Shown here one piece after another: positions 1 to 64,000 of a DNA stretch of 64,000 nt; within the stretch, counting starts at the first letter, position 1; each line of letters starts with the position of its first letter. Origin of the DNA: Olivibacter sp. SDN3 (lineage in GTDB: Bacteria; Bacteroidota; Bacteroidia; Sphingobacteriales; Sphingobacteriaceae). The notes beneath the pieces were generated by a model. The model had not been told where the DNA came from. It did no database searches and saw only the letters and a list, made by a program, of their open reading frames with translations. Location of the stretch: contig NZ_CP060497.1 of NCBI RefSeq assembly GCF_014334135.1, positions 3,844,001-3,908,000 of the forward strand, in the 5' to 3' direction. A program made the translations under genes and the position numbers.

Positions 1-1072
1 GAATGTCATCGGTTATGTGGAGTACTCCAGATACTGGAGTATAGCTGGCGCCGTAATTCTTTTACAAGCCTTTTGCTTGATTGAATTTTCAAAAATGATG
101 AAGAACGCTTTGAGGTTACAATTTCAAAAAAGTCGACTCATAAATGGTTTTTTCAAGAGATTTAATGAGAGTAGAACATTGAAAAGTTTGGATAGCCTGC
201 TTCGCTTTCTATGCCTAGCATTACTTATTGTGGTTCTTGCGAATAACTTAAGAGTATTGCAATCCCTGATAGAATTTATCGATGGCTTTTTGAATGCACC
301 GCGGCGAATTGGAAGCATCCAATTTAACTTTGGAAATTTAACTATTTGCGTCCTTGTTCTTGCGATAGCTAACTGGCTTCAGAAAAACATTAATCTGTTC
401 TTTAAGGAGCCCAGCATACAGGAATATGATTCCAATGGGGTAAACCATGCGAACCTATTACCATTATTTAAGCTTGTTATTATAATTTTGGGATTCTTGT
501 TTGCCATCAGTACCCTGGGGGTTGGTCTGGATAAATTAACCATTATAGTGGGTGCTTTGAGCGTGGGTGTGGGACTGGGTTTGCAGAATATCATTAATAA
601 TTTTGTTTCGGGAGTGATTTTAATCTTTGAGCGGCCATTTAGGGTAGGCGACTATATCGAATTAGCTGACAAAAAAGGAAAGGTGCAGCAAATAGGTATT
701 CGCGCCAGTACCCTACTCACCCAGGAAGGATCAGAAGTGATCATTCCTAATGGAGATTTGCTCTCCGGTAGAGTGGTTAACTGGACCTTAAGCCGATCTT
801 ACAGCAAAACGAGCATAAATCTTAAAGTAGATCGGAAAGCAACAATGGAAACTATCAAAACGATTATTAGGGAAGAGATGCGCGAAATAACTTACGCGAT
901 GGATAATATGGAAGTGGAGATTTTATACGAAGACCTTACAACAGATACTATTAACTTGTTGATTACCTGTTGGATTATAAATATTTATAATGAAAGACTC
1001 TTTAGGAGCCAATTTCTTGAAAAATTATATACGCGTTGTACCAAAGAAGATATTTGTTTAGTGAGTGCTTAG
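1..1072 (+). CDS. MscS-family mechanosensitive ion channel (5' truncated by window edge)
   Basis: Small-conductance mechanosensitive channel of the inner membrane, which opens under membrane tension to release solutes. The reading frame is open to the first base of the window, so the GTG at 17 is probably internal and the true start lies outside. Counting from that GTG, hydrophobic segments lie near 10-25, 60-80, 105-125 and 145-170. The pore-lining helix follows at about 172-200 and is rich in Gly and Ala. It leads into the beta-domain signature FERPFRVGDYIEL at about 205-217. The soluble C-terminal alpha/beta domain is present and short. The family call is secure; the physiological role is inferred from the family only. 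Confidence 0.9.
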   Translation, partial: NVIGYVEYSRYWSIAGAVILLQAFCLIEFSKMMKNALRLQFQKSRLINGFFKRFNESRTLKSLDSLLRFLCLALLIVVLANNLRVLQSLIEFIDGFLNAPRRIGSIQFNFGNLTICVLVLAIANWLQKNINLFFKEPSIQEYDSNGVNHANLLPLFKLVIIILGFLFAISTLGVGLDKLTIIVGALSVGVGLGLQNIINNFVSGVILIFERPFRVGDYIELADKKGKVQQIGIRASTLLTQEGSEVIIPNGDLLSGRVVNWTLSRSYSKTSINLKVDRKATMETIKTIIREEMREITYAMDNMEVEILYEDLTTDTINLLITCWIINIYNERLFRSQFLEKLYTRCTKEDICLVSA

Positions 1073-1091
1073 GGGAAAAGTGAAAAAAAAA

Positions 1092-1122
1092 TTGTTATTG
1101 TGTGATTTGTACACTATCTTTG
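1092..1122 (+). promoter_or_regulatory. Bacteroidota-type promoter in an intergenic region
   Basis: TTG at 1092-1094, 20 bases, then TATCTTTG at 1115-1122, an exact match to the Bacteroidota -7 consensus TAnnTTTG. Transcription would start near 1127. The only thing downstream before the terminator at 1156-1191 is about 60 bases without a reading frame. Confidence 0.55.
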
Positions 1123-1126
1123 TGGC

Positions 1127-1191
1127 ATCATAATTTAGGTTTATAATTGGTTAGTAAGGTCTTCAATCTCCCCGGTTGAAGACCTTTTTTT
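1127..1191 (+). ncRNA. candidate small RNA bounded by promoter and terminator
   Basis: The region between the promoter at 1092-1122 and a strong intrinsic terminator is about 65 nt and encodes no ORF of note. The 3' part folds into an 11-bp perfect stem (AAGGTCTTCAA at 1156-1166 with its complement at 1176-1186) followed by a run of T. It could equally be the terminator of the upstream channel gene with a chance promoter match. Only the promoter and hairpin are seen; the RNA itself is inferred. Confidence 0.35.
1156..1191 (+). terminator. intrinsic terminator
   Basis: Perfect 11-bp stem (1156-1166 / 1176-1186), 9-nt loop, then seven T residues at 1185-1191. It lies 84 bases after the mechanosensitive channel stop codon and would end that transcript or the candidate small RNA. 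Confidence 0.8.
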
Positions 1192-1450
1192 GCAATAATA
1201 AATGTTTGAAGTCCTGTGTTTTTTATTTCACTGCGCATAATTTATCATGACGGGCGTAATGCTAGTTTGCTTCCTTGTCGAGATAAAATAATTTTTTGTC
1301 GTAAGCTATAAGCTTGGTCTACAAAGTTCCTGGCAAAAATAAGCAGCTTGTCACTTACACATTTGGAACAATGGCGGTGTCTCAGGAAAAACGGAAGGTA
1401 TGAGGTGATTTTTTTCGAAAAACCGGATTAACGGGTAGGGGTAAGATAAA

Positions 1451-1482
1451 AAAAGAAGGCGTCTAAAAAGGGCGCCTTCTTT
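1451..1482 (-). terminator. terminator hairpin at left end of the insertion sequence
   Basis: AGAAGGCG at 1454-1461 pairs with CGCCTTCT at 1473-1480. Read on the minus strand the stem is followed by a T-rich run, as expected for termination of the transposase transcript. The left terminal repeat of the element (1461-1473) lies mostly within its loop. Confidence 0.6.
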
Positions 1483-1527
1483 CGTTTTGTATCTACCTGT
1501 AGAGTCTATCGGTTTTAGGATGTTACT

Positions 1528-3171
1528 CTATGCGACCAATGGTTGATAGCAGTAGTTTATCCATTTGGGGTCATAAATAAGGGGATTATTGTATTTAGGT
1601 TCGTTGTTTGGGCCTGACGAAGTTGTTTTCAGGAGCTTTTTCGACCATTTTCTCAGGTTATGCCCTATACACATCAGGGCGAACTCAATATCGACCTTTT
1701 CAAGCCCCCTCATGGTTAACCTGTTGAATCTGTTGTTGCTTTTCATCTGTCCGAAGACCGCCTCCACTTCTATGGGGCGTTTACTCCGGTGGTACTTTCC
1801 TGTTTCCGATGTTAGACGTTCGCGTGCCCTGGTCTTCAGTTCGTTCAACCGGTGGTTGACTTCGATGATCCTGTTTCCCTGCGCTTTATGGCACTGCCCC
1901 CGAAGCGGGCAGCCTTCACAGCGTTCGGCCCTGTAATAGCTCACCCGGGAACTATATCCATTGGTGCTTTTGCGTATTCCCTTACCGGCAAACTCCATCT
2001 TCTGTCCCATCGGGCACACATAGAAGTCCTGCTCTTTATGATAATACAGGTTCTGTAATAGAAAAGGATTGTTCCTCTGGTTGCGTTTCTGCTCTTTGTG
2101 GAAGTAATTATATTTCACGTAACCTTCTATGTTCTTTGATTCCAGCATTTCATAGTTCTCTTCACTTCCGTAACCGGCATCGGCCACCACCATATCGCTC
2201 TGCCTGTTATATTGATCTTCGAAGCTATCAAGATGGTCTTCCAATGTGGTGGTATCGGTGCTTGTCTGGTGGATACTGTAGTGGGTGATGAACTGTTCTT
2301 CCGTACTGATCTGCGTGTTGTAGGCCGGTTTGAGCTGCCCGTTCTGCATGTGGTCATCTTTCAGCCGCATGAAGGTGGCATCTTCATCGGTTTTGCTGTA
2401 ACTGTTCCTTTCCCCCAGTGTAGCCAGTTGCTTTTCGTACTTTTCCAGCCTTGGAAGATGTTCTTCCCGCAGCTTTTTAAGCTGTTTTTGGGTAGGTTTT
2501 GCTGTTGCTTTGAGCTTTTCGTTCAGTAAAGAAAGTCTGTCCCTGAGCTCATTGCTCTTAATAGGTTTGGGTGTTTCATCCCTGCCCAGTTCCGATTGGT
2601 CCTGTTTTATCTGTGATTCAATGTCCGAGAGGACCGACTGTATTTTATTTTCCAGTTTTGCTTTGTTCTTTTCCACCGAACCTTTCCATACAAAAGTGTA
2701 ACGGCCTGCCGCCGATTCAATCTTTGTACCGTCTATGTACTGGACCTTTAGGCTTACATAGCCCAGTTCGGCAAGCAAACGGACAACATCGGCAAAAAGG
2801 GAATGGATATGCACTTTAAGTCTTTTGCCACGGAAGTGGTTGATCGTTCGGTAATCCGGTGCACTGTGGCCCGAAAGCCACATGAAATAGATATTCTCCT
2901 GTAAGGCCTTTTCTATCCTGCGGCACGAATAGATGTTGCCCAGATAGGCATAGAACAGCACTTTGATCATCATACGCGGATGGAAACTGCTCGTGCCGCC
3001 ACCTTTGTACTGTCCTATGATGTGGTCGATGTTCAGTCTGTCAACCACTGCATTTACCAGACGTACCGGGTGGTTCTCTGGGATCTTTGCAAAAATATCT
3101 TCCGGAAACAGGCTCGGACTGTTGGACGGTAATGCTTTGAATAGTATGTTTGCCATATTGTTTGGGTGCAC
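1528..3171 (-). CDS. IS1182-family DDE transposase
   Basis: Transposase of 547 codons from a GTG at 3171, or 542 from the ATG at 3156, which gives the more usual N-terminus MANILFKAL. The N-terminal helical domain (about 20-130) has the family pattern FHPRMMIKVLFYAYLGNIYSCRRIE. Next comes the first catalytic Asp in the YIDGTKIESAAGRYTFVW segment, a long charged coiled-coil insert (about 165-265), and the second Asp in VVADAGYGSEENYE. A cysteine cluster (CEGCPLRGQC) precedes the final catalytic Glu region, where RSKRPIEVEAVFGQMK is seen. The frame is uninterrupted and all DDE-region motifs are present. It is the only gene of the element. Confidence 0.92.
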   Translation of the reverse strand: MHPNNMANILFKALPSNSPSLFPEDIFAKIPENHPVRLVNAVVDRLNIDHIIGQYKGGGTSSFHPRMMIKVLFYAYLGNIYSCRRIEKALQENIYFMWLSGHSAPDYRTINHFRGKRLKVHIHSLFADVVRLLAELGYVSLKVQYIDGTKIESAAGRYTFVWKGSVEKNKAKLENKIQSVLSDIESQIKQDQSELGRDETPKPIKSNELRDRLSLLNEKLKATAKPTQKQLKKLREEHLPRLEKYEKQLATLGERNSYSKTDEDATFMRLKDDHMQNGQLKPAYNTQISTEEQFITHYSIHQTSTDTTTLEDHLDSFEDQYNRQSDMVVADAGYGSEENYEMLESKNIEGYVKYNYFHKEQKRNQRNNPFLLQNLYYHKEQDFYVCPMGQKMEFAGKGIRKSTNGYSSRVSYYRAERCEGCPLRGQCHKAQGNRIIEVNHRLNELKTRARERLTSETGKYHRSKRPIEVEAVFGQMKSNNRFNRLTMRGLEKVDIEFALMCIGHNLRKWSKKLLKTTSSGPNNEPKYNNPLIYDPKWINYCYQPLVA

Positions 3172-3200
3172 CTAAAAATAACTGTTTTTTAGGACAAAAA

Positions 3201-3235
3201 ATAAAAATCCCCGACACTTTTTCAGTATCGGGGAT
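3201..3235 (-). terminator. intrinsic terminator downstream of the DUF4168 gene, inside the IS end
   Basis: ATCCCCGA at 3207-3214 pairs with TCGGGGAT at 3228-3235. On the minus strand the stem is followed by TTTTTAT. It would terminate the DUF4168 gene transcript and protect the transposase from read-through. It lies between the transposase start and the right inverted repeat, so it probably came with the element. Confidence 0.7.
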
Positions 3236-3281
3236 CTTCTATTAATAGGGCTTTTTAGACAGCTCCTTTTCACAAATAGTT

Positions 3282-3806
3282 TTATTGTTGTTGATTTTCC
3301 TCTTGTTTAGGAAGCAACTCGTCTATCTCCTGTTTTACTTTATCGCTACTCTGATAGGCTATGATGATTTGTTGATAGGTCTCTATATCGAGCCCCTCTT
3401 GTTTAATGCTCTCTTGCATTTGACTATCAACTTGTTGACTCATACCCGTAATTTTTTGGGCTGCGCTATTGAAGGAAGCCAGCTCTTTTTCGTCAGCTTC
3501 TACCTTTTTATCTGGGTTTTGCTGAGATTCGGCAATTTCATTGAATCGTTCAACGGTGAATCCTTCGTCTTTAACTACTTTTATCATTTCCTCCTCACTA
3601 GCCCTTTGTATAGCAACAACTTTTTGGTTGGCTTTAACAAACGATTGTAGTTCTTCTTTCTTAAAATCTTCCTTTATAGGTGCTTGTGCAGGCATTTGCT
3701 CTTGAGGTGCAGGAGTGTCCTGCGCAAATGTTAAGCTGCTGCTGGTAGAGACTGCAAAAAATGCTATGGCAACTGCCAGCACACCTTTATTTTTTAAAAT
3801 ACTCAT
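3282..3806 (-). CDS. exported DUF4168-domain protein
   Basis: 174-residue protein of unknown function. Residues 1-28 form a signal peptide (basic MSILKNKG, hydrophobic core, cleavage near SLTFAQ), so it is probably periplasmic. Residues 29-45 are rich in Pro and Gln. The rest is a helical region with two related stretches, QSFVKANQKVVAIQ and LASFNSAAQKITGM, each followed by a glutamate-rich segment ending in GFTVERFNEIA or GLDIETYQQII. This internal duplication is typical of DUF4168, often seen in bacterial exported proteins. The IS inserted just downstream of its stop codon. Function unknown. Confidence 0.75.
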   Translation of the reverse strand: MSILKNKGVLAVAIAFFAVSTSSSLTFAQDTPAPQEQMPAQAPIKEDFKKEELQSFVKANQKVVAIQRASEEEMIKVVKDEGFTVERFNEIAESQQNPDKKVEADEKELASFNSAAQKITGMSQQVDSQMQESIKQEGLDIETYQQIIIAYQSSDKVKQEIDELLPKQEENQQQ

Positions 3807-4087
3807 TTTCTAAATTTTTGTGGTTTTCAAATAACTTATTCTATTAAACTTATTAAACGTATATATGCTGATTTATTGTGTTTCGAACACGAATACTCGA
3901 TTTATGTTGGATTCTCCTGACTGAAAAATCATTAATTTAATATGAATGTCATTTGTTTTACTGACTATTTTATTTTTATAGTCTAATATTTAGTTTTGAT
4001 CCGTGTGTATTTTGTTATACCAACAGAAAACGAATTTGCCGTTTCCTGTAATTAAAAATTAGTTATCTTATTTTTAGTACTGAAATC

Positions 4088-4807
4088 ATGAGTGATAAGC
4101 TAAATAGCTTAGAAATAGCTGTAGTTACATTTGCTTTTATTGGTGTAGCGGTAGGTGTTATTGGAGCTAATATCAGTGTAGATTGGTTTGAAGAAATTTA
4201 TGCCGTGGAAGATGGGATAATAGAAAACCTTACTTTAGTGCCATTATTTGTTATAATAGTTGTTGGTATAACTTATATAAAAAACCTGCGTTTTATACGT
4301 AGTAAACTATTTGTCATAATAATTTCATTATCTGTGTTGTTTGCGGCATTTGTGATTGGGGAAGAGATTAGTTGGGGACAACGAGTTTTTAATGTTGAGA
4401 GCTCGGCTTTTTTTCTTGAAAATAATGCACAGCAAGAAACTAACTTACATAATTTAGTAGTTGGAGGCCAAAAAATCAATAAAATTGTTTTTTCCCAACT
4501 GATTATAGTATGCCTAGCTTTTTATCTTATCTTGCTGCCATGGCTATATCATAAAAAACCAAAGTGGCAACAGTTTATTGATTATGCTGGAATACCTTTA
4601 CCACGTACGTATCAAATAATAGCTTGTTTAGTATTGTTTATTTCGATATCCTTTATCCCTTCAGGGAAAAATGCAGAAATATTGGAGTTCGGTATTACTC
4701 ATTTATTTGCTCTTATCTATGTTTTTCCTAAAAATAAACACATTTTTAGGAAAAAGAACAGATTTCAACAAAGCAGCTCTTCTCAAGTTCATAATAAGGT
4801 GGCCTAA
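4088..4807 (+). CDS. uncharacterised multi-pass membrane protein with conserved acidic motifs
   Basis: 239 residues with about six hydrophobic helices (near 8-28, 48-62, 72-90, 133-152, 175-192 and 200-215). I do not recognise a named family. Polar motifs sit at helix ends: ED at 40-41 and EN at 45-46, GEEISWGQR at 90-98, and NLHN at 118-121. Clustered acidic and His residues at the membrane surface resemble the metal sites of intramembrane hydrolases such as the ceramidase-like group, but that is only a pattern resemblance. The C-terminus is a basic, Ser/Gln-rich cytoplasmic tail. The gene stands alone, with gaps of about 280 and 330 bases on either side. Confidence 0.7.
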   Translation: MSDKLNSLEIAVVTFAFIGVAVGVIGANISVDWFEEIYAVEDGIIENLTLVPLFVIIVVGITYIKNLRFIRSKLFVIIISLSVLFAAFVIGEEISWGQRVFNVESSAFFLENNAQQETNLHNLVVGGQKINKIVFSQLIIVCLAFYLILLPWLYHKKPKWQQFIDYAGIPLPRTYQIIACLVLFISISFIPSGKNAEILEFGITHLFALIYVFPKNKHIFRKKNRFQQSSSSQVHNKVA

Positions 4808-5143
4808 TCATATAAAATGGCGCTGTGTACATTATAATAATAAAAATTTTTTAACCCTACTTAGAAGCGTCTGAGTGAAAGTGTTGGCCGATTTTCAATA
4901 AATCTTTTGGAAATATGAAGACGTTTCGAATTTTCTTGATGATTTGAATTTTCTTCACAACTAAGGAACGTTGTTTTTCAGCAGTGCTTGGAAGGTATAG
5001 ATACACGTGATAAGGCGTTCTGTTGAGGATACTTCAGGATCTATGCTATTTTAGGTATAACCATTTGGCGATTAAAGCAAAGAAATAGGTAAAGAAAATT
5101 CTTTTGTTCTACATAATGTTTGTTAAAATTTGCATCTTGCAAC
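4808..5143. other. intergenic region, no gene seen
   Basis: AT-rich, with no convincing ORF or terminator. Near its end, TACATAA at 5110-5116 matches one half of the palindrome in front of nanA (5928-5944), suggesting weak autoregulation of the GntR gene. Confidence 0.5.
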
Positions 5144-5869
5144 ATGGACAACTCAAAAACAAATGCTAGAGGTCTGAATTTTGACCTACCCAAACTGACC
5201 AATATAACCATGGCTGATCAGGTCGAACTCAAATTAAGAGAATATTTTAAGAAAAAGGCTTTTAAACCGGGAGATCTGTTGCCAAAAGAGTTAGAGATAG
5301 CTGCTTCTTTGGGGGTTAGTCGCAATATTGTTCGCGAAGCACTTAGTCGGCTAAAAGCACTGGGACTCATCGAAACAAAGAAGAAAAGAGGAATGGTATT
5401 GGCAGAACCAGATATTTTGGGTTCCTTTGAAAAGGTGCTCGACCCATTGATTATGGGCGATAGTATTCTATATGATATATTCGGCTTACGACTGGTGTTG
5501 GAAATGGGCTTGGCGGATATGTTATTTATGTACAAGACGGAGAAAGATATTGATGAGTTAAAACGAATAGTTGCAAAAGAAAAGTCCACCAGTGAGAAAT
5601 TTAGGATTAAGACGGAAATAGCTTTCCATGGCAAGCTATATGCTATGACAAACAACGACACTTTAAAGCGATTTCAAAATATGTTGTTGCCGCTGTTTGA
5701 TTATGTTGTTGCATTTGAAGCAAACCATTATAAACCCGGAGGTGTGTCTCATGCAGATTTGGTACAGCTTTTAATTAATGGTACGGTCGATGATTTTAGA
5801 AAAGGCATGCGGATTCATTTAGAACCTCACTTCGCTTGGTTGGCGCATATTAAAAACAATTCATTGTAG
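5144..5869 (+). CDS. GntR-family (FadR-type) transcriptional regulator
   Basis: Winged-helix repressor with an effector-binding domain, 241 residues from the ATG at 5144; a TTG further upstream is an unlikely start. The N-terminal winged helix (about 20-85) shows the family pattern, with LPKELEIAASLGVSRNIVREALSRLKALGLIE as recognition region and wing. The C-terminal all-helical FCD-type domain contains the scattered Asp/His residues (FGLRLVLEMG, AFHGKLYAMT, SHADLVQLL) that usually bind a metal and a sugar-acid ligand. It sits directly upstream of nanA-nanM in the same direction. The palindrome at 5928-5944 overlapping their promoter is the obvious target, so the likely ligand is sialic acid or a breakdown product (inference). 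Confidence 0.85.
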   Translation: MDNSKTNARGLNFDLPKLTNITMADQVELKLREYFKKKAFKPGDLLPKELEIAASLGVSRNIVREALSRLKALGLIETKKKRGMVLAEPDILGSFEKVLDPLIMGDSILYDIFGLRLVLEMGLADMLFMYKTEKDIDELKRIVAKEKSTSEKFRIKTEIAFHGKLYAMTNNDTLKRFQNMLLPLFDYVVAFEANHYKPGGVSHADLVQLLINGTVDDFRKGMRIHLEPHFAWLAHIKNNSL

Positions 5870-5898
5870 AACGTATTGAAAAATATAAGCCTATATCC

Positions 5899-5928
5899 TT
5901 GTATTTCTTGAAATTGTGTTTACCTTTG
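5899..5928 (+). promoter_or_regulatory. promoter of the nanA-nanM unit
   Basis: TTG at 5899-5901, a 19-base spacer, and TACCTTTG at 5921-5928: an exact Bacteroidota housekeeping promoter. Transcription would start near 5933, leaving about 210 nt before nanA. The last base of the -7 element is the first base of the palindrome at 5928-5944. Confidence 0.75.
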
Positions 5929-5944
5929 TTATGTAGTACATAAC
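5928..5944. promoter_or_regulatory. operator palindrome for the GntR regulator
   Basis: GTTATGTA, a central G, then TACATAAC: a perfect 8-bp inverted repeat with a single-base centre. It covers the region just after the -7 element and the expected start site, where a bound repressor would block transcription. Length and symmetry fit FadR-type GntR operators. The neighbouring regulator at 5144-5869 is the natural candidate. Confidence 0.7.
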
Positions 5945-5974
5945 TACAATATTAACCAATATTTATATAACTGA

Positions 5975-6145
5975 ATGAAGAAATACTTTTCTATTTTATG
6001 GTTAATTAATTCGCTATACCGAAAAGCAAAAGGTGTGTTACGCAGCACAGCATATTTTCGGGTTTATGCATTACACTGTGAATTCGATGGTGAAACCCAG
6101 CTGGATATCACTAACGTCTCACTAAATTTTATAGCACACATATGA
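5975..6145 (+). CDS. small ORF overlapping nanA by four bases
   Basis: An uninterrupted 56-codon frame begins with ATG 47 bases after the promoter -7 element. Its TGA overlaps the nanA start as ATGA, the usual arrangement for translational coupling. The product begins MKKYFSILWLIN and has no recognised domain; the start is basic then hydrophobic, but the remainder is not membrane-like. It could be a leader peptide, a real small protein, or a chance frame in the leader. Confidence 0.35.
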   Translation: MKKYFSILWLINSLYRKAKGVLRSTAYFRVYALHCEFDGETQLDITNVSLNFIAHI

Positions 6146-7068
6146 AGATAGAAAAAATGGAAGGCTTAGTTGCCGCAACATTCTCTAATTTTGACAGCAA
6201 AGGAAGTCTAAAACTTTCAGATATTCCTAGCCTTGTCGATAAATTATATAGAGATGGCTTGAAGGGTGTTTTTGTTTGTGGAACAAATGGTGAAGGGCCA
6301 AATTTAACCTTAGCAGAACGGATGTTGGTTGCCGAAAGATACGTTAATGCAGCAAAAAATAAATTGAAGGTTTTTGTGCACGTAGGTCATAGCGCTATCG
6401 CTGAAGCAAGGGAGCTCGCAATACATGCTGAGCAGATCGGTGCAGATGCTATTTCCGCCGTTGCAGCCTTCTATTTTAGGCCCGTGGATACACAAAATTT
6501 AGTGGATTGCATGGCCCAAATAGCGAATGCAGCACCTACACTTCCTTTTTATTATTATCATATCCCCACGCTAACTGGCGTAGGAATGGATATGGTCAAA
6601 TTTTTGGAATTGGCAGAAGAGAAAATTCCTAATCTAGCTGGTATAAAATATACCGCTTCTACGCTATATGAATATCAAGCATGCTTGAACTATAAAGGGG
6701 GGAAGTACGACATGCTGTTTGGTTACGATGAAATGCTGTTGCCTGCATTGGCATTGGGAGCTAAAGGAGCTGTTGGTAGCACATATAATTTTGCTGCGCC
6801 TCTTTATTTGAGAATGATGGATCTTTATAAGTACGGGCAATTGGAGAAAGCCCAGGAATTGCAATATCATCTAGTACAGATGATACGTGCATTTGTTAAG
6901 TATTCGCCAATACCTGCACAGAAAGCTATTATGCAGATGTTTGATTTAGATATGGGGGGGTGTCGATTGCCACTTCAGGGGTTAAGAGACGAACAAAAAG
7001 AAACACTGAAGAATGAGTTAGACAACCTAGGTTTTTTTCATTTACTAAAAACAGGTCTTCGAATTTAA
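6142..7068 (+). CDS. nanA: N-acetylneuraminate lyase
   Basis: Class I aldolase of the dihydrodipicolinate synthase superfamily, splitting N-acetylneuraminate into N-acetylmannosamine and pyruvate in the cytoplasm. 308 residues is the normal length. The carboxylate-binding GTNGEG motif is at 47-52, the catalytic Tyr region YYYHIP at about 137-142, and the Schiff-base Lys in GIKYT at about 169. Sialate lyases rather than dihydrodipicolinate synthases carry the YYYHIP pattern. It is followed after about 25 bases by the sialic acid mutarotase gene, which supports the assignment, and preceded by a GntR regulator and operator. Confidence 0.88.
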   Translation: MKIEKMEGLVAATFSNFDSKGSLKLSDIPSLVDKLYRDGLKGVFVCGTNGEGPNLTLAERMLVAERYVNAAKNKLKVFVHVGHSAIAEARELAIHAEQIGADAISAVAAFYFRPVDTQNLVDCMAQIANAAPTLPFYYYHIPTLTGVGMDMVKFLELAEEKIPNLAGIKYTASTLYEYQACLNYKGGKYDMLFGYDEMLLPALALGAKGAVGSTYNFAAPLYLRMMDLYKYGQLEKAQELQYHLVQMIRAFVKYSPIPAQKAIMQMFDLDMGGCRLPLQGLRDEQKETLKNELDNLGFFHLLKTGLRI

Positions 7069-7092
7069 ACGGAAACCAATAAGTTGAAGAAT

Positions 7093-8199
7093 ATGCGGTA
7101 CCTAAAACCTTATACACTAATATTTATGCTCATCGTTGGAGGGATGAATTTATTAGCACAGGAGAAATCTAGCCGTAACTATTTTCAGTGGTCGGAATTA
7201 CCAGCCGTTCCAGATAAGCATGGCTTTGCGGGCGCCTTTGCTGGTGTATCGAATAATTGTCTGCTATTGGCCGGTGGTGCAAACTTTCCAGACGGAGGAA
7301 TTACTGGGGGAGGTGCAAAAAAGTGGCACCAAAAGATCTACGTGTTGGAAGGACCTACCGGCAAATGGAAGAAGGTTGGTAAGCTTGAACGGCCACTGGG
7401 ATATGGAGTTTCTGTGGATTATGATGGAGCACTAATTTGTATAGGTGGTGGTAATGAACAAGTGCATTCGGCTAATGTTTTTTTACTTCGTTATAAAAAG
7501 GGTATAATTGAAGAAAAAACTTTACCAGATCTACCAAAACCTTTAGCCAACGCCTGTGGTGCATTGCTTGGTGATAAATTGTATGTATGCGGAGGCACAG
7601 TAGGGCCGGATGTGTTTGAGGCAGTAAACGATTTATATGTATTGGATTTAAAGGCCCCCGGTAACGAATTGAAATGGAAAACCTTAGATCCGCTACCCGG
7701 AGTAGGTCGTATGCTGGCTGTTGCCGGTGCCCGAGACGGCGCTTTTTATGTATTCAGTGGGGTTTCACTTAAAAAAAATGCAGTAGGAGAAATACAACGA
7801 ACTTATCTACAGGATACTTACCGTTACATACCTACAAAAGGTTGGGAACGAAGAGCTTCTTCGCCGGTACCGGTTGCAGCGGCTCCTGGTCCTGCCTATC
7901 CTGCAGGAGAAAGTCTTCTGCTTGTTTTCGGCGGCGACGATGGAGCGTTGGCCACAAATACGGAATCATTAGGAAGCGTACATCCGGGCTTTTCTAACCA
8001 AGTCTTGGCATACAATACAGTCACAGATGCCTGGAGCAGCGTCGACACGATATCTACAGCTTCAAATTCAAGTTTCCCGGTTACAACTACAGCTGTGTTG
8101 TGGAGGGGTAATATAGTAATTCCAAATGGAGAAACCCAGCCCGGCGAACGTACTCCGGGAGTAATAGTGGCATGTCCAATAAAGGTGCCTTTACAATAG
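7093..8199 (+). CDS. nanM: N-acetylneuraminate epimerase/mutarotase, kelch-repeat (cyclically permuted type)
   Basis: Exported beta-propeller enzyme that converts alpha- to beta-N-acetylneuraminate before uptake. 368 residues from the ATG at 7093; the TTG three codons earlier is less likely. A signal peptide spans about residues 1-22, ending near LLAQ. Kelch-type blades follow, each with the hydrophobic/Gly-Gly pattern: LLLAGGANFPDGG, LICIGGGNEQVH, LYVCGGTVGPDVFE, FYVFSGVSL and LLVFGGDDGA. The order of blades matches the cyclically permuted mutarotase group found in Bacteroidota. It pairs with nanA; no sialic acid transporter or sialidase is seen in this window. Confidence 0.82.
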   Translation: MRYLKPYTLIFMLIVGGMNLLAQEKSSRNYFQWSELPAVPDKHGFAGAFAGVSNNCLLLAGGANFPDGGITGGGAKKWHQKIYVLEGPTGKWKKVGKLERPLGYGVSVDYDGALICIGGGNEQVHSANVFLLRYKKGIIEEKTLPDLPKPLANACGALLGDKLYVCGGTVGPDVFEAVNDLYVLDLKAPGNELKWKTLDPLPGVGRMLAVAGARDGAFYVFSGVSLKKNAVGEIQRTYLQDTYRYIPTKGWERRASSPVPVAAAPGPAYPAGESLLLVFGGDDGALATNTESLGSVHPGFSNQVLAYNTVTDAWSSVDTISTASNSSFPVTTTAVLWRGNIVIPNGETQPGERTPGVIVACPIKVPLQ

Positions 8200-8599
8200 G
8201 GAAAGGAAGTTAAAGCAATGTTTTTCTTAATTAATGATGCCATATCGGTGCACGAATCCCATCATAAAAAATGCAGACTAATAAGGGAGTGTGCCTTATT
8301 GGTTTTAAATGATCAAACTTTAGCTGACTTTTGTAACTGATCTCTTTTTGTTGTTAAACAGAAGTAATGCGTATTCTTGTGTAAGGTAAATGCTTTTCGT
8401 AAGTATTAATGAATACAAGCTATTGTTTATTTTATGTCAAAATACTCTATTTTTGACTTTTTGACCCTTTTTATAAAGTTATTACTTGCTTAAATGTTGA
8501 TTTAATCGGTAATTTGTTCTGTTAACACGTTGTTAAGTGGTATCAATATTCAATTAACCGCAGCAACTATTATTCATTCTAAATTCTCATTATCAAAAC
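8200..8599. other. intergenic region upstream of the inositol-lipid operon
   Basis: No ORF of note. TATTTTTG at 8448-8455 matches the -7 consensus, with a TTG at 8423-8425 at a rather long 22-base spacing; it may be the operon promoter with a leader of about 140 nt. A short inverted repeat, TTAAC-ACGTT-GTTAA, lies at about 8522-8536. Confidence 0.4.
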
Positions 8600-9925
8600 A
8601 TGGCGTATACTATTAAACCATCCGAAGGCAAACTGGGTATATTGATTCCTGGTTTGGGAGCTGTTGCTACGACCTTCATTGCAGGTGTTGCAGCTATTAA
8701 TAAAGGCTTGTCAAAGCCTGTCGGATCGCTTACTCAGATGGGTAATATTCGTTTGGGGAAACGAACAGAAAATCGGTATCCATTGATTAAGGATTTCGTG
8801 CCGTTGGCTGGCCTGAAAGATGTTGTTTTTGGAGGATGGGATATTTATAAAGATAATGTTTTTGAAGCTGCAACTAACGCTAAGGTGTTGGAACCTTTGT
8901 TGTTGCATGCAGTGAAAGATGAGCTGGAGGCAATTAAACCTATGAAGGCGGTGTTCGATAAGAATTTTGTTAAGAATTTAGATGGCGTGCACGTGAAGGA
9001 ACAGACACACCGTCGGGAGTTGGCTGATGCACTCTTAGCAGATATTGAAGAATTTAAGTTACATAATGACTGTAGCCGTTTGGTGATGATATGGTGCGGT
9101 TCAACGGAGAAATATATTGACGACTGCGATATTTTTCAAACGTTAGATGCTTTTGAACTGGCTTTGGACAATAACGACCAACGTATTTCTCCTAGTATGC
9201 TTTATGCGTATGCTGCTATCAAGTCGCATGTGCCATTTGCCAATGGAGCACCAAATTTAACTTGTGATATCCCGGCGATGATTGAATTAGCACAACTCAT
9301 GGAGGTGCCAATTGCTGGCAAGGATTTTAAAACGGGACAAACCCTAATGAAAACTATTCTTGCACCCGGTTTGCAGGCTCGTGCATTAGGTGTAAAAGGA
9401 TGGTTTTCTTCCAATATCTTAGGAAATAGAGACGGTTTGGTACTGGATGATCCCGAAAATTTTAAAACAAAGGAAGTGTCCAAATTGAGCGTGTTGGAAG
9501 AGATATTAAATCCTGAAATTAATCCAGAACTGTATGGTGATCTATACCATAAGGTCAGAATTAATTATTATCCGCCACATGGCGACAATAAAGAGAGCTG
9601 GGATAACATCGATATATTTGGCTGGCTGGGATATCCTATGCAGATAAAAATCAATTTTCTTTGTAGAGATTCTATATTGGCAGCACCTATTGTGTTAGAT
9701 TTAGCTTTGTTTTTAGACTTAGCTCACCGTGCCGGTATGTCGGGTATCCAGGAGTGGTTGTCGTTTTACTTAAAATCTCCGCAAACAGCTCCCGGATTAA
9801 AGGCGGAGCACGACATCTTTAAGCAGCTGATCAAATTGCAGAACACGTTGAGACATATTATGGGCGAAGATCTGATTACACATTTAGGCCTTGATTACTA
9901 TCAAGAATTAGTGGATAGTTTGTGA
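8600..9925 (+). CDS. ino1: inositol-3-phosphate (myo-inositol-1-phosphate) synthase
   Basis: NAD-dependent cyclisation of glucose 6-phosphate to inositol phosphate, the first step of inositol synthesis. 441 residues, the length of bacterial forms. The N-terminal Rossmann segment GILIPGLGAVATTFIAG (about 13-29) binds NAD. Central motifs include LMKTILAPGLQARALGVKGWFSSNILGNRDG with a conserved Lys and Asn-Asp, and the C-terminal half has DIFGWLGYPMQIKINFLCRDSILAAPIVLDL, characteristic of this enzyme. It opens a run of six same-strand genes ending at 14317 whose products fit inositol phospholipid assembly. In gut Bacteroidetes a cluster containing this gene makes inositol lipids (established knowledge). 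Confidence 0.93.
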   Translation: MAYTIKPSEGKLGILIPGLGAVATTFIAGVAAINKGLSKPVGSLTQMGNIRLGKRTENRYPLIKDFVPLAGLKDVVFGGWDIYKDNVFEAATNAKVLEPLLLHAVKDELEAIKPMKAVFDKNFVKNLDGVHVKEQTHRRELADALLADIEEFKLHNDCSRLVMIWCGSTEKYIDDCDIFQTLDAFELALDNNDQRISPSMLYAYAAIKSHVPFANGAPNLTCDIPAMIELAQLMEVPIAGKDFKTGQTLMKTILAPGLQARALGVKGWFSSNILGNRDGLVLDDPENFKTKEVSKLSVLEEILNPEINPELYGDLYHKVRINYYPPHGDNKESWDNIDIFGWLGYPMQIKINFLCRDSILAAPIVLDLALFLDLAHRAGMSGIQEWLSFYLKSPQTAPGLKAEHDIFKQLIKLQNTLRHIMGEDLITHLGLDYYQELVDSL

Positions 9926-9986
9926 AAAAACAAACATGATTATGTTTAAGGCATACCAACACAGGTGTACCTTCATCTTTTTTTTC

Positions 9987-9994
9987 TAGATTTG
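9987..9994 (+). promoter_or_regulatory. candidate internal promoter (-7 element)
   Basis: TAGATTTG matches TAnnTTTG and lies 28 bases before the nucleotidyltransferase start, in the 96-base gap after ino1. No good TTG is seen at the expected spacing, so this is weak. It would allow the five downstream genes to be expressed apart from ino1. Confidence 0.35.
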
Positions 9995-10021
9995 TGCGGT
10001 TTAATAATTTTATAAGAAATA

Positions 10022-10744
10022 ATGGATTTTGCAATAATAGCTGCGGGGGAGGGGTCGCGTTTGGCTAAAAGTGGCTATCCTTTTCCAAAACCCTTGGCGA
10101 GGCTTCAAGGGGAGACCTTGATCGAAAGATTAATGGATATATTTGATAGCTATGGTGCAAATGCCGTTAATATCATTATAAATGAAGACTCAGAAGCATT
10201 AGCCGATTACCTGTACAGTTTTTGTTCCGAGAGGCGTATACGAATTATTAAAAAGACAACAGCGAGCTCCTTGCATAGTTTTCATGAACTGCTAAAAGAA
10301 ATCCCCTCGTTTGACGAACTTTGTGTCACTACAGTAGACACTATTTTTAAAAAAGAGGATTTTGCCGCATATTTGAAATTTTTTAACGAGCGTCAAGATT
10401 TAGATGCATTAATGGCCGTTACACCATTTGTAGAAGATGAAAGCCCACTTTATGTGCAAATAAACCATAAAGGGGAAATTACTGCTTTTACTGATAAGCA
10501 AAATCAAGAGGGAAGTGAAAATATCTTGGTTTCCGGAGGGGTTTATGCATTGCGTAAAAGAGCATTGCTTTGTGTTGAAAAAGCTATCGCCAGTAATATA
10601 GAGCGTATGCGTAATTATCAGCGGCTATTGTTAGAAGAACAGCTAAAGGTTGAAGCATTTACATTTGAAAAAATAATAGACATTGATCATCTGACCGACC
10701 TGCATACGGCTGAAGCATGGCTGAATGAGTTGAAAATGTCTTAA
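10022..10744 (+). CDS. sugar/inositol-phosphate nucleotidyltransferase
   Basis: Rossmann-type nucleotidyltransferase of 240 residues that would couple NTP to a phosphorylated acceptor. The nucleotide-binding signature AIIAAGEGSRLAKSG is at 4-18 and the conserved Lys lies in PFPKPL at about 20-25. The Asp that binds the metal is probably in VTTVDTIF, and the C-terminal region carries FTDKQ and a conserved GGVYAL. Placed between inositol-phosphate synthase and a CDP-alcohol phosphatidyltransferase, it most plausibly makes CDP-inositol or a related activated polyol, as the cytidylyltransferase does in the di-myo-inositol-phosphate pathway of thermophiles. Substrate is inferred from context only. 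Confidence 0.75.
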   Translation: MDFAIIAAGEGSRLAKSGYPFPKPLARLQGETLIERLMDIFDSYGANAVNIIINEDSEALADYLYSFCSERRIRIIKKTTASSLHSFHELLKEIPSFDELCVTTVDTIFKKEDFAAYLKFFNERQDLDALMAVTPFVEDESPLYVQINHKGEITAFTDKQNQEGSENILVSGGVYALRKRALLCVEKAIASNIERMRNYQRLLLEEQLKVEAFTFEKIIDIDHLTDLHTAEAWLNELKMS

Positions 10745-10753
10745 CCAAACAAC

Positions 10754-11653
10754 GTGAAAAATATAGAGATTATAGGAATCCAAAGGGGAAAAACTTTTTC
10801 TCCGAACCACATTGGCAATGATGAAGCTATATTTCAGTTAACTATGCAGGCACTCAGGGAAGAGGGCTGCAAAGTGACTATTTTAAACGAGGAAACGTTT
10901 TTATCTGGAGCCGATGTCACCAAAAGCATGGGTATTGTTTCCATGGCACGTAATAAAGATGCCGTCAAGAAACTTCAACAACTAGAACGGGACGGAGTGC
11001 CTGTAGTTAATTCTGGTTTTGGGGTGGAGAATTGTTTCCGTACAAATATGACTAGTTTGTTGATTCAACACCAGATACCATACCCTAAAAGCAAGATTGT
11101 ATCTACAGATAAAGTTGAGGATAATTTATTTGATGGATTTTCTGAGTTAGGGGTGTGGATTAAACGAGGTGATTTTCATGCTATTCATAAAGAAGATGTA
11201 ACTTTTGCTTCTTCTAGACAGGAAGGGAAAGAAATTTTGAGAGAATATGCACTGAGAGAAATTCCAGATGCAGTTCTTTCCGAACATTTGATCGGCGACC
11301 TCGTTAAATTTTATGGTGTGCGAGATACGGATTTCTTCTATTGGTTTTATCCATATGAGCACAATCATCATAAATATGAGCATTATGAGCAGTTCAACGG
11401 TAATTTAGTTTACAATAATTTTGATGAAGCATATTTGAGGCAGGTTGCTTTAAATGCTGCGGAGGTTTTAGATGTTTATGTGTTTGGTGGAGATGCCATC
11501 GTCGATAAAGCAGGCAACATACACATTATTGATCTGAATGATTGGCCTAGTTTTGCTCCCTGTAGAGATACAGCGGCTCCGTATATAGCACAATTACTAT
11601 TAAAGAAATTTGAGTATAAGACTGATGGAATCATTGCACGCGAAAAACAGTAA
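10754..11653 (+). CDS. ATP-grasp family enzyme of the inositol-lipid cluster
   Basis: 299 residues starting with GTG. The C-terminal two-thirds shows the ATP-grasp pattern: a nucleotide-binding Lys in GVWIKRGDFH (about 133-142), the linker LSEHLIGDLVKFYGV (about 175-190), and the metal site GGDAIVDKAGNIHIIDLNDWPSF (about 244-266) with the Asp-x-Asn pair. An N-terminal Rossmann-like half precedes it. ATP-grasp enzymes form carboxylate-amine bonds (RimK type) or phosphorylate inositol phosphates (ITPK type). Here the cluster suggests action on inositol phosphate or on the lipid headgroup, but nothing in the sequence settles this. It overlaps the next gene by 29 bases, so the two are probably translated together. 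Confidence 0.7.
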   Translation: MKNIEIIGIQRGKTFSPNHIGNDEAIFQLTMQALREEGCKVTILNEETFLSGADVTKSMGIVSMARNKDAVKKLQQLERDGVPVVNSGFGVENCFRTNMTSLLIQHQIPYPKSKIVSTDKVEDNLFDGFSELGVWIKRGDFHAIHKEDVTFASSRQEGKEILREYALREIPDAVLSEHLIGDLVKFYGVRDTDFFYWFYPYEHNHHKYEHYEQFNGNLVYNNFDEAYLRQVALNAAEVLDVYVFGGDAIVDKAGNIHIIDLNDWPSFAPCRDTAAPYIAQLLLKKFEYKTDGIIAREKQ

Positions 11654-12569
11654 AGCAGCTGATAAAACTGTTTTTGAAAATTCTCTAAAATCCAACGACA
11701 CTGAAGAAAAGATCGATATATATTTTTATCGTCCGATAGGGCTTCGCATAGCTTTATTTTGCCAGAAAGTTGGGTTGACACCCAATGCAGTTACCATCAT
11801 CAGCATTTTCTTTGGCGTGGCGGCAGGTATTCTCTTCTATTACCCTTCATTATCTATTAACTTTATAGGAATGCTTTCGTTGATGTTTGCCAATTCTTTG
11901 GATAGCGCAGATGGGCAGCTGGCACGTTTAACAAATAATAAGAGTAGATTCGGTAGAATTTTAGATGGTTTTGCAGGCGATTTTTGGTTTGCATCTATCC
12001 ATATTGCTATCTGTTTGCGTTCTATGAACGAAGGTTGGTCTGCAGCAATATGGGTATTAGGTATACTTGCGGGAGTTTCACATATGGTACAATCTGCCAT
12101 GGCTGACTACTACCGAAATGTGCATTTGTTTTTTATTAAGGGTACCAGCGGTAGTGAGCTCGACAATAGTAAAGATTTGCAGGCAGAGTACGATCGGTTA
12201 ACTTGGTCAAACAATGCTTGGATGAAGTTTGTCTTGAAAGGTTATCTGAATTATACAAAAATGCAGGAGCGTTTTTCTCCAAAATTACAGCGGCTTTTGG
12301 AGGTTATCCGCGCCGATTTTAGCAATGGCTTACCGGCCAGTCTCATAAAAGACTTTAGAGAGCAGAACAAGCCCTTAATGAAATACACCAATATCGTTCA
12401 ATTTAACACACGGGTAATTTTTCTTTTTCTATGGTTGATCATTGATTATGCTTGGATATACTTCTTCTTTGATTTGTTTATTCTGAATCCCATTCTTATA
12501 TACATGTGTAATAGACAGGAGAAAGTTAGTACTCATTTTTATAATCGTATCAACGAATATAAAGCTTAG
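11625..12569 (+). CDS. CDP-alcohol phosphatidyltransferase (probable phosphatidylinositol-phosphate synthase)
   Basis: Integral membrane enzyme that joins a CDP-activated group to an alcohol, releasing CMP. 314 residues from the ATG at 11625. A soluble N-terminal extension of about 35 residues precedes the helices. The catalytic signature DSADGQLAR is followed by eight residues, then GRILD and GFAGD. The first three Asp are in register with the family pattern DxxDGxxAR(x8)GxxxDxxxD, but the last Asp comes one residue late (D-GFAG-D). Several more membrane helices follow. With ino1 upstream, an inositol phospholipid synthase is the likely role; the acceptor and donor are not proven. Confidence 0.82.
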   Translation: MESLHAKNSKAADKTVFENSLKSNDTEEKIDIYFYRPIGLRIALFCQKVGLTPNAVTIISIFFGVAAGILFYYPSLSINFIGMLSLMFANSLDSADGQLARLTNNKSRFGRILDGFAGDFWFASIHIAICLRSMNEGWSAAIWVLGILAGVSHMVQSAMADYYRNVHLFFIKGTSGSELDNSKDLQAEYDRLTWSNNAWMKFVLKGYLNYTKMQERFSPKLQRLLEVIRADFSNGLPASLIKDFREQNKPLMKYTNIVQFNTRVIFLFLWLIIDYAWIYFFFDLFILNPILIYMCNRQEKVSTHFYNRINEYKA

Positions 12570-13607
12570 ATGGCAAGCAAAATATATAAGGTTCTTTTTT
12601 TTGTCATAGGCATGACCACATTGTGTTACATGGTGTATGCCTTGGGCGTGGATGTCATCTGGGAGAATATAAAAAAAACCGGTTGGTGGTTTTTACCGGT
12701 TATCGGCAGCTGGCTCATAATTTATATATTAAATGCCATTGCTTTTAAAGCGATTATTCAAGAGCCGACCATTCCGGCGAGCAATTTACCTTTCCTGTCG
12801 GTGCTGAAGCTGACGATAACGGGGTATGTCATCAATTATATTACTCCGTTTGTAGCCTTGGGCGGAGAACCTTACAGGATTATGGAACTCAAACCCCGTT
12901 TAGGTGTTCAGAAGGCAAGTTCCTCGGTACTCCTGTATAGCCTCATGCACATGTTCTCCCATGTGATTTTTTGGTTAGCCTCCATTATCCTGATATTGCT
13001 TTATGTTCCTGCTAATACCATAATGATAACAGGATGCTCCGTCATGTTTATTACCGGCGTTGTTTTATGTTATTGGTTTGGTAGGATTTACAAAAAAGGT
13101 TTTACTTTAAGTATATTTAAAGCGCTGGCGAAAATTCCCGGATTAAAAAAGAAAGTTGGGTCTTTTGTTGCAGAAAGACAGGATAGCTTACGCGAAATTG
13201 ATCACCAGATTACTGAACTTTATGCAAAACGCAGGGGTCGCTTTTGGCAATCACTCAGTTTTGAATTTATAGCACGTGTGGTGGGATGTATTGAAATATA
13301 CTGTACGGCAAGAGCCATTGATTTAAATATGTCCGTTGTACAGTCGCTTATTGTAAGTTCCGGCTCCTCTTTATTTGCCAATCTGATTTTTTTCTTTCCG
13401 ATGCAGTTAGGCACACGGGAAGGAGGGCTTGCTTTAGCTTTAAAGAGCGTTGGGATGCCAGGTGCTGCAGGGATTTTCATTGGTATTATTATGCGGATAA
13501 GGGAATTGGTCTGGATTATTATCGGACTTTTTTTAATGAAACTAGCTAAGCCTGCTTTAAAAACTGCAGAACAGGTGGAAAAAATTGAAACGAATACAGA
13601 GATTTAA
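12570..13607 (+). CDS. flippase-like membrane protein (lysylphosphatidylglycerol synthase TM-domain family)
   Basis: 345-residue integral membrane protein whose ATG directly follows the stop of the phosphatidyltransferase. It carries the pfam03706-type pattern: a first helix, then GYVINYITPFVALGGEPYRIMELKPRLGVQKASSSVLLYSLMHM (region about 90-135), and the C-terminal FFPMQLGTREGGLALALKSVGMPGAAGIFIGIIMRIRELVW. In MprF this domain moves modified phospholipids between leaflets, and stand-alone copies often sit beside lipid-synthesis genes. Here it may translocate the inositol lipid or a glycosylated derivative (inference). Confidence 0.82.
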   Translation: MASKIYKVLFFVIGMTTLCYMVYALGVDVIWENIKKTGWWFLPVIGSWLIIYILNAIAFKAIIQEPTIPASNLPFLSVLKLTITGYVINYITPFVALGGEPYRIMELKPRLGVQKASSSVLLYSLMHMFSHVIFWLASIILILLYVPANTIMITGCSVMFITGVVLCYWFGRIYKKGFTLSIFKALAKIPGLKKKVGSFVAERQDSLREIDHQITELYAKRRGRFWQSLSFEFIARVVGCIEIYCTARAIDLNMSVVQSLIVSSGSSLFANLIFFFPMQLGTREGGLALALKSVGMPGAAGIFIGIIMRIRELVWIIIGLFLMKLAKPALKTAEQVEKIETNTEI

Positions 13608-13615
13608 TAAAGAAT

Positions 13616-14317
13616 ATGGTAAAAGGTGTTTTAATTGATTACGGTGGAACAATAGATACTAATGGGAGGCATTGGGCAAATGTGATATGGGAAGCGTATA
13701 AGAACACTAAATTGGACGTTGAAAAAGAACAGTTTTTACTTGCCTACGCACATGGCGAAAGATCACTAGCTATTCAGCCTATTATTAAGCCTTTTCATAC
13801 ATTTGACGACGTACTGCGGTTAAAAATAGCGAAACAGTTCGATTTTTTGAAACTGGATGAGCAATACCAGGATAAAATAGACGAAATTGCTTCTATTTGT
13901 ATGGAGTTAGTACTTAAAACAATAAATCATGCAAAGCCTATTTTAGAAGTACTTGCCGAACGATACCCCCTTGTACTTGTCTCTAATTTTTATGGAAATA
14001 TCCATGCTGTACTAAATGATTTAAATATCATACACTATTTTAGTGATATTGTAGAATCTGCTGTGGTAGGCGTACGTAAACCTAACCCAGAAATCTATCA
14101 ACTGGGCGTCGAACGCATAGGCCTTTTAGCACAAGATTGTGTGGTGGTTGGTGATTCTTTTAAAAAAGATATCGTTCCGGGTAAGGCAATAGGTTGTCAA
14201 ACAATTTGGATAAATGTAGAAGGGATTGAAGAAGACTTCAATGAAGCGGAAACAACAGCTGCCGATATTCAAATAACAGATTTTGATCAAATTCCCGCGG
14301 CACTGATTGCTTTATAG
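13616..14317 (+). CDS. HAD-superfamily phosphatase
   Basis: 233 residues, haloacid dehalogenase fold with a helical cap. Motif I is DYGGT at 8-12, with the nucleophile Asp8 but Gly at the +2 position usually held by the general acid. Motif II is in LVLVSNFYG, motif III Lys is in VGVRKPNPEIY, and motif IV is GDSFKKD. Other active HAD phosphatases also carry a DxG form, so activity is plausible. It is the last gene of the inositol cluster, 8 bases after the flippase-like gene, and could remove the phosphate from phosphatidylinositol phosphate or from inositol phosphate (inference). Confidence 0.8.
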   Translation: MVKGVLIDYGGTIDTNGRHWANVIWEAYKNTKLDVEKEQFLLAYAHGERSLAIQPIIKPFHTFDDVLRLKIAKQFDFLKLDEQYQDKIDEIASICMELVLKTINHAKPILEVLAERYPLVLVSNFYGNIHAVLNDLNIIHYFSDIVESAVVGVRKPNPEIYQLGVERIGLLAQDCVVVGDSFKKDIVPGKAIGCQTIWINVEGIEEDFNEAETTAADIQITDFDQIPAALIAL

Positions 14318-14335
14318 CCCGTTCGGTCCAACTAT

Positions 14336-14359
14336 CCTTTTGCCTTTAAAGGTAAAGGG
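14336..14359. terminator. hairpin between convergent genes
   Basis: CCTTTTGCCTTT and AAAGGTAAAGGG form an imperfect hairpin 18 bases after the HAD phosphatase stop. There is no T run directly after it on the plus strand, so it is a weak terminator call. Confidence 0.35.
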
Positions 14360-14442
14360 CTGTAGTCGTCCTACTAAAAAATTGCCAATATCAGCAGGTC
14401 TTTCTTCGATGATCTTTTCTACGTTTGAAATAATAATTATTT

Positions 14443-14754
14443 TTATATGATATCATTCTGTTGAAGAGCCAATATACGTTTCCATTCTGGATGACGTCTA
14501 ATGTAAGCAACAACCATCGGGCATAGCGCCACTAGTTTATACCCCTTATCTTCAATATGGGTGAGCGCTTTTTCAATAATCGCAGTTGCAACCCCTCGTC
14601 CTTCTAGCTCTTCGGGATCCTCAGTATGTATTAGAAAAATTTTATCGTTTCGCTCTTTATAGTCAATAAAGGTTTGTAGGTTATCGACCTCCATTTCAAA
14701 ACGATGTTTAGCTTCGTTCTTCATGAGTTTTAATGGCTTAAATTCTTCTTTCAT
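14443..14754 (-). CDS. small GNAT-like N-acetyltransferase (YjdJ-type)
   Basis: 103-residue minimal acetyltransferase fold. The core pattern is a beta-strand pair (AKHRFEMEVDNLQTFIDYKERNDKIFLIHTEDPEE), then the acetyl-CoA pyrophosphate loop ELEGRGVATAIIEKAL (about 49-64), and a C-terminal strand with LVALCPMVVAYIRRHPEW. This arrangement matches the short COG2388 group, whose substrates are unknown. The gene is monocistronic and faces the HAD phosphatase; no link to inositol-lipid synthesis is evident. Confidence 0.82.
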   Translation of the reverse strand: MKEEFKPLKLMKNEAKHRFEMEVDNLQTFIDYKERNDKIFLIHTEDPEELEGRGVATAIIEKALTHIEDKGYKLVALCPMVVAYIRRHPEWKRILALQQNDII

Positions 14755-15117
14755 GACGATTTAATCAGATGCTGAAGGTGTGTTAAAAGCTTTTCAAATG
14801 TATATGCAATTTAAAGGTTTAATTGATGAAACCAAAATGCTAAGACTTCCATTCTACAATAACCTGACCCAGCCCCACAGGTGAAAGGCATACGTTTATT
14901 GAAGCCAGTTTAGCTTTAAATATCTGCTTAAATCCTTAACAAAGTTGGGGCTTGACTAGTTTGCCAATAAGTAACATCTTTTTGTTTTCGTATAACGCGA
15001 CGATAAGCCAGCGCCTGTCCTTGGCGATACACGCAATACAGAATAGTCTGCATAGCTGTCAATAAATTCGAGATAATTACTACCTTTAAAGGCTTACAAA
15101 CCGTACAAATAAATAAA
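14755..15117. other. intergenic region, no gene seen
   Basis: Divergent spacer between the acetyltransferase and chitinase genes. No ORF with supporting features, no tRNA. TACCTTTA at about 15081-15088 is one base away from the -7 consensus and could serve the chitinase operon. Confidence 0.35.
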
Positions 15118-16209
15118 ATGAAATCACTAAAACTTACATTTACGCTACTTTTTATTCTCTTTTTGAAGCACAATTCCATTGCGCAGGCCGAGAATTTTTC
15201 TGTGATAGCTTATTACATGGGCGATGGAGAACAGATTAATGAATATGAAGTCGACAAACTTACACACATCATCTTTAGCTTCTGCCATCTAAAAGACAAT
15301 AAATTGTATGTTGATAATGCGAGGGATACGGCAACCATTGAAAAGTTAGTAGCTTTAAAGCAACAACATCCAAGGTTGAAAGTGATGCTGTCACTTGGTG
15401 GATGGGGTGGCTGCGCTCCTTGTTCGGAGGCTTTTTCCACCCCTGAGGGGAGGAAGATATTCGCACAGTCAGTAAAAGACATAAATAGCTATTTCGGCAC
15501 AGATGGCATTGATCTCGACTGGGAATATCCAACTATAGAAGGGCATCCTGGGCACCTTTATCAACCGCAGGATAAACAGAATTTTACCTCTTTGGTAAGT
15601 GAGCTTCGCCATGTTCTCGGAGATGAAAATGAACTGAGTTTTGCAGCAGGTGGGTTTCAAAAGTTCCTGGATGAGTCGGTAGAATGGGAGAAAATCATGC
15701 CTTTGCTGGACCGTGTAAATATTATGAGTTATGATTTGGTGAACGGGTACGCAACGGTTACCGGGCACCATACTCCCTTGTATGGTACAAGGCCTGAAGA
15801 TGAATCAACAGATAGAGCAGTAAATTACTTGTTAAATCTTGGCATCCCGTCAGAGAAATTAGTAATAGGTGCTGCTTTCTACACACGTGTATGGAAAGAT
15901 GTTCCGGCTACGAATAATGGCTTATATCAGAAAGGGGAGCATACAAAAGGATATAACTTTCGCTCTTACACCGCTAACCTTACATCAGCTAATGGATGGG
16001 AATATTTTTGGGATGATAAAGGGCAGGCACCCTATTGGTACAATAAAAAGCTAAATCAGTTCGCTACGGGTGACGATCCCAAGTCTGTTGAAGAAAAGGC
16101 GAAATATGCGTTGGATAAAAAATTAGGAGGTATTATGTTTTGGGAATTGACTCTGGACACGCCAAAAGAAGGGCTGCTTCAGACTATAGATAACGTAGTA
16201 AACCAATAA
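15118..16209 (+). CDS. GH18 family chitinase-like glycoside hydrolase
   Basis: 363 residues with a signal peptide (1-22, ending near SIAQA), so exported. Residues 25-360 form a GH18 barrel: substrate-binding SLGGWGG at 92-98 and the catalytic DGIDLDWE at 129-136, with Glu136 as proton donor. Later barrel signatures are present (VNIMSYDLVNGY, IGAAFYTRVW, GGIMFWELTLDT). GH18 enzymes cleave chitin or beta-1,4-GlcNAc glycans by substrate assistance. Only two bases separate its stop from the following HipA-like kinase gene, so they are likely cotranscribed. Absence of a carbohydrate-binding module suggests action on soluble oligomers. Confidence 0.92.
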   Translation: MKSLKLTFTLLFILFLKHNSIAQAENFSVIAYYMGDGEQINEYEVDKLTHIIFSFCHLKDNKLYVDNARDTATIEKLVALKQQHPRLKVMLSLGGWGGCAPCSEAFSTPEGRKIFAQSVKDINSYFGTDGIDLDWEYPTIEGHPGHLYQPQDKQNFTSLVSELRHVLGDENELSFAAGGFQKFLDESVEWEKIMPLLDRVNIMSYDLVNGYATVTGHHTPLYGTRPEDESTDRAVNYLLNLGIPSEKLVIGAAFYTRVWKDVPATNNGLYQKGEHTKGYNFRSYTANLTSANGWEYFWDDKGQAPYWYNKKLNQFATGDDPKSVEEKAKYALDKKLGGIMFWELTLDTPKEGLLQTIDNVVNQ

Positions 16210-16211
16210 AT

Positions 16212-16985
16212 ATGCCGTTAAGGAAAATAAATGTTATCCGTTATATTACCCCTCTGCGTGAAGGCGGGTCTATGCCCGCCATTGTAGAGGGGGATGATGA
16301 TTTTTTATATGTATTGAAGTTCAGAGGAGCCGGGCAAGGAGTGAAAGCGTTGATTGCTGAATTGTTAGGAGGCGAGTTAGCCCGTGCCTTGGGTTTAAAA
16401 GTTCCCGAAATTGTATTTGCTAACCTCGAGAATGAATTCGGTCAGACAGAACCCGATGAGGAGATTCAGGACCTGTTGAAAGGTAGTGTAGGGCTAAATC
16501 TTGGGCTTCACTATTTATCGGGTGCAATTACTTTCGATCCCTTGGTGGTTTCTATAGACCCTTTGATTGCTTCCAAGATTGTTTGGTTAGACTATCTATT
16601 GATGAATGTGGATCGTACAGCACGAAATACCAATATGTTATTATGGCATAAGGAGTTGTGGCTTATTGATCATGGCGCCTCTCTGTATTTTCATCATTCG
16701 TGGCAAAACTGGGAAACACAGGCAAACAAAAAATTTGTACAAATTAAAGATCACGTACTATTACCGTGGGCAACTCAGGTAGAAGCAGCAGATAAAAGCT
16801 GTAAGGAAATGTTGAGTGAAGCAATTATCAACGATATCGTTCAGCTTATTCCAGATGAATGGTTAATGCACGATTCGCCGTTTGAATCGGCAGCTGAGCA
16901 CCGGAAGGCATATATTAGCTTCCTGACAACGCGTATATTGCATGTAGAAGTTTTGATGAAAGGAGTGCGAGATGCAAACGAATAG
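16212..16985 (+). CDS. HipA-like kinase (HipA_2 family)
   Basis: 257-residue protein of the stand-alone HipA-like kinase family. The N-lobe has a candidate ATP-binding Lys in FLYVLKFRGAGQG (about 31-43) and the helix VKALIAELLGGELARALGLKVPE. The catalytic loop is WLDYLLMNVDRTARNTNML (about 125-143), followed by LIDHGASLYFH (about 150-160), which replaces the DFG-type metal motif. All key residues appear present, so it should be an active kinase on an unknown substrate. Its 3' end overlaps the DUF3037 gene by 14 bases; the two form a recurrent pair. No HipB-like repressor is present, so this is not a classical HipBA module. Confidence 0.8.
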   Translation: MPLRKINVIRYITPLREGGSMPAIVEGDDDFLYVLKFRGAGQGVKALIAELLGGELARALGLKVPEIVFANLENEFGQTEPDEEIQDLLKGSVGLNLGLHYLSGAITFDPLVVSIDPLIASKIVWLDYLLMNVDRTARNTNMLLWHKELWLIDHGASLYFHHSWQNWETQANKKFVQIKDHVLLPWATQVEAADKSCKEMLSEAIINDIVQLIPDEWLMHDSPFESAAEHRKAYISFLTTRILHVEVLMKGVRDANE

Positions 16986-17355
16986 TGTATTTGAATATGC
17001 TGTTATTCGTGTGGTACCGCGTGTAGAACGAGAAGAGTTTCTAAATGTTGGAGTGGTTCTTTATTGCCGCAAACTTAAATTCCTAAAAGTATCTTTCGAG
17101 CTGGATGAAGCGCGTCTGAAAATTTTCAGTAAGGATTTAGATGTATCCGAAATAAAAGAACATCTACATGCTTTTCAGCGTATTTGCGAAGGTGGGAAAA
17201 CTGCCGAACCGATTGGTCTGCTGCCCTTAGCCGATCGCTTTCGCTGGCTAACGGCTACTAGAAGTACGATTGTGCAAACGTCTAAGGTACATCCTGGTTT
17301 ATGTGTGCATCCCGAAAATACGCTTATAAAATTGTTTAACGAACAGGTTTTATAA
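16972..17355 (+). CDS. DUF3037-domain protein, partner of the HipA-like kinase
   Basis: 127 residues, start overlapping the kinase gene. The N-terminus FEYAVIRVVPRVEREEFLNVGVVLYCRKLKFL is the DUF3037 signature, and the middle helix carries HLHAFQRICEGG. The C-terminal segment includes RFRWLTATRSTIVQTSKVHPGLC, also typical. Function is unknown; constant pairing with a HipA_2 kinase suggests that it is the kinase substrate, regulator or antitoxin-like partner (inference). Confidence 0.82.
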   Translation: MQTNSVFEYAVIRVVPRVEREEFLNVGVVLYCRKLKFLKVSFELDEARLKIFSKDLDVSEIKEHLHAFQRICEGGKTAEPIGLLPLADRFRWLTATRSTIVQTSKVHPGLCVHPENTLIKLFNEQVL

Positions 17356-17385
17356 ATTATTCTGTCCTGTCATAAAAGGAAGCCA

Positions 17386-18216
17386 ATGAAAAAGAGATAT
17401 ACGCTTATAATATTTATGTTATTATTATGTGGCGGTTTTTGGCTAATGGCTGAAAAACCTTACGTACCACTCGTGTCGAAACAGAAAGCGCCAATATGGA
17501 AGCTGCAATGGGCAGATGAGTTTAATGTTAACGGTTTACCAGACAGTAACTTTTGGTCTTACGATATTGGTGGGCATGGTTGGGGAAACAATGAATTACA
17601 GCATTATACCGCAGCCGATACATTTAATGCGAAGATACAAGACGGTGTGTTGTTACTACGAGCGCAAAAGAAAAAGCTGGAGAATCGTCCCTATACCTCG
17701 GCCAGGCTGGTTACCAAAAACAAAGTGGATATGAAATATGGAAAGCTTGAGGTGCGTGCAAAGTTACCAAAGGGAAGAGGGTTGTGGCCCGCCATCTGGA
17801 TGTTGCCTACTGATCGGAAGTATGGTGGATGGCCTAAGAGCGGAGAAATTGATATCATGGAACATGTGGGGTTTAAACCGGATACCGTATATGGTAGTGT
17901 ACATACCGACCGATTCAATCATATAATCGGTACGGAAAAAACCTGTGGAATTGCTGTAGAAGATCCTTACAATATTTTTCATGTCTATACCATCGTGTGG
18001 AACGAGCGATTTATTGACTTTCTGTTAGATGGTCAGCAATTTTACCGATTTGAAAACAGTAATATGGGCTATGCGGAGTGGCCTTTTGATCAATCCTTTC
18101 ATCTATTGATGAATATTGCCGTTGGCGGGAACTGGGGAGGTCAACAAGGGATAGACGAGGATGTCTTTCCTGCTACCATGCAAATAGATTATGTGAGGTA
18201 TTATACACTCAACTAG
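17386..18216 (+). CDS. GH16 family beta-glucanase (laminarinase-like)
   Basis: 276 residues with an N-terminal hydrophobic segment (about 5-21) acting as signal peptide or anchor. The GH16 jelly roll follows from WADEFN (42-47). The catalytic motif is GEIDIMEHVG with Glu154, Asp156 and Glu159, the ExDxxE form with an extra residue that is typical of laminarinase-type enzymes acting on beta-1,3-glucans. Substrate-cleft Trp residues appear in GRGLWPAIWMLP and NIAVGGNWGGQQG. It lies 30 bases after the DUF3037 gene, so the two glycanase genes flank the kinase pair in what looks like one operon. Confidence 0.92.
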   Translation: MKKRYTLIIFMLLLCGGFWLMAEKPYVPLVSKQKAPIWKLQWADEFNVNGLPDSNFWSYDIGGHGWGNNELQHYTAADTFNAKIQDGVLLLRAQKKKLENRPYTSARLVTKNKVDMKYGKLEVRAKLPKGRGLWPAIWMLPTDRKYGGWPKSGEIDIMEHVGFKPDTVYGSVHTDRFNHIIGTEKTCGIAVEDPYNIFHVYTIVWNERFIDFLLDGQQFYRFENSNMGYAEWPFDQSFHLLMNIAVGGNWGGQQGIDEDVFPATMQIDYVRYYTLN

Positions 18217-18228
18217 CGGCGCACTTCA

Positions 18229-19014
18229 TTAAATAGCGGGAGTTCTTCCACCATCTACCGGTATGCTTACTCCGTTCATATAAGAAGCTGCAGGGGAAGC
18301 TAAAAAAGCAATTACATTAGCTATTTCTGCTGCTGATCCAAATCGCCTCATCGGTATGATATTGGTCATTTCCTTTTGTATCTCTGTAACATCTGTTCCC
18401 TGAGCGGTGGCCGACGCCTGAATAAGACTATGTAAGCGGGTTGTATCAATTGATCCGGGAAGTACATTATTTACAGTAATATTGTATTTCCCCACTTCAT
18501 TCGAAAGACTTTTCGCCCACGATGCAACGGCTGCCCTAATGGTGTTAGACACGCCGAGATTTGGCAATGGTGTTTTGACAGATGTAGAGATAACATTAAT
18601 AATTCGGCCATAATTTAGTTTTTTCATGCCCGGAAGTACGGCAGTGGCTAAAATATGATTACATAATAGATGCTGTTTAAATGCTTCTTCAAATGCCATA
18701 AACGGTGTATTGGACATTTCGCTTGGAGCAGGGCCGCCCGTGTTGTTAACTAGTATACTGATGTTTGTATCTTGTACGATCGTTTGGATAACACCATTAA
18801 CAGCCATCAAGTCGGTGAAATCTGCTACGGCGTAATCGTGTTGTTGTGAAAGGTCATTTGGCAGTTGGTTGATAATTTCTTTCAACCTTTGCTCGTTTCG
18901 TGCAATTAATAAACAATTAGCGCCCATGCTAGCTAGCTCAAGGGCAGTTGCAAGTCCAATCCCTTGAGTACTGCCGCAAATGATGGCATTTTTTTCTTTT
19001 AGTGAAATGTTCAT
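18229..19014 (-). CDS. short-chain dehydrogenase/reductase with altered active site
   Basis: 261 residues, Rossmann fold. The cofactor motif GSTQGIGLATALE is at 14-26 and the structural NNTGG at about 90-94. The catalytic Ser is present in INVISTSVK, but the Tyr-x-x-x-Lys pair expected next reads SNTIR (in GVSNTIRAAVASWAK). A Ser/Asn-Arg version is known in a sub-group annotated as 3-oxoacyl-ACP reductases, so it may be a genuine variant rather than a dead enzyme. The C-terminus (AEIANVIAFLASPAASYMNGVSIPVDGG) is canonical. It converges on the GH16 gene with 12 bases between stops. Substrate unknown. Confidence 0.85.
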   Translation of the reverse strand: MNISLKEKNAIICGSTQGIGLATALELASMGANCLLIARNEQRLKEIINQLPNDLSQQHDYAVADFTDLMAVNGVIQTIVQDTNISILVNNTGGPAPSEMSNTPFMAFEEAFKQHLLCNHILATAVLPGMKKLNYGRIINVISTSVKTPLPNLGVSNTIRAAVASWAKSLSNEVGKYNITVNNVLPGSIDTTRLHSLIQASATAQGTDVTEIQKEMTNIIPMRRFGSAAEIANVIAFLASPAASYMNGVSIPVDGGRTPAI

Positions 19015-19260
19015 AACTTCTGAATTTAAAAGCCTAGATATTTTTTATTAAAATTTTTGCAGCGCTTTTTGTAAATTTAACCCAAAGTAATAATGTAAAG
19101 TTAGCATAAGGTATTAAACTAACGTAAAAACCAATTATAATAAAAACTTGTTTTCCTAACAGCAACTAGAAATGCATTTAACTGACGAAAACAAGAAAAG
19201 CAGCGTAATTAATGATGCGGAGTATGGTAAATGCAAGCCGTATCGAAAATAGCCATCAAG

Positions 19261-19806
19261 ATGAAAATACTAAAATTTATCCTATTTACAATCTTAGGGA
19301 TTGTCGTAGTTGTACTTATTACAGCATTATTTGTTAAGAAGGAGTATGCTGTTGAACGTGAAGTAGTGGTCAATAAACCTCGACAGGAGGTCTTTGATTA
19401 TATTAAGTACATAAAAAATCAAGATAACTATAGTAAATGGAACCAGATGGATCCGGATATGAAAAAAACATATCAAGGCACAGATGGAACTGAAGGTTTT
19501 ATTTATGCTTGGGAAAGTGACGATCAAGGTGCCGGAAAAGGAGAGCAGGAAATTAAAAAGATCGTAGAAGGAGAGCGGGTTGATTGTGAGATCCGTTTTA
19601 AAGAGCCTATGGAATCATCAGCCCCGGTATACATGACAACAACATCTGCAACAAACAACCAAACCCTGATAAAATGGGGTTTTAATGGTAAAATGCCCTA
19701 TCCGATGAATGTGATGTTATTGTTTATGGATATGGATGAGATCATTGGAGATGATCTACAAACGAGTCTCGACAAATTAAAAAATGTACTCGAAAATGAT
19801 ATATAG
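19261..19806 (+). CDS. membrane-anchored SRPBCC-family protein
   Basis: 181 residues from the ATG at 19261, which gives a tidy start (MKILKFILFTILGIVVVVLITALFV) acting as a membrane anchor or signal. The soluble part is a SRPBCC (polyketide cyclase/START-like) fold: VEREVVVNKPRQEVFDYIKYIKNQDNYSKWNQMDP at the first strand and helix, and a C-terminal helix DEIIGDDLQTSLDKLKNVLEN. These proteins bind hydrophobic ligands; the ligand here is unknown. The gene stands alone. Confidence 0.8.
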   Translation: MKILKFILFTILGIVVVVLITALFVKKEYAVEREVVVNKPRQEVFDYIKYIKNQDNYSKWNQMDPDMKKTYQGTDGTEGFIYAWESDDQGAGKGEQEIKKIVEGERVDCEIRFKEPMESSAPVYMTTTSATNNQTLIKWGFNGKMPYPMNVMLLFMDMDEIIGDDLQTSLDKLKNVLENDI

Positions 19807-19839
19807 TGTGATTTTCCGTACGACGAGAAGAAAGATATG

Positions 19840-20646
19840 TCAATGACGGTGCCCTGGTTCCCATATGAGCCGCAAAAAGCTGCTTAACTTTTCTTCTTCT
19901 TTCATTAATGGAACACCTGTTACAATACCTATCAATAAATTATCTGCAATACTTACACGCATCTGGGGCCTAGCTACGAGATTAAATTTCTCATTATCAA
20001 TGTCTTTGTTGAATTCAATGCCGACGAAATTTCTGGTATTGGGAACCATGTAATGAAAACTGGTATTGATTTCAAAACTTGTGTTCCAAGCAGGAGAGCG
20101 GAATGCTCGTTCTATTCTAGGTCCGGTATACACGAGACTATGAAATTGAGCGCCCAAACGTTTAGCCATTACCAGAAACGGATTAAACAGATTACCACTT
20201 ACAAGTGGCTCTTTACCGTAATTATCAAAATCAGTTAACAGTATTTCATTGATATAGCCAAGGGCAAAACTAGACTGATATTTCTCGGATACTAAAAATG
20301 TCCATTGTATAGCACTTTTGAAGCTTTCAATTTTCGATGAACGCCCACTGCTCCTATCTGCTGCCGCGGTATAAAAGGTCACGGGTACTTCAAATTCTAA
20401 ACCTAACCGGTCTGCGGGAGCAAATTCGTATTCAACCAATGCTTGATAATTGTCATATTTTCTTTTGTCAGTCAGTCCAAAAGCAAAGTTCCATTCCTTT
20501 TCACCCTTTCTTGCACCTAAATCTCTAATAAGATCAATATAAAGCGGTTCGGCGTGCTCTATTTTAGGTCGTTCTTTTTGCTGTGCAATCGCAAAAAAAG
20601 GTATACAGGGCAAGAAAGTCTGGATGATTATATTTTTAATTCTCAC
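19840..20646 (-). CDS. HAEPLYID family outer-membrane beta-barrel protein
   Basis: 268 residues with a signal peptide (1-21, ending IAQQ). The mature N-terminus contains the family hallmark HAEPLYIDLIRDLGARKGEKEWN (about 31-53). The rest alternates hydrophobic and polar residues, with strands such as YQALVEYEFAPADRLGLEFEVPVTFY and SSFALGYINEILL, typical of a small outer-membrane barrel, although the last residues (WEPGHRH) lack the usual terminal aromatic. The function of the family is not established. Gene is convergent with the SRPBCC gene. Confidence 0.78.
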   Translation of the reverse strand: MRIKNIIIQTFLPCIPFFAIAQQKERPKIEHAEPLYIDLIRDLGARKGEKEWNFAFGLTDKRKYDNYQALVEYEFAPADRLGLEFEVPVTFYTAAADRSSGRSSKIESFKSAIQWTFLVSEKYQSSFALGYINEILLTDFDNYGKEPLVSGNLFNPFLVMAKRLGAQFHSLVYTGPRIERAFRSPAWNTSFEINTSFHYMVPNTRNFVGIEFNKDIDNEKFNLVARPQMRVSIADNLLIGIVTGVPLMKEEEKLSSFLRLIWEPGHRH

Positions 20647-21069
20647 AATACAGCATGCTCACATATGATAAGTTGACAAAAATAAGGTAGCACCTTGATA
20701 TGTGGAAAAATAACTGCTATTATTAGAGAATTCTAATGTTGCAGAATGCTATATCAAAGGTCGTCGCACCATTCATGGTCTGGCAATTTAGGGAAGAAAG
20801 AAATGCCAGTTTCATGTTATACGGTATATTACCGTGGTAATATATTGTGTATGAATCTATTATAGATATTTATTTCAAGGTATTACTATAACGTTTTCGT
20901 AAAAAAAAAAGAGGGAGCCCGCCCTTTTAAGAAATCATATTGCTATTATTGTTCTGTTATCTATGTTATAAACAATAACTAAAAAACTGTTTTGCCAATC
21001 ATCGTTTTCGTTGATTCATCACAACGACTAACGAGCTATCTAACCAGTATTTAACATTAACTTAAATTG
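20647..21069. other. intergenic region upstream of the first SusC gene
   Basis: About 420 bases, AT-rich, no ORF. TATCTATG at 20958-20965 is one base from the -7 consensus but has no TTG at good spacing. No sigma/anti-sigma gene pair lies in front of this SusC gene. Confidence 0.35.
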
Positions 21070-24000
21070 ATGAGAATGATATCCAAAAGAAAAGTAAAGA
21101 AGTATGTGTTGCCGTTTATTTTGCTTTCATCACCATTGCTTCATCCATTGCCAACATTCAGCTCCGAAACCTCATTTACTGTAGGAAATATCGCAGTGAT
21201 ATCTGCGCAAGCACAAGAGATTAGGGGAAGGGTGACGGATGAAAATAAACAACCTTTAGGAGGTGCAACAGTATCGATTAAAGGTACTACCACGAGTGTT
21301 TCTACAAACGATGATGGGATATTTGCGATAGAGTCGGCCTCTGACGCCGATGTATTAGTGGTTTCCTATATTGGTTATGAGCCTAGTGAATATCCGCTTG
21401 CCGGCAAAGACCTCAGTACTGAAGTTGTCATTACTCTTAAACCCGATGAAGAAACGTCGCTTGATGAAGTGGTGGTCGTTGGGTATGGTACCCAGCGAAG
21501 GCAGGATGTAACAGGAGCTGTATCTTCAGTGAGCTCCAGAGAAATTGCTGAAGTACCGGTAACGCAGCCATCACAGGCATTGCAGGGGCGTGCCGCAGGT
21601 GTTTTCGTTACAAATACCAATAATAAACCCGGTGGCGCCGCAACTGTACGTGTTAGGGGCAATAGGTCTTTTTCAGCTGGTAATGACCCGCTATTTGTAA
21701 TTGATGGTATCCCCATAACAGGAGGCCTCGAAGATATCCCGCCACAAGACATTGCGTCAATGGAAGTGCTCAAAGACGCGTCTGCTACGGCTATTTATGG
21801 TTCAAGAGGAGCTAATGGTGTGATCATCGTCTCCACTAGGAGAGGTACACCGGGAAAAACAACGGTCAGTTACGATAATTGGTTCGGGTTTTCCCAGGCG
21901 TATAATAAAATCGATATGATGAATGGAGAGCAGTTCGCGGAATATAAACGGGAGTCTAGAAGAGCGGCTGGCCAATACGATGATAGTGACCCCAATGCCG
22001 ATCAAAATACTCCAGGTCTGTTTGATCCCGTAGAGCTGGCCTCTATAGCACAAGGTAGAAGTACCAATTACCAGGATTTAATGCTGGAGACGGGGCATGC
22101 GCAAAATCACTCGCTAAGCGTCCTTGGAGGTTCCGAAAAAACACGGTTCAACGTGTCTTTTAACTATATGAAGGATAAAGGTATAATACCAATTCAGGAA
22201 TTTAATCGCTATGCCATGCGGGTGAATCTCGATCATGATATCAGTGATCGTATACGTATCGGTACTTCTATACTCGGAAATTATAGCATCAGGGATGGCC
22301 AGAACTTGAACCCTTATGATGATACATTGCTGGAAAACCCTTTAGGCGTACCCTATGATGAAAATGGCGGACTTATATTCTTGCCAACAACCGATGGTTT
22401 AAGAAGCAACCCTTTAAGTGAATTGGTTCCTGACGCATTAGTTAACAAAAATCGTCGGATGCGGCTGTTTACCAGTATATATGGTGAAGTAAAAATTGCT
22501 GAAGGCTTAACTTACCGATTGAATTTCGGTCCGGATCTGATTCATAGTCGTACCGGGAATTTTCAAGGTAAGTTCACAAACGCCCGATTGGGAGGTACTG
22601 CAGCCGCACAAGGAGAAGAAGACCTGGTATTTAACTATACCTTAGAAAATATCCTGAAATACAATAAGGTGTTTCAGGATAAACACGCATTGGAGATCAC
22701 GGCATTACAGGGTTTACAGCATCGACAGCAGGAAGCCACCAATATTAGTGTCAGGGGCATACCGGTTGAACAGATGCGGTATTTTAATTTTGGCGCTGCC
22801 GAAGAAATTTTGGCTACCGGTAGTGATTTTAATCGTTGGGATATCATATCCTATATGGGAAGAGTAAATTATGTTTTCGACGATCGGTTTCTAGCCACCT
22901 TAACGGCACGTGTAGACGGTTCTTCCCGTTTCGGCAGAAATCACCGCTATGGTTTTTTCCCTTCAGTAGCCCTGGGCTGGAACATAAGCAACGAATCTTT
23001 TATGCAGGACAATGGTGTGTTTGATCTCTTGAAATTACGGGCTACTTATGGGGAAACAGGAAATACGGGGATCGATCCATACGGTACCCAAGGCTTGTTG
23101 CAGCGAACATTTTATGCTTTTGATGAAGCAGCAGGTTTCGGATTTCGGCCTAACCAACTTCGGAATGATAATCTGAAGTGGGAAACGACTTCACAATTTA
23201 ATGCGGGGTTTGATTATGCGCTATGGGGTGGACGTTTATCTGGAGCAGCAGAATTCTATATACAAACCACGCGGGACCTTCTAATGGAGCGGCAACTTCC
23301 GTTTACCAGTGGCTTTGGTTCCATAATGGAGAACGTGGGTTCTACCAAGAATACAGGGTTCGAATTCAGCTTGTCATCCATCAATATACAGCCTAAAGAC
23401 GAGAATGGTTTCAGTTGGTCTACCGACTTGAATTTTGCCACCAATAGGGAAAGTATTTTGGAATTGTACGGGGGTACACAGGATGATGTAGGTAACCGAT
23501 GGTTTATTGGTCAACCTATTCAGGTGTACTATGACTTCGAAAAAATCGGTATTTGGCAAAGTCACGAAGCGGAAGAAGCGGCCAGTTATGGAAGAGTGCC
23601 CGGTGAATTGAAAATTAGGGATCAGAACGAAGATGGTGTGATTAATGATAATGATCGTGTAATCTTAGGTAACAATAGGCCAACACTTACCGGAGGTTTG
23701 ACGAATAGATTTGCCTATCATGGCTTTGACCTTTCCGTATTTTTATACTTTAACTTCGGAAATATGATTTACAGTACGTTCCATGAAGCGCATAACACGC
23801 TGTTCGGGAGGTATAACAACTTAAACGTGGATTACTGGACACCTGATAATCCAACGAACGCTTACCCACGGCCTAATATGAATCAGGAAAGACCTGTTTA
23901 TAGCACGTCTATGGCTTACTTTAGTGGTTCTTTTGTTAAAATAAGAAATATTAATCTCGGCTATAACTTTCCTGAACGCTGGGCGGCAAAGATTGGTGCG

Positions 24001-24174
24001 CAGTCGTTACGTTTATACGTGACGGCGCAGCAGCCGCTGATTTTCTCTCCTTATATTAATCAGCATCAGGGAATAGACCCCGAGGGAATTGACTTTAACG
24101 CCGATAATGAAAATTTGCCGGTAGATACCCCGCCTTCCAGAACATGGTTATTTGGTTTGAACGTTAAATTTTAG
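21070..24174 (+). CDS. SusC/RagA-type TonB-dependent outer-membrane transporter
   Basis: 1034 residues from the ATG at 21070. The signal region is unusually long (about 45 residues, ending near ISAQAQE). A carboxypeptidase-like beta-sandwich (IRGRVTDENKQPLGGATVSIKG, about 50-135) is followed by the TonB-box region DEVVVVGYGTQRRQDVTGAV. The plug domain includes SusC hallmarks FVIDGIPI, DIASMEVLKDASATAIYGSRGANGVIIVSTRRG. The remaining 750 residues are a beta-barrel, ending in Phe. It forms an uptake complex with the SusD-like protein whose gene starts after one base. No glycosidase is in this unit, so the substrate cannot be read from context. Confidence 0.94.
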   Translation: MRMISKRKVKKYVLPFILLSSPLLHPLPTFSSETSFTVGNIAVISAQAQEIRGRVTDENKQPLGGATVSIKGTTTSVSTNDDGIFAIESASDADVLVVSYIGYEPSEYPLAGKDLSTEVVITLKPDEETSLDEVVVVGYGTQRRQDVTGAVSSVSSREIAEVPVTQPSQALQGRAAGVFVTNTNNKPGGAATVRVRGNRSFSAGNDPLFVIDGIPITGGLEDIPPQDIASMEVLKDASATAIYGSRGANGVIIVSTRRGTPGKTTVSYDNWFGFSQAYNKIDMMNGEQFAEYKRESRRAAGQYDDSDPNADQNTPGLFDPVELASIAQGRSTNYQDLMLETGHAQNHSLSVLGGSEKTRFNVSFNYMKDKGIIPIQEFNRYAMRVNLDHDISDRIRIGTSILGNYSIRDGQNLNPYDDTLLENPLGVPYDENGGLIFLPTTDGLRSNPLSELVPDALVNKNRRMRLFTSIYGEVKIAEGLTYRLNFGPDLIHSRTGNFQGKFTNARLGGTAAAQGEEDLVFNYTLENILKYNKVFQDKHALEITALQGLQHRQQEATNISVRGIPVEQMRYFNFGAAEEILATGSDFNRWDIISYMGRVNYVFDDRFLATLTARVDGSSRFGRNHRYGFFPSVALGWNISNESFMQDNGVFDLLKLRATYGETGNTGIDPYGTQGLLQRTFYAFDEAAGFGFRPNQLRNDNLKWETTSQFNAGFDYALWGGRLSGAAEFYIQTTRDLLMERQLPFTSGFGSIMENVGSTKNTGFEFSLSSINIQPKDENGFSWSTDLNFATNRESILELYGGTQDDVGNRWFIGQPIQVYYDFEKIGIWQSHEAEEAASYGRVPGELKIRDQNEDGVINDNDRVILGNNRPTLTGGLTNRFAYHGFDLSVFLYFNFGNMIYSTFHEAHNTLFGRYNNLNVDYWTPDNPTNAYPRPNMNQERPVYSTSMAYFSGSFVKIRNINLGYNFPERWAAKIGAQSLRLYVTAQQPLIFSPYINQHQGIDPEGIDFNADNENLPVDTPPSRTWLFGLNVKF

Positions 24175-24175
24175 A

Positions 24176-25861
24176 ATGATGAATAAGAAAATATTGATAG
24201 GCTTCATAACATTATGTGTAGGAATATTTGGTTCTTGTAAACGCATGTTGGATGAAGAAATACGCTCGCAGGTGAGTGACGAATATATATCTACTCCAGA
24301 GGGATTTGAGGATGGGGTCAGAGCTGCGTATTCTACCTTACGTACCTTCCATGCTAATGAAATGGGAATGACATTAACCGTATTCGGAACAGATACCTAC
24401 ACGATGGGTTCTGATGGCTCTTATAAGTTTATTAACGAATATACTTCACAATTTGATCCACGTGTTGATTTTGTGGGGAACCTATGGAATGACCTTTACA
24501 TTGGAATCAATACCTGTAACACGGTCATCGATCGATCTGCGGATGTTGAAGGGCTGCCAGAAGAACAAAAAAATGTAAGAACAAGCGAATTGATGTTTCT
24601 GCGCGCTTATTATTATTTTACCTTGGTACAACAGTTCGGGGCGGTGCATCTTACAACAACCGGTACGACAGAAGCTACAACGGAAGCTTCTAGAACACCT
24701 GTTGCAGAAGTTTATCAACTTATCGAAGACGACTTACGTACGGCTATAGCAAATCTTCCAGATACGCAAAACGACTATGGAAGGGCCACGAAGCCTGCCG
24801 CTGAACATTTATTGGCACGTGTTTTACTTACTAGAGCCAGCTCCGAGGCAGCTCAGGATAGTGATTACGCGGATGCGGCAGCACTGGCAGAACAGGTGAT
24901 CAATAATTACAACTTCCGTCTTCTAGATGATTTTGCCTCGGTTTTTGAGCAAGGGACTGGTGAACGCAGCGAGGAAGTCATATGGGCTGTTCAGTATACT
25001 AGAAATGCTATTACAAATGGCGCCAATGCTGACGCTGATGGTACAGGAAATGCAGCACATCGGTATTTCCTCATGGAATACGACATATTGCCGGGTATGA
25101 ATCGAAACGTAACGGACGGGCAGCCTTGGAAACGTTTTATGCCAACAGATTATACCCTAGAAATCCTTTTCGAAGATCGTGTTAATGACACAAGGTATAA
25201 AAAAAGCTTTAAGGATGTCTTTTATTGCAGCCGCCCGGGAACTTATAATGTCAATAATAAGCAAGTAACCTATCAATTAGGAGATACCGCTGTTTGGTTG
25301 CCTGGTTATCAGTTAGACCCTGAAGTCAGAGCTTCCAAGAATTTTTTGGTAATAGAGCCTAGTAATTATACGCAAAGATTATACCCCACATTAACAAAGT
25401 TTTTAGACCCCGAAAGGCCTGATATGAATTACGAGCAGGGGTCAAGAGACTTTTTAGCTTTCCGCTTGGCGGAGACATGTCTGATTGCAGCTGAAGCGTT
25501 TATGTATAGTGGTAATATGGACAAGGCCGTCGAATATATAAATATGGTTCGTGCCAGAGCGGCTTATAATGGTCTTGATGAGGCTGAAGATGAAACACAT
25601 CGCCAAGCAATGTTAATTGACGCCAGTCAATTAACGATTGATTTCATTCTTGAAGAGCGTGGAAGAGAATTACTGGGTGAGCAGCTTCGTTGGTATGATT
25701 TGGTGAGAACGCACCAGTTGGTCGACCGAGTACAACAGTATAATCCGGATGGCGGAAACAATATTCGGGAACATCATGTGCTACGACCTATTCCGCAAGA
25801 CCAGATTGACCGCACAGAAGGAGGCACTAGTAGTTTCCCGCAAAACCCCGGTTATAACTAA
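24176..25861 (+). CDS. SusD/RagB-type surface lipoprotein
   Basis: 561 residues, lipoprotein signal with lipobox Cys in FGSCKRMLDEE (about residue 20). TPR-like helices carry the family patterns: YFTLVQQFGAVHLTT, TPVAEVYQLIEDDLRTAIANLP and KPAAEHLLARVLLTRA. The C-terminus shows AETCLIAAEAFMYSGNMDKAVEYINMVRARA and the near-terminal LEERGRELLGEQLRWYDLVRT, both hallmarks. It caps the SusC barrel on the cell surface and captures ligand. Its start overlaps closely with the SusC stop (one base apart), a standard pair. Followed by a large stem-loop at 25878-25924. Confidence 0.94.
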   Translation: MMNKKILIGFITLCVGIFGSCKRMLDEEIRSQVSDEYISTPEGFEDGVRAAYSTLRTFHANEMGMTLTVFGTDTYTMGSDGSYKFINEYTSQFDPRVDFVGNLWNDLYIGINTCNTVIDRSADVEGLPEEQKNVRTSELMFLRAYYYFTLVQQFGAVHLTTTGTTEATTEASRTPVAEVYQLIEDDLRTAIANLPDTQNDYGRATKPAAEHLLARVLLTRASSEAAQDSDYADAAALAEQVINNYNFRLLDDFASVFEQGTGERSEEVIWAVQYTRNAITNGANADADGTGNAAHRYFLMEYDILPGMNRNVTDGQPWKRFMPTDYTLEILFEDRVNDTRYKKSFKDVFYCSRPGTYNVNNKQVTYQLGDTAVWLPGYQLDPEVRASKNFLVIEPSNYTQRLYPTLTKFLDPERPDMNYEQGSRDFLAFRLAETCLIAAEAFMYSGNMDKAVEYINMVRARAAYNGLDEAEDETHRQAMLIDASQLTIDFILEERGRELLGEQLRWYDLVRTHQLVDRVQQYNPDGGNNIREHHVLRPIPQDQIDRTEGGTSSFPQNPGYN

Positions 25862-25877
25862 TTTTATTATACATTGA

Positions 25878-25924
25878 TTGTATTCCCGATAGCGTCTATT
25901 TGACAACCGCTGTCGGGAATACAA
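25878..25924. terminator. long stem-loop between convergent genes
   Basis: 17-base arms at 25878-25894 and 25908-25924, complementary apart from one G-T pair, with a 13-base loop. No T run follows on either strand, so it may act as an mRNA-end stabiliser or a terminator that does not rely on a U tract. Confidence 0.55.
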
Positions 25925-25991
25925 CAAGAAAGGCCAGTTCTCGTTTTATGACCCGGTTTGTGACAATAGATGTACGATGCGATAAAGAACA

Positions 25992-26483
25992 TCAATCGCT
26001 TTTTATATAGGTACTGATGGTGATGAAGGTCTGATTGGCGGTGAACTTGCTATGCTCAGGCAGAATCATGGGTTCCGATTGAAGAATTAATTTATTGTTT
26101 GTGTATCTGTATTTCATGATCATTTCATTTTGCAACCCCAAAACCTTAGCAAATATGGTGTCATTTGATGTGAAATAGGTACCCCTTTGATCGTCCATCA
26201 CGATTGGATGATCTGTACCTTGTTGATGAATGGTAAACTGTCCAGAAGAAATGAATTCACCATTTGACTTAAAATCCATTATACTGAAATTCCGCTCATC
26301 AGACGCTAATTCAAACGATTCCATTAGCTGCCCGTTATTAAAGATTTCAGTTTTAAATGATAAGCTTTTCCATTTTCCTATAAGGATATCGTCCTTTCTC
26401 TGTCTATTGTTGTTTTCACTACAGGATAACAAAAATAATGAAAAAAGAATGAGGGTGTAGATAGGAGACAGGTTAGGTTGCAT
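25992..26483 (-). CDS. small lipoprotein, lipocalin-like, unknown function
   Basis: 163 residues. Signal with lipobox LFLLSCSEN (Cys at about 21), so a lipoprotein. The mature part starts near DDILIGKWKSLSF, a pattern seen at the first strand of small lipocalin-like domains, then alternating strands (RNFSIMDFKSNGEFISSGQFTI, MIMKYRYTNNKLILQ). I do not recognise a specific family. The gene is alone and convergent with the SusC/SusD pair. Confidence 0.65.
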   Translation of the reverse strand: MQPNLSPIYTLILFSLFLLSCSENNNRQRKDDILIGKWKSLSFKTEIFNNGQLMESFELASDERNFSIMDFKSNGEFISSGQFTIHQQGTDHPIVMDDQRGTYFTSNDTIFAKVLGLQNEMIMKYRYTNNKLILQSEPMILPEHSKFTANQTFITISTYIKSD

Positions 26484-26691
26484 CGTTACGGAATTGCTTA
26501 GAATAATACTGACGGATTAAGGTTGTAGAGCTATCTCTTTACATTATTTAATTAATATAGTGCCTGATAAGCTTGAGGTTCTGGTTACTATTGTGTGGCA
26601 GTCCATAGCATATGGTGATTAATCTGTAAAGGTACAGATAGTTTTTTGCTTATCGGCTTATATATAGGTTTTCATTTAATTTAAATTTATG

Positions 26692-26722
26692 TTTGGGGGT
26701 TTGTGAAGACTTTATATCTTTG
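26692..26722 (+). promoter_or_regulatory. promoter of tRNA-Ser
   Basis: TTTG at 26692-26695, a 19-base spacer and TATCTTTG at 26715-26722: both boxes perfect. The predicted start falls within a base or two of the mature tRNA 5' end at 26728, so little or no 5' leader would need removal. Confidence 0.8.
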
Positions 26723-26727
26723 CCGCT

Positions 26728-26812
26728 GGAAAGTTGGCAGAGTGGTCGAATGCGGCGGTCTTGAAAACCGTTGTCTGTAACAGGACCGGGGGTTCGAATC
26801 CCTCACTTTCCG
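26728..26812 (+). tRNA. tRNA-Ser (anticodon UGA)
   Basis: 85 nt. Acceptor arms GGAAAGT (26728-26734) and ACTTTCC (26805-26811) pair fully, with G as discriminator. Anticodon stem 26755-26759 / 26767-26771 encloses the loop CTTGAAA, with anticodon TGA at 26762-26764. A long variable arm (about 26772-26788) and the T-loop TTCGAAT confirm a class II serine tRNA. CCA is not encoded. The last 17 bases through 26813 are duplicated at 29010-29026 (attachment site). Confidence 0.95.
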
Positions 26813-26813
26813 C
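26797..26813. repeat. attachment site (attL) within tRNA-Ser 3' end
   Basis: AATCCCTCACTTTCCGC, repeated exactly at 29010-29026. A duplication of a tRNA 3' end is the classic footprint of site-specific integration. Confidence 0.8.
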
Positions 26814-27102
26814 TGAGAGGGTCTTCATCAAGAAGACCCTCTTTTTTTTCGTAAATCATCAATCCTTTTTCTTTCATTTTTTGTGTGTTATGTGTGAAGA
26901 TCTCCATCATTGTGTGTGTTCGATAGATGCCTTCTTTGTAGTAAAGATTTGAGTCGAACACCATGTTTACGATCTGTTGCTTGCCAATCGTATTAGATGA
27001 CGTATAAACGTACCGCATATCCGTCAAAAGATCCAGCTCATTGCTCAATGTTCTAAAAGCTTTCGTATGAGTTTGAGACCCCATACGAAGCCATTGATTA
27101 TT
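26803..27102 (-). pseudogene. C-terminal remnant of a site-specific recombinase
   Basis: About 98 codons remain, ended upstream by an in-frame stop at 27103-27105. The segment IGKQQIVNMVFDSNLYYKEGIYRT followed by MMEIFTHN resembles the C-terminal end of large serine recombinases of Bacteroidota (an aromatic-G-x-(Y/F)RT pattern). The catalytic N-terminal domain is gone. The frame runs through the tRNA terminator to a stop inside the tRNA. Position beside the attachment site fits an integrase. The family call is from pattern memory and could be wrong. Confidence 0.5.
26816..26850 (+). terminator. tRNA-Ser terminator
   Basis: AGAGGGTCTTC (26816-26826) pairs perfectly with 26832-26842 across a 5-base loop and runs into eight T residues. 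It begins three bases after the attL repeat, hence on the element side of the junction. Confidence 0.85.
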
Positions 27103-27110
27103 TCAAGTAA

Positions 27111-27332
27111 CAGCCGAACAGCGAGCTTGCCATCGGAAAGGACGTGAGAAGCAGGACGAAACTTGCACAGATTGAAAACTCGAAAATGATTTACACCGAG
27201 CGTTCGTTCCGTCAAACGTACAGCCAGCCACCACTACCGCAGACCTTTTACATTGATTCGGGAAAAGGCTTTACCAAAGAACAGGCGGGCAACCTCATGT
27301 TGGGAAATGCCGTTTATCGGGATGACCTGTAG
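27111..27332 (+). pseudogene. C-terminal remnant of a conjugative-element gene
   Basis: 73 codons follow an in-frame stop at 27108-27110. The fragment includes IENSKMIYTERSFRQTYSQPP and FYIDSGKGFTKEQAGNLMLGNAVY, resembling DUF3945-type or mobilisation-associated proteins of Bacteroidota conjugative elements. No start codon of normal context is present; the N-terminus appears deleted at the junction with the recombinase remnant. Confidence 0.45.
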
Positions 27333-27337
27333 TCAAG

Positions 27338-27811
27338 TCAGGTTTTTAAAACAAAATGCTTCTTCAATAATACTATTTGCCCTAAGTGATAATAGCAGTG
27401 CTCGATCATCGACTCTATGTTTAGAAGATAGGTGCCGTATTTCTCATCTATAAACATCTCTTGTAGACGTTCTTCTGGCATTTGTTCAATAATTTGAGCA
27501 AATTCAATGGAATCGTTCCAAAAGACACTTAAAAAACCTTCCCATTGGTCACTCGAGGTTATAGCCGGAAAATCAAAGCTATATTTATCACTTATGGTTA
27601 AAGTTCCTTGCTTAAAAGCATTTTTAACTCCTTTTACGTAGTAATGAATATGTTGTGCGAGGGTAGCAATTGAATTTAGATCACCCAATTCTTTCGTTGC
27701 CAATTTCCAGTCAAAACCGTCTAATTGGTCTCTATAATTGGTGTTCGCTATAAAAGTTCCATTCAAAACCACTTCTCTAAATCTCCTTGCCAATTCGTAA
27801 CTAAGTTCCAT
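27338..27811 (-). CDS. DinB-like four-helix protein (DUF1572 type)
   Basis: 157 residues. The helical bundle has the pattern LATLAQHIHYYVKGVKNAF (written IATLAQHIHYYVKG here), with a His that would bind metal, and the C-terminal helix MIEHCYYHLGQIVLLKK with the conserved HxGQ. Such proteins are metal-binding DinB-superfamily members, some acting as thiol-dependent transferases; the substrate here is unknown. It lies intact within the element remnant and may be cargo. Confidence 0.75.
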   Translation of the reverse strand: MELSYELARRFREVVLNGTFIANTNYRDQLDGFDWKLATKELGDLNSIATLAQHIHYYVKGVKNAFKQGTLTISDKYSFDFPAITSSDQWEGFLSVFWNDSIEFAQIIEQMPEERLQEMFIDEKYGTYLLNIESMIEHCYYHLGQIVLLKKHFVLKT

Positions 27812-28016
27812 TATTATAGTTGTTTTAGCTGTAAAGTTACATAATTTCTCTATCTATACTATTTCCTAACCTTTCTACTTTCCAAGCCTGTCCATTCCCA
27901 AACCAAGTTTCCACCTGTTTTTCGCCAACCTAATTTCTTTCCAATCCAACCCTACCTGATAAGTTTTCGCTATCAGCAGTAGGCGAATTTCCTTTGGCCT
28001 TTTCGTTGGCAAATTC

Positions 28017-28140
28017 CCCCACAATCCCTCAGTCGTAAAGGCCAAGCCCCAAGGGGTTTGTTCAAAAAAATCTTCCCTGCTCGCTTCGCTCCGGAGGTAT
28101 TTTTTTGCCCAAAGCCTTGCCTTACTGTGGGATTGTAAGG
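28017..28140. repeat. imperfect 17-bp inverted repeat region of the element
   Basis: The arms at 28017-28033 and 28124-28140 are complementary at 14 of 17 positions and enclose about 90 bases rich in further small stems (CCCC-AA-GGGG at about 28046-28055). The region resembles conserved non-coding DNA that I associate with Bacteroidota conjugative transposons. A 93-codon minus-strand frame crosses it (27875-28156), but its composition follows the repeats and I do not call it a gene. Confidence 0.5.
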
Positions 28141-28305
28141 AGCGGTCTTCTAACAAAAAGCCAGAGGGCTGTGTCCTCGGGTTTCGCTTAAAAATTTTGG
28201 ATATGGAAAATTTGACAAAAATATTAGCCTCACGTGCGCCCCCTCTGATAGCCTATTTATCGGAACTTTTTAAACAATATTTTTTTACACATAAATTTTA
28301 ATATC

Positions 28306-28593
28306 ATGAAAACGACAGCAGTCAATAACAAGATTGCCGAACTGCACCGCAGGAAAGTACAGCGTGACCGACTTTTAGACACCATTTCCAACTTGGATAA
28401 ATTCGAGGTTGAGCTAAGGGAAGCAGGTTTGTTCTTTGCCAAGAAAAAACAGGCTTGGTATTACCGTAGCGATATGTTTAAAGTCAGGGCAGGCAGTAAT
28501 ATGTCTTTGGACGAGATTAAAGTATGGGTGCAAGGTCATCAAACCCGACAGCCTAAAACGCATATCTCATCTCTTATAAATCTATTCACATAA
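28306..28593 (+). CDS. small protein of the element remnant, unknown function
   Basis: 95 residues, basic. The N-terminal helix (AELHRRKVQRDRLLDTISNLDKFEVELREAG) may form a coiled coil, followed by AWYYRSDMFKVRAGSNMSLDEIKVWV, a pattern of small hypothetical proteins that I associate with Bacteroidota mobile elements. It has a good ATG and a long AT-rich upstream region. Eleven bases separate it from the next small gene. Confidence 0.6.
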   Translation: MKTTAVNNKIAELHRRKVQRDRLLDTISNLDKFEVELREAGLFFAKKKQAWYYRSDMFKVRAGSNMSLDEIKVWVQGHQTRQPKTHISSLINLFT

Positions 28594-28604
28594 ATACTAA
28601 AGAA

Positions 28605-28832
28605 ATGAAACCGATAAATGAACTTACAAACACTGTAACCTATGAACTTGAAGACGTAGTAAATTATCTTGACAAATTAGGTAACTATTTTGAAACTCTT
28701 CCATTTAAGGAAGTTTGGCTTTATACAGGATATTACTCCGACCTCGACGGAAATAATGCAGAATATAGTTTTGTGCCATTGAAAGTTGAAGAAATAAAAC
28801 TTGAAAAACTGAAAAGCAAATTGAAAGAATGA
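28605..28832 (+). CDS. small acidic hypothetical protein
   Basis: 75 residues, no recognised domain. Mixed helix and strand, with aromatic segment EVWLYTGYYSDLDGNNAEY in the middle and a charged, Lys/Glu-rich C-terminus. It follows the previous small gene closely and ends in a strong hairpin at 28829-28858, so both are probably one transcript. Confidence 0.55.
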   Translation: MKPINELTNTVTYELEDVVNYLDKLGNYFETLPFKEVWLYTGYYSDLDGNNAEYSFVPLKVEEIKLEKLKSKLKE

Positions 28833-28858
28833 AAGACACCGAATAGGGTGTCTTTCAT
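28829..28858. terminator. hairpin at the end of the small-gene pair
   Basis: ATGAAAGACACC at 28829-28840 and its exact complement at 28847-28858 with a 6-base loop. It overlaps the stop codon of the preceding gene. No long T run follows. Confidence 0.6.
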
Positions 28859-28920
28859 CTTACCAATTTCCTCTAAAACACCCTCAAGGTGTTCTAATAG
28901 ACTCTCATCCACCCCGCTAG

Positions 28921-28948
28921 AAAAGCACCTTTTAAAGGTGCTTTTTTT
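28921..28948 (+). terminator. intrinsic terminator near the right end of the element
   Basis: AAAAGCACCTTT pairs with AAAGGTGCTTTT around a single-base centre, followed by T residues to 28948. It lies about 60 bases before attR. Confidence 0.7.
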
Positions 28949-29009
28949 GTACTATCCGGATTCGAACTTTCTCTTGAGCAGGTATAGGGTAAGGTAGGTG
29001 CGAGCGAAA

Positions 29010-29026
29010 AATCCCTCACTTTCCGC
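29010..29026. repeat. attachment site (attR)
   Basis: Exact copy of the 17 bases at 26797-26813 (tRNA-Ser 3' end). Upstream sequence does not match the rest of the tRNA, so only the 3' end was duplicated. Confidence 0.8.
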
Positions 29027-29462
29027 AGAATGGGTTTGAAGAATTTTTCTCTAATGGTTTCTCTACTTCGGGAAGCCTTTTTTGTTTATAATCAGGTTGT
29101 TATGATGGGTAGTTGGAGTCGCGCAGTTGGCTGTGAATGTCAAGCAGCACAAAAAAAATACAGGCGGTGTAGGTGGTATACCGGATGAAGATAAAATATG
29201 AAATGAAGTAGCCCCGGGAGATATCCGGTTGCAGGGTTTTGATCTGAGAGGAGGCTGGGTGCCTTGATACAAGGAACATAAGGTATCGGCTGGTTTAATA
29301 GATGTGCGCAAACATACGAGAGATAAAAAGTGGAAGATCAACTTGTATAACTCAAAAAGGATTAACAAATTTGCGTGTATAGTCAATTTAAATTTAATTC
29401 AATAACCAGTTAGTTGTATCATAATAAGACAAAGTGGGGATTTTATAGGTATTTTATTCTAG
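29027..29462. other. non-coding region after the element
   Basis: A stem with T run at about 29069-29096 (GGTTTC with GAAGCC, then TTTTTTG) may be the original terminator region beyond tRNA-Ser. Short frames between 29130 and 29280 look like coding debris, but none is long enough to name. Nothing else is seen. Confidence 0.4.
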
Positions 29463-29506
29463 ATGAGTCCAGTATGAGTCCAGTATGAATCCAATATAAG
29501 TCCAGT
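29463..29506. repeat. four tandem 11-bp repeats
   Basis: Units ATGAGTCCAGT, ATGAGTCCAGT, ATGAATCCAAT and ATAAGTCCAGT stand head to tail. Two further units occur in reverse orientation at about 29521-29539. The 11-base period is close to one DNA helical turn, as expected for a cooperative protein-binding array. It lies 190 bases upstream of the 29697 gene. Confidence 0.85.
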
Positions 29507-29539
29507 TTTTTCTTATAAAAACTGGACTTATATTGGATT
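29488..29539. repeat. perfect 23-bp inverted repeat
   Basis: Arms 29488-29510 and 29517-29539 are exactly complementary around a 6-base loop (TCTTAT). The left arm is made of the last two 11-bp units plus five T. As DNA it could extrude a cruciform; as RNA it would form a very stable hairpin, though without a terminator T run. Confidence 0.85.
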
Positions 29540-29696
29540 AACTATGGAGATATAAAAGTATCATATGAAAGTAGTAGTAAATTAGACCATAAGGGAGCAC
29601 AGAGGAATTTGATAAGTGGGGGTGGATTTCGTAAAACCTATATCCGAATATAGTAAATGAGTATTAAGTAATAGTAATAACCTGAATTTCAGTATA

Positions 29697-30611
29697 ATGG
29701 CAAGACAAGATAAAAATGGTAAGATAAAAGGTAAAATTAACAATATTGTATATCGTGGTTATCGCAATCAGCAGATTTTGCAGGGGGCACCTGGAAAAGT
29801 AAAACAAACGGATGCCACTAAGCTAAACGCCTTGGAATTTGGTTTAGCGAGCACACAGGCAAATACGATCGCCAGATTTTTTAAGTTGTTTTCGCTGGTT
29901 ACCGATGGTCGTATGCAAGTGCGAACAAATGGTGTCGTTCGGAGATGCATCCGCTCATCAGAGGTGCCCATAGGCGAACGTGATCTGCACACGGGTGATA
30001 TCAGTTTTTTAAATGGTTTTTCATTTAATATTGATGCCGCTTTTGAAAAACTGCTATCCGTATTTCCAAAACTCGAAGTGTGTGAAGATGGCGCTATTCT
30101 GTTAGAAATACCCGCATTTGATGCGGTTGAGGGCCTGTCTTACCCAAAAGGAAAAAAAAATACTCCCCACGCCTCAATAAACTTTGTAGTGGTAGCATTC
30201 GACTTTCATAAAAACTATGTACAAGTATATGATACGTTTAGTTATGATATTGAAAACACTTCAAATAATGTTATAGCAATCAACTGGGAATGCAAACAGG
30301 AATTATACGAAGATAGCATAGTAGCAGTAGGTATGAGCTTACGTTATTACACGAAGAGTTGGTTGAACGAAAATCAATACATATATGACAAGGATTTTAA
30401 TCCCAACGTTATACTAAAGGCTTTTCATGTAACAAATGAAATAGCGGAAAACAGCGTTAAACAGGGTTTTGATAAACCTACCGGTGAACGGTGGGGGCTC
30501 GAGTCTAGAACTAAAGATATATTGAATGAAATAAAACGTTTCAAAAGAGAGGCAGAAAAAAAAGCCAAAAAACAAACAAAATTAAAGGAGTTCGGCAAAA
30601 AACAAAAGTGA
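29697..30611 (+). CDS. hypothetical protein of a Bacteroidota-restricted family
   Basis: 304 residues, no signal peptide. The N-terminus MARQDKNGKIKGKINNIVYRGYRNQQILQGAPGKVKQT is basic and resembles a multi-copy family of Bacteroidota hypothetical proteins that start KGTIG..NFY. The middle is beta-rich (SINFVVVAFDFHKNYVQVYDTFSYDI) and the C-terminal 35 residues are Lys-rich. No enzymatic motif is visible. A palindrome (CTATAT-CCGA-ATATAG, 29638-29653) and the 11-bp repeat array lie upstream. Its 3' end overlaps the convergent esterase gene by 30 bases. Confidence 0.6.
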   Translation: MARQDKNGKIKGKINNIVYRGYRNQQILQGAPGKVKQTDATKLNALEFGLASTQANTIARFFKLFSLVTDGRMQVRTNGVVRRCIRSSEVPIGERDLHTGDISFLNGFSFNIDAAFEKLLSVFPKLEVCEDGAILLEIPAFDAVEGLSYPKGKKNTPHASINFVVVAFDFHKNYVQVYDTFSYDIENTSNNVIAINWECKQELYEDSIVAVGMSLRYYTKSWLNENQYIYDKDFNPNVILKAFHVTNEIAENSVKQGFDKPTGERWGLESRTKDILNEIKRFKREAEKKAKKQTKLKEFGKKQK

Positions 30612-31382
30612 TTTCCTAATATGTAAGGTCCAATAATTCCATTCATGTCCTCCTGAATATTCAAAATAGCGATGTGGGATATTGTATTGCTGCATTTGCT
30701 GGTGTAATTTCCTGTTTTCTTCGATCAACAAGTCTTCCTTTCCACAATCGAAACGTATGGCCGGAAGTTTTTCCCGGTGATACAATAAGGCAGCGATAAC
30801 ATCTGGATATTGCTCATCAGTAACTGTAAAGGTTGTTAAATCTTCTTCAATAAATAATTTCATCTGGTTAAAAGCAGTAATTGATGAATGTGCGGACACT
30901 CCGACGAATAGGTTAGGATATAAAGCAGCTAAGCGTAGAGCACCATAACCACCCATGGATAGACCACCAATGAATTGCGGAGAGCGATTACTTACTTGCG
31001 GAACTATCTCCCTTACAGCCAAAGGAACATCTTCAACGATCCATTGCTCAAAGTTCTTATCGTGATGCGCAAGATAGGCTGAGCCGTCGCCCCATAATCC
31101 ATCAGATGGCATGGCAATAATCATGGGAGGTAATGTTCCTTGTTCTATCATCTCAAGTGCTTGTATGTGGACACCTGCTCCATAGGGCCAGCTCCAAGCA
31201 CTGCCATAAACACCGTGGAGTAAAATGACAAGCGGTAGATTTTTATAATTCATTATATTTGGAGGAACAAAGACAGTAATATCTCCCCGGCCTTTGAGGT
31301 GTGGCGACTTGATCGTTATGAAACGAAGATGGGCTTTTTCAAATTGTGGATTAGAAAGTTCAAGTGTTCTGAATGTCGACAT
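30582..31382 (-). CDS. esterase D-type alpha/beta hydrolase
   Basis: 266 residues from the ATG at 31382, seven bases after the dehydrogenase stop; a longer frame upstream would overlap that gene. Putative-esterase fold: LPLVILLHGVYGSAWSW oxyanion region (about 48-64), nucleophile Ser in GGLSMGGYGALRLAALYP (about 138-155), a catalytic Asp in RFDCGKEDLLIEENR and His in YSGGHEWNYW. Similar to S-formylglutathione hydrolases. Paired with a zinc alcohol dehydrogenase, it suggests a two-step aldehyde (formaldehyde-like) detoxification, although the thiol cofactor is not known (inference). Confidence 0.85.
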   Translation of the reverse strand: MSTFRTLELSNPQFEKAHLRFITIKSPHLKGRGDITVFVPPNIMNYKNLPLVILLHGVYGSAWSWPYGAGVHIQALEMIEQGTLPPMIIAMPSDGLWGDGSAYLAHHDKNFEQWIVEDVPLAVREIVPQVSNRSPQFIGGLSMGGYGALRLAALYPNLFVGVSAHSSITAFNQMKLFIEEDLTTFTVTDEQYPDVIAALLYHREKLPAIRFDCGKEDLLIEENRKLHQQMQQYNIPHRYFEYSGGHEWNYWTLHIRKSLLFFAELL

Positions 31383-31389
31383 TTTATTT

Positions 31390-32508
31390 TTATTTAAAGG
31401 TGATGACTCCTTTAGCATTTTTGCCGTTTAGCATGTCGGCGAAGGCTTGTGTTAGTTCTTCTAAAGCATAAGTCTTTGAAACCATTTCGTTTAACAAAAA
31501 CTGGCCACCATCATATAGTTGCACGATTTTCGGGAAATCGATATGTGGTCTACATTTTCCGTATAAAGGATTGATATAAACCTTATCCCATTCAAATAGG
31601 TTCATATCAAAAGTAATGGTTTGTTCTATGCCGCTAACCTGTACAGCGGTTCCGGCATTTCGTATCATTGCCAATGGTGCCGCGCCAAGCGCCGGAACCG
31701 CCGTGCATTCGAAAGCATAGTCAGCTCCCCGCTGTTGCGTTATTCTTTTTACTTCGGCAGCGACCGTTAGAAGTCCTTCATCCGCTCGATTTGCTTGTAT
31801 CGTATGGGTTGCTCCAAATTTTTCAGCCAACTTTAATCGATTTCTGTTGATATCAACGGCAATGATCTTTGACGCTCCCGCTATTTTAGCTCCTTGTATA
31901 ACACTTAAACCAACACCGCCTGAGCCTAATACAACAACTGATGAGGCCGGTTTTACTCTGGCGGCATTCACCACAGAACCATAACCAGTCATCACACCAC
32001 AACCTATCAAGCTGGCCGCTTCAAATGACATGTTTGGAGAGTCGTTTTTTACAACCGCGGCTTCTTTTACAAGAACATATTCTGCTAATGTACCCAGGTG
32101 AAACGATCGCGCTATTGGACGACCATTCCATAAGGTACTATTTTTCGAAGCGTGACCATTGGATTCAAAACCCGGAGGACCACATACCGGTGAATGCCGT
32201 TCACATATATGAAGGTTTCCCTCTTGGCATTGGTAACAGCGGCCACAGGGAACAGCCCAATTAAGTAATACCGAGTCGCCAATATCAAAACCTTTAATAG
32301 ACTTACCCAGTTTTGCTATTATTCCAGCACCTTCATGGCCTAAAACCAATGGGCTGCCCCAACTGAGCGAATCAAAATCGGTATGGCAGATGCCTGCTGC
32401 TTTTACTTTAACAAGTATTTCGTCTGGCGCCGGATCTTTTATTTCAATCTGTTCAATAAAAAAATCGCCATTACCAATGGTAATCGCTGCTTTGCAAAAT
32501 ATTGACAT
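31390..32508 (-). CDS. zinc-dependent alcohol dehydrogenase, class III-like
   Basis: 372 residues, NAD(P)-dependent medium-chain dehydrogenase. Catalytic zinc ligands lie in AAGICHTD (Cys, about 40) and GHEGAG (His-Glu, about 59-64). The structural zinc loop is CGRCYQCQEGNLHIC, with four Cys. The cofactor-binding VVVLGSGGVGLSVIQGAKIAGASKIIAVDIN is at about 190-220. The pattern resembles S-(hydroxymethyl)glutathione dehydrogenase or aryl-alcohol dehydrogenases. It is cotranscribed with the esterase and divergent from an AraC regulator, with paired direct repeats between them. Confidence 0.88.
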   Translation of the reverse strand: MSIFCKAAITIGNGDFFIEQIEIKDPAPDEILVKVKAAGICHTDFDSLSWGSPLVLGHEGAGIIAKLGKSIKGFDIGDSVLLNWAVPCGRCYQCQEGNLHICERHSPVCGPPGFESNGHASKNSTLWNGRPIARSFHLGTLAEYVLVKEAAVVKNDSPNMSFEAASLIGCGVMTGYGSVVNAARVKPASSVVVLGSGGVGLSVIQGAKIAGASKIIAVDINRNRLKLAEKFGATHTIQANRADEGLLTVAAEVKRITQQRGADYAFECTAVPALGAAPLAMIRNAGTAVQVSGIEQTITFDMNLFEWDKVYINPLYGKCRPHIDFPKIVQLYDGGQFLLNEMVSKTYALEELTQAFADMLNGKNAKGVITFK

Positions 32509-32526
32509 AATTTTCCACTCGCTATA

Positions 32527-32566
32527 TGTTCATAATAGTTATTTTCGTGTTCAAAATAGCTGTTTT
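32527..32566. promoter_or_regulatory. direct-repeat operator for the AraC-type regulator
   Basis: Two 19-base copies (32527-32545 and 32548-32566) identical at 16 positions and offset by 21 bases, two helical turns. Each begins TGTTCA and contains AATAG. Paired direct repeats on one DNA face are the usual AraC-family binding arrangement. They sit just upstream of the alcohol dehydrogenase start codon. Confidence 0.65.
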
Positions 32567-32656
32567 TTTATAAATAGCTATGGTGTAAATTACTGTATTA
32601 ATGGATTATCTTAGCCTTTTTTATTTCGTATATTTGAAATTAAACCAAGAAAAGCT

Positions 32657-33544
32657 ATGTTGAAGGCGTCAGAAGAGATATTGCGGCAGCATCACCAAAG
32701 TTTTCTGTTGAGGGAGTTTGGAAGGGAAGCTTTTAACGCTCCTTATCATTTTCATCAGGAATATGAGCTTACATATATTACGGAAGGTATAGGGAAACGG
32801 TATGTTGGGAGCCATATGGCGGATTTTAAAAGCGGAGATCTGGTACTATTAGGCCCTCATCTACCTCATTGTTGGAAGCTAGACCCTGCTGATTCTGACC
32901 ATGCGAAGGTGGGAGCATTAGTATTACAGTTTACGAGGAGCTCACTGGGAGAGGATCTGCTTAATAAAGACGAGTTTGCGATCATCAAACGGATGTTGGA
33001 TAAAAGTATTTATGGTATAAGTTTTGGAAAGAAAGTGCAAGAGGAAGCTGCAGCTCACTTTGCATTGCTAGAATGTAAAGATGGTTTTCGGCGGTTAATG
33101 GCTTTTCTGGAATTACTGTATCAATTAGCGTTAACAAAAAAAATTAGCATACTTGCTGCCGGAGAACAGCCATATTATTATACAGCAACTACTGAACAAG
33201 CTCGTATTCATGCAGTTTGGGCCTATATAGTTGAGAATTTCAGAAAAGAAGTATCATTGAAGGAAGCCGCCTCCATAGCAAGTATGACCTCGACAGCTTT
33301 CTGCAAATTTTTTAAGAAAAATACACGTAAAACCTTTATCGAGACGATAATGGAATATCGCTTAAACTACGCAACCAATCAGCTTATTCAGACAAATAAA
33401 CCCATTGCTGAAATTGCTTTTGATAGTGGTTTTTCTGATGTTTCACATTTTTATAGATCATTTAAAAAGAAAACAGGAATAAGCCCGTTGAGTTATCGCA
33501 AAACATTTGTTGGTGAGCTAAATACAGAAGAAAGAATTACTTGA
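32657..33544 (+). CDS. AraC-family transcriptional regulator with cupin sensor
   Basis: 295 residues. The N-terminal cupin has FHQEYELTYITEGIGKRYVGSHMADFKSGDLVLLGPHLPHCW (about 28-75) with the His/Glu metal pattern. The C-terminal AraC domain has two helix-turn-helix motifs: VSLKEAASIASMTSTAFCKFFKKNT and KPIAEIAFDSGFSDVSHFYRSFKKKTGISPLSYRK. It is divergent from the dehydrogenase-esterase pair and probably controls it through the repeats at 32527-32566. Its stop codon overlaps the convergent GH13 gene by eight bases. Confidence 0.9.
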   Translation: MLKASEEILRQHHQSFLLREFGREAFNAPYHFHQEYELTYITEGIGKRYVGSHMADFKSGDLVLLGPHLPHCWKLDPADSDHAKVGALVLQFTRSSLGEDLLNKDEFAIIKRMLDKSIYGISFGKKVQEEAAAHFALLECKDGFRRLMAFLELLYQLALTKKISILAAGEQPYYYTATTEQARIHAVWAYIVENFRKEVSLKEAASIASMTSTAFCKFFKKNTRKTFIETIMEYRLNYATNQLIQTNKPIAEIAFDSGFSDVSHFYRSFKKKTGISPLSYRKTFVGELNTEERIT

Positions 33545-35129
33545 CTTCGTATATTTGCAGGCCATAGGGTGGAAGGGAAAGTCTCTTTTTTTTCGCCGTT
33601 ATTGTTGTATTTTCAGGACTCTCAAATATACCGCGGAGATTTTGACCGCGCATGCTGGAACTATCAAGTGTGCATTTTTGATTACTACTGGATAGGTTCA
33701 CGGCAACGAGTACCGTTTGCTCCATAGACGAACGTAAAAATGTTAACACCTCCTTATTATCGTTTGATACACCAATGTAATCACCATTAGTTAGTGCATG
33801 ATTGTCTTTCCGTAAATTTAGTAAGGTCTGATAGAAACGCCAAATGGATAGGCTATCATTTTCTTGTTCCTCTAATGATATACCGTCATGAGGTTTTAGC
33901 TTAGATTCATCCCACCAAGGTCCACTGTCTTTGTACCAAATAGCCATTCCTTCACCTGCATTACCCGCATACCATTCGAAAGCTTCACGGGAAGGAATCT
34001 CATTAGCATCTGTAATGACCTTTCCATATTTTCCAAATTCGGCATTCCCCAACATGCCAATCTCTTGTCCGTAATAAATAGAGGGGATCCCACCGATGAG
34101 CGTATTGATCGCCGCGCCCACTTTCAATTTTCCTGGATCACGATCAACAACTATTGCAAAACGAGGTATGTCATGGTTTTCTATAAACATGATCTGTGCC
34201 TTGTTCCTCGGGGTGTTGCCGAAAGTTGTGTCGGCAAAAGCCTCGATTTTAGCTTTATCCAAAGTTCTGGTGGCTTGTTGCACCCTGAAAGCAAATACAG
34301 CGTCTACGCCAGCTCTTTCCAAATAGTCAAAACCGTATGACAACCAGTCGGCCTGCTCGGCCATAATCCGAAGGTTTGGATTTACCGCTTTCAGTTCGGT
34401 TATCAACGGGACCCAAAAGGTTTCAAAAAGATTGGTTAATATACCTTTGTTGTCGAGATCGTCCATCATATGGTCTAACCTAAAGCCATCTACACCATCA
34501 TCGAAATTACCGTCACCGTTAGGATCCAACCAATACTTAAATAGTTTTATATTGTAATCTTTAACCGCTTCTGCCTTAAGGTTGACGGTGGTGATTTTTC
34601 GCACAGTGCCGTCATAGCCCAATAACTCCGTAAGGTTGAATACGATAGACTCGGGCTTGGTTTGCGCAGAATCATTGTAAATAATATAATCACTGTATTC
34701 AGAAGCGGGGTTACTATAAGAATCGCGCCACCAGAGGTGATCTTCGGTTATGTACTGTGTTTCCATATCCATATAGATCTTCATCCCTCTTTCATGAATA
34801 GCTTTAACCAGAGCGATGTAATCTTCTTCCGTACCATATTGGGGGTCGATCTTTTCGAAATCAGTTGCATAGTAATTGTGATAGTAAACAGACTCATAAA
34901 GCGGGGTAAGAAGAATAGATGTTACGCCTAAATTCTGGAGGTAGTCCAGTTTTAGCCGTATGCCATTAAGATCTCCATGCTGATCGCCATTACTGTCATA
35001 GAAGCTTCGTTGGAAAACGTGGTAGATGACTTCGTTATGTATTTTGTCTCTTTTGGGAATACTTTTACAGCCTACCAAGAATAAGAGGCAGTAGAAAAAG
35101 CACAGGCAAAGGTTTTTTAGTTGAACCAT
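33537..35129 (-). CDS. GH13 alpha-amylase-family lipoprotein
   Basis: 530 residues, lipoprotein (lipobox LVGC, Cys21), so attached to a membrane outside the cytoplasm. The GH13 barrel has all conserved regions: NLGVTSILLTPLYES, region II DGFRLDH with nucleophile Asp219, acid/base Glu258 in RIMAEQADW, and ENHD (317-320) with the transition-state Asp320. A loop DPNGDGNFDDG (202-212) looks like a calcium site. The C-terminal beta domain is present. Cleaves alpha-glucans; exact specificity is not evident. There is no SusC/SusD pair adjacent. Confidence 0.9.
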   Translation of the reverse strand: MVQLKNLCLCFFYCLLFLVGCKSIPKRDKIHNEVIYHVFQRSFYDSNGDQHGDLNGIRLKLDYLQNLGVTSILLTPLYESVYYHNYYATDFEKIDPQYGTEEDYIALVKAIHERGMKIYMDMETQYITEDHLWWRDSYSNPASEYSDYIIYNDSAQTKPESIVFNLTELLGYDGTVRKITTVNLKAEAVKDYNIKLFKYWLDPNGDGNFDDGVDGFRLDHMMDDLDNKGILTNLFETFWVPLITELKAVNPNLRIMAEQADWLSYGFDYLERAGVDAVFAFRVQQATRTLDKAKIEAFADTTFGNTPRNKAQIMFIENHDIPRFAIVVDRDPGKLKVGAAINTLIGGIPSIYYGQEIGMLGNAEFGKYGKVITDANEIPSREAFEWYAGNAGEGMAIWYKDSGPWWDESKLKPHDGISLEEQENDSLSIWRFYQTLLNLRKDNHALTNGDYIGVSNDNKEVLTFLRSSMEQTVLVAVNLSSSNQKCTLDSSSMRGQNLRGIFESPENTTITAKKKRLSLPPYGLQIYEVK

Positions 35130-35157
35130 TATTTAGGCTTATAAAGGGTATTGTAAA

Positions 35158-35982
35158 TTATAATAATAATGGATTCATTTCAGAATCGGCTAAGGTGCCC
35201 GGCTCCTTACTCCCTAACCACTGTTTTAGATCATTCTCTTGATAGGCGTGTTGCGGGGTGGTTATTCTGGCACCATCGGCATAATAAATAATGGTCATCA
35301 CTTCCCGCATGTCAGTTGAATTATTGCCTGGTGCATGATGTATGGTAAATCCATTGTGCCAGGTTGCGTCGCCTGCTTTCATGGCCGAAGGTTTAACCAG
35401 TGGAAAACGTTTTTCCCTTACGTATTGCTCAAAGGCATCTTCCGATTCGTCGGAGATGACATAGTCGAAAACATTACCTTGCAGATGTGAGCCCGAGGCA
35501 AATGTAAGCATCCCCATATCTGGATGTGGAATGTCTACCATTGGCATCCACATGGTAATGGTATTTTTAGTGTCTAGTGGCCAATAATTTTGGTCTTGAT
35601 GCCAAGGTGTTGGTCCACCGCCGGGTTCTTTAAACAGGGCCTGATCATGATATAAACGAACATTGTCTACGCCAAGTAAGCTGGCCGCAATACCAGCAAA
35701 ACGTTTTGCCAGTACAAATCGTTTTACCTGTTCATTCACTCGCCATAAGTTCATGATCTGTAAAAATGCTTTTCCATAAGTGTCGCGCTCAGATAATTGC
35801 CGCTTTTCCTGATTAAATTCATCGGCTGCTTTGCTAATAACTTTCTGAAAAGCGCGTACCTCTTCTTTTGAAAGTAAGTCGTAGGTAATGATATGACCGT
35901 TGCGTTGGAACTCACTCACTTGCTCGGGAGAAACCGGTTTCAAATCGTCTAAAATCGGTAAATCTATCGTTTTCGCCTCCAT
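35158..35982 (-). CDS. phytanoyl-CoA dioxygenase (PhyH) family protein
   Basis: 274 residues, Fe(II)/2-oxoglutarate-dependent dioxygenase fold. Metal ligands are the His and Asp in WHQDQNYW (about 122-129) and the distal His in GFTIHHAPGNNST (about 205-217). The N-terminus EFQRNGHIITYDLLSKEEV is the usual start of the family. Bacterial members hydroxylate diverse small molecules; the substrate is unknown. It lies 28 bases upstream of the GH13 gene on the same strand. Confidence 0.88.
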   Translation of the reverse strand: MEAKTIDLPILDDLKPVSPEQVSEFQRNGHIITYDLLSKEEVRAFQKVISKAADEFNQEKRQLSERDTYGKAFLQIMNLWRVNEQVKRFVLAKRFAGIAASLLGVDNVRLYHDQALFKEPGGGPTPWHQDQNYWPLDTKNTITMWMPMVDIPHPDMGMLTFASGSHLQGNVFDYVISDESEDAFEQYVREKRFPLVKPSAMKAGDATWHNGFTIHHAPGNNSTDMREVMTIIYYADGARITTPQHAYQENDLKQWLGSKEPGTLADSEMNPLLL

Positions 35983-36206
35983 AATTGATATAGTTTATGT
36001 TACAAATTACGGGAATATTCGCTAAGTCTGGTAGGATGATATTATTCAGATTATGGACTATTTTGCCCAACTTAAAGCCATAGGTTTTTTTAAAGATTAA
36101 TAATCGCGATGTTTTGATGTTGTACAGCTTTATTAAACTAATAAAATAGTTGATATAATTAATTTTTTAGTTATTTTAGTGAAATGTTACAATAAAGAGA
36201 TGGTTT

Positions 36207-37379
36207 ATGAATTTTTATTGGTTGAAGAAGTTGCTATTTATTATTGGGATTTTAACGCATGTTGTGAGCTTGTATGGGCAGCATATGAGCCCGTCTAAAG
36301 AAAAATTGGTAGATTTCTACCAATCTCAGCGTTACGATGAAGCTGCCACATATCTGAGTGAATTTTATGTTAAAGGCACGACGGATGAGGATTTGTTAGC
36401 CGGTTTGGCTTACACTAATAGAATGGCAGGTAATTATATGGCCGCTGAACAGTATTACTTAGCCTTGTTGGCCTTGGATACTGTGAATATTAAGACGTTA
36501 TTAAACCTAGCTAGCATTAGCTTTCAACGTGGGAAAAACCGCGAAGCCAGGGCTTATTACCTTCGTGTGCTAGCTCAGGATAGTGTCCATATCGGTAGTT
36601 ATAAAGCACTTGCTAATATCGCTCAAGTAAATGGCGAATTGGAAACTGCGCATACTTTTCTAGAAAAAGCCAATGTGTTGAGTCCTTTCGACATCGACAT
36701 AGCTTATGAGCTGGCACAACTGTATATCGCTTCGAAGGATTATCGTGTGGCTGATGCGGTTTTATCAACAGCATTAACTGCAGACACCACGAACATGTTG
36801 CTACTAAAGGCAAAAGCGCAAGCAACATATGGTATGCAGGTATATGGTGAGGTTGTCAAGATCGGAGAGCGCTTGTTAACGCACGGAGATCAATCGGATA
36901 TGCTATTAAATCTATTGGCTCTAGCATATTATTTCGAAAATAAGTATGAAAAATGCATTGGTATATTGCAAATGCTGGAAGATCGGGATGATTTAAAAGA
37001 GGCGCAATTATATTATATGGCCATGAGCTACAAGAAGTTAAATAGGTCGAAAAATGCGGTCATTTATTTCGATAAGGCAATTGAAACCGCAATTTCTCCT
37101 AATGTTGCCAATTATTATGTGGAAAAAGGAATCCAGCATGAACAACTTTCTCAAAACCTTAAAGCGGTTCACGCTTACCAAAAAAGTTTGCAGTTTACGG
37201 TGATGCCTATCACGTATTATAGTTTAGGGTTACTATATGACCATAAATTTAATAATAAGAAAACAGCCCTTCGGTACTATAGAAGCTATTTAAATGAGAA
37301 ACCTTCGGATAAAGATGCCAAAATATATAGCAAATATGTTCATCAGAGAATTTCAGAATTGGAGCATGCCAAGCCTTAA
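36207..37379 (+). CDS. TPR-repeat protein, exported
   Basis: 390 residues with a signal peptide (about 1-25, ending SLYGQ). About nine tetratricopeptide repeats cover residues 30-380; clear ones include LAGLAYTNRMAGNYMAAEQYYLALLALD, LNLASISFQRGKNREARAYYLRVLAQD and AMSYKKLNRSKNAVIYFDKAIE. A scaffold for protein interactions; the partner is unknown. Its TAA stop (37377-37379) overlaps the TAA of riboflavin synthase on the opposite strand, the two sharing TTAA. Confidence 0.85.
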   Translation: MNFYWLKKLLFIIGILTHVVSLYGQHMSPSKEKLVDFYQSQRYDEAATYLSEFYVKGTTDEDLLAGLAYTNRMAGNYMAAEQYYLALLALDTVNIKTLLNLASISFQRGKNREARAYYLRVLAQDSVHIGSYKALANIAQVNGELETAHTFLEKANVLSPFDIDIAYELAQLYIASKDYRVADAVLSTALTADTTNMLLLKAKAQATYGMQVYGEVVKIGERLLTHGDQSDMLLNLLALAYYFENKYEKCIGILQMLEDRDDLKEAQLYYMAMSYKKLNRSKNAVIYFDKAIETAISPNVANYYVEKGIQHEQLSQNLKAVHAYQKSLQFTVMPITYYSLGLLYDHKFNNKKTALRYYRSYLNEKPSDKDAKIYSKYVHQRISELEHAKP

Positions 37380-37966
37380 CTTTTTAATGAAAACAGCTTT
37401 GCCACGTATTTTCCAATGATATCAAATTCAAGGTTGACAGCATCTCCCTGCTTGAGCATGTGGAAAGCAGTATGTTCATAGGTATAGGGAATAATTGCTA
37501 CCGAGAACTGATTGCTGTCCGAATTAAGGACGGTTAGGCTCACGCCATTAACGGCTATTGATCCCTTTTCTACCGTGATATTTCCTATCGTTTCATCGTA
37601 ATTAAAAGTATAGACCCAGCTTCCATTCTGGTCGTCTATATTAGTGCAAACGGCTGTCTGATCAACATGTCCTTGCACAATATGACCGTCCAGGCGGTCT
37701 CCGGCGATCGTGCAACGTTCTAGATTTATTTTATCGCCTATCGTTAGGGAGCCAATATTACTTTTTGCCAGTGTTTCTTGAATAGCTGTTACGGTATGTT
37801 CTCCCGGAGCAACGCCCACTACAGTTAAGCATACACCATTATGAGAAACACTTTGGTCTACTTTTAACTCGTCTGAGATAGATGAGCGAATAGTTAGGTG
37901 AAGATTGGTGTTTTCTCTTGCGATATTTTGGACGATTCCAACGGTTTCTATAATTCCTGTAAACAT
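37376..37966 (-). CDS. ribE: riboflavin synthase, alpha chain
   Basis: 196 residues. Converts two molecules of 6,7-dimethyl-8-ribityllumazine into riboflavin and a pyrimidine by-product. Two homologous beta-barrel halves are visible: MFTGIIETVGIV at the start with SHNGVCLTV, and DGHIVQGHVDQTA opening the second half with AVNGVSLTV. Near-standard length, with the terminal trimerisation helix (EFDIIGKYVAKLF). No riboflavin pathway neighbours and no FMN riboswitch are seen upstream. Confidence 0.95.
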   Translation of the reverse strand: MFTGIIETVGIVQNIARENTNLHLTIRSSISDELKVDQSVSHNGVCLTVVGVAPGEHTVTAIQETLAKSNIGSLTIGDKINLERCTIAGDRLDGHIVQGHVDQTAVCTNIDDQNGSWVYTFNYDETIGNITVEKGSIAVNGVSLTVLNSDSNQFSVAIIPYTYEHTAFHMLKQGDAVNLEFDIIGKYVAKLFSLKS

Positions 37967-37983
37967 TTGCTGTGATTTTTTGA

Positions 37984-38011
37984 CAAAGGTAGCCTTCCTT
38001 ACTTAAATCAA
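37984..38011 (-). promoter_or_regulatory. promoter of the riboflavin synthase gene
   Basis: On the minus strand TTG (38011-38009), 17 bases, then TACCTTTG (37991-37984), an exact -7 element 18 bases before the start codon; the leader is very short. Confidence 0.6.
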
Positions 38012-38043
38012 GAAAAGTCAAATTGTTTTTTTAAACAGCTAAT

Positions 38044-38056
38044 TGTAAAAAGTACA
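38044..38056. promoter_or_regulatory. inverted repeat TGTA-N5-TACA upstream of the BadF-type kinase
   Basis: TGTA AAAAG TACA, followed by C. It is nearly the same sequence as the stronger repeat at 40182-40198 in front of pfkA. Lies about 260 bases before the kinase start in the 347-base gap after riboflavin synthase, where no ORF is seen. Confidence 0.45.
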
Positions 38057-38313
38057 CTATATGTTTCACACATGCGCTAGTTCTAAATAATGGTTTTAGG
38101 TTATTTTATTGTTGTTTTTGAACTGAAACAAAAAACGGTATACATAATTTATTTATTTATTTTAATGTATTTATTTGTATTAATATATTGAAACGTGTAT
38201 TTTGTGCCACAATTTTCCTATACAAGGAAATTTTAACCATTTTAAGAAGTAGAAAAAACAGATGGGAATTAAATTAAGAAAGATATAAATCAATATTAAC
38301 TAAAACCAATAAC

Positions 38314-39168
38314 ATGATCATTATTGCAGATGGCGGTTCAACCAAAACAAATTGGTGCCTGATCAATGACTCCGGAAAAAAAATCTATTTTAACACTGAA
38401 GGATACAACCCTTATTTTGTTTCAAGCGATTATATTGTGAGTTCCTTAAAAAGAGGATTACCTAAAGACTTACCGTTTGAGGAAGTTAAAGAAGTAAATT
38501 ATTATGGTGCGGGGGTTCACAATGAAGAGAAAGCTGCTATAGTAGCAATGGCTATCAAGCAGGTGTTTAAATCTTCCGAAGTTTTTGTAGGGCATGATTT
38601 ATTGGCCGCTGCAAGAGCATTGTTGAAAGACAAACCCGGTTTTGCCGCTATTTTGGGGACTGGAACGAACACCTGTATTTATGATGGAAAAGATATTGTT
38701 AAAAATATCGATTCTGCGGCATATATTTTAGGTGATGAAGGTAGCGGTTGCTATATCGGTAAGAAATTATTAACAGATTACGTGAGAGGTTATATGCCTC
38801 AGGATGTGAGAGAGGTTTTTTGGGATACCTTTAAATTGTCTCCGGATGATGTGATGGATGCTGTTTATACAAAGCCTTTGGCCAATCGATTTTGTGCAAG
38901 TTTTAGCAAATTTGTGTACGATATTAATGTAAATATGGAATACTCTAGAGGCCTGGTAAAAAGCTCTTTTGAAGACTTCTTTAAAAACTTAGTTGTACAC
39001 TATCCCGACTACCAGAAGTATTCTTTCAACTGTATAGGTTCAGTCGCTTATAATTTTAGAAATGTATTGGAAGAAACGGCGCAGGAGTTTGAGATGGAAT
39101 TTGGAAGAATAGTACGGTCTCCTATAGACGATCTTGTAAAGTTCCACCAAGATAAAATTAATGCCTAA
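38314..39168 (+). CDS. BadF/BadG-type ATPase, probable N-acetylglucosamine kinase
   Basis: 284 residues, ASKHA-fold sugar kinase. The phosphate-1 motif is DGGSTKT at 6-12, the catalytic Asp is in VGHDLLAAARA, phosphate-2 is LGTGTNTCIYDG, and LGDEGSGCYIGKKLL forms the adenosine region. The family includes N-acetylglucosamine kinases of eukaryotes and bacteria, and the Bacteroidota members are usually annotated so. It is monocistronic, ended by a bidirectional terminator at 39183-39216. A degenerate paralogue lies 3 kb downstream in the pfkA operon. Confidence 0.82.
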   Translation: MIIIADGGSTKTNWCLINDSGKKIYFNTEGYNPYFVSSDYIVSSLKRGLPKDLPFEEVKEVNYYGAGVHNEEKAAIVAMAIKQVFKSSEVFVGHDLLAAARALLKDKPGFAAILGTGTNTCIYDGKDIVKNIDSAAYILGDEGSGCYIGKKLLTDYVRGYMPQDVREVFWDTFKLSPDDVMDAVYTKPLANRFCASFSKFVYDINVNMEYSRGLVKSSFEDFFKNLVVHYPDYQKYSFNCIGSVAYNFRNVLEETAQEFEMEFGRIVRSPIDDLVKFHQDKINA

Positions 39169-39182
39169 TTGTTTAGGCGGTT

Positions 39183-39216
39183 AAAGGTAGAAGTTTTTGT
39201 CTTCTACCTTTGTTTT
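39183..39216. terminator. bidirectional intrinsic terminator
   Basis: AAAGGTAGAAG (39183-39193) and its complement (39201-39211) with a 7-base loop, followed by GTTTTAT on the plus strand. Serves the kinase gene and, on the other strand, the Nudix-type regulator. Confidence 0.75.
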
Positions 39217-39219
39217 ATA

Positions 39220-39918
39220 CTATCTCGAGAAACTGAGCTCATTTTTGAAGATCTTATTGTATTTACGTTTGTCAAACTTATATAACTTGGCGGCGCGGTA
39301 AGAAACCCCTTTCTGTTTTTCATCGAGCTCTTTTAATACATTGTAATTAAGCATTTTCTTTCGAAAATTTCTTTTGTCCAGTTTTTTGTCCCAAATGGCT
39401 TCATAAAGCTGCTGAAGTTGCGTTAAGGTGAATTTTTCAGGGAGGAGTTCGAAGGCTATTGGGCTATGGCTTATTTTTCGTCTAATTTTCTCGATACTTT
39501 TCTCAATGATATTTTTATGGTCAAAGGCCAGCTCGGGAAGACTGTTCAGTGGGTGCCATTGAGCTTTTCGCACGTAATCAGTACTGGGCTTTAAATTATT
39601 ATTAACAGCCTCCAATCTCAACATAGCGTAATAAGCCACCGTTATGATTCTTCCTTGTGGGTGTCTTCTTAAATCGCCAAAGGTATAAAGCTGCTCCATG
39701 TATATACCTTTTAAACCAGTATGTTCCAATAAAATGCGTTTTACGGCATCATCAATAGTTTCGTTGTGTTCTACAAAAAAACCGGGTAAACCCCACCAGT
39801 CTTTGAAAGGGTATTCATTTCTTTCGATCAACAGTACTTTTAGTTCACCTTCGTTAAAACCGAATATCACACAGTCGGCAGTAAATATAGATTGTAAATG
39901 TGGTAAATTAGCTTGCAA
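39220..39918 (-). CDS. Nudix-related transcriptional regulator (NrtR type)
   Basis: 232 residues: an N-terminal Nudix domain (about 10-140) and a C-terminal winged helix (about 150-225, with FTLTQLQQLYEAIWDKKLDKRNFRKKML). The Nudix box reads GFFVEHNETIDDAVKRILLEHTGL: the REUxEE core has become RILLEH, losing Glu residues needed for metal-dependent hydrolysis. That loss is typical of regulators that only bind a nucleotide sugar or similar ligand. It is divergent from pfkA, with a 419-base gap containing a palindrome; control of the neighbouring sugar-kinase and glycolytic genes is plausible. Confidence 0.85.
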   Translation of the reverse strand: MQANLPHLQSIFTADCVIFGFNEGELKVLLIERNEYPFKDWWGLPGFFVEHNETIDDAVKRILLEHTGLKGIYMEQLYTFGDLRRHPQGRIITVAYYAMLRLEAVNNNLKPSTDYVRKAQWHPLNSLPELAFDHKNIIEKSIEKIRRKISHSPIAFELLPEKFTLTQLQQLYEAIWDKKLDKRNFRKKMLNYNVLKELDEKQKGVSYRAAKLYKFDKRKYNKIFKNELSFSR

Positions 39919-40337
39919 AATTTTTATTATTTTTAAGGTTCTACAATATTTCAGTAACTTTTATATAGCAGCATAAACCTAACATAAAAAAATGAACATT
40001 AAACGATGAGGGCAAAAATTTTATGCTGCGTCAACTAATAAACTCAAAATTATAGAAGAAAACCATAAATGCAAAACTTCCGTGGCAGTATGTGTGTCTT
40101 CTTTTACGATTTAAGAACATGTCAACAAATAAGCAGTAATAAACGGAAAAAAATTAAAAAAAAATACAAATAAATAGCAATGGTGTAAAAAATACACCTT
40201 ATATTCGTGGTTGGATATGGATAGGGGCCTATGCGCCTGTGTAATGGTCTTGTGGCTTGTTTGTGGAGGTGTTGATGATAGTGGCTACTTCCATAACAGA
40301 AATAAAATTCATTTGAAACCTATAGAGATATTTTACT
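39919..40337. other. divergent intergenic region upstream of pfkA
   Basis: 419 bases, no ORF. Holds the palindrome at 40182-40198. TATATTCG at about 40200-40207 is one base from the -7 consensus and begins just after the palindrome. Confidence 0.4.
40182..40198. promoter_or_regulatory. candidate operator in front of pfkA
   Basis: GGTGTA AAAAA TACACC: 6-bp arms with a 5-base A spacer. A very similar element stands at 38044-38056 before the BadF-type kinase. Candidates to bind it include the divergent Nudix-type regulator. Confidence 0.55.
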
Positions 40338-41324
40338 GTGAATAATTCAATTAAGCGTATTGGCGTATTTACTTCGGGAGGCGACGCACCGGGAATGAAC
40401 GCTTGTATTCGTGCTGCTGTGCGAACAGCAATTTACGAAGGCAAAAAAGTGAGTGGCATATTACATGGTTATCAAGGTATGATTGACCGTAATATTATCG
40501 ATATGAATAGCCGGTCAGTAAGTAATATTTTACAATTGGGGGGGACCATATTGAAAACAGCCCGTTGTCTTGATTTTAGAACTCCGGAGGGACGTAAGAA
40601 AGCTTATGACAATATCAACGCAGAGGGAATAGACGCTTTAGTAGCGATAGGAGGAGATGGTACGTTTACAGGAGCAGAAGTTTTTTCCAGGGAATTTGAT
40701 ATACCAGTTGTTGGGGTGCCAGGTACTATTGATAATGATCTTTATGGATCTGATTTTACTTTAGGCTATGATACAGCAAACAATACAGTGATTGATGCTA
40801 TTGATAAGATTAGAGACACGGCGGCTTCTCACGACCGTTTATTTTTTATAGAGGTTATGGGCAGAGATTCGGGATGTATTGCGTTAAATTGTGGAATAGC
40901 GGGAGGAGCGGAAGCCGTTTTATTGCCTGAAAAAGAAACCGGTATTGACGAGCTCATTGAAAAGCTTGAAAATGCTGCTAAAGACAAGAAAACTTCTACC
41001 ATAGTTATAGTTGCTGAAGGCGATAAAAACGGAGGCGCTTATAATGTGGCTAAGCGCGTGCAGGAAAAATTTGATTTCTATGATACGAAGGTAACAATTT
41101 TGGGACATTTACAACGTGGTGGCTCTCCAAGTAGCTTTGATCGTGTTTTGGCAAGTAGGCTGGGATTTGCTGCAGTAAAAAACCTGCTGCAAGGAAAAAC
41201 GCGAATTATGGTGGGGTTAAGAGGAAATGAAATTGTAACGACACCATTAGAGGAGGCCCTGCGTAGCAAGGAATTTAAGTTGGCTGATGATATGATAGAA
41301 ATGACTAACGTGTTGGCTATTTAA
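40338..41324 (+). CDS. pfkA: ATP-dependent 6-phosphofructokinase
   Basis: 328 residues, starting with GTG. Phosphorylates fructose 6-phosphate to fructose 1,6-bisphosphate. Motifs: GVFTSGGDAPGMNACIRAAVR at the N-terminus, AIGGDGTFTGA for ATP (the Gly after GGD indicates ATP rather than pyrophosphate use), and PGTIDNDLYGSD with the catalytic Asp. Also VMGRDSG, and the fructose site LGHLQRGGSPSSFDR. It begins a tight operon: seven bases to the kinase-like gene, then five bases to gapA. Confidence 0.94.
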   Translation: MNNSIKRIGVFTSGGDAPGMNACIRAAVRTAIYEGKKVSGILHGYQGMIDRNIIDMNSRSVSNILQLGGTILKTARCLDFRTPEGRKKAYDNINAEGIDALVAIGGDGTFTGAEVFSREFDIPVVGVPGTIDNDLYGSDFTLGYDTANNTVIDAIDKIRDTAASHDRLFFIEVMGRDSGCIALNCGIAGGAEAVLLPEKETGIDELIEKLENAAKDKKTSTIVIVAEGDKNGGAYNVAKRVQEKFDFYDTKVTILGHLQRGGSPSSFDRVLASRLGFAAVKNLLQGKTRIMVGLRGNEIVTTPLEEALRSKEFKLADDMIEMTNVLAI

Positions 41325-41331
41325 TTGATAT

Positions 41332-43181
<1,850 letters not shown>

Positions 43182-43202
43182 CATAGATAAAAGAGTGGAA
43201 AG

Positions 43203-43237
43203 AGCCCGTCCAGCAAATAACCTGGATGGGCTTTTTT
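43203..43237 (+). terminator. intrinsic terminator of the pfkA-gapA operon
   Basis: AGCCCGTCCAG (43203-43213) pairs with 43222-43232 (one G-T pair), followed by TTTTTT. Its tail overlaps the stop of the convergent cutC gene. Confidence 0.85.
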
Positions 43238-43949
43238 ATAACAAGGCAGTTATCTTTCTGATTTTTTCTTCACTACTTACTTCGATCATACCTCCCATAT
43301 TTCGTATGGCCGGGTTTTGGTAATTCATGGTACTTGCTACAGGTACTTTTGCAGAAGTATGGTATTCTTTTGCATTTGTTTTTTCGATTAGTTCCTGAAT
43401 ATTGTTTTCATTTACTCCGGAACCTGGCATAATGATAATGTTGTCTCCAGCTTTGTCTACCAATTCTTTTAAGAAATTGGCACCGTCTATTGCAGTGTTC
43501 TGCATTCCTGAAGTCAGAATACGTTCACATCCGCAATAGATGATCGTTTTTAAAGCCTTTAAACCGTCGTTACAGCAGTCGAATGCCCTATGGAATGTTA
43601 CTCCCATTGGAGAAGCCAATTTCACTAGCTCTTTGGTACGTATGCTGGCTACGTTACCCTCCTCGTCCAACAGGCCAATGACTACACCGTCGCAACCTAG
43701 CTGTTTACAGTTGAGGATATCCGCTTTCATAATTTCAAATTCTTCGTCTGTATAGTTAAAGTCGCCTGCTCTCGGTCTAATCAATACGTAGACCTGTATA
43801 TGTAGTTGTTCACGTACCTTTTTGATGGTACCATATGATGGTGTTGTGCCACCTTCATTTAAGTTTTCACAGAGCTCGACCCGATGTGCTCCACCATTTT
43901 GTGCTGCTAAGGCCGAAGCAAAAGAGTTCGCACATATTTCCAGTTTCAT
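43236..43949 (-). CDS. cutC: CutC-family protein
   Basis: 237 residues, TIM-barrel. Family signatures: LEICANSFASALAAQNGGAHRVELCENLNEGGTTPS at the N-terminus, VLIRPRAGDFNY, VIGLLDEEG, TFHRAFDCC and LTSGMQNTA, plus IIIMPGSGV. Named for a role in copper homeostasis in E. coli, but the actual reaction is not settled. Converges with gapA with opposing transcripts ending in the same hairpin. Confidence 0.92.
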   Translation of the reverse strand: MKLEICANSFASALAAQNGGAHRVELCENLNEGGTTPSYGTIKKVREQLHIQVYVLIRPRAGDFNYTDEEFEIMKADILNCKQLGCDGVVIGLLDEEGNVASIRTKELVKLASPMGVTFHRAFDCCNDGLKALKTIIYCGCERILTSGMQNTAIDGANFLKELVDKAGDNIIIMPGSGVNENNIQELIEKTNAKEYHTSAKVPVASTMNYQNPAIRNMGGMIEVSSEEKIRKITALL

Positions 43950-43991
43950 TTCTTATATTTTAATAGTTAAGGCGATGCTGCTCGTTTTTCG

Positions 43992-45017
43992 TTAAAATAT
44001 ACTTTTTCCTTGAATTAGTAAATCTTGCTGTTGTTCATGGCATACGGCGAACGAAAAACCTTCCTGTAATGCGTAGGCGCCATATTCCCCTTTTTTATTT
44101 AGGGCTAAAAAGCCTACCTGTATTTCTTTTGCTTTTTCAGGTTTCTTTTTTACAATGCGTGCTACTGCTTCTTTGCAAGCGTCTTCTGGAGAAAAACCCT
44201 GTCTCATTAACTCAACCACAAGAAAACTACCAACAGTTCTTACAACTTCTTCGCCAACACCTGTAGAAGTGGCTCCACCTATTTCGTTGTCTATGTAGAG
44301 GCCTGCCCCTATAATCGGGCTGTCTCCCACGCGACCGCGCATCTTAAAAGCCATCCCGCTAGTTGTACAGGCGCCACTGAGATTTCCATTGGCATCAAGT
44401 GCTAACATACCGATAGTATCGTGGTTGTATTGGTTTCCCGGTAGTTTGTTGGGAGAGAAATGTTGATTCTCAATATTCATGATAGGCTTATACTCGGCAT
44501 CTTTCAGCCATTCTTGCCATGCTTTTCCGGACTCTTCCGTGAGAAGGTTCTCTTTTTGAAATCCGTTTTCCAGGGCAAATTGTAGAGCGCCTTCGCCTGC
44601 GAGCATTACATGTGGTGTTTTTTCCATTACTAATCTTGCAACCGAAATAGCATGGGTAATATGTTCCATGGCTAATACCGCACCGCAATTGCCATTTTCA
44701 TCCATAATGCATGCGTCTAAGGAGACATGCCCATCGCGATCTGGGTAACCGCCTTTACCAACAGTAAGATTTTTTAGATCGGCCTCAGGCACTTTGACGC
44801 CAACTTCTACAGCATCTAACGCACGTCCATTGTTTTTAAGGACTTCCCAGGCAGCTAAATTAGCTGCTATTCCAAAATCCCATGTTGAAACAATAATTGG
44901 TCCGCCATTTTTATTGTTTTTTTGCTGTTTTTGAGAGGCCGCGTAAGCCGTGTCGACAAAATGTAAGGTAGTTGCTCCAACGATACTATGGTAAATGAAT
45001 TTCCTTCTGTTAATCAT
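43992..45017 (-). CDS. exported glycosylasparaginase (N4-(beta-N-acetylglucosaminyl)-L-asparaginase)
   Basis: 341 residues. Twin-arginine signal (INRRKFIYHS), so exported folded. N-terminal-nucleophile hydrolase that self-cleaves before the Thr of HDTIGML (Thr201), the motif of glycosylasparaginases rather than plant-type isoaspartyl peptidases. Other hallmarks: alpha-chain STWDFGIAANLAAWEVL and VGKGGYPDRDGHVSLDACIMD; beta-chain GRVGDSPIIGAGLYIDNEIGGATSTGVGE. Cleaves the GlcNAc-Asn link left after glycoprotein degradation. Monocistronic, 42 bases upstream of cutC on the same strand. Confidence 0.9.
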   Translation of the reverse strand: MINRRKFIYHSIVGATTLHFVDTAYAASQKQQKNNKNGGPIIVSTWDFGIAANLAAWEVLKNNGRALDAVEVGVKVPEADLKNLTVGKGGYPDRDGHVSLDACIMDENGNCGAVLAMEHITHAISVARLVMEKTPHVMLAGEGALQFALENGFQKENLLTEESGKAWQEWLKDAEYKPIMNIENQHFSPNKLPGNQYNHDTIGMLALDANGNLSGACTTSGMAFKMRGRVGDSPIIGAGLYIDNEIGGATSTGVGEEVVRTVGSFLVVELMRQGFSPEDACKEAVARIVKKKPEKAKEIQVGFLALNKKGEYGAYALQEGFSFAVCHEQQQDLLIQGKSIF

Positions 45018-45242
45018 CTGTTATTGTCCTATATTATCGGCAAACATAAATAAACATGGCGAATATTTTGTTACAAATATTGCTTTAGTTGGCGTAATTT
45101 TCACTAATAAGTAGCCTTATTTTAATACGTTAATCAATTTTATGCGGTATTATGCATTTTTACGGCAAAAAAATGCATAAATAATTTTGTTTTCGGGATG
45201 TTTCATCTTATCTTGGTCGTATATAACTCCTTCCTAAACGCT

Positions 45243-46424
45243 ATGAGAAGTATTGGTCTGTTTTTTTTCTTTAGTTTGTTATTTGTTCATTGCCTAAGGG
45301 CAAAGAGCGATTCAACACTGTTAAAAAAAATGGAGTTTGTATTGGATAGCTTGAAAGAACGACGATCGCTAGACAGAAGAACAACGGTTTTCAATTTGAG
45401 GGAAGATACTTTGGGGAATTTGGTGTTGGAAACAACCGATAAGACAATAGCAATGGACCTATATCATTATTATGATAAAAAAGAGGCCTATCTACCTTTA
45501 AAAATTAATTTGCTTCCGGATACTTCTATTAAGGATACGTTGGGACTGGTGAATGTTTCTGTAGGTAATATTCGGAGTTTACCCAAAAATACTGCTGAGA
45601 TGGCTACGCAGGCACTGCTGGGCTGGGAGTTGGATATTTTAAAGAAGCGTGATGGATACTACCTCGTGCGTACCCCCGATAAGTATATCAGCTGGCTGGA
45701 TGTTTCTGCAGTTAGTATTAAAAATGCAATGGAAATTAAACAATGGAACAGTAAACGGTTGATATGTGTAGCAGATTATGATCATGTTTATAGTGCGCCT
45801 GATGACGAAGCACTGCGTGTGTCGGATCTCGTAATGGGAAATATCCTCCACTACGTAGAAGAAGACGGAAGTTATTATCGGGTAGGGTTTCCCGATGGCA
45901 GGACAGGTTATGTGAAAAAGCAAAGTATGCTGGATTATGATGAGTGGAAGCAGGCAGGTGAGGTGACCGCAGAAAATATTTTGCAAGTAGCCAAGCGAAT
46001 GATGGGAGTTCCCTATTTATGGGGAGGGACTTCTATAAAAGGAGTGGATTGTAGCGGCTTTACAAAAATAGCTTATTTCATGAACGGCTTAGTCATTCCC
46101 CGAGACGCTTCACAGCAAGTAATGGTGGGCAATGAAGTAGCTATTCTTAGTGGAGGAAAGCTTGATACCGCAATGGCTCTGAAGAATTTACGGGCAGGTG
46201 ACTTGCTTTTTTTTGCTAGTGGTAAAGACAGAAATGCAGACGCCCGCATTACACATGTGGCGCTTTATATGGGGGATGGAGAGTTTATACATGCTGCTGG
46301 TAAGGTTCGTATTAACAGTATGTTAAATAATGCAGAAAATTATGATGATTTTCAAACACGCACCTTGGTTGCCGCTAGAAGATATATAGGTTATGTAGGG
46401 ACTGAGGGTATCCAAAAGCTGTAA
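45243..46424 (+). CDS. NlpC/P60 peptidase with SH3-like domains (gamma-D-glutamyl-diamino acid endopeptidase type)
   Basis: 393 residues from the ATG at 45243, giving a clean signal peptide (RSIGLFFFFSLLFVHCLRA). An N-terminal region and SH3b-like segments (about 95-265, e.g. VNVSVGNIRSLPKNTAEMATQALLGW) precede the catalytic domain. That domain has Cys in GVDCSGFTKIAYF, His in ITHVALYMGDGEFIHAAG and a third polar residue. This layout matches YkfC-type enzymes that cut gamma-D-Glu bonds in muropeptides. The next gene encodes the matching L-Ala-Glu epimerase, as in the Bacillus ykf operon. Confidence 0.88.
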   Translation: MRSIGLFFFFSLLFVHCLRAKSDSTLLKKMEFVLDSLKERRSLDRRTTVFNLREDTLGNLVLETTDKTIAMDLYHYYDKKEAYLPLKINLLPDTSIKDTLGLVNVSVGNIRSLPKNTAEMATQALLGWELDILKKRDGYYLVRTPDKYISWLDVSAVSIKNAMEIKQWNSKRLICVADYDHVYSAPDDEALRVSDLVMGNILHYVEEDGSYYRVGFPDGRTGYVKKQSMLDYDEWKQAGEVTAENILQVAKRMMGVPYLWGGTSIKGVDCSGFTKIAYFMNGLVIPRDASQQVMVGNEVAILSGGKLDTAMALKNLRAGDLLFFASGKDRNADARITHVALYMGDGEFIHAAGKVRINSMLNNAENYDDFQTRTLVAARRYIGYVGTEGIQKL

Positions 46425-46472
46425 TTATAGAAAAGTAATATCATTCGACAATTAGCACAATAATTAAAATAC

Positions 46473-47600
46473 ATGATCAATCGCCGCAATTTTTTAAAAA
46501 GCAGTACGATGGCAGCAGCTTTTTCATTTAGTCCCTATGCTACCTTATTGGCTGCGGGAAAAACTACCACACACCGTACAGGAAAATTTGTGCTCAGATA
46601 TAAACCTTATACCCTAGAACTGAAGCATGTGTTTACCATTGCTGCCGGATCGCGTAGCACAACGCCGGTTGTGTTGACCGAATTGGAATTTGATGGTATC
46701 GTTGGGTATGGGGAAGCTTCCATGCCTCCGTACTTGGGAGAATCGCATGAAAGCGTGCAGTCTTTTTTGGCTAAAGTTGATCTGTCTGCTTTTAACGATC
46801 CTTTTTTAGTAGAACAACTTTTGGACTATGTGGATCACATCGAGGCGGGTAATCCTGCCGCAAAGGCCTCTATAGATATTGCTTTACATGATCTCGTAGG
46901 CAAAATGATCAAGCAACCATGGTACCGTATATGGGGGTATAACCCTCAACATACACCAGACACTTCGTTTACGATCGGCATCGACGAGCCTGAGGTGGTC
47001 AGAGAAAAAGTACGTGAAGCATCGCCTTATAAGATATTGAAGGTGAAACTAGGTCTCGATACCGATAAAATGATGATTGAGACCATCCGCGAGGTCACAG
47101 ATAAGCCCTTATGTGTGGACGTGAATCAGGGTTGGAAAAAGAAGGCATTTGCACTGGAGATGGCACACTGGTTGGCGGAGCGTGGTGTTGTCTTTCTAGA
47201 ACAACCAATGCCCAAAGAACAAGTGGATGATAATGCCTGGCTAACCGAAAGAAGTCCTATTCCAACTATCGGAGATGAAGCTGTACAGCGTCTGCCCGAT
47301 GTTCAGAAAGCATATGGTGTATACCACGGCATCAATATTAAGTTAATGAAATGCACAGGAATGCGGGAAGCGCATAAGATGGCTGAATTGGCTAGAGCAC
47401 TTGATATGAAGGTGATGCTTGGTTGTATGACAGAAACTTCGTGCGCAATTTCGGCGGCGGCACAATTATCACCAGTGGTAGATTGGGCTGATCTAGATGG
47501 TGCTTTGCTCATCGGAAATGATGTTTATCAAGGCATGTTGGTACAGGAGGGAAAGGTGATATTGCCGCCCAGACCGGGGATAGGCATCAGTAAGTTATGA
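46473..47600 (+). CDS. dipeptide epimerase (L-Ala-D/L-Glu type), enolase superfamily
   Basis: 375 residues with a twin-arginine signal (MINRRNFLKSS), which is unusual because this enzyme is cytoplasmic in most bacteria. Catalytic KVKLG (Lys-x-Lys, about 190), metal ligands Asp in CVDVNQGW, Glu in FLEQPMP and Asp in IGDEAV, and the second Lys in NIKLMKCTG. The C-terminal WADLDGALL carries the Asp-x-Asp motif of Ala-Glu epimerases. Converts L-Ala-D-Glu from peptidoglycan to L-Ala-L-Glu. About 50 bases after the NlpC/P60 gene, 108 bases before a SusC gene. Confidence 0.88.
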   Translation: MINRRNFLKSSTMAAAFSFSPYATLLAAGKTTTHRTGKFVLRYKPYTLELKHVFTIAAGSRSTTPVVLTELEFDGIVGYGEASMPPYLGESHESVQSFLAKVDLSAFNDPFLVEQLLDYVDHIEAGNPAAKASIDIALHDLVGKMIKQPWYRIWGYNPQHTPDTSFTIGIDEPEVVREKVREASPYKILKVKLGLDTDKMMIETIREVTDKPLCVDVNQGWKKKAFALEMAHWLAERGVVFLEQPMPKEQVDDNAWLTERSPIPTIGDEAVQRLPDVQKAYGVYHGINIKLMKCTGMREAHKMAELARALDMKVMLGCMTETSCAISAAAQLSPVVDWADLDGALLIGNDVYQGMLVQEGKVILPPRPGIGISKL

Positions 47601-47708
47601 GTTATCAATGCCAATAAGGCAAAATTTTATATGAAATCTATGAGAAAAACTTTACAAACAAGATAAACAAAAACAACCATCCAGTATTAATCATCAAATA
47701 TTTAAGAC

Positions 47709-50700
47709 ATGAGACAAAAATTACATTTTTGGTGTTTTACGCTCCTTATGTTCCTCGGTGTGCAAAGTTTGTTTGCTCAACAAATGGAAGTAAGTGGCGT
47801 GGTTAAAGATGCCACTACAGGAGACGTGCTGCCTGGCGTGACCGTCACGGTTACGGGGACAAGTACCGCCACGAGCACGGCTGAGAACGGAACCTATCGT
47901 ATTAACGTACCCAATGGTAATGCTACATTAGTTTTTAGTTTGGTTGGATACGGCCGCTACGAGGTAAATGTAAACAACCAAACCACCATCAACGCTAGTT
48001 TAGGTGAAGATCAATCGCAACTTTCTGAGGTGGTAGTAACCGCCATGGGTATAGAGCGAACCGAACGCTCTTTGGGTTATGCCACACAAAAGGTAGATGC
48101 TACGGAATTGAATTTCAATAAACAACCCAATATGGTAAATGCTTTGCAGGGGAAGGTTGCCGGCGTGACGATTAGTAGCACTGGTGGTGCGCCCGGACAA
48201 GGCTCTAGCATCCAAATCCGTGGTATTAATTCTATCGATCCCGGACGGGATAATCAACCGTTATTCGTAATCGACGGCGTACTGATGGATAATAGTACAT
48301 CTACATTTGGAGATGGGGCAGAGCTACGTGGGATGAGTAACCGTGCTGTTGACGTTAATCCAGATGATATTGAGTCCATAAATGTATTACGTGGAGGTGC
48401 GGCGACTGCACTTTATGGTTTACGCGGGGTGAATGGCGTTATCGTGATAACAACAAAAACGGGGAAAGCAGGCCGAATTAGTATTAATTATAGTGGCACT
48501 TACGGTTTTGAAAATGTCAATAAATTTCCGGAGGTACAAACCACTTATACACAAGGTAATACGGGAGTATATGATCCAAATAGTTTTTGGCCTTCTTTTG
48601 GTCCTACTATAGAGGAAGCCAGGCGTATTGACCCAACACATCCTACGAGGTTATATAGTCATTTGGAAGATGCCTTTGATACCGGATATCAGTTCCGAAA
48701 CAACTTATCTATTTCGGGAGGCTCAGAAAGAGTTACTTTTTTGAGCTCCCTGACGCAATTTAACCATAATGGTATTATGCCCGGTACTGACTTCAAAAAT
48801 TATCAGGCGAGATTAAATTTAAATGCAAAAATCAGTGAAAAAATTTCCGCAGGTGTGAATATGAGCTTTGGAAATACGGGAGGATCTAATTATAACGCGA
48901 TCAGGTATAATGAACAACTCACCTACTGGTCGCCACGGCATGATATTAGAGATTATATGAAGGAAGATGGTACCATGCAGTCATACGGGGAAACAACCAA
49001 TCCGATGTATGTTGCGAACACCAATCGATTGACAAATAATCTGGATCGATTTATTGGCAATTTCAATTTTTCTTATAAGCCCTTTGAATGGCTCGATTTC
49101 AGTTATCGTATAGGGATGGATACCTACAATGAGCACCGGCTGCGGACGGCACCCGGCTTCCGTGGTTTGCCTGGAGAACTATTAGTGTCTGAAAATGGCG
49201 CATTTGGAGCAAATGGACGAGGGTTTGTATTTGATTATAATACACACTACAGGTCTATCAATAGTACATTTGTGGCTAGTTTGAAGCATTCATTTGAAAA
49301 TGGTTTAAACGGAACGCTCCGCTTAGGGCATGAGTTATACGACAGAAGCATCCGAAATGCTGGTGTCGAGGGCGCCGATTTGACCGTATATAACTGGTTC
49401 GATTTAGGTAATGCTAATGTGTTGAATGTTCTTCGCGACGAAAGAAATGTATTGGATTATCGCCTCGGAGGGATTTTCGGTGAATTGACCTTAGATTATA
49501 AACAATTTATTTATTTGACACTTACTGGAAGAAATGACATCACATCCTCACTCCGGAGACCTAATAATTCATTTTTCTATCCATCAGCGACTCTTAGTTA
49601 TATCTTCACGGAAAATATCGCAATGCCCGCATTTATAACCACCGGTAAAGCACGATTTTCTTATGCTTCGATTGGAAAAGATGCGGCGGAGTACGCAACA
49701 AGCCGAGGGTTTAGAAGTTATGAAGGGCTACCGACAGGTATAAATGGCTTTACCCGTGCAAATTTGCTCGGAGATCCAAATCTCAAACCTGAGTTTACCA
49801 ATACCTACGAAGCTGGCTTGGATATGTCTTTTCTTAATGATCGTTTGGGTTTTGAATTTACTTATTATCACGCCACTAGTAAAGACCAAATCATAAATAT
49901 TCCCGTTTCTGCTGCTACTGGCTATGAAGAGGCCGCTTTAAATGTAGGAACAATGAGAAACAAGGGTGTAGAACTTACTGTGCATGGCTCTCCTATACGC
50001 AATGAAAACTTCTCGTGGAATACCTCGTTGAATTTTTCAGCAAACCGAAATCTCATCGTAAGTCTGCGGGAGGATATCAGAGACAGCCATATATCTGTTG
50101 CTTCTCAGTCTGGTTATTTGAATTCTGCAGTATCTATGCGATTAGTAGAAGGACAACCTTATGGGGCGTTGTTCGGAACCTCCTATCAACGTTATTATAC
50201 GTCAGAAGAATTAGCCGCTGGGTTAAACCAGGGAATTTTTATTGATGATTCCCGTCCATTGGTAATAGGGGCAGATGGTTTTCCGATTAGAAATCCGATT
50301 TCCGATCAGCGTATTATGGGTAACGCGCAACCAAAATGGATAGCAGGATGGAGTAACACGCTTAACTATAAAAACCTGTCGCTAAATCTACTATTTGATG
50401 CCCGGATTGGTCAAGATAAGTACAATCAACTAAATAATTTCTATGCCGCTTTTGGCTTAGCTAAATATACGGAAGATCGAAACGAATACCGTGTATTTGA
50501 AGGCCTCTTGGCGGATGGTACACCGAATACGCAACTGGTGTGGCTCGGTCAGGGAATCGATCCGACGACAGTTGATCCAAATGAACCAGGTAGTGGTAGA
50601 AATTATGGTGAAGGATATTACCGAAATGTTTACCGTGGTGTTTCGGAGCATTCGGTGGAAGATGCTTCTTGGGTACGGTTGCGTTCAGCGACGTTCAGTT

Positions 50701-50909
50701 ATAGCTTTCCCAGTGAATGGCTGAGGGGGTCTTTTGTTCAAAATGCCACCTTAAGTGTCACAGGTAACAACTTGTGGTTATGGACAAAATATACTGGATA
50801 TGACCCTGAAGCGAGCTCTTTTCCAAGCGGATCGAATATCGATGGCTTTGCCGGATTCACTCATCCTGCGACACGTAGCTTCTTATTTACCCTTAATGTT
50901 GGATTTTAA
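47709..50909 (+). CDS. SusC/RagA-type TonB-dependent transporter of the muropeptide locus
   Basis: 1066 residues. Signal peptide ends SLFAQQ (about 1-24). Carboxypeptidase-like domain MEVSGVVKDATTGDVLPGVTVTVTGT (about 26-110), TonB-box segment LSEVVVTAMGIERTERSLGYATQKV, plug with FVIDGVLMDN, DIESINVLRGGAATALYGLRGVNGVIVITTK. The barrel ends in Phe. Genes for peptidoglycan peptide cleavage and epimerisation precede it in the same direction, so muropeptides are a candidate substrate (inference). Pairs with the SusD-like protein that follows. Confidence 0.93.
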   Translation: MRQKLHFWCFTLLMFLGVQSLFAQQMEVSGVVKDATTGDVLPGVTVTVTGTSTATSTAENGTYRINVPNGNATLVFSLVGYGRYEVNVNNQTTINASLGEDQSQLSEVVVTAMGIERTERSLGYATQKVDATELNFNKQPNMVNALQGKVAGVTISSTGGAPGQGSSIQIRGINSIDPGRDNQPLFVIDGVLMDNSTSTFGDGAELRGMSNRAVDVNPDDIESINVLRGGAATALYGLRGVNGVIVITTKTGKAGRISINYSGTYGFENVNKFPEVQTTYTQGNTGVYDPNSFWPSFGPTIEEARRIDPTHPTRLYSHLEDAFDTGYQFRNNLSISGGSERVTFLSSLTQFNHNGIMPGTDFKNYQARLNLNAKISEKISAGVNMSFGNTGGSNYNAIRYNEQLTYWSPRHDIRDYMKEDGTMQSYGETTNPMYVANTNRLTNNLDRFIGNFNFSYKPFEWLDFSYRIGMDTYNEHRLRTAPGFRGLPGELLVSENGAFGANGRGFVFDYNTHYRSINSTFVASLKHSFENGLNGTLRLGHELYDRSIRNAGVEGADLTVYNWFDLGNANVLNVLRDERNVLDYRLGGIFGELTLDYKQFIYLTLTGRNDITSSLRRPNNSFFYPSATLSYIFTENIAMPAFITTGKARFSYASIGKDAAEYATSRGFRSYEGLPTGINGFTRANLLGDPNLKPEFTNTYEAGLDMSFLNDRLGFEFTYYHATSKDQIINIPVSAATGYEEAALNVGTMRNKGVELTVHGSPIRNENFSWNTSLNFSANRNLIVSLREDIRDSHISVASQSGYLNSAVSMRLVEGQPYGALFGTSYQRYYTSEELAAGLNQGIFIDDSRPLVIGADGFPIRNPISDQRIMGNAQPKWIAGWSNTLNYKNLSLNLLFDARIGQDKYNQLNNFYAAFGLAKYTEDRNEYRVFEGLLADGTPNTQLVWLGQGIDPTTVDPNEPGSGRNYGEGYYRNVYRGVSEHSVEDASWVRLRSATFSYSFPSEWLRGSFVQNATLSVTGNNLWLWTKYTGYDPEASSFPSGSNIDGFAGFTHPATRSFLFTLNVGF

Positions 50910-50920
50910 TTTACAGACAT

Positions 50921-52372
50921 ATGAAATCTATGAATAAAAATATATATGTTTCACTATTTGTATGTTGCTTTATCTCCATGCAAAGTTGTCAGAAATATTT
51001 TGATTTGGACGATAACCCAAACTTGGTTCAGGAGCCACCATTGGAGGCAATGCTCGCCACAGTTACGCAAAAAACAGGACTAAACAGTCAGCTTTTTTCT
51101 AATTTTATCAGTTATTATACGCAATATTTAGCAAGCCCTTCTGCTAATGGAGTTTCCGATACGTATCAGATATCGGATAATTCTTTGGCGTGGAATGAGG
51201 CATATTATGCGTTATCCGATCTTTTTGATATGAAAAATCGAGCAATGGAAGTTGGCGCTACTGAATATGCTGGAGTCGCTAATATTTTGTCGGCATATCA
51301 TATCGCTTTAATAGCCGACACTTGGGGTAGTGCTCCTTATACGGAGGCTTTTTTTATAGAAGAGATAACACTAAATCCTCAATATGATGATGAAGAATTT
51401 CTGTATAATGTACAGGTACAGTTGTTAGAAGAAGGAATCGTGCTATTGAAGGAAGCTGAAGATGCGGAGGTTTATCAACTGTCGGCAAGCAGTGATTTAA
51501 TTCATGCCGGAGTTAAAGAGTTATGGCTTAAAACGGCTTACGCGATGAAGGCCCGTGTGCTCAATAAAATTACTAAAAAATCGAATTATGATGCCGAAGC
51601 TGTTTTAGGGGCAATTGATAGCTCCTATACTTCCAATACAGATGATGCTGGTATGGGTACCTTTTTAGCAGCCAACCCATGGTGGCAACAAGCTGATGGA
51701 AATACAAGGAACCTCTTAAATGGATGGCTTTCTGATAACATTATTCGCCACTTGAATGGTGCAAAGTATGGTGTTTTTGATCCAAGGATTGAATATATTA
51801 CGGACAGAACGGTTAATGACGACTATATCGGTACACGTAATGGTGAAGGTAACCGACCGGTTTATGACTCGAATGGTAATTTGATGCCTAATACCGTGAG
51901 AGACGAGTGCTACATCTCGATGACCTCACCTTTGAGCAGTCAGCAATCGCCACTATATTTAGTTACGTTTGCCGAGGTAAAATTCATCGAAGCAGAGGCT
52001 GCATTTCGAGTGGGGGATAGGGAGCGTGCATATGCGGCATATATAGCGGGCATAGAAGCTAATATGCAAAAGTTGGGTGTTACCGATGCAACCGCATATT
52101 TAACCCATTCTTCAGTTGAAGTTGGTGCATCAAATCTCTCATTGGACCTGATATTTAAAGAAAAATATGTGGTTACTTACCTTAACCCTGAAGCTTGGAA
52201 TGACATGAGGAGAAATGAATACGAATACGAAGATTTCCAGATGCCCGTTAACGCAGCATTGTCTACATTTATAAGACAGGTAGCTTATCCACAGGACGAA
52301 ATTAATTCCAATGGTGCGAATGTTCCCGATCAGGTATCTTTAGATACTCATTTATGGTGGGACCAACCCTAA
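50921..52372 (+). CDS. SusD-like surface lipoprotein (SusD-like_2 type)
   Basis: 483 residues; lipobox Cys in SMQSCQKYFD (about residue 23). The mature start FDLDDNPNLVQEPPLEAMLATVTQ and the central ILSAYHIALIADTWGSAPYTEAF are typical of the second SusD Pfam family. C-terminal LIFKEKYVVTYLNPEAWNDMRR is also characteristic. It caps the SusC partner, starting 11 bases after its stop, and captures ligand at the surface. A 13-bp stem terminator follows. Confidence 0.92.
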   Translation: MKSMNKNIYVSLFVCCFISMQSCQKYFDLDDNPNLVQEPPLEAMLATVTQKTGLNSQLFSNFISYYTQYLASPSANGVSDTYQISDNSLAWNEAYYALSDLFDMKNRAMEVGATEYAGVANILSAYHIALIADTWGSAPYTEAFFIEEITLNPQYDDEEFLYNVQVQLLEEGIVLLKEAEDAEVYQLSASSDLIHAGVKELWLKTAYAMKARVLNKITKKSNYDAEAVLGAIDSSYTSNTDDAGMGTFLAANPWWQQADGNTRNLLNGWLSDNIIRHLNGAKYGVFDPRIEYITDRTVNDDYIGTRNGEGNRPVYDSNGNLMPNTVRDECYISMTSPLSSQQSPLYLVTFAEVKFIEAEAAFRVGDRERAYAAYIAGIEANMQKLGVTDATAYLTHSSVEVGASNLSLDLIFKEKYVVTYLNPEAWNDMRRNEYEYEDFQMPVNAALSTFIRQVAYPQDEINSNGANVPDQVSLDTHLWWDQP

Positions 52373-52395
52373 ATAGGATATCGGCTATATCATGC

Positions 52396-52424
52396 GAAAA
52401 GCGGCCGATTTTCGGCCGCTTTTC
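52396..52424. terminator. terminator hairpin after SusC/SusD
   Basis: Perfect 13-bp stem (52396-52408 / 52412-52424) with a TTT loop, then CATTTTA. Strong on either strand; between convergent genes. Confidence 0.8.
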
Positions 52425-52467
52425 ATTTTACTGCGGGTATTCATTTACAAAGCATCATGTATCAGCG

Positions 52468-53955
52468 CTATTGCACGTAATTTTTGTACGTCTCTTCCGG
52501 CTCTTTATTCAAATCAATTAAATATCCATTTACGATGGCATAAACTGGCTTACCATCTCTGGCAAGGAAAAAATTGGCTTGACTACCCAACGTTGGGCTA
52601 TTCCCATAGATAGTACCTCTACTACTTAATAGTAGTGGTATCCGATGGTGTCTTCCCCCCGCTATATTGGTTAATTGGGCGGCAAGGTAGCCTTGCTTTA
52701 ACAACGATACCGCTCTTTGAGGTGTCAGTTCTTTTATACTATTAAACGGTGTTGGATAGACCTTGCCGCGCATGAACGTTAAGCCTTGAGCATCTAGTTC
52801 GTCATAACCGTAGCTGTCTTGCAAGTCGCCAACATCATCAATTCTTCCCCTGATATAAAATATGCTGTCGGGAGCGGTGATTTCATCTCTTTTTATGGCT
52901 AAATCGACGTTATATCGAAGTGAGTCTCGTTCTGCCTCTATATTTCTTATGAGTAAATCAGCCAATTTTGAGGAGTTTTCCGGAATTTCTTGATAGTTAT
53001 TGCGATCGTACTGTAGATAACTTTCCTGTGCAATCTCAATCAGCGCATTCAGAATGATCATAAAATTCAGTTTTCGAATGTACTGCTTTTCGGGATCGCC
53101 TTTATAACCACCAGACTCTATGAGCACGGTGCTTGCTCCCCATTTCTGGAAATTGTCGCCAAAACCTCGCGGTTCATGGGTGTCATCGTATTTGGCTACG
53201 CCATTTGGAACATATTGCTGTAATAGCTTATTCATGCCCACGATGAGTTGCATTGCCCGTCCTCTAACCTCATTAACGTCTTTTTCATGGTTGTATGCCG
53301 GCGCTAAGAAAGAAATGGTTGCTGGGTTGGGAGTTCCGGGGACATTATAATAGATGTGCTGATCATGTAGATTGAATCCGTAAGCAGGTTTATGTTGCTC
53401 GGCTGCAGCTTTTAAAATAACAGCTTCCGGACTTGCAGTTTGCCGAGCATCTCGGTTCAGGTCGATATCAAAAGCGTTTCGCCGGTTAAAAATTTCCGCT
53501 CCGTCAGGATTGATCATGGGCAAAAAAATAAGCGTCGTCTTGTCCTTAAGTAGGGATCGGATGCTGTCATAACCATCTCCTTTACCTTCAAGAAAATTAA
53601 AAATATCAAATAAAGCCATTGTTGCTGTACTTTCATTGCCGTGCATTTGCGACCAAAGCATTATTTTCTTTTTGCCATTTCCATGGCTCAATTGATACAA
53701 GATTCTTTTTTGTACCGATCGCCCCAATGTTTTAACGCTGAATAGATCTTGAGCTTTGCGTTTCAAAATAAGCGGTTCAATATCCTGGTGTTTGAAACGA
53801 CGGTGGGTCAATGTCTTTTCTTTATAGGTCTCAAAAGCAGTAGCTAACATAGTTGTATCTGGAGTATAGCTTGCTTTATTAGTTGAACCTGGATTTGTTT
53901 GTTGGCAAGAATACATGATTGCTAAGATAAATAGGGAGTAAATAGACTTTTTCAT
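52468..53955 (-). CDS. M14-family zinc carboxypeptidase lipoprotein
   Basis: 495 residues from the ATG at 53955, which gives a lipoprotein signal with Cys in AIMYSCQQ. Zinc ligands are His and Glu in QMHGNEST and His in FNLHDQH. The substrate-binding region NPDGAEIFNRRNAFDIDLNRDA and the catalytic Glu in VLIESGGYKGD complete the M14 set. M14 enzymes in bacteria often act on murein peptides (MpaA, Csd4 types). On the minus strand with LD-carboxypeptidase upstream, facing the SusC/SusD genes, which supports a cell-wall peptide role (inference). Confidence 0.88.
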   Translation of the reverse strand: MKKSIYSLFILAIMYSCQQTNPGSTNKASYTPDTTMLATAFETYKEKTLTHRRFKHQDIEPLILKRKAQDLFSVKTLGRSVQKRILYQLSHGNGKKKIMLWSQMHGNESTATMALFDIFNFLEGKGDGYDSIRSLLKDKTTLIFLPMINPDGAEIFNRRNAFDIDLNRDARQTASPEAVILKAAAEQHKPAYGFNLHDQHIYYNVPGTPNPATISFLAPAYNHEKDVNEVRGRAMQLIVGMNKLLQQYVPNGVAKYDDTHEPRGFGDNFQKWGASTVLIESGGYKGDPEKQYIRKLNFMIILNALIEIAQESYLQYDRNNYQEIPENSSKLADLLIRNIEAERDSLRYNVDLAIKRDEITAPDSIFYIRGRIDDVGDLQDSYGYDELDAQGLTFMRGKVYPTPFNSIKELTPQRAVSLLKQGYLAAQLTNIAGGRHHRIPLLLSSRGTIYGNSPTLGSQANFFLARDGKPVYAIVNGYLIDLNKEPEETYKNYVQ

Positions 53956-54166
53956 CTGTAAATAATTTTTCATTCATGTTTTACTTTTGGGGCATTAAGA
54001 GCCGGTGGCTTTTTTTATCCTTCGATCAGCCCCCTGTTTGCTGCAATTGGGGAGCCTACATGTTCTAAATTTATCTTTTACTACTTGACGAAAATGACAT
54101 TTTAAACAGGGGTTATTCATAATAAAAAAGTGTCTTGTTTATGATGTATTTCCAACGACCTTAAGC

Positions 54167-55240
54167 CTACTTAACCATTGAAGGACCGAATATGTTTGTT
54201 GCTACCGAAAATGTGCCATTATCCGCATTTAAACGGATAGGAGCGCCCACAGGTAGAATGAATTGCTCGCTTATATGTCCAATCAGTGCTCCCTGATAAG
54301 CAGGAACGTTCAATGGCCTAATATAATCATCGAGTATTTCGTCGAGCGTAAGTGAGCCATATCCGCCGCTAGGTGAACAATTGGTGCATTTACCGAATAT
54401 AAAGCCTTTGATTTGATCTAGTGTTCCGTTTAATTTTAGTTGACAGAGCATGCGTTCTATTCGATATGGTTCTTCGGCCACATCTTCCAAAAATAAAATG
54501 GTGTTTTCGAAGTCTGGAAAATACTTGCTGCCGGATATTCCCGTAAGAACGGTTAAGTTACCTCCTAATAATTTACCACTTACTTTACCTGGATTGATGG
54601 TTTGTATACGGTTTTCGCGAGGAATTAAGTCATCTTTTTTGAGAAGCGGGTTTTCATAGTGCGGCATTCCCCCCTGAAAAAAAAGGGTTTCGAACTGTTC
54701 AACAACAAAGGATGGCCAGGAACTCGTACCTACTGGCCCATGAAAGGTGATTAAACCTGTTTGACTATGAATGGCCGCATGCAGAGCCGTAATGTCGCTA
54801 TATCCCAAAAACACTTTGGGATTTTTTTTGATCAGAGGGTAATCGAGTTTATCTAGTAAACGTGCAGCTCCGGAACCACCTCGCATACAAACAATGGCTT
54901 TCACCTCCCGGTCTGCAAACATTTGGTGTATATCTTCCAGTTTACCTTCGTCACTACCAGCCAAATGGCCCAATCTGCTTTGTGTAAACTTACCCCATTT
55001 TACGCGAAACCCCAAGGCCTCGAACGTTTCTTGAGCAAGTTGAAAAGGTAAGTTGCCCACAATAGCTGATGATGGAGATATAATTCCGATCGTATCACCT
55101 TTCTGCAATTTTGGCGGGTAAATAAGGGGTAGTTTTGTAGATACAGGGAAGTCCCTGGCAAAACCATCATTTTTACCCGTTAAGAAAGCAGCACTTGCTA
55201 AACCCGTACCTAATGTTCGGAGAAAGGTTCTTTTGTTCAT
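54167..55240 (-). CDS. LD-carboxypeptidase (S66 family)
   Basis: 357 residues, exported by a signal that begins MNKRTFLRTLGTGLASAAFL. S66 serine peptidases remove the terminal D-Ala from murein tetrapeptides. Motifs: GDTIGIISPSS (about 49-59), AIVCMRGGSGAARLLDKLDY, the nucleophile Ser in FLGYSDITALH, GPVG near the oxyanion region, and the C-terminal GALIGHISEQFILPVGAPIRLNAD with the catalytic His. Its export suggests work on incoming rather than recycled cytoplasmic peptides. Lies 24 bases after pyrC and 193 bases before the M14 gene's upstream end. Confidence 0.9.
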   Translation of the reverse strand: MNKRTFLRTLGTGLASAAFLTGKNDGFARDFPVSTKLPLIYPPKLQKGDTIGIISPSSAIVGNLPFQLAQETFEALGFRVKWGKFTQSRLGHLAGSDEGKLEDIHQMFADREVKAIVCMRGGSGAARLLDKLDYPLIKKNPKVFLGYSDITALHAAIHSQTGLITFHGPVGTSSWPSFVVEQFETLFFQGGMPHYENPLLKKDDLIPRENRIQTINPGKVSGKLLGGNLTVLTGISGSKYFPDFENTILFLEDVAEEPYRIERMLCQLKLNGTLDQIKGFIFGKCTNCSPSGGYGSLTLDEILDDYIRPLNVPAYQGALIGHISEQFILPVGAPIRLNADNGTFSVATNIFGPSMVK

Positions 55241-55264
55241 ATTACTTGATAATTATGAATGATT

Positions 55265-56602
55265 TTAGCCGCGATCAAATGTCAGTCGTTGTCCGGGAAG
55301 ATCGTTTAACAAATGGCCATTCTCAAAAACCAAATTACCAGACACTAGGGTATGCGTAATAGAGGATTTAAAAGTATGTTCTTCGAACGGCGACCATCCG
55401 CACTTAGATAATATATTGGACGGGAGTACTTTATATGGTTTGTTTAAATCAACGAGAACCAAGTCGGCATAATAACCTTCCCTTATAAAACCTCTATGCT
55501 CAATCTGAAAACAGGTGGCCGTATTGTGAGCCGTTTTTTGAACAATTTCCTTTAACGTTAGCTTACCATCATGATAAAGATCTAGTAGGGCTTGTAGCGC
55601 ATGTTGTACCAGTGGCCCGCCTGAGGGGGCTTCACTGTAAGGTCTGGACTTTTCTTCTCGGGTATGTGGTGCGTGGTCTGTTGCGATAACATCTATACGG
55701 TCATCTAACACAGCCTTTAAGATCTCGTCTCTGTCTTCCTTGCCTTTTACCGCGGGGTTCCATTTAATTAAGTTCCCCTTTTCTTTATAGTCTTCATCGC
55801 TAAACCATAAATGGTGAATGCAGGCCTCAGCTGTTATTTTCTTTTCGCTCAGGGGGCTGTTGTTCTCGAAAAGACTGGTTTCTTTTGCTGTCGAAATATG
55901 TAGTATATGAAGTCTGGTTCCGTATTTTTTTGCCAATGCGACGGCATGGGATGATGATTTATAACAAGCTTCTGCAGAACGTATTAACGGATGCATATCA
56001 ATTGTTAGTTCATTATTGTATGTTGTATTGTACCTGGCTAGATTTTCCCGGATAGTTGCCTCGTCTTCACAGTGAGTGGCTACTAACATTGGCGCGTTTC
56101 GAAAAATATGCTCCAACGTTTGTTCGTTATCTACCAACATATTCCCGGTAGACGAACCCATAAAAACTTTTATACCGCAAACCTTCTTTGGATCTGTTTT
56201 TAAAACTTCGTCGATATTGTCGTTGGCGGCTCCCATGAAAAAAGAATAGTTGGCCAATGAGTTTTTCGCTGCAATGTTGTATTTATCTTCTAAAAGCGTT
56301 TGTGTAAGTGTGTTTGGTACCGTATTGGGCATTTCCATGAAACTGGTCGTGCCGCCCGCTACTGCCGCCCTGCTTTCATGCCAAATATCTGCCTTATGGG
56401 TAAGACCCGGTTCCCTAAAATGTACCTGGTCGTCAATCAGGCCCGGAAATAAGTGCAGACCTTCGGCATTAATTATTTTATCTGCCGGATGATTGATTTC
56501 ATTAGCGATCATTTCGATGATACCATGGTTGATATATATATCTGCTGTATAAATTTCATTTTCATTAACGATCGTTGCGGATTTAATTAGAATAGCTGGC
56601 AT
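55265..56602 (-). CDS. pyrC: dihydroorotase
   Basis: 445 residues, amidohydrolase of pyrimidine synthesis (carbamoyl-aspartate to dihydroorotate). Metal ligands in DDQVHFREPG (about 57-66), carboxylated Lys in GIKVFMGSSTGN, His in VATHCEDE and LHILHIST, and Asp in VIATDHAPHT. The C-terminal TAHNTATCFQIEHRGFIREGYYADLVLVDL is standard for this type. Allantoinase is the main alternative, but no purine-degradation genes are nearby. First gene of a minus-strand run with LD-carboxypeptidase. Confidence 0.9.
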   Translation of the reverse strand: MPAILIKSATIVNENEIYTADIYINHGIIEMIANEINHPADKIINAEGLHLFPGLIDDQVHFREPGLTHKADIWHESRAAVAGGTTSFMEMPNTVPNTLTQTLLEDKYNIAAKNSLANYSFFMGAANDNIDEVLKTDPKKVCGIKVFMGSSTGNMLVDNEQTLEHIFRNAPMLVATHCEDEATIRENLARYNTTYNNELTIDMHPLIRSAEACYKSSSHAVALAKKYGTRLHILHISTAKETSLFENNSPLSEKKITAEACIHHLWFSDEDYKEKGNLIKWNPAVKGKEDRDEILKAVLDDRIDVIATDHAPHTREEKSRPYSEAPSGGPLVQHALQALLDLYHDGKLTLKEIVQKTAHNTATCFQIEHRGFIREGYYADLVLVDLNKPYKVLPSNILSKCGWSPFEEHTFKSSITHTLVSGNLVFENGHLLNDLPGQRLTFDRG

Positions 56603-56693
56603 ATTTTTGTATTATTTATAAGGAATGTGTCGTATTTTCTCCCAAAAGTACATATTTTGGGATTGTTTTTACATATTAAATACATTACTTGTT

Positions 56694-58835
56694 ATGTCTT
56701 CGAATAATTTAGTTCTTGTACGATTATTGCTTTTCTGCTTGTTGATGAAGGGGGCTTCCATGCAAGCACAGCATTTTGAATTGAAAAGTATTTACAGCTT
56801 TCCTTTCCCAACTGGGTTAACCAGTGCAGCAACAGGATCAAAAATTGCTTTTGCTCTTAACGAGGAAGGTAAGAGAAATATATATGTTTCTGATGATGAA
56901 AATTTTACACCGATAAAATTAACAAATTATTCAAGTGATGACGGGCAAGAGATCAGTAGTCTTTCCGTTTCCGATGATGGCGAATGGGTGGTGTACGTGC
57001 GTGGTGGGGATCATGGTGGGAGCGGCGGAGCAGCAGTTAACTCTCTTTCCTTACCAGTGGCACCTAAGGTTGAAATCTTTTCACTTCCGTTCGAGGGTGG
57101 TGAACCACAGCGGATCGGTGAGGGCGACTATCCTATAATTTCCCCAATGAATGATCGTGTGGCTTTTTTAAGGAACGGTCAGGTTTGGGTGGCACCCATA
57201 GATGCTTCTTCTCCGGCAGAGCGGTTGTTTGCTATCCGTGGGAATGTGCAGTCCTTTAGCTGGTCTCCCTCTGGAGATCAGGTAGCATTTAGTTGCTTGA
57301 GAGACGATCATGCTTTCCTTGGCGTCTTTTCTCACTTGGATCAACCTATTGTATGGTTATCACCGGCCTTTGCATGGGATAGCAATCCGGTATGGTCGCC
57401 TGATGGTTCGGAGATAGCTTTCGTTCGTACGCCCGGTAAAGGCGGCGCGCCCGATTCTTTGCTTGCGAGAAAACATCAACCTTGGGAGATCTGGGTGGCT
57501 TCAAGTGTAACGGGGGAGGGAATGCGCGTATGGAAAGCTCCGGAAACACTGGCGGGATCCTTGCCTACTACACAGGGAGGGGCAAATTTGCAATGGGGTT
57601 TGGAAAGCCATCTTAATTTTGTTTCTTATCACGATGGATGGCCGCATATTTATGCGCTTCCCTTGAAACCGCAAGGACAACCTATTTTATTAACGCCGGG
57701 AGACTTTATGGTTGAGCACGTAACATTAAGTCCTGATAAAAAAACACTTGTCTTCAGTGCAAACACAGGAAGTGACAGCCTGGATCTTCACCGTCGACAC
57801 ATAGGTAGGGTAGCTGTGGATAAGCCAGGAATGGAACTTCTGACCGATGGTAAAGGGATGGAAACCTATCCGCAGATAACGGGCGATGGTAAGGCCTTGC
57901 TTATGTTGAAAGCAACGGCAGAACAGCCGCTATTGCCCGCAGTAAAAATGCTTGAAGAGGGCGGGGCATCTGATATTAAAATTTTAGGCGAAGATTTATT
58001 GCCGGCTGACCTTCCTCTGAACCAACTGGTTACCCCAAAAGCAGTTACTTTTGAGGCAGAAGACGGGATGTTGGTGCATGCGCAATTGTACGAACCGGTT
58101 AATTCAACAGGTGATCATCCTGCTATTGTGTATATACATGGCGGTCCACAGCGACAAATGTTGTTGGGATGGCATTATATGGACTATTATGCGTATAACT
58201 ATGCACTCAACCAATATTTGGTAAACCAGGGTTTTACGGTATTGTCGGTGAACTATCGCTTAGGAATTGGCTATGGTTACGAAGCACATAAACCAGCCCA
58301 TGGTGGCATGTATGGTGCCGCTGAATATAAAGATATTAAGGCTGCTGGAGCATGGCTTGCTCGCCAAGCGGGAATAGATAAAAATAAGATAGGTGTATAT
58401 GGCGGATCATATGGCGGGTATTTAACGGCAATGGCTCTAGCCAGGGATTCCGAGATATTCGCTGCCGGTGTGGATATCCATGGTGTGCATAACTTTATGG
58501 GAAGACTATCGACTACAGATGCGGAGCTTGCTCCTGATACAGAGGAAGCTTTGCGTGCTGTACAAAAATCTTCTCCTGTAACATGGCTTGATCAATGGAA
58601 GTCACCCGTGCTTATTATTCATGCGGATGATGACCGGAATGTGTCGTTTCATCAAAGTGTGGATTTGGTGCGTCGCTTCGAGCAGAAGGGAATTCCTTAC
58701 AGTTACCTGGTCATACCAGACGATACTCATCATTGGATGCGTCATGCCAACGCATTGAAGGTAGCAGAGGCTACTGCTGATTTTTTAACGGAACAATTGA
58801 TGCATAAGAACGTCAATAATTCCCTATCTTTGTAG
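56694..58835 (+). CDS. S9-family prolyl oligopeptidase-type peptidase
   Basis: 713 residues from the ATG at 56694, giving a signal peptide (VRLLLFCLLMKGASMQAQ); a longer frame begins at 56625. The N-terminal half is a beta-propeller of TolB/WD-like repeats (e.g. FSWSPSGDQVAFSC, NPVWSPDGSEIAFVR). The C-terminal alpha/beta hydrolase has Ser in GVYGGSYGGYLTAM, Asp in LIIHADDDRNV and His in PDDTHHWMRH. Exported peptidase cleaving short peptides, possibly after Pro. The last codons overlap a TATCTTTG element preceding the helicase. Confidence 0.9.
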   Translation: MSSNNLVLVRLLLFCLLMKGASMQAQHFELKSIYSFPFPTGLTSAATGSKIAFALNEEGKRNIYVSDDENFTPIKLTNYSSDDGQEISSLSVSDDGEWVVYVRGGDHGGSGGAAVNSLSLPVAPKVEIFSLPFEGGEPQRIGEGDYPIISPMNDRVAFLRNGQVWVAPIDASSPAERLFAIRGNVQSFSWSPSGDQVAFSCLRDDHAFLGVFSHLDQPIVWLSPAFAWDSNPVWSPDGSEIAFVRTPGKGGAPDSLLARKHQPWEIWVASSVTGEGMRVWKAPETLAGSLPTTQGGANLQWGLESHLNFVSYHDGWPHIYALPLKPQGQPILLTPGDFMVEHVTLSPDKKTLVFSANTGSDSLDLHRRHIGRVAVDKPGMELLTDGKGMETYPQITGDGKALLMLKATAEQPLLPAVKMLEEGGASDIKILGEDLLPADLPLNQLVTPKAVTFEAEDGMLVHAQLYEPVNSTGDHPAIVYIHGGPQRQMLLGWHYMDYYAYNYALNQYLVNQGFTVLSVNYRLGIGYGYEAHKPAHGGMYGAAEYKDIKAAGAWLARQAGIDKNKIGVYGGSYGGYLTAMALARDSEIFAAGVDIHGVHNFMGRLSTTDAELAPDTEEALRAVQKSSPVTWLDQWKSPVLIIHADDDRNVSFHQSVDLVRRFEQKGIPYSYLVIPDDTHHWMRHANALKVAEATADFLTEQLMHKNVNNSLSL
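58825..58832 (+). promoter_or_regulatory. -7 element directly before the helicase start
   Basis: TATCTTTG, exact consensus, at the end of the S9 peptidase gene and seven bases before the helicase ATG. The best upstream TTG (58797-58799) is at 25 bases, too far for a typical promoter, so this may be chance. Confidence 0.35.
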
Positions 58836-58838
58836 GCT

Positions 58839-60173
58839 ATGCACAAAACGTTTGAGGATTTTAAATTCAATAAACAAATACTGAACGCAATAGCGGAGGC
58901 GGGTTATACAACGCCTACACCCATTCAGCAAAAGGCGATTACTCCCATACTAGCCGGGCAGGATGTGATGGGGATTGCCCAGACAGGAACAGGCAAAACC
59001 GCAGCCTATGTGCTACCTATCGTGATGAATTTGAAATATGCACAGGGAAACGATCCCCGCGCTTTGGTTTTATCACCTACACGTGAGCTGGCCATGCAGA
59101 TTGAGGAACAGGTGAGGCTCTTTGCCAAGTATACGGACCTGAGGACAACCGTGCTTTATGGCGGTTTAGGTCCTAAAACACAGATAGCAGCACTAGATGC
59201 AGGAACCGATATCATTGTTTCGACTCCTGGACGTTTTCTAGACCTTTATTTAGCAGGGCATATTAATCTCAAGCAATTAAAGGTGATGGTGATGGATGAA
59301 GCGGATAAAATGATGGATATGGGTTTCATTAGCAAAATCCATCGTGTTTTGGAGATCGTGCCACGTAAAAGACAAAACCTTCTTTTTTCCGCTACAATGA
59401 GCGAGCTTGTGCATAAAATAGCAGGAGATTTTCTGGCTTTTCCGACAATCGTAGAGGTAGCACCGCAGGCTACCCCGGCGGCGACCGTATCACAACGGCT
59501 TTTTAAGGTGCCGAATATCAAGACAAAGATTAATCTTTTACAGCATCTATTAAAAGATGACAGTGAATTACATCGATTGATTGTATTCTGCAAAACCAAA
59601 GTGTCAGCAGATAATGTGTATCATTTTCTACTTAGAAAATACGGTGAAGAGGGCGTACGTGTAATTCATGCAAATAAGGGACAAAATACCCGAATCAACT
59701 CGATCAATGCTTTTAGAGACGGTGATGTACGGATTTTGGTTGCTACAGATGTAGCGGCAAGAGGACTTGATATTAGTGATGTAAGTCATGTTATTAATTT
59801 TGACATACCCATTGTCATAGAAGACTATGTACATCGCATTGGAAGGACAGGTAGAGCCTATAAAACAGGAGTGGCCATTAGTTTCTGTTCACCTGCGGAA
59901 GAATATTATGTTAATAAGGTTGAAAAACTGATTAGACAGACAATACCGATAATGGAAATCCCGGAAGGTGTAGTTATAGAAAAAACAGGTATAGAAGAAA
60001 AACAAGCCATAGCCAAAGAAATAGATGCGCAGAAGCGAAAAGAGAACCCCGATTTTAAGGGTGCTTTCCACGAAAAAAAGGCTGCTAATTTGAAGAAGAA
60101 TAATACGAAGAAGGCATCAGCCAGAAAGCCAACATTAAAGAAAGCGGGTACGAAAGCTAAGCGCTACCGATGA
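58839..60173 (+). CDS. DEAD-box RNA helicase
   Basis: 444 residues. All superfamily 2 motifs are visible: Q motif (TPTPIQQKAI), I (AQTGTGKT), Ia (PTRELAMQ), GG, Ib (TPGR), II (DEAD), III (SAT), IV (LIVFCKTK), V (ATDVAARGLD) and VI (HRIGRTGR). The C-terminal 70 residues are Lys-rich, a probable RNA-binding tail. Remodels RNA in ribosome assembly or decay. The small membrane-protein gene overlaps its end by four bases. Confidence 0.95.
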   Translation: MHKTFEDFKFNKQILNAIAEAGYTTPTPIQQKAITPILAGQDVMGIAQTGTGKTAAYVLPIVMNLKYAQGNDPRALVLSPTRELAMQIEEQVRLFAKYTDLRTTVLYGGLGPKTQIAALDAGTDIIVSTPGRFLDLYLAGHINLKQLKVMVMDEADKMMDMGFISKIHRVLEIVPRKRQNLLFSATMSELVHKIAGDFLAFPTIVEVAPQATPAATVSQRLFKVPNIKTKINLLQHLLKDDSELHRLIVFCKTKVSADNVYHFLLRKYGEEGVRVIHANKGQNTRINSINAFRDGDVRILVATDVAARGLDISDVSHVINFDIPIVIEDYVHRIGRTGRAYKTGVAISFCSPAEEYYVNKVEKLIRQTIPIMEIPEGVVIEKTGIEEKQAIAKEIDAQKRKENPDFKGAFHEKKAANLKKNNTKKASARKPTLKKAGTKAKRYR

Positions 60174-60421
60174 AGCAAATTAGAATAACGCCACTGAATA
60201 TTGCCTGCGCCTCCCTTGCTGCGTGGATCCTATGGGAGTCTGTCATTGGTCACGTTGCACTACATGCGGCAGGAATGAGATTGATTTTGGTTTTAGTGCT
60301 CGCTGTAGCTGATCAATTTTTTCGATTTTTCTTTAAAAAAATGAAACAGATTTGGTTGGTCGAAATAGGTTTTATAGTTTTTACAGTGCTGGTAGTTTGG
60401 GTCATTGGACTTGGTGGCTAG
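60170..60421 (+). CDS. small hypothetical membrane protein
   Basis: 83 residues with three hydrophobic helices (about 8-25, 34-50, 60-79) separated by a basic loop (FFKKMKQIW). No recognised family. Its ATG overlaps the helicase stop as ATGA, implying translational coupling. Confidence 0.6.
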   Translation: MKQIRITPLNIACASLAAWILWESVIGHVALHAAGMRLILVLVLAVADQFFRFFFKKMKQIWLVEIGFIVFTVLVVWVIGLGG

Positions 60422-60564
60422 TCATCTTGAATAGTTAATATATAAGTTATAAAATGGTTATTTTAGATTAGTAGAGTCGTTTGTCTAATCAATTTTGTAT
60501 TAAATTGATGCCTGTACAAAGGAGGCAAACTACTGAAATTCGTTAACCTGATAATAGAGAACAT

Positions 60565-60915
60565 ATGAGAAAAGCAGAGATTAAATTGACGATTGAATTG
60601 GACGACGCGAATATCCCTCAACAGATCACCTGGGAATCAACTGAAGGCGAGAATAAAGAAGCACTACCAACTAAGGCAATGTTTCTGGCATTATGGGATC
60701 ATCATTATAAAAACGCCTTACGTATAGATTTATGGACTAAAGATATGCCATTAGATGAAATGAAACGCTTTTTTTATGAAACACTGCAAACAATGGGTGA
60801 TTCTTTCTTGCGAGCAGCAGGAACTGACCCCTTGGCGGAAGCCGTTATTGGCGATTTAAGAGATTATTGCGATCATTTTGCTGAAAAAATGGAAGTGACA
60901 CAGAAGAAGAGTTAA
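60565..60915 (+). CDS. gldC: gliding motility protein GldC
   Basis: 116 residues, cytoplasmic. Recognised by KAEIKLTIELDDANIPQQITWESTEGE at the start, TKAMFLALWDHHYKNALRIDLWTKDMPLDEMKRFFYETL in the middle and FLRAAGTDPLAEAVIGDLRDYCDHF at the end. It assists gliding in Flavobacterium but is also conserved in non-gliding Bacteroidota, where its role is unclear. Own transcript likely; gap of 143 bases upstream. Confidence 0.9.
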   Translation: MRKAEIKLTIELDDANIPQQITWESTEGENKEALPTKAMFLALWDHHYKNALRIDLWTKDMPLDEMKRFFYETLQTMGDSFLRAAGTDPLAEAVIGDLRDYCDHFAEKMEVTQKKS

Positions 60916-60946
60916 ACTTTGTTGTTGTTCCCATCAACAAATGGGC

Positions 60947-60975
60947 TTGAAAAGTATTTTTTAAATGTAAATTTA
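60947..60975 (+). promoter_or_regulatory. candidate promoter of gpsA
   Basis: TTG at 60947-60949, 18 bases, TAAATTTA at 60968-60975 (one mismatch to TAnnTTTG). Predicted start near 60980, just before the terminator-like hairpin. Confidence 0.4.
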
Positions 60976-60983
60976 ATTAACTT

Positions 60984-61012
60984 GTCCCTGTATTAAAATA
61001 GGGACTTTTTTT
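60984..61012 (+). terminator. terminator-like hairpin immediately upstream of gpsA
   Basis: GTCCCT (60984-60989) with AGGGAC (61000-61005), then seven T. It ends five bases before the gpsA ATG; it may end the gldC transcript or act as an attenuator for gpsA. Confidence 0.6.
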
Positions 61013-61017
61013 ATTAT

Positions 61018-62019
61018 ATGCGTACTAGAAAGATAGCAGTGGTTGGTGGGGGAAGTTGGGCGACAGCCATAGTTAAAATGCTAAGCGATAACGATAGGGA
61101 AAAGACGATTTATTGGTGGATGCGAAATAAAGAAACAGTTGAGTATATTAGACAATATCGCCATAACCCCAACTATTTAAGTGCCGTTGAGATCAAACTT
61201 CCTGCCAAGCAAATAACGGATAATTTATTACAAGTGATTCAAGAGTCTGAATTAATTGTATTAAATGTGCCTGCGGCCTTTCTGAAAGATGCGATGCATG
61301 AAGTAAAGTCTGAAGATCTGAAGGGTAAATATATTATCAGTGCCATTAAAGGCATTATTCCCGACGAAAATCAGCTTGTTGGAGATTATTTACAATCAGC
61401 TTTCGGTGTTCCAATTGAGTATATAGCAGTGATCAGCGGCCCTTGTCATGCGGAGGAAGTTTCATTGGAAAAATTGTCTTATCTAACCATTGCCTCGGAC
61501 TCCTTGGATACGGCCACAACTTTTGCTGATTTATTAGATACCCGGTATATAAAAACCGTTCTGTCTGACGATATCTATGGAACAGAATATGGCGCAGTGC
61601 TGAAGAACATCTATGCGGTAGCAAGTGGCATCTGTCATGGTGTAGGGTTTGGAGATAATTTTCAGGCAGTACTGATTTCGAACGCTATTCGGGAGATGGC
61701 GAGATTTTTGGCAAATGTTCACCCAATTAACCGGGATATTAACGAGTCTGCTTATCTAGGGGATTTATTAGTAACTGCTTATTCTCAGTTTAGCCGCAAT
61801 CGTACGTTTGGGAATATGATAGGTAAAGGATATACTGTTCGATCGGCACAATTAGAGATGAATATGATTGCGGAGGGATATTATGCCTCGAAATGTATCC
61901 ATCAAATAAATAAAACCTATCAGGTAGAAATGCCTATTTGTAGAGCCGTATATGCCATATTATATGAAAAACATTCGCCACATATTGAGATGAAACTGCT
62001 CGCCGAGTTATTAACATAA
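61018..62019 (+). CDS. gpsA: glycerol-3-phosphate dehydrogenase [NAD(P)+]
   Basis: 333 residues. Reduces dihydroxyacetone phosphate to sn-glycerol 3-phosphate for phospholipid synthesis. N-terminal GGGSWATAIVKML binds the nucleotide; SGPCHAEEV and catalytic Lys in EYGAVLKNIYAVASGICHG are present, followed by LGDLLVTAYSQFSRNRTFG for glycerol-phosphate binding. Complete length. Followed by a gamma-glutamyltransferase gene after 20 bases. Confidence 0.93.
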   Translation: MRTRKIAVVGGGSWATAIVKMLSDNDREKTIYWWMRNKETVEYIRQYRHNPNYLSAVEIKLPAKQITDNLLQVIQESELIVLNVPAAFLKDAMHEVKSEDLKGKYIISAIKGIIPDENQLVGDYLQSAFGVPIEYIAVISGPCHAEEVSLEKLSYLTIASDSLDTATTFADLLDTRYIKTVLSDDIYGTEYGAVLKNIYAVASGICHGVGFGDNFQAVLISNAIREMARFLANVHPINRDINESAYLGDLLVTAYSQFSRNRTFGNMIGKGYTVRSAQLEMNMIAEGYYASKCIHQINKTYQVEMPICRAVYAILYEKHSPHIEMKLLAELLT

Positions 62020-62039
62020 TGGTTTAAAAACAGTGTTAT

Positions 62040-63746
62040 ATGAAGCAAAAATTACTTGATCAACTATTTGTTACAAAAACAAAGCTCTTTCTGCTGTCTT
62101 TTTTTATTTCAGTTGCTGCTTATGGGCAAACTCCTGTCAGTTACAAAAATGGGCTAGTTGTCTCCGCTCACCCTTTGGCTTCGGAAGTAGGTGTTGATAT
62201 TCTTAAAAAAGGAGGGAATGCCGTAGATGCAGCTATCGCTGTTCAATTTGCGCTTGCCGTTGTTTACCCGAATGCGGGTAATATCGGCGGCGGTGGGTTT
62301 ATGGTTTATCGTTCTTCGAATAATGAACGGGCTGCGCTGGATTTCAGGGAAACGGCTTCTGAGAAAGCCAGTCGAGATATGTATTTAGATGCATCGGGGG
62401 ATCCTATTGAGCGCTTAAGTCTAGATGGGCAGTTATCTGTGGGAACACCTGGAACGGTAGACGGCATGGTGAAAGCACATGAACGATTTGCTAGGTTGCC
62501 GTGGAAAGATCTTCTGCAACCAGCGATTGATCTAGCACGGAAAGGTTTCCCGATAACCGCTATGCAGGCTGACGAACTCAACAGGAGAAAAGAAATTTTT
62601 CAGCGCTTTAACCCACTGGGAACGGCCCTTATAAAAAAGAAAGGCCACTGGGAGGAAGGCGATCGCTTAGTACAAAGGGAATTGGCACGTACGCTTAGAT
62701 TGATTAAAGATCGAGGAAGGGCGGGTTTCTATGAAGGAAGAACAGCATCTTTAATTATAGAAGAGATGGGGAGGGGTAATGGCATCATTACTACGGACGA
62801 CTTGAAAAACTATCAAGCGAAATGGCGGGAGCCTATAGTTAGTAGTTATCGTAATCACGAGGTTATTTCGATGCCCCCGTCATCCAGTGGGGGGGTAGCG
62901 CTAGTTTCGTTATTAAAAGCGGTTGAACCATATCCCTTATCTCGATGGGGTTTTCAGCGTGATTCGACAGTTCAATTAATGGTGGAAGCCGAACGTAGAG
63001 TATATGCTGATCGGTCGGAACATTTGGGCGATGCTGACTTTTATCCCGTTCCATTGACAGGATTGTTAGATAGTAATTATCAGCAAGAGCGAATGCGTGA
63101 CATAGATTTTTCGAGGGCAACGCCCAGCAGCGCGGTTAAGGCGGGTGACCCTAAAACATATGAGAGCGAGGAAACCACACACTTTTCGATAGTAGATAAA
63201 GAGGGTAATGCTGTGGCGATTACTACGACGCTGAATAACTCGTATGGTTCGCAAGTAGTGGTAAAAGGCGCCGGTTTTTTGCTGAACGATGAAATGGATG
63301 ATTTCTCTATAAAACCGGGGGTGCCTAATTTATATGGTTTGCTAGGTGGTGCAGCTAATGCCATAGAGCCAGGCAAACGCATGTTGAGCGCTATGACTCC
63401 CACTATTCTTACTAAGAATAATAAGTTATTTATGGTTGTAGGTACACCGGGAGGGTCTACCATTATCACGTCTGTGTTTCAGACCATTTTGAATGTAATA
63501 GACTTCGGCAAAGATATGCAGGAGGCGGTCAGTGCTCCGCGTTTTCATCATCAATGGATGCCAGATGAAGTTTACGTTGAGCAGGATGCAATTCGAGTTG
63601 ATGTACGAAAAAGACTGGAAGCAAAACACTACAAGTTTACGCCAAGAGGTAGTATAGGGCGGGTTGACGCGATTTTAGTGAATGCAGACGGCTCATTACA
63701 AGGAGGTGCCGATCCTAGAGGTGATGACGTAGCTTTAGGGTATTAA
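62040..63746 (+). CDS. ggt: gamma-glutamyltransferase
   Basis: 568 residues with signal peptide (LFLLSFFISVAAYGQ), periplasmic. N-terminal-nucleophile hydrolase made as one chain and split before the Thr of EETTHFSIVD (second Thr, about 382). Other motifs: NAGNIGGGGFMVYR, ALDFRETA for gamma-glutamyl binding, GTPGTVDGM, and the lid/oxyanion segment TPGGSTIIT. Hydrolyses or transfers gamma-glutamyl groups from glutathione-like peptides; it could also act on gamma-Glu dipeptides from cell-wall breakdown. Confidence 0.93.
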   Translation: MKQKLLDQLFVTKTKLFLLSFFISVAAYGQTPVSYKNGLVVSAHPLASEVGVDILKKGGNAVDAAIAVQFALAVVYPNAGNIGGGGFMVYRSSNNERAALDFRETASEKASRDMYLDASGDPIERLSLDGQLSVGTPGTVDGMVKAHERFARLPWKDLLQPAIDLARKGFPITAMQADELNRRKEIFQRFNPLGTALIKKKGHWEEGDRLVQRELARTLRLIKDRGRAGFYEGRTASLIIEEMGRGNGIITTDDLKNYQAKWREPIVSSYRNHEVISMPPSSSGGVALVSLLKAVEPYPLSRWGFQRDSTVQLMVEAERRVYADRSEHLGDADFYPVPLTGLLDSNYQQERMRDIDFSRATPSSAVKAGDPKTYESEETTHFSIVDKEGNAVAITTTLNNSYGSQVVVKGAGFLLNDEMDDFSIKPGVPNLYGLLGGAANAIEPGKRMLSAMTPTILTKNNKLFMVVGTPGGSTIITSVFQTILNVIDFGKDMQEAVSAPRFHHQWMPDEVYVEQDAIRVDVRKRLEAKHYKFTPRGSIGRVDAILVNADGSLQGGADPRGDDVALGY

Positions 63747-63751
63747 AGAAA

Positions 63752-63820
63752 ATGAGTTACTTATTATGTGTTAAGTATGAGGATTTGTATCCTACTCTTA
63801 ATGCATAATAAGTAACTCAT
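63752..63820. terminator. long stem-loop between convergent genes
   Basis: Perfect 17-base arms (63752-63768 / 63804-63820), with an imperfect inner stem (TTAAG..GAGGAT with ATCCT..CTTAA), forming a 69-nt hairpin followed by GTTTTAT. Probably a bidirectional terminator. Confidence 0.65.
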
Positions 63821-63869
63821 GTTTTATAGCTATTTCCAATGAATGACTATCGGAGTAGCCTGTGGCCGA

Positions 63870-64000
63870 TTACCAGCGTTTTTTTTCGCCTTTTCTTTCG
63901 CGACGTTTGCCCGAAAAATCACGGAACCCACTGTCGCTACGATCACGGCTACCACTTCTACGGCCGCCATCTCCACCTCTAGAAGATCTACTTCTGCCAC
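63870..64000 (-). CDS. C-terminus of an Arg/Gly-rich protein, cut by the window edge
   Basis: 43 codons up to a TAA on the minus strand; the frame is open to the edge. Sequence is rich in Arg, Gly and Ser (e.g. SSRGGDGGRRSGSRDR) and ends GKRRERKGEKKRW. RGG-like tails of this kind are common on DEAD-box helicases and other RNA-binding proteins of Bacteroidota; the family cannot be fixed from the tail. Confidence 0.6.
   Translation of the reverse strand, partial: GRSRSSRGGDGGRRSGSRDRSDSGFRDFSGKRRERKGEKKRW

Follow-up and report, generated by a model that had tools for sequence, protein, structure and literature searches.

A conserved ATP-grasp protein in a candidate inositol-lipid operon of Bacteroidota

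Six genes on one strand in Olivibacter sp. SDN3

The operon lies at positions 8600-14317 of the window, which is the whole stretch of 64,000 nucleotides that was analyzed (Olivibacter sp. SDN3, assembly GCF_014334135.1, contig NZ_CP060497.1, positions 3,844,001-3,908,000). As the first-pass annotation had stated, six open reading frames follow each other on the forward strand (Table 1), with gaps of at most 9 bases after the second gene: 9 nt separate NTP from GRASP, GRASP and CDPOH overlap by 29 nt, CDPOH and LPG_TM abut (0 nt), and 8 nt lie between LPG_TM and HAD. The gap between MIPS and NTP is 96 nt. Scans for sigma-70-type promoters (24, versus 21.4 in shuffled sequences) and terminators (6 versus 4.1) showed little excess, and no tRNA genes were found between positions 5000 and 18000 of the window.

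Table 1. Genes of the operon, with positions in the window and family matches of the encoded proteins
Gene	Predicted product	Position	Strand	Length (aa)	Family matches and remarks
MIPS (ino1)	myo-inositol-3-phosphate synthase	8600..9925	+	441	PF07994 3.9e-101, PF01658 2.6e-33
NTP	NTP transferase; putative CTP:inositol-phosphate cytidylyltransferase	10022..10744	+	240	PF12804 2.9e-13, PF00483 3.3e-08
GRASP	ATP-grasp protein; putative inositol or inositol-phosphate kinase	10754..11653	+	299	NCBIfam rimK_fam 4.4e-08; GTG start
CDPOH	CDP-alcohol phosphotransferase	11625..12569	+		PF01066 1.7e-11; ATG start at 11625
LPG_TM	LPG_synthase_TM membrane protein (pfam03706), flippase-like	12570..13607	+	345	PF03706 2.2e-30, sole Pfam family
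HAD	HAD-superfamily protein	13616..14317	+	233	PF00702 4.6e-16; motif I DYGGT

No Pfam family matched the GRASP of the window at E<=0.01. As it weakly matches the NCBIfam RimK family, and a profile built from related sequences picks up ATP-grasp structures, its original label as an ATP-grasp protein is correct. The nucleotidyltransferase had been taken to point to an activated-inositol route, and homology supports a CDP-inositol-type cluster for inositol lipids. All 21 aligned NTPs matched NF041135, a model of inositol-phosphate cytidylyltransferase/DIPP synthase, and likewise two sugar nucleotidyltransferase models. Their profile matched 4jd0, which we take to be an inositol-phosphate cytidylyltransferase, at 8.8e-09, seventh in the list and behind sugar enzymes; NTP thus fits sugar nucleotidyltransferases no worse than inositol ones.

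CDPOH passes the gathering score of PF01066 (45.2 bits, with 22 required) and carries the first three aspartates of its motif (DxxDGxxAR...GxxxDxxxG), while the fourth, presumably the catalytic base, is missing. This position is glycine in all 117 cluster-type CDPOHs, that of the window included, and the next residue is Asp in 100, Asn in 16, and Ala in 1; the set includes one locus with its GRASP elsewhere in the genome (L149) and one cut by a contig end, in which no GRASP was seen (L151). In a midpoint-rooted tree of 33 of 124 sequences, the loss maps to the root of the clade associated with GRASP (97/88). HAD has the Asp nucleophile in the window, and Gly instead of the usual phosphatase Asp at position +2 in all 75 members of the 80-locus set described below that have a HAD.

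A close precedent for an NTP and a CDP-alcohol transferase acting on inositol phosphate, as predicted here, is the bifunctional IPCT/DIPPS of hyperthermophiles (NF041135, 4mnd), in which the two are likewise found as a fusion. By analogy, CDPOH could couple CDP-inositol to inositol phosphate, as in di-myo-inositol-phosphate synthesis, and the product would be a soluble phosphodiester instead of a lipid. The CDPOH profile does match the DIPP synthase structure 4mnd (5e-05), and NF041135 weakly matches both window proteins, at 28.2 (NTP) and 37.4 bits (CDPOH) of a cut-off of 580. However, AF2299 (4o6m, 4.2e-12) and PIP-synthase chimeras score above 4mnd, although choline/ethanolamine phosphotransferases score below it. 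The operon also encodes the flippase-like LPG_TM, and Mla-type lipid-transporter genes occur in 8 of 117 related loci. We therefore regard a soluble product as highly improbable. Unlike in IPCT/DIPPS, GRASP stands between NTP and CDPOH, even in a three-part fusion.

Conservation, pairing, and fusion of the ATP-grasp gene

The same gene order recurs across Bacteroidota, so the grouping of the six genes is not due to chance. Among 80 loci found through GRASP, a set that cannot show how often the cluster goes without it, NTP was present in 78, CDPOH in 79, and HAD in 75, and 73 held all four. NTP and GRASP were common to 78 loci, in 77 of which CDPOH was present too, and the two genes were directly adjacent in 77. 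A further set of 26 loci from 25 genomes, 3 of which repeat members of the first set (L013/L091, L012/L092, and L065/L090), contained NTP in 26, CDPOH in 25, and HAD in 25; 10 additional loci hold all four genes. In a phylum sample searched with CDPOH instead, GRASP was found in 15 of 19, with the line for a strong CDPOH match at 330 bits, placed once scores had been seen to drop from 337 to 174 bits, and with two fragment matches (G207 and G425, E ~3e-4) left out of the 15.

The first-pass annotation had made its reading depend on the NTP and ATP-grasp genes being conserved next to ino1. For the pair, this refutation fails, as the two genes hold together; for ino1 it partly applies, as MIPS lay within the locus in just 47 of the 80, some loci being cut by contig ends. 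LPG_TM was not found in 49 of the 80 loci and is thus not essential everywhere; its role as a flippase is plausible. Further neighboring families each recurred in 34 of these loci at most.

In three loci, NTP and GRASP are fused into a single protein (L162, 541 aa; L163, 525 aa; L164, 513 aa), and in a fourth (L161), NTP, GRASP, and CDPOH share one frame of 820 aa. These four fusions are spread over three genera. In one genome (G446), NTP and GRASP have stayed together more than 1 Mb away from CDPOH, HAD, and MIPS. GRASP looks integral to the cluster, and its pairing with NTP, its fusions, and its conservation suggest a core step, at CDP-inositol formation or adjoining it, and not the further headgroup step proposed from the first reading.

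Minus its ATP-grasp gene, the cluster had been put forward in 2022 by Heaver et al. (PMC9246714), as the alternative, Bacteroides vulgatus-like inositol-lipid cluster and without functional proof; the same paper reports PI-dihydroceramide in B. vulgatus and P. veroralis. Regular membership of an ATP-grasp gene is our addition: the words “ATP-grasp” and “flippase” do not occur in the main text of that paper. Likened by gene content rather than by sequence, the two clusters share MIPS, NTP transferase, CDP-alcohol transferase, and HAD together. In the B. vulgatus locus tags given there (BVU_RS13095-RS13105-RS13115), those of NTP and transferase are separated by a single tag, at the place that GRASP takes in the window; none of the 80 loci came from a B. 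vulgatus record. In contrast to the published cluster, the window has LPG_TM between CDPOH and HAD, and GRASP is a regular and sometimes fused member. With glycine in place of the fourth Asp, the window CDPOH also lacks the search motif of that study, GX3DX3D.

Following this proposal, a Kennedy-like scheme could be complete without GRASP: MIP and CTP would give CDP-inositol, which with DAG would give PI, with HAD as the PI-dihydroceramide synthase and GRASP in an accessory or regulatory role. The roles given to NTP, CDPOH, and HAD and the lipids reported by Heaver et al. (PMC9246714, main text) speak for such a scheme, and Gly at position +2 of HAD fits a non-phosphatase role. Against this, GRASP occurs about as regularly as NTP and CDPOH across the loci studied, recurs in the phylum sample searched with CDPOH, has been fused to both proteins, and has an invariant metal triad. 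We consider a merely accessory or regulatory GRASP unlikely.

Kinase-like residues on a RimK-like scaffold

Residues were counted in 121 GRASP sequences, 118 of which are distinct, as three loci were counted twice. The Mg triad D247/D260/N262 is invariant in all 121, as are K185 and D260. At the equivalents of the latter two positions, all 18 RimK-type proteins examined have Arg and Glu, whereas human and maize ITPK have Lys and Asp, the same as GRASP; K185 was aligned on the ITPK lysine by a low-confidence global alignment (probability 61.5) and by motif. GRASP shares with ITPK (PF05770) the ATP-grasp superfamily, and every GRASP counted has the DxN metal motif and the central-strand Lys of ITPK, while the central-strand Arg and Glu-x-Asn expected of RimK-type proteins are replaced throughout. 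Two loop histidines were also considered as a mark of ITPK and dropped, being present in 113 and 111 of the 121 sequences and therefore not universal.

The protein as a whole is nearer to RimK. Over its whole length, the GRASP profile aligned with RimK-type proteins over 248 columns (E 9e-12) and with ITPK over 47 (E 3.6e-06), an uneven comparison because the ITPK profile was built from two fragments only (170 and 165 aa). Early hhalign runs favored ITPK over a single RimK, and the order was reversed with a richer RimK set; we therefore call the scaffold RimK-like, despite the ITPK-like Lys and Asp, and base the kinase reading on the residues, the pairing, and the genomes without MIPS. The NCBIfam rimK_fam model matched 28 of 31 GRASP members, Pfam RimK 4, and PF05770 3 (E<=0.1), and the window GRASP reached 32.8 of the 143.4 bits required by TIGR00768 (RimK). 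Three of the four fusions match PF05770 at ~0.001 (~19 of 23 bits, below the gathering score), and in L163 a YheCD ATP-grasp model (0.00016) beats PF05770 (0.0011). The window GRASP had no PF05770 match, and none of the members examined was shown to exceed the Pfam cut-off; a PF05770 search of the whole genome gave no match, as did 14 controls in the same search. Against the PDB, 6 of 8 profile matches were ITPK chains, from 3 proteins (among them ITPK4 7pup, 1.1e-05, and ITPK 1z2n, 9.6e-05), and the best was 7drm (4.3e-06), which we take to be PsnB, an ester-forming graspetide ligase. The RimK-like whole-length profile, 7drm as best match, the rimK_fam matches, and YheCD in L163 all count against a kinase.

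The main rival to a kinase is a carboxylate ligase of the RimK/graspetide type, for which the whole-length profile and the 7drm match speak: GRASP would join an amino acid or another acid to the inositol headgroup, yielding an aminoacylated or amidated inositol lipid. An amine could be supplied in 8 of the 117 loci, which all belong to another class and whose operon also encodes a class-III aminotransferase and a GFO protein resembling inositol dehydrogenase (6.3e-19 against the IolG model, below its cut-off); 4 of these carry two GRASPs. However, no GFO gene was found at E<=1e-15 in the other 109 loci, for which reason a general role of GRASP in serving such loci was rejected. With every further neighboring family confined to at most 34 of the 80 loci, no gene for amine or amino-acid supply is constant among them. 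As Lys and Asp take the place of the RimK-type Arg and Glu in all 121 GRASPs, and GRASP pairs and fuses with NTP, we find a ligase rather unlikely. Of the two options raised by the first-pass annotation, inositol phosphate kinase and amino-acyl ligation, the kinase is favored by the two catalytic residues, while whole-length similarity favors a ligase scaffold.

A predicted route from inositol to a phosphatidylinositol-type lipid

The genomes without MIPS bear on the origin of the inositol phosphate. No MIPS match was found at E<=1e-5 in 14 of 45 GRASP-bearing genomes, which is no rate, since the genomes were hand-picked, many of them for the lack of MIPS near the cluster. These 14 suggest that some GRASP-bearing genomes probably phosphorylate imported inositol. 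In 10 of them, a PfkB kinase that could make inositol phosphate lies beside the cluster, which weakens the idea that GRASP explains all genomes without MIPS. The remaining four (L101, L126, L129, and L130), 3 of them MAGs, have NTP-GRASP-CDPOH-HAD without a neighboring PfkB, with the kinase sought beside the cluster and flanking genes judged by their first residues only. In three of four congeners, MIPS is absent from the locus, and a distant one of actinobacterial type lies on another contig. A first search with Pfam gave no MIPS match in 12 of 13 genomes, 6 of which weakly match the MIPS of the window; two more genomes bring such matches to eight, and the six that were read (G901 and G907 being left out) all match the actinobacterial-type TIGR03450.

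From the gene content, conservation, pairing, fusions, and invariant residues observed, we infer a set of reactions, with their substrates, order, and product. Our tentative reading, which is quite possibly correct, is that the operon makes a phosphatidylinositol-type lipid, based on diacylglycerol and/or dihydroceramide, by a CDP-inositol route in which GRASP is an inositol or inositol-phosphate kinase. MIPS would make Ins(3)P, or inositol would be imported, and GRASP would use ATP to add the phosphate that NTP, as a cytidylyltransferase, activates to CDP-inositol or CDP-inositol-phosphate. CDPOH would then move phospho-inositol onto the lipid acceptor, HAD would strip a leftover phosphate from either the lipid or Ins(3)P, and LPG_TM may flip the product. 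MIPS phosphorylates the D-3 position, whereas ordinary phosphatidylinositol is linked through D-1, a stereochemical problem that the kinase step would solve. Counted against this pathway are Gly at position +2 of HAD, the sugar-type matches of NTP, the loop histidines that are not universal, and PfkB in 10 of the 14 genomes.

Judged by matches to family models, the predicted pathway differs from the BT-like cluster of B. thetaiotaomicron (BT_1522/1523/1525/1526). Both have MIPS, a CDP-alcohol transferase, and an inositol lipid as product (here predicted). However, the window CDPOH scores 29.8 bits against NF052561, the model of the BT_1523-type PIP synthase, with a cut-off of 350, and no PAP2 or phosphatidylglycerophosphatase domain was found among the six window proteins; PAP2_3 genes are present elsewhere in the genome.

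It is possible, though subject to doubt, that the cluster stands for a bacterial route to phosphatidylinositol that includes an ATP-grasp kinase of its own for inositol or inositol phosphate, which would combine a RimK-like scaffold with ITPK-like residues, form a module of NTP, kinase, and a transferase without the fourth Asp, and set the phosphate of the lipid linkage. Such a route would be neither the mycobacterial/BT PIP route nor the eukaryotic one, and it would also depart from the published Kennedy-like proposal; GRASP would, to our knowledge, be a bacterial inositol kinase of a new type. According to the abstract of Heaver et al. (PMC9246714), fitness in the gut is affected by the inositol lipids of Bacteroidota; one of the two pathways proposed for these lipids is still unproven. 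A conserved, fusable ATP-grasp step alters the intermediates to be expected and predicts which genes need to be co-expressed for reconstitution. It may also account for inositol lipids in species that show no detectable inositol-phosphate synthase, which could build them from imported inositol.

Organization and distribution of the cluster

The six-gene operon described in the first-pass annotation was confirmed, with all open reading frames on the forward strand and at the coordinates it had assigned (see the table). Pfam identities were clear for five of the six proteins. The third (GRASP) had no Pfam match, and was recognized as an ATP-grasp protein from weak NCBIfam and profile evidence. 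The intergenic spacings, from 5′ to 3′, are 96, 9, -29, 0, and 8 nt; the 96-nt gap thus sets the inositol-phosphate synthase gene (MIPS) apart from a tight five-gene block. Directly upstream lies a gene pair that looks like part of a sialic acid-type catabolic pathway and is probably unrelated to the operon.

Coordinates of the operon and of other features discussed in the text
Feature	Source	Position	Remarks
MIPS, NTP transferase (NTP), GRASP, CDP-alcohol transferase (CDPOH), flippase-like LPG_synthase_TM (LPG_TM), and HAD genes	Window	8600-14317 (+)	Six-gene operon
DHDPS-family gene, then NanM-type kelch protein gene	Window	6142-8199	PF24996 (3e-39) for the kelch protein
NTP and GRASP genes	Genome G446	1.56 Mb	
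CDPOH, HAD, and MIPS genes	Genome G446	0.44 Mb	
CDP-alcohol transferase gene, with MIPS and NTP-like genes adjacent	Locus L152	9069-12115	Another class; fourth Asp intact; no GRASP or HAD match
Second HAD gene copy	Locus L062	15813-16550	Nucleophile Asp replaced by Asn (NYEGT)

The distribution of GRASP is patchy but wide. With the window's own genome included in each count, 7 of 60 relatives, 17 of 201 family genomes, and 15 of 395 phylum genomes (plus two fragments) carried it; so did 39 of 295 genomes of the order to which G446 belongs. A scan of named genomes yielded at least 566 confirmed stretches, the best 80 of which were kept. Among these best 80, all found via GRASP, NTP was present in 78, CDPOH in 79, HAD in 75, MIPS in 47, and LPG_TM in 31; NTP, GRASP, CDPOH, and HAD occurred together in 73, and NTP directly preceded GRASP in 77. 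Several of the absences are due to contig ends; one locus (L100) has no HAD over 5.4 kb downstream of CDPOH, and another (L141) neither CDPOH nor HAD over 3.4 kb downstream of GRASP. Twenty-six further loci from 25 genomes, three of them repeats of named loci, contained NTP (26), CDPOH (25), HAD (25), LPG_TM (24), and MIPS (18).

As loci found through GRASP cannot show whether it is always present, the phylum sample was searched with CDPOH instead. Strong matches (>330 bits) were obtained in 19 of 395 genomes, 15 of which carried GRASP; these comprise all 15 GRASP genomes of the sample. Of the other four, one (G437) has a contig cut inside the operon, and three (G087, G187, and G399) had no NTP, HAD, or MIPS near CDPOH. 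The locus in L152 is a possible GRASP-free inositol cluster. Of 117 loci, 40 (L096 and L098 among them) have a PdxA-family gene close to the cluster; in 34 of the best 80 named loci it is located just upstream of NTP.

In G446, where the cluster is split, GRASP has stayed with NTP. In addition, the two are fused in a single frame in L162, L163, and L164, and L161 encodes an 820-residue fusion of NTP, GRASP, and CDPOH. These four fusions are spread over three genera, and the genus shared by L162 and L163 also has an unfused relative (L168). The pairing and the fusions argue that GRASP is part of the core, next to nucleotide activation. Adjacency itself eases fusion, however, which tempers the latter argument.

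Residues of the ATP-grasp protein and the transferase

A comparison of 121 GRASP sequences (31 aligned, 80 named, and 10 more; 118 distinct) showed R11, D23, M64, N86, K137, D148, G181, K185, Y187, G245, D247, D260, N262, P265, and S266 to be invariant. The intact metal triad (D247, D260, and N262) suggests an active enzyme. RimK-type proteins encoded in the window's genome and in other genomes of its phylum have Arg and Glu instead of K185 and D260 (18 of 18 each). Lys and Asp are found in the equivalent motifs of human and maize ITPK; only the DxN region aligns confidently with ITPK, the Lys correspondence resting on the motif and a low-confidence global alignment. In ligases this Arg probably serves the acyl-phosphate step, and the Lys of ITPK probably contacts inositol phosphate.

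A profile search of the PDB placed 7drm first (4.3e-06), which we take to be the graspetide ester ligase PsnB, followed by chains of ITPK4, another ITPK, and human ITPK1; ITPK chains from these three proteins made up six of the eight matches. The whole-length GRASP profile compares best with the RimK set (248 columns, E 9e-12), which speaks against a kinase; the ITPK profile, a thin one of two sequences, matched over 47 columns (E 3.6e-06). By sequence, GRASP thus has a RimK-like scaffold with two ITPK-like diagnostic residues.

The CDPOH profile matched AF2299, PIP-synthase chimeras, and DIPP synthase; its matches to choline/ethanolamine phosphotransferases were weaker. In all 117 cluster-type loci, the fourth Asp of the motif DxxDGxxAR...GxxxDxxxD is replaced by Gly, followed by D (100), N (16), or A (1). 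Seven homologs have no GRASP beside them: five retain the Asp (L146, L147, L152, L153, and L154), whereas Gly stands in its place in L148 and Ser in L150, which is a second copy in a GRASP genome. A 33-sequence tree, rooted at the midpoint, grouped cluster-type CDPOH with L148 and L150 in one set (support 97/88) and left all Asp-bearing homologs outside it, so that the Asp was probably lost once, coinciding with GRASP association; placement of L148, L152, L153, and L154 on their long branches is unsure. The link is suggestive but is a single event, and it did not stand out against label shuffles, 78 of 500 of which scored as low.

Inositol supply and a possible kinase step

With the window MIPS as query (E ≤ 1e-5), strong matches were obtained in 22 of 45 hand-picked GRASP-bearing genomes, weak ones in eight, and a fragment in one (G916); the remaining 14 gave none. 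All six of the weak ones that were read (L186-L191) match the actinobacterial-type model TIGR03450 (3.1e-85 to 2.5e-91), at 286-307 bits, below its cut-off of 638. This type apparently replaces the window type in G022, some Dyadobacter, and three congeners of the window organism (G001-G003); given these congeners, MIPS was apparently exchanged while the cluster core stayed. As the window MIPS detected this type at 3e-8 to 3e-10, it is likely absent from the 14 no-match genomes, which include isolates of Rhabdobacter, Runella, Dyadobacter, and Parabacteroides.

A pathway starting from free inositol needs a kinase ahead of CDP-inositol formation. Ten of the 14 genomes have a PfkB-like kinase gene beside the cluster. 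The other four loci (L101, L126, L129, and L130; one isolate and three MAGs of Parabacteroides and Tannerella) read NTP-GRASP-CDPOH-HAD, with no PfkB match nearby and seemingly unrelated flanks. Here, no kinase candidate other than GRASP was seen within the cluster; one may be encoded at an unlinked site in the genome. Incorporation of exogenous myo-inositol by Tannerella forsythia is reported in work cited in the available text of PMC9246714.

We tentatively propose, with slightly less than even confidence in the scheme as a whole, that GRASP phosphorylates inositol or an inositol phosphate and thereby supplies NTP. Two versions fit. In one, Ins(3)P would be converted to InsP2, CDP-inositol-phosphate, and a PIP-lipid, from which HAD would yield PI; this does not account for the missing Asp+2 of HAD, but some HAD phosphatases lack that residue. 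In the other, HAD would free inositol from Ins(3)P, GRASP would make Ins(1)P, and NTP would make CDP-inositol, which leaves the retention of HAD in MIPS-less genomes unexplained. The second HAD copy of L062 is, judging from its nucleophile, probably inactive.

Possible lipid variants and the published proposal

In loci of families f37 and f55, from another class, the operon also encodes an aminotransferase of class III, an IolG-like dehydrogenase (GFO; 8 of 117 loci), and an Mla-type transporter (MlaE; likewise 8 of 117). These genes suggest an amino-inositol lipid variant and outer-membrane lipid delivery. In L046, L049, L050, and L053, an operon with all three of these additions contains two GRASP genes in tandem. 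Three PAP2_3 matches, of which two exceed the cut-off, lie elsewhere in the window's genome, making a separate ceramide-type transferase possible.

Heaver et al. 2022 (PMC9246714), who demonstrated the inositol-lipid route of B. thetaiotaomicron, also proposed a different cluster for B. vulgatus and Prevotella, in which NTP transferase, CDP-alcohol transferase, and HAD genes lie near MIPS. CDP-inositol and a Kennedy-like step were suggested, by the authors' own statement without functional confirmation, and a 2023 review (PMC10191378) restates the proposal. Neither "ATP-grasp" nor "flippase" occurs in the main text of PMC9246714, and no description of GRASP was found in open-licence literature on ATP-grasp proteins with inositol lipids or Bacteroidetes phosphatidylinositol, or on inositol with CDP-alcohol phosphatidyltransferase. 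The cluster is of a kind already published but unproven, to which we add two features: GRASP, which keeps its metal triad intact and belongs to the cluster regularly, at times as a fusion, and a CDP-alcohol transferase without the fourth Asp.
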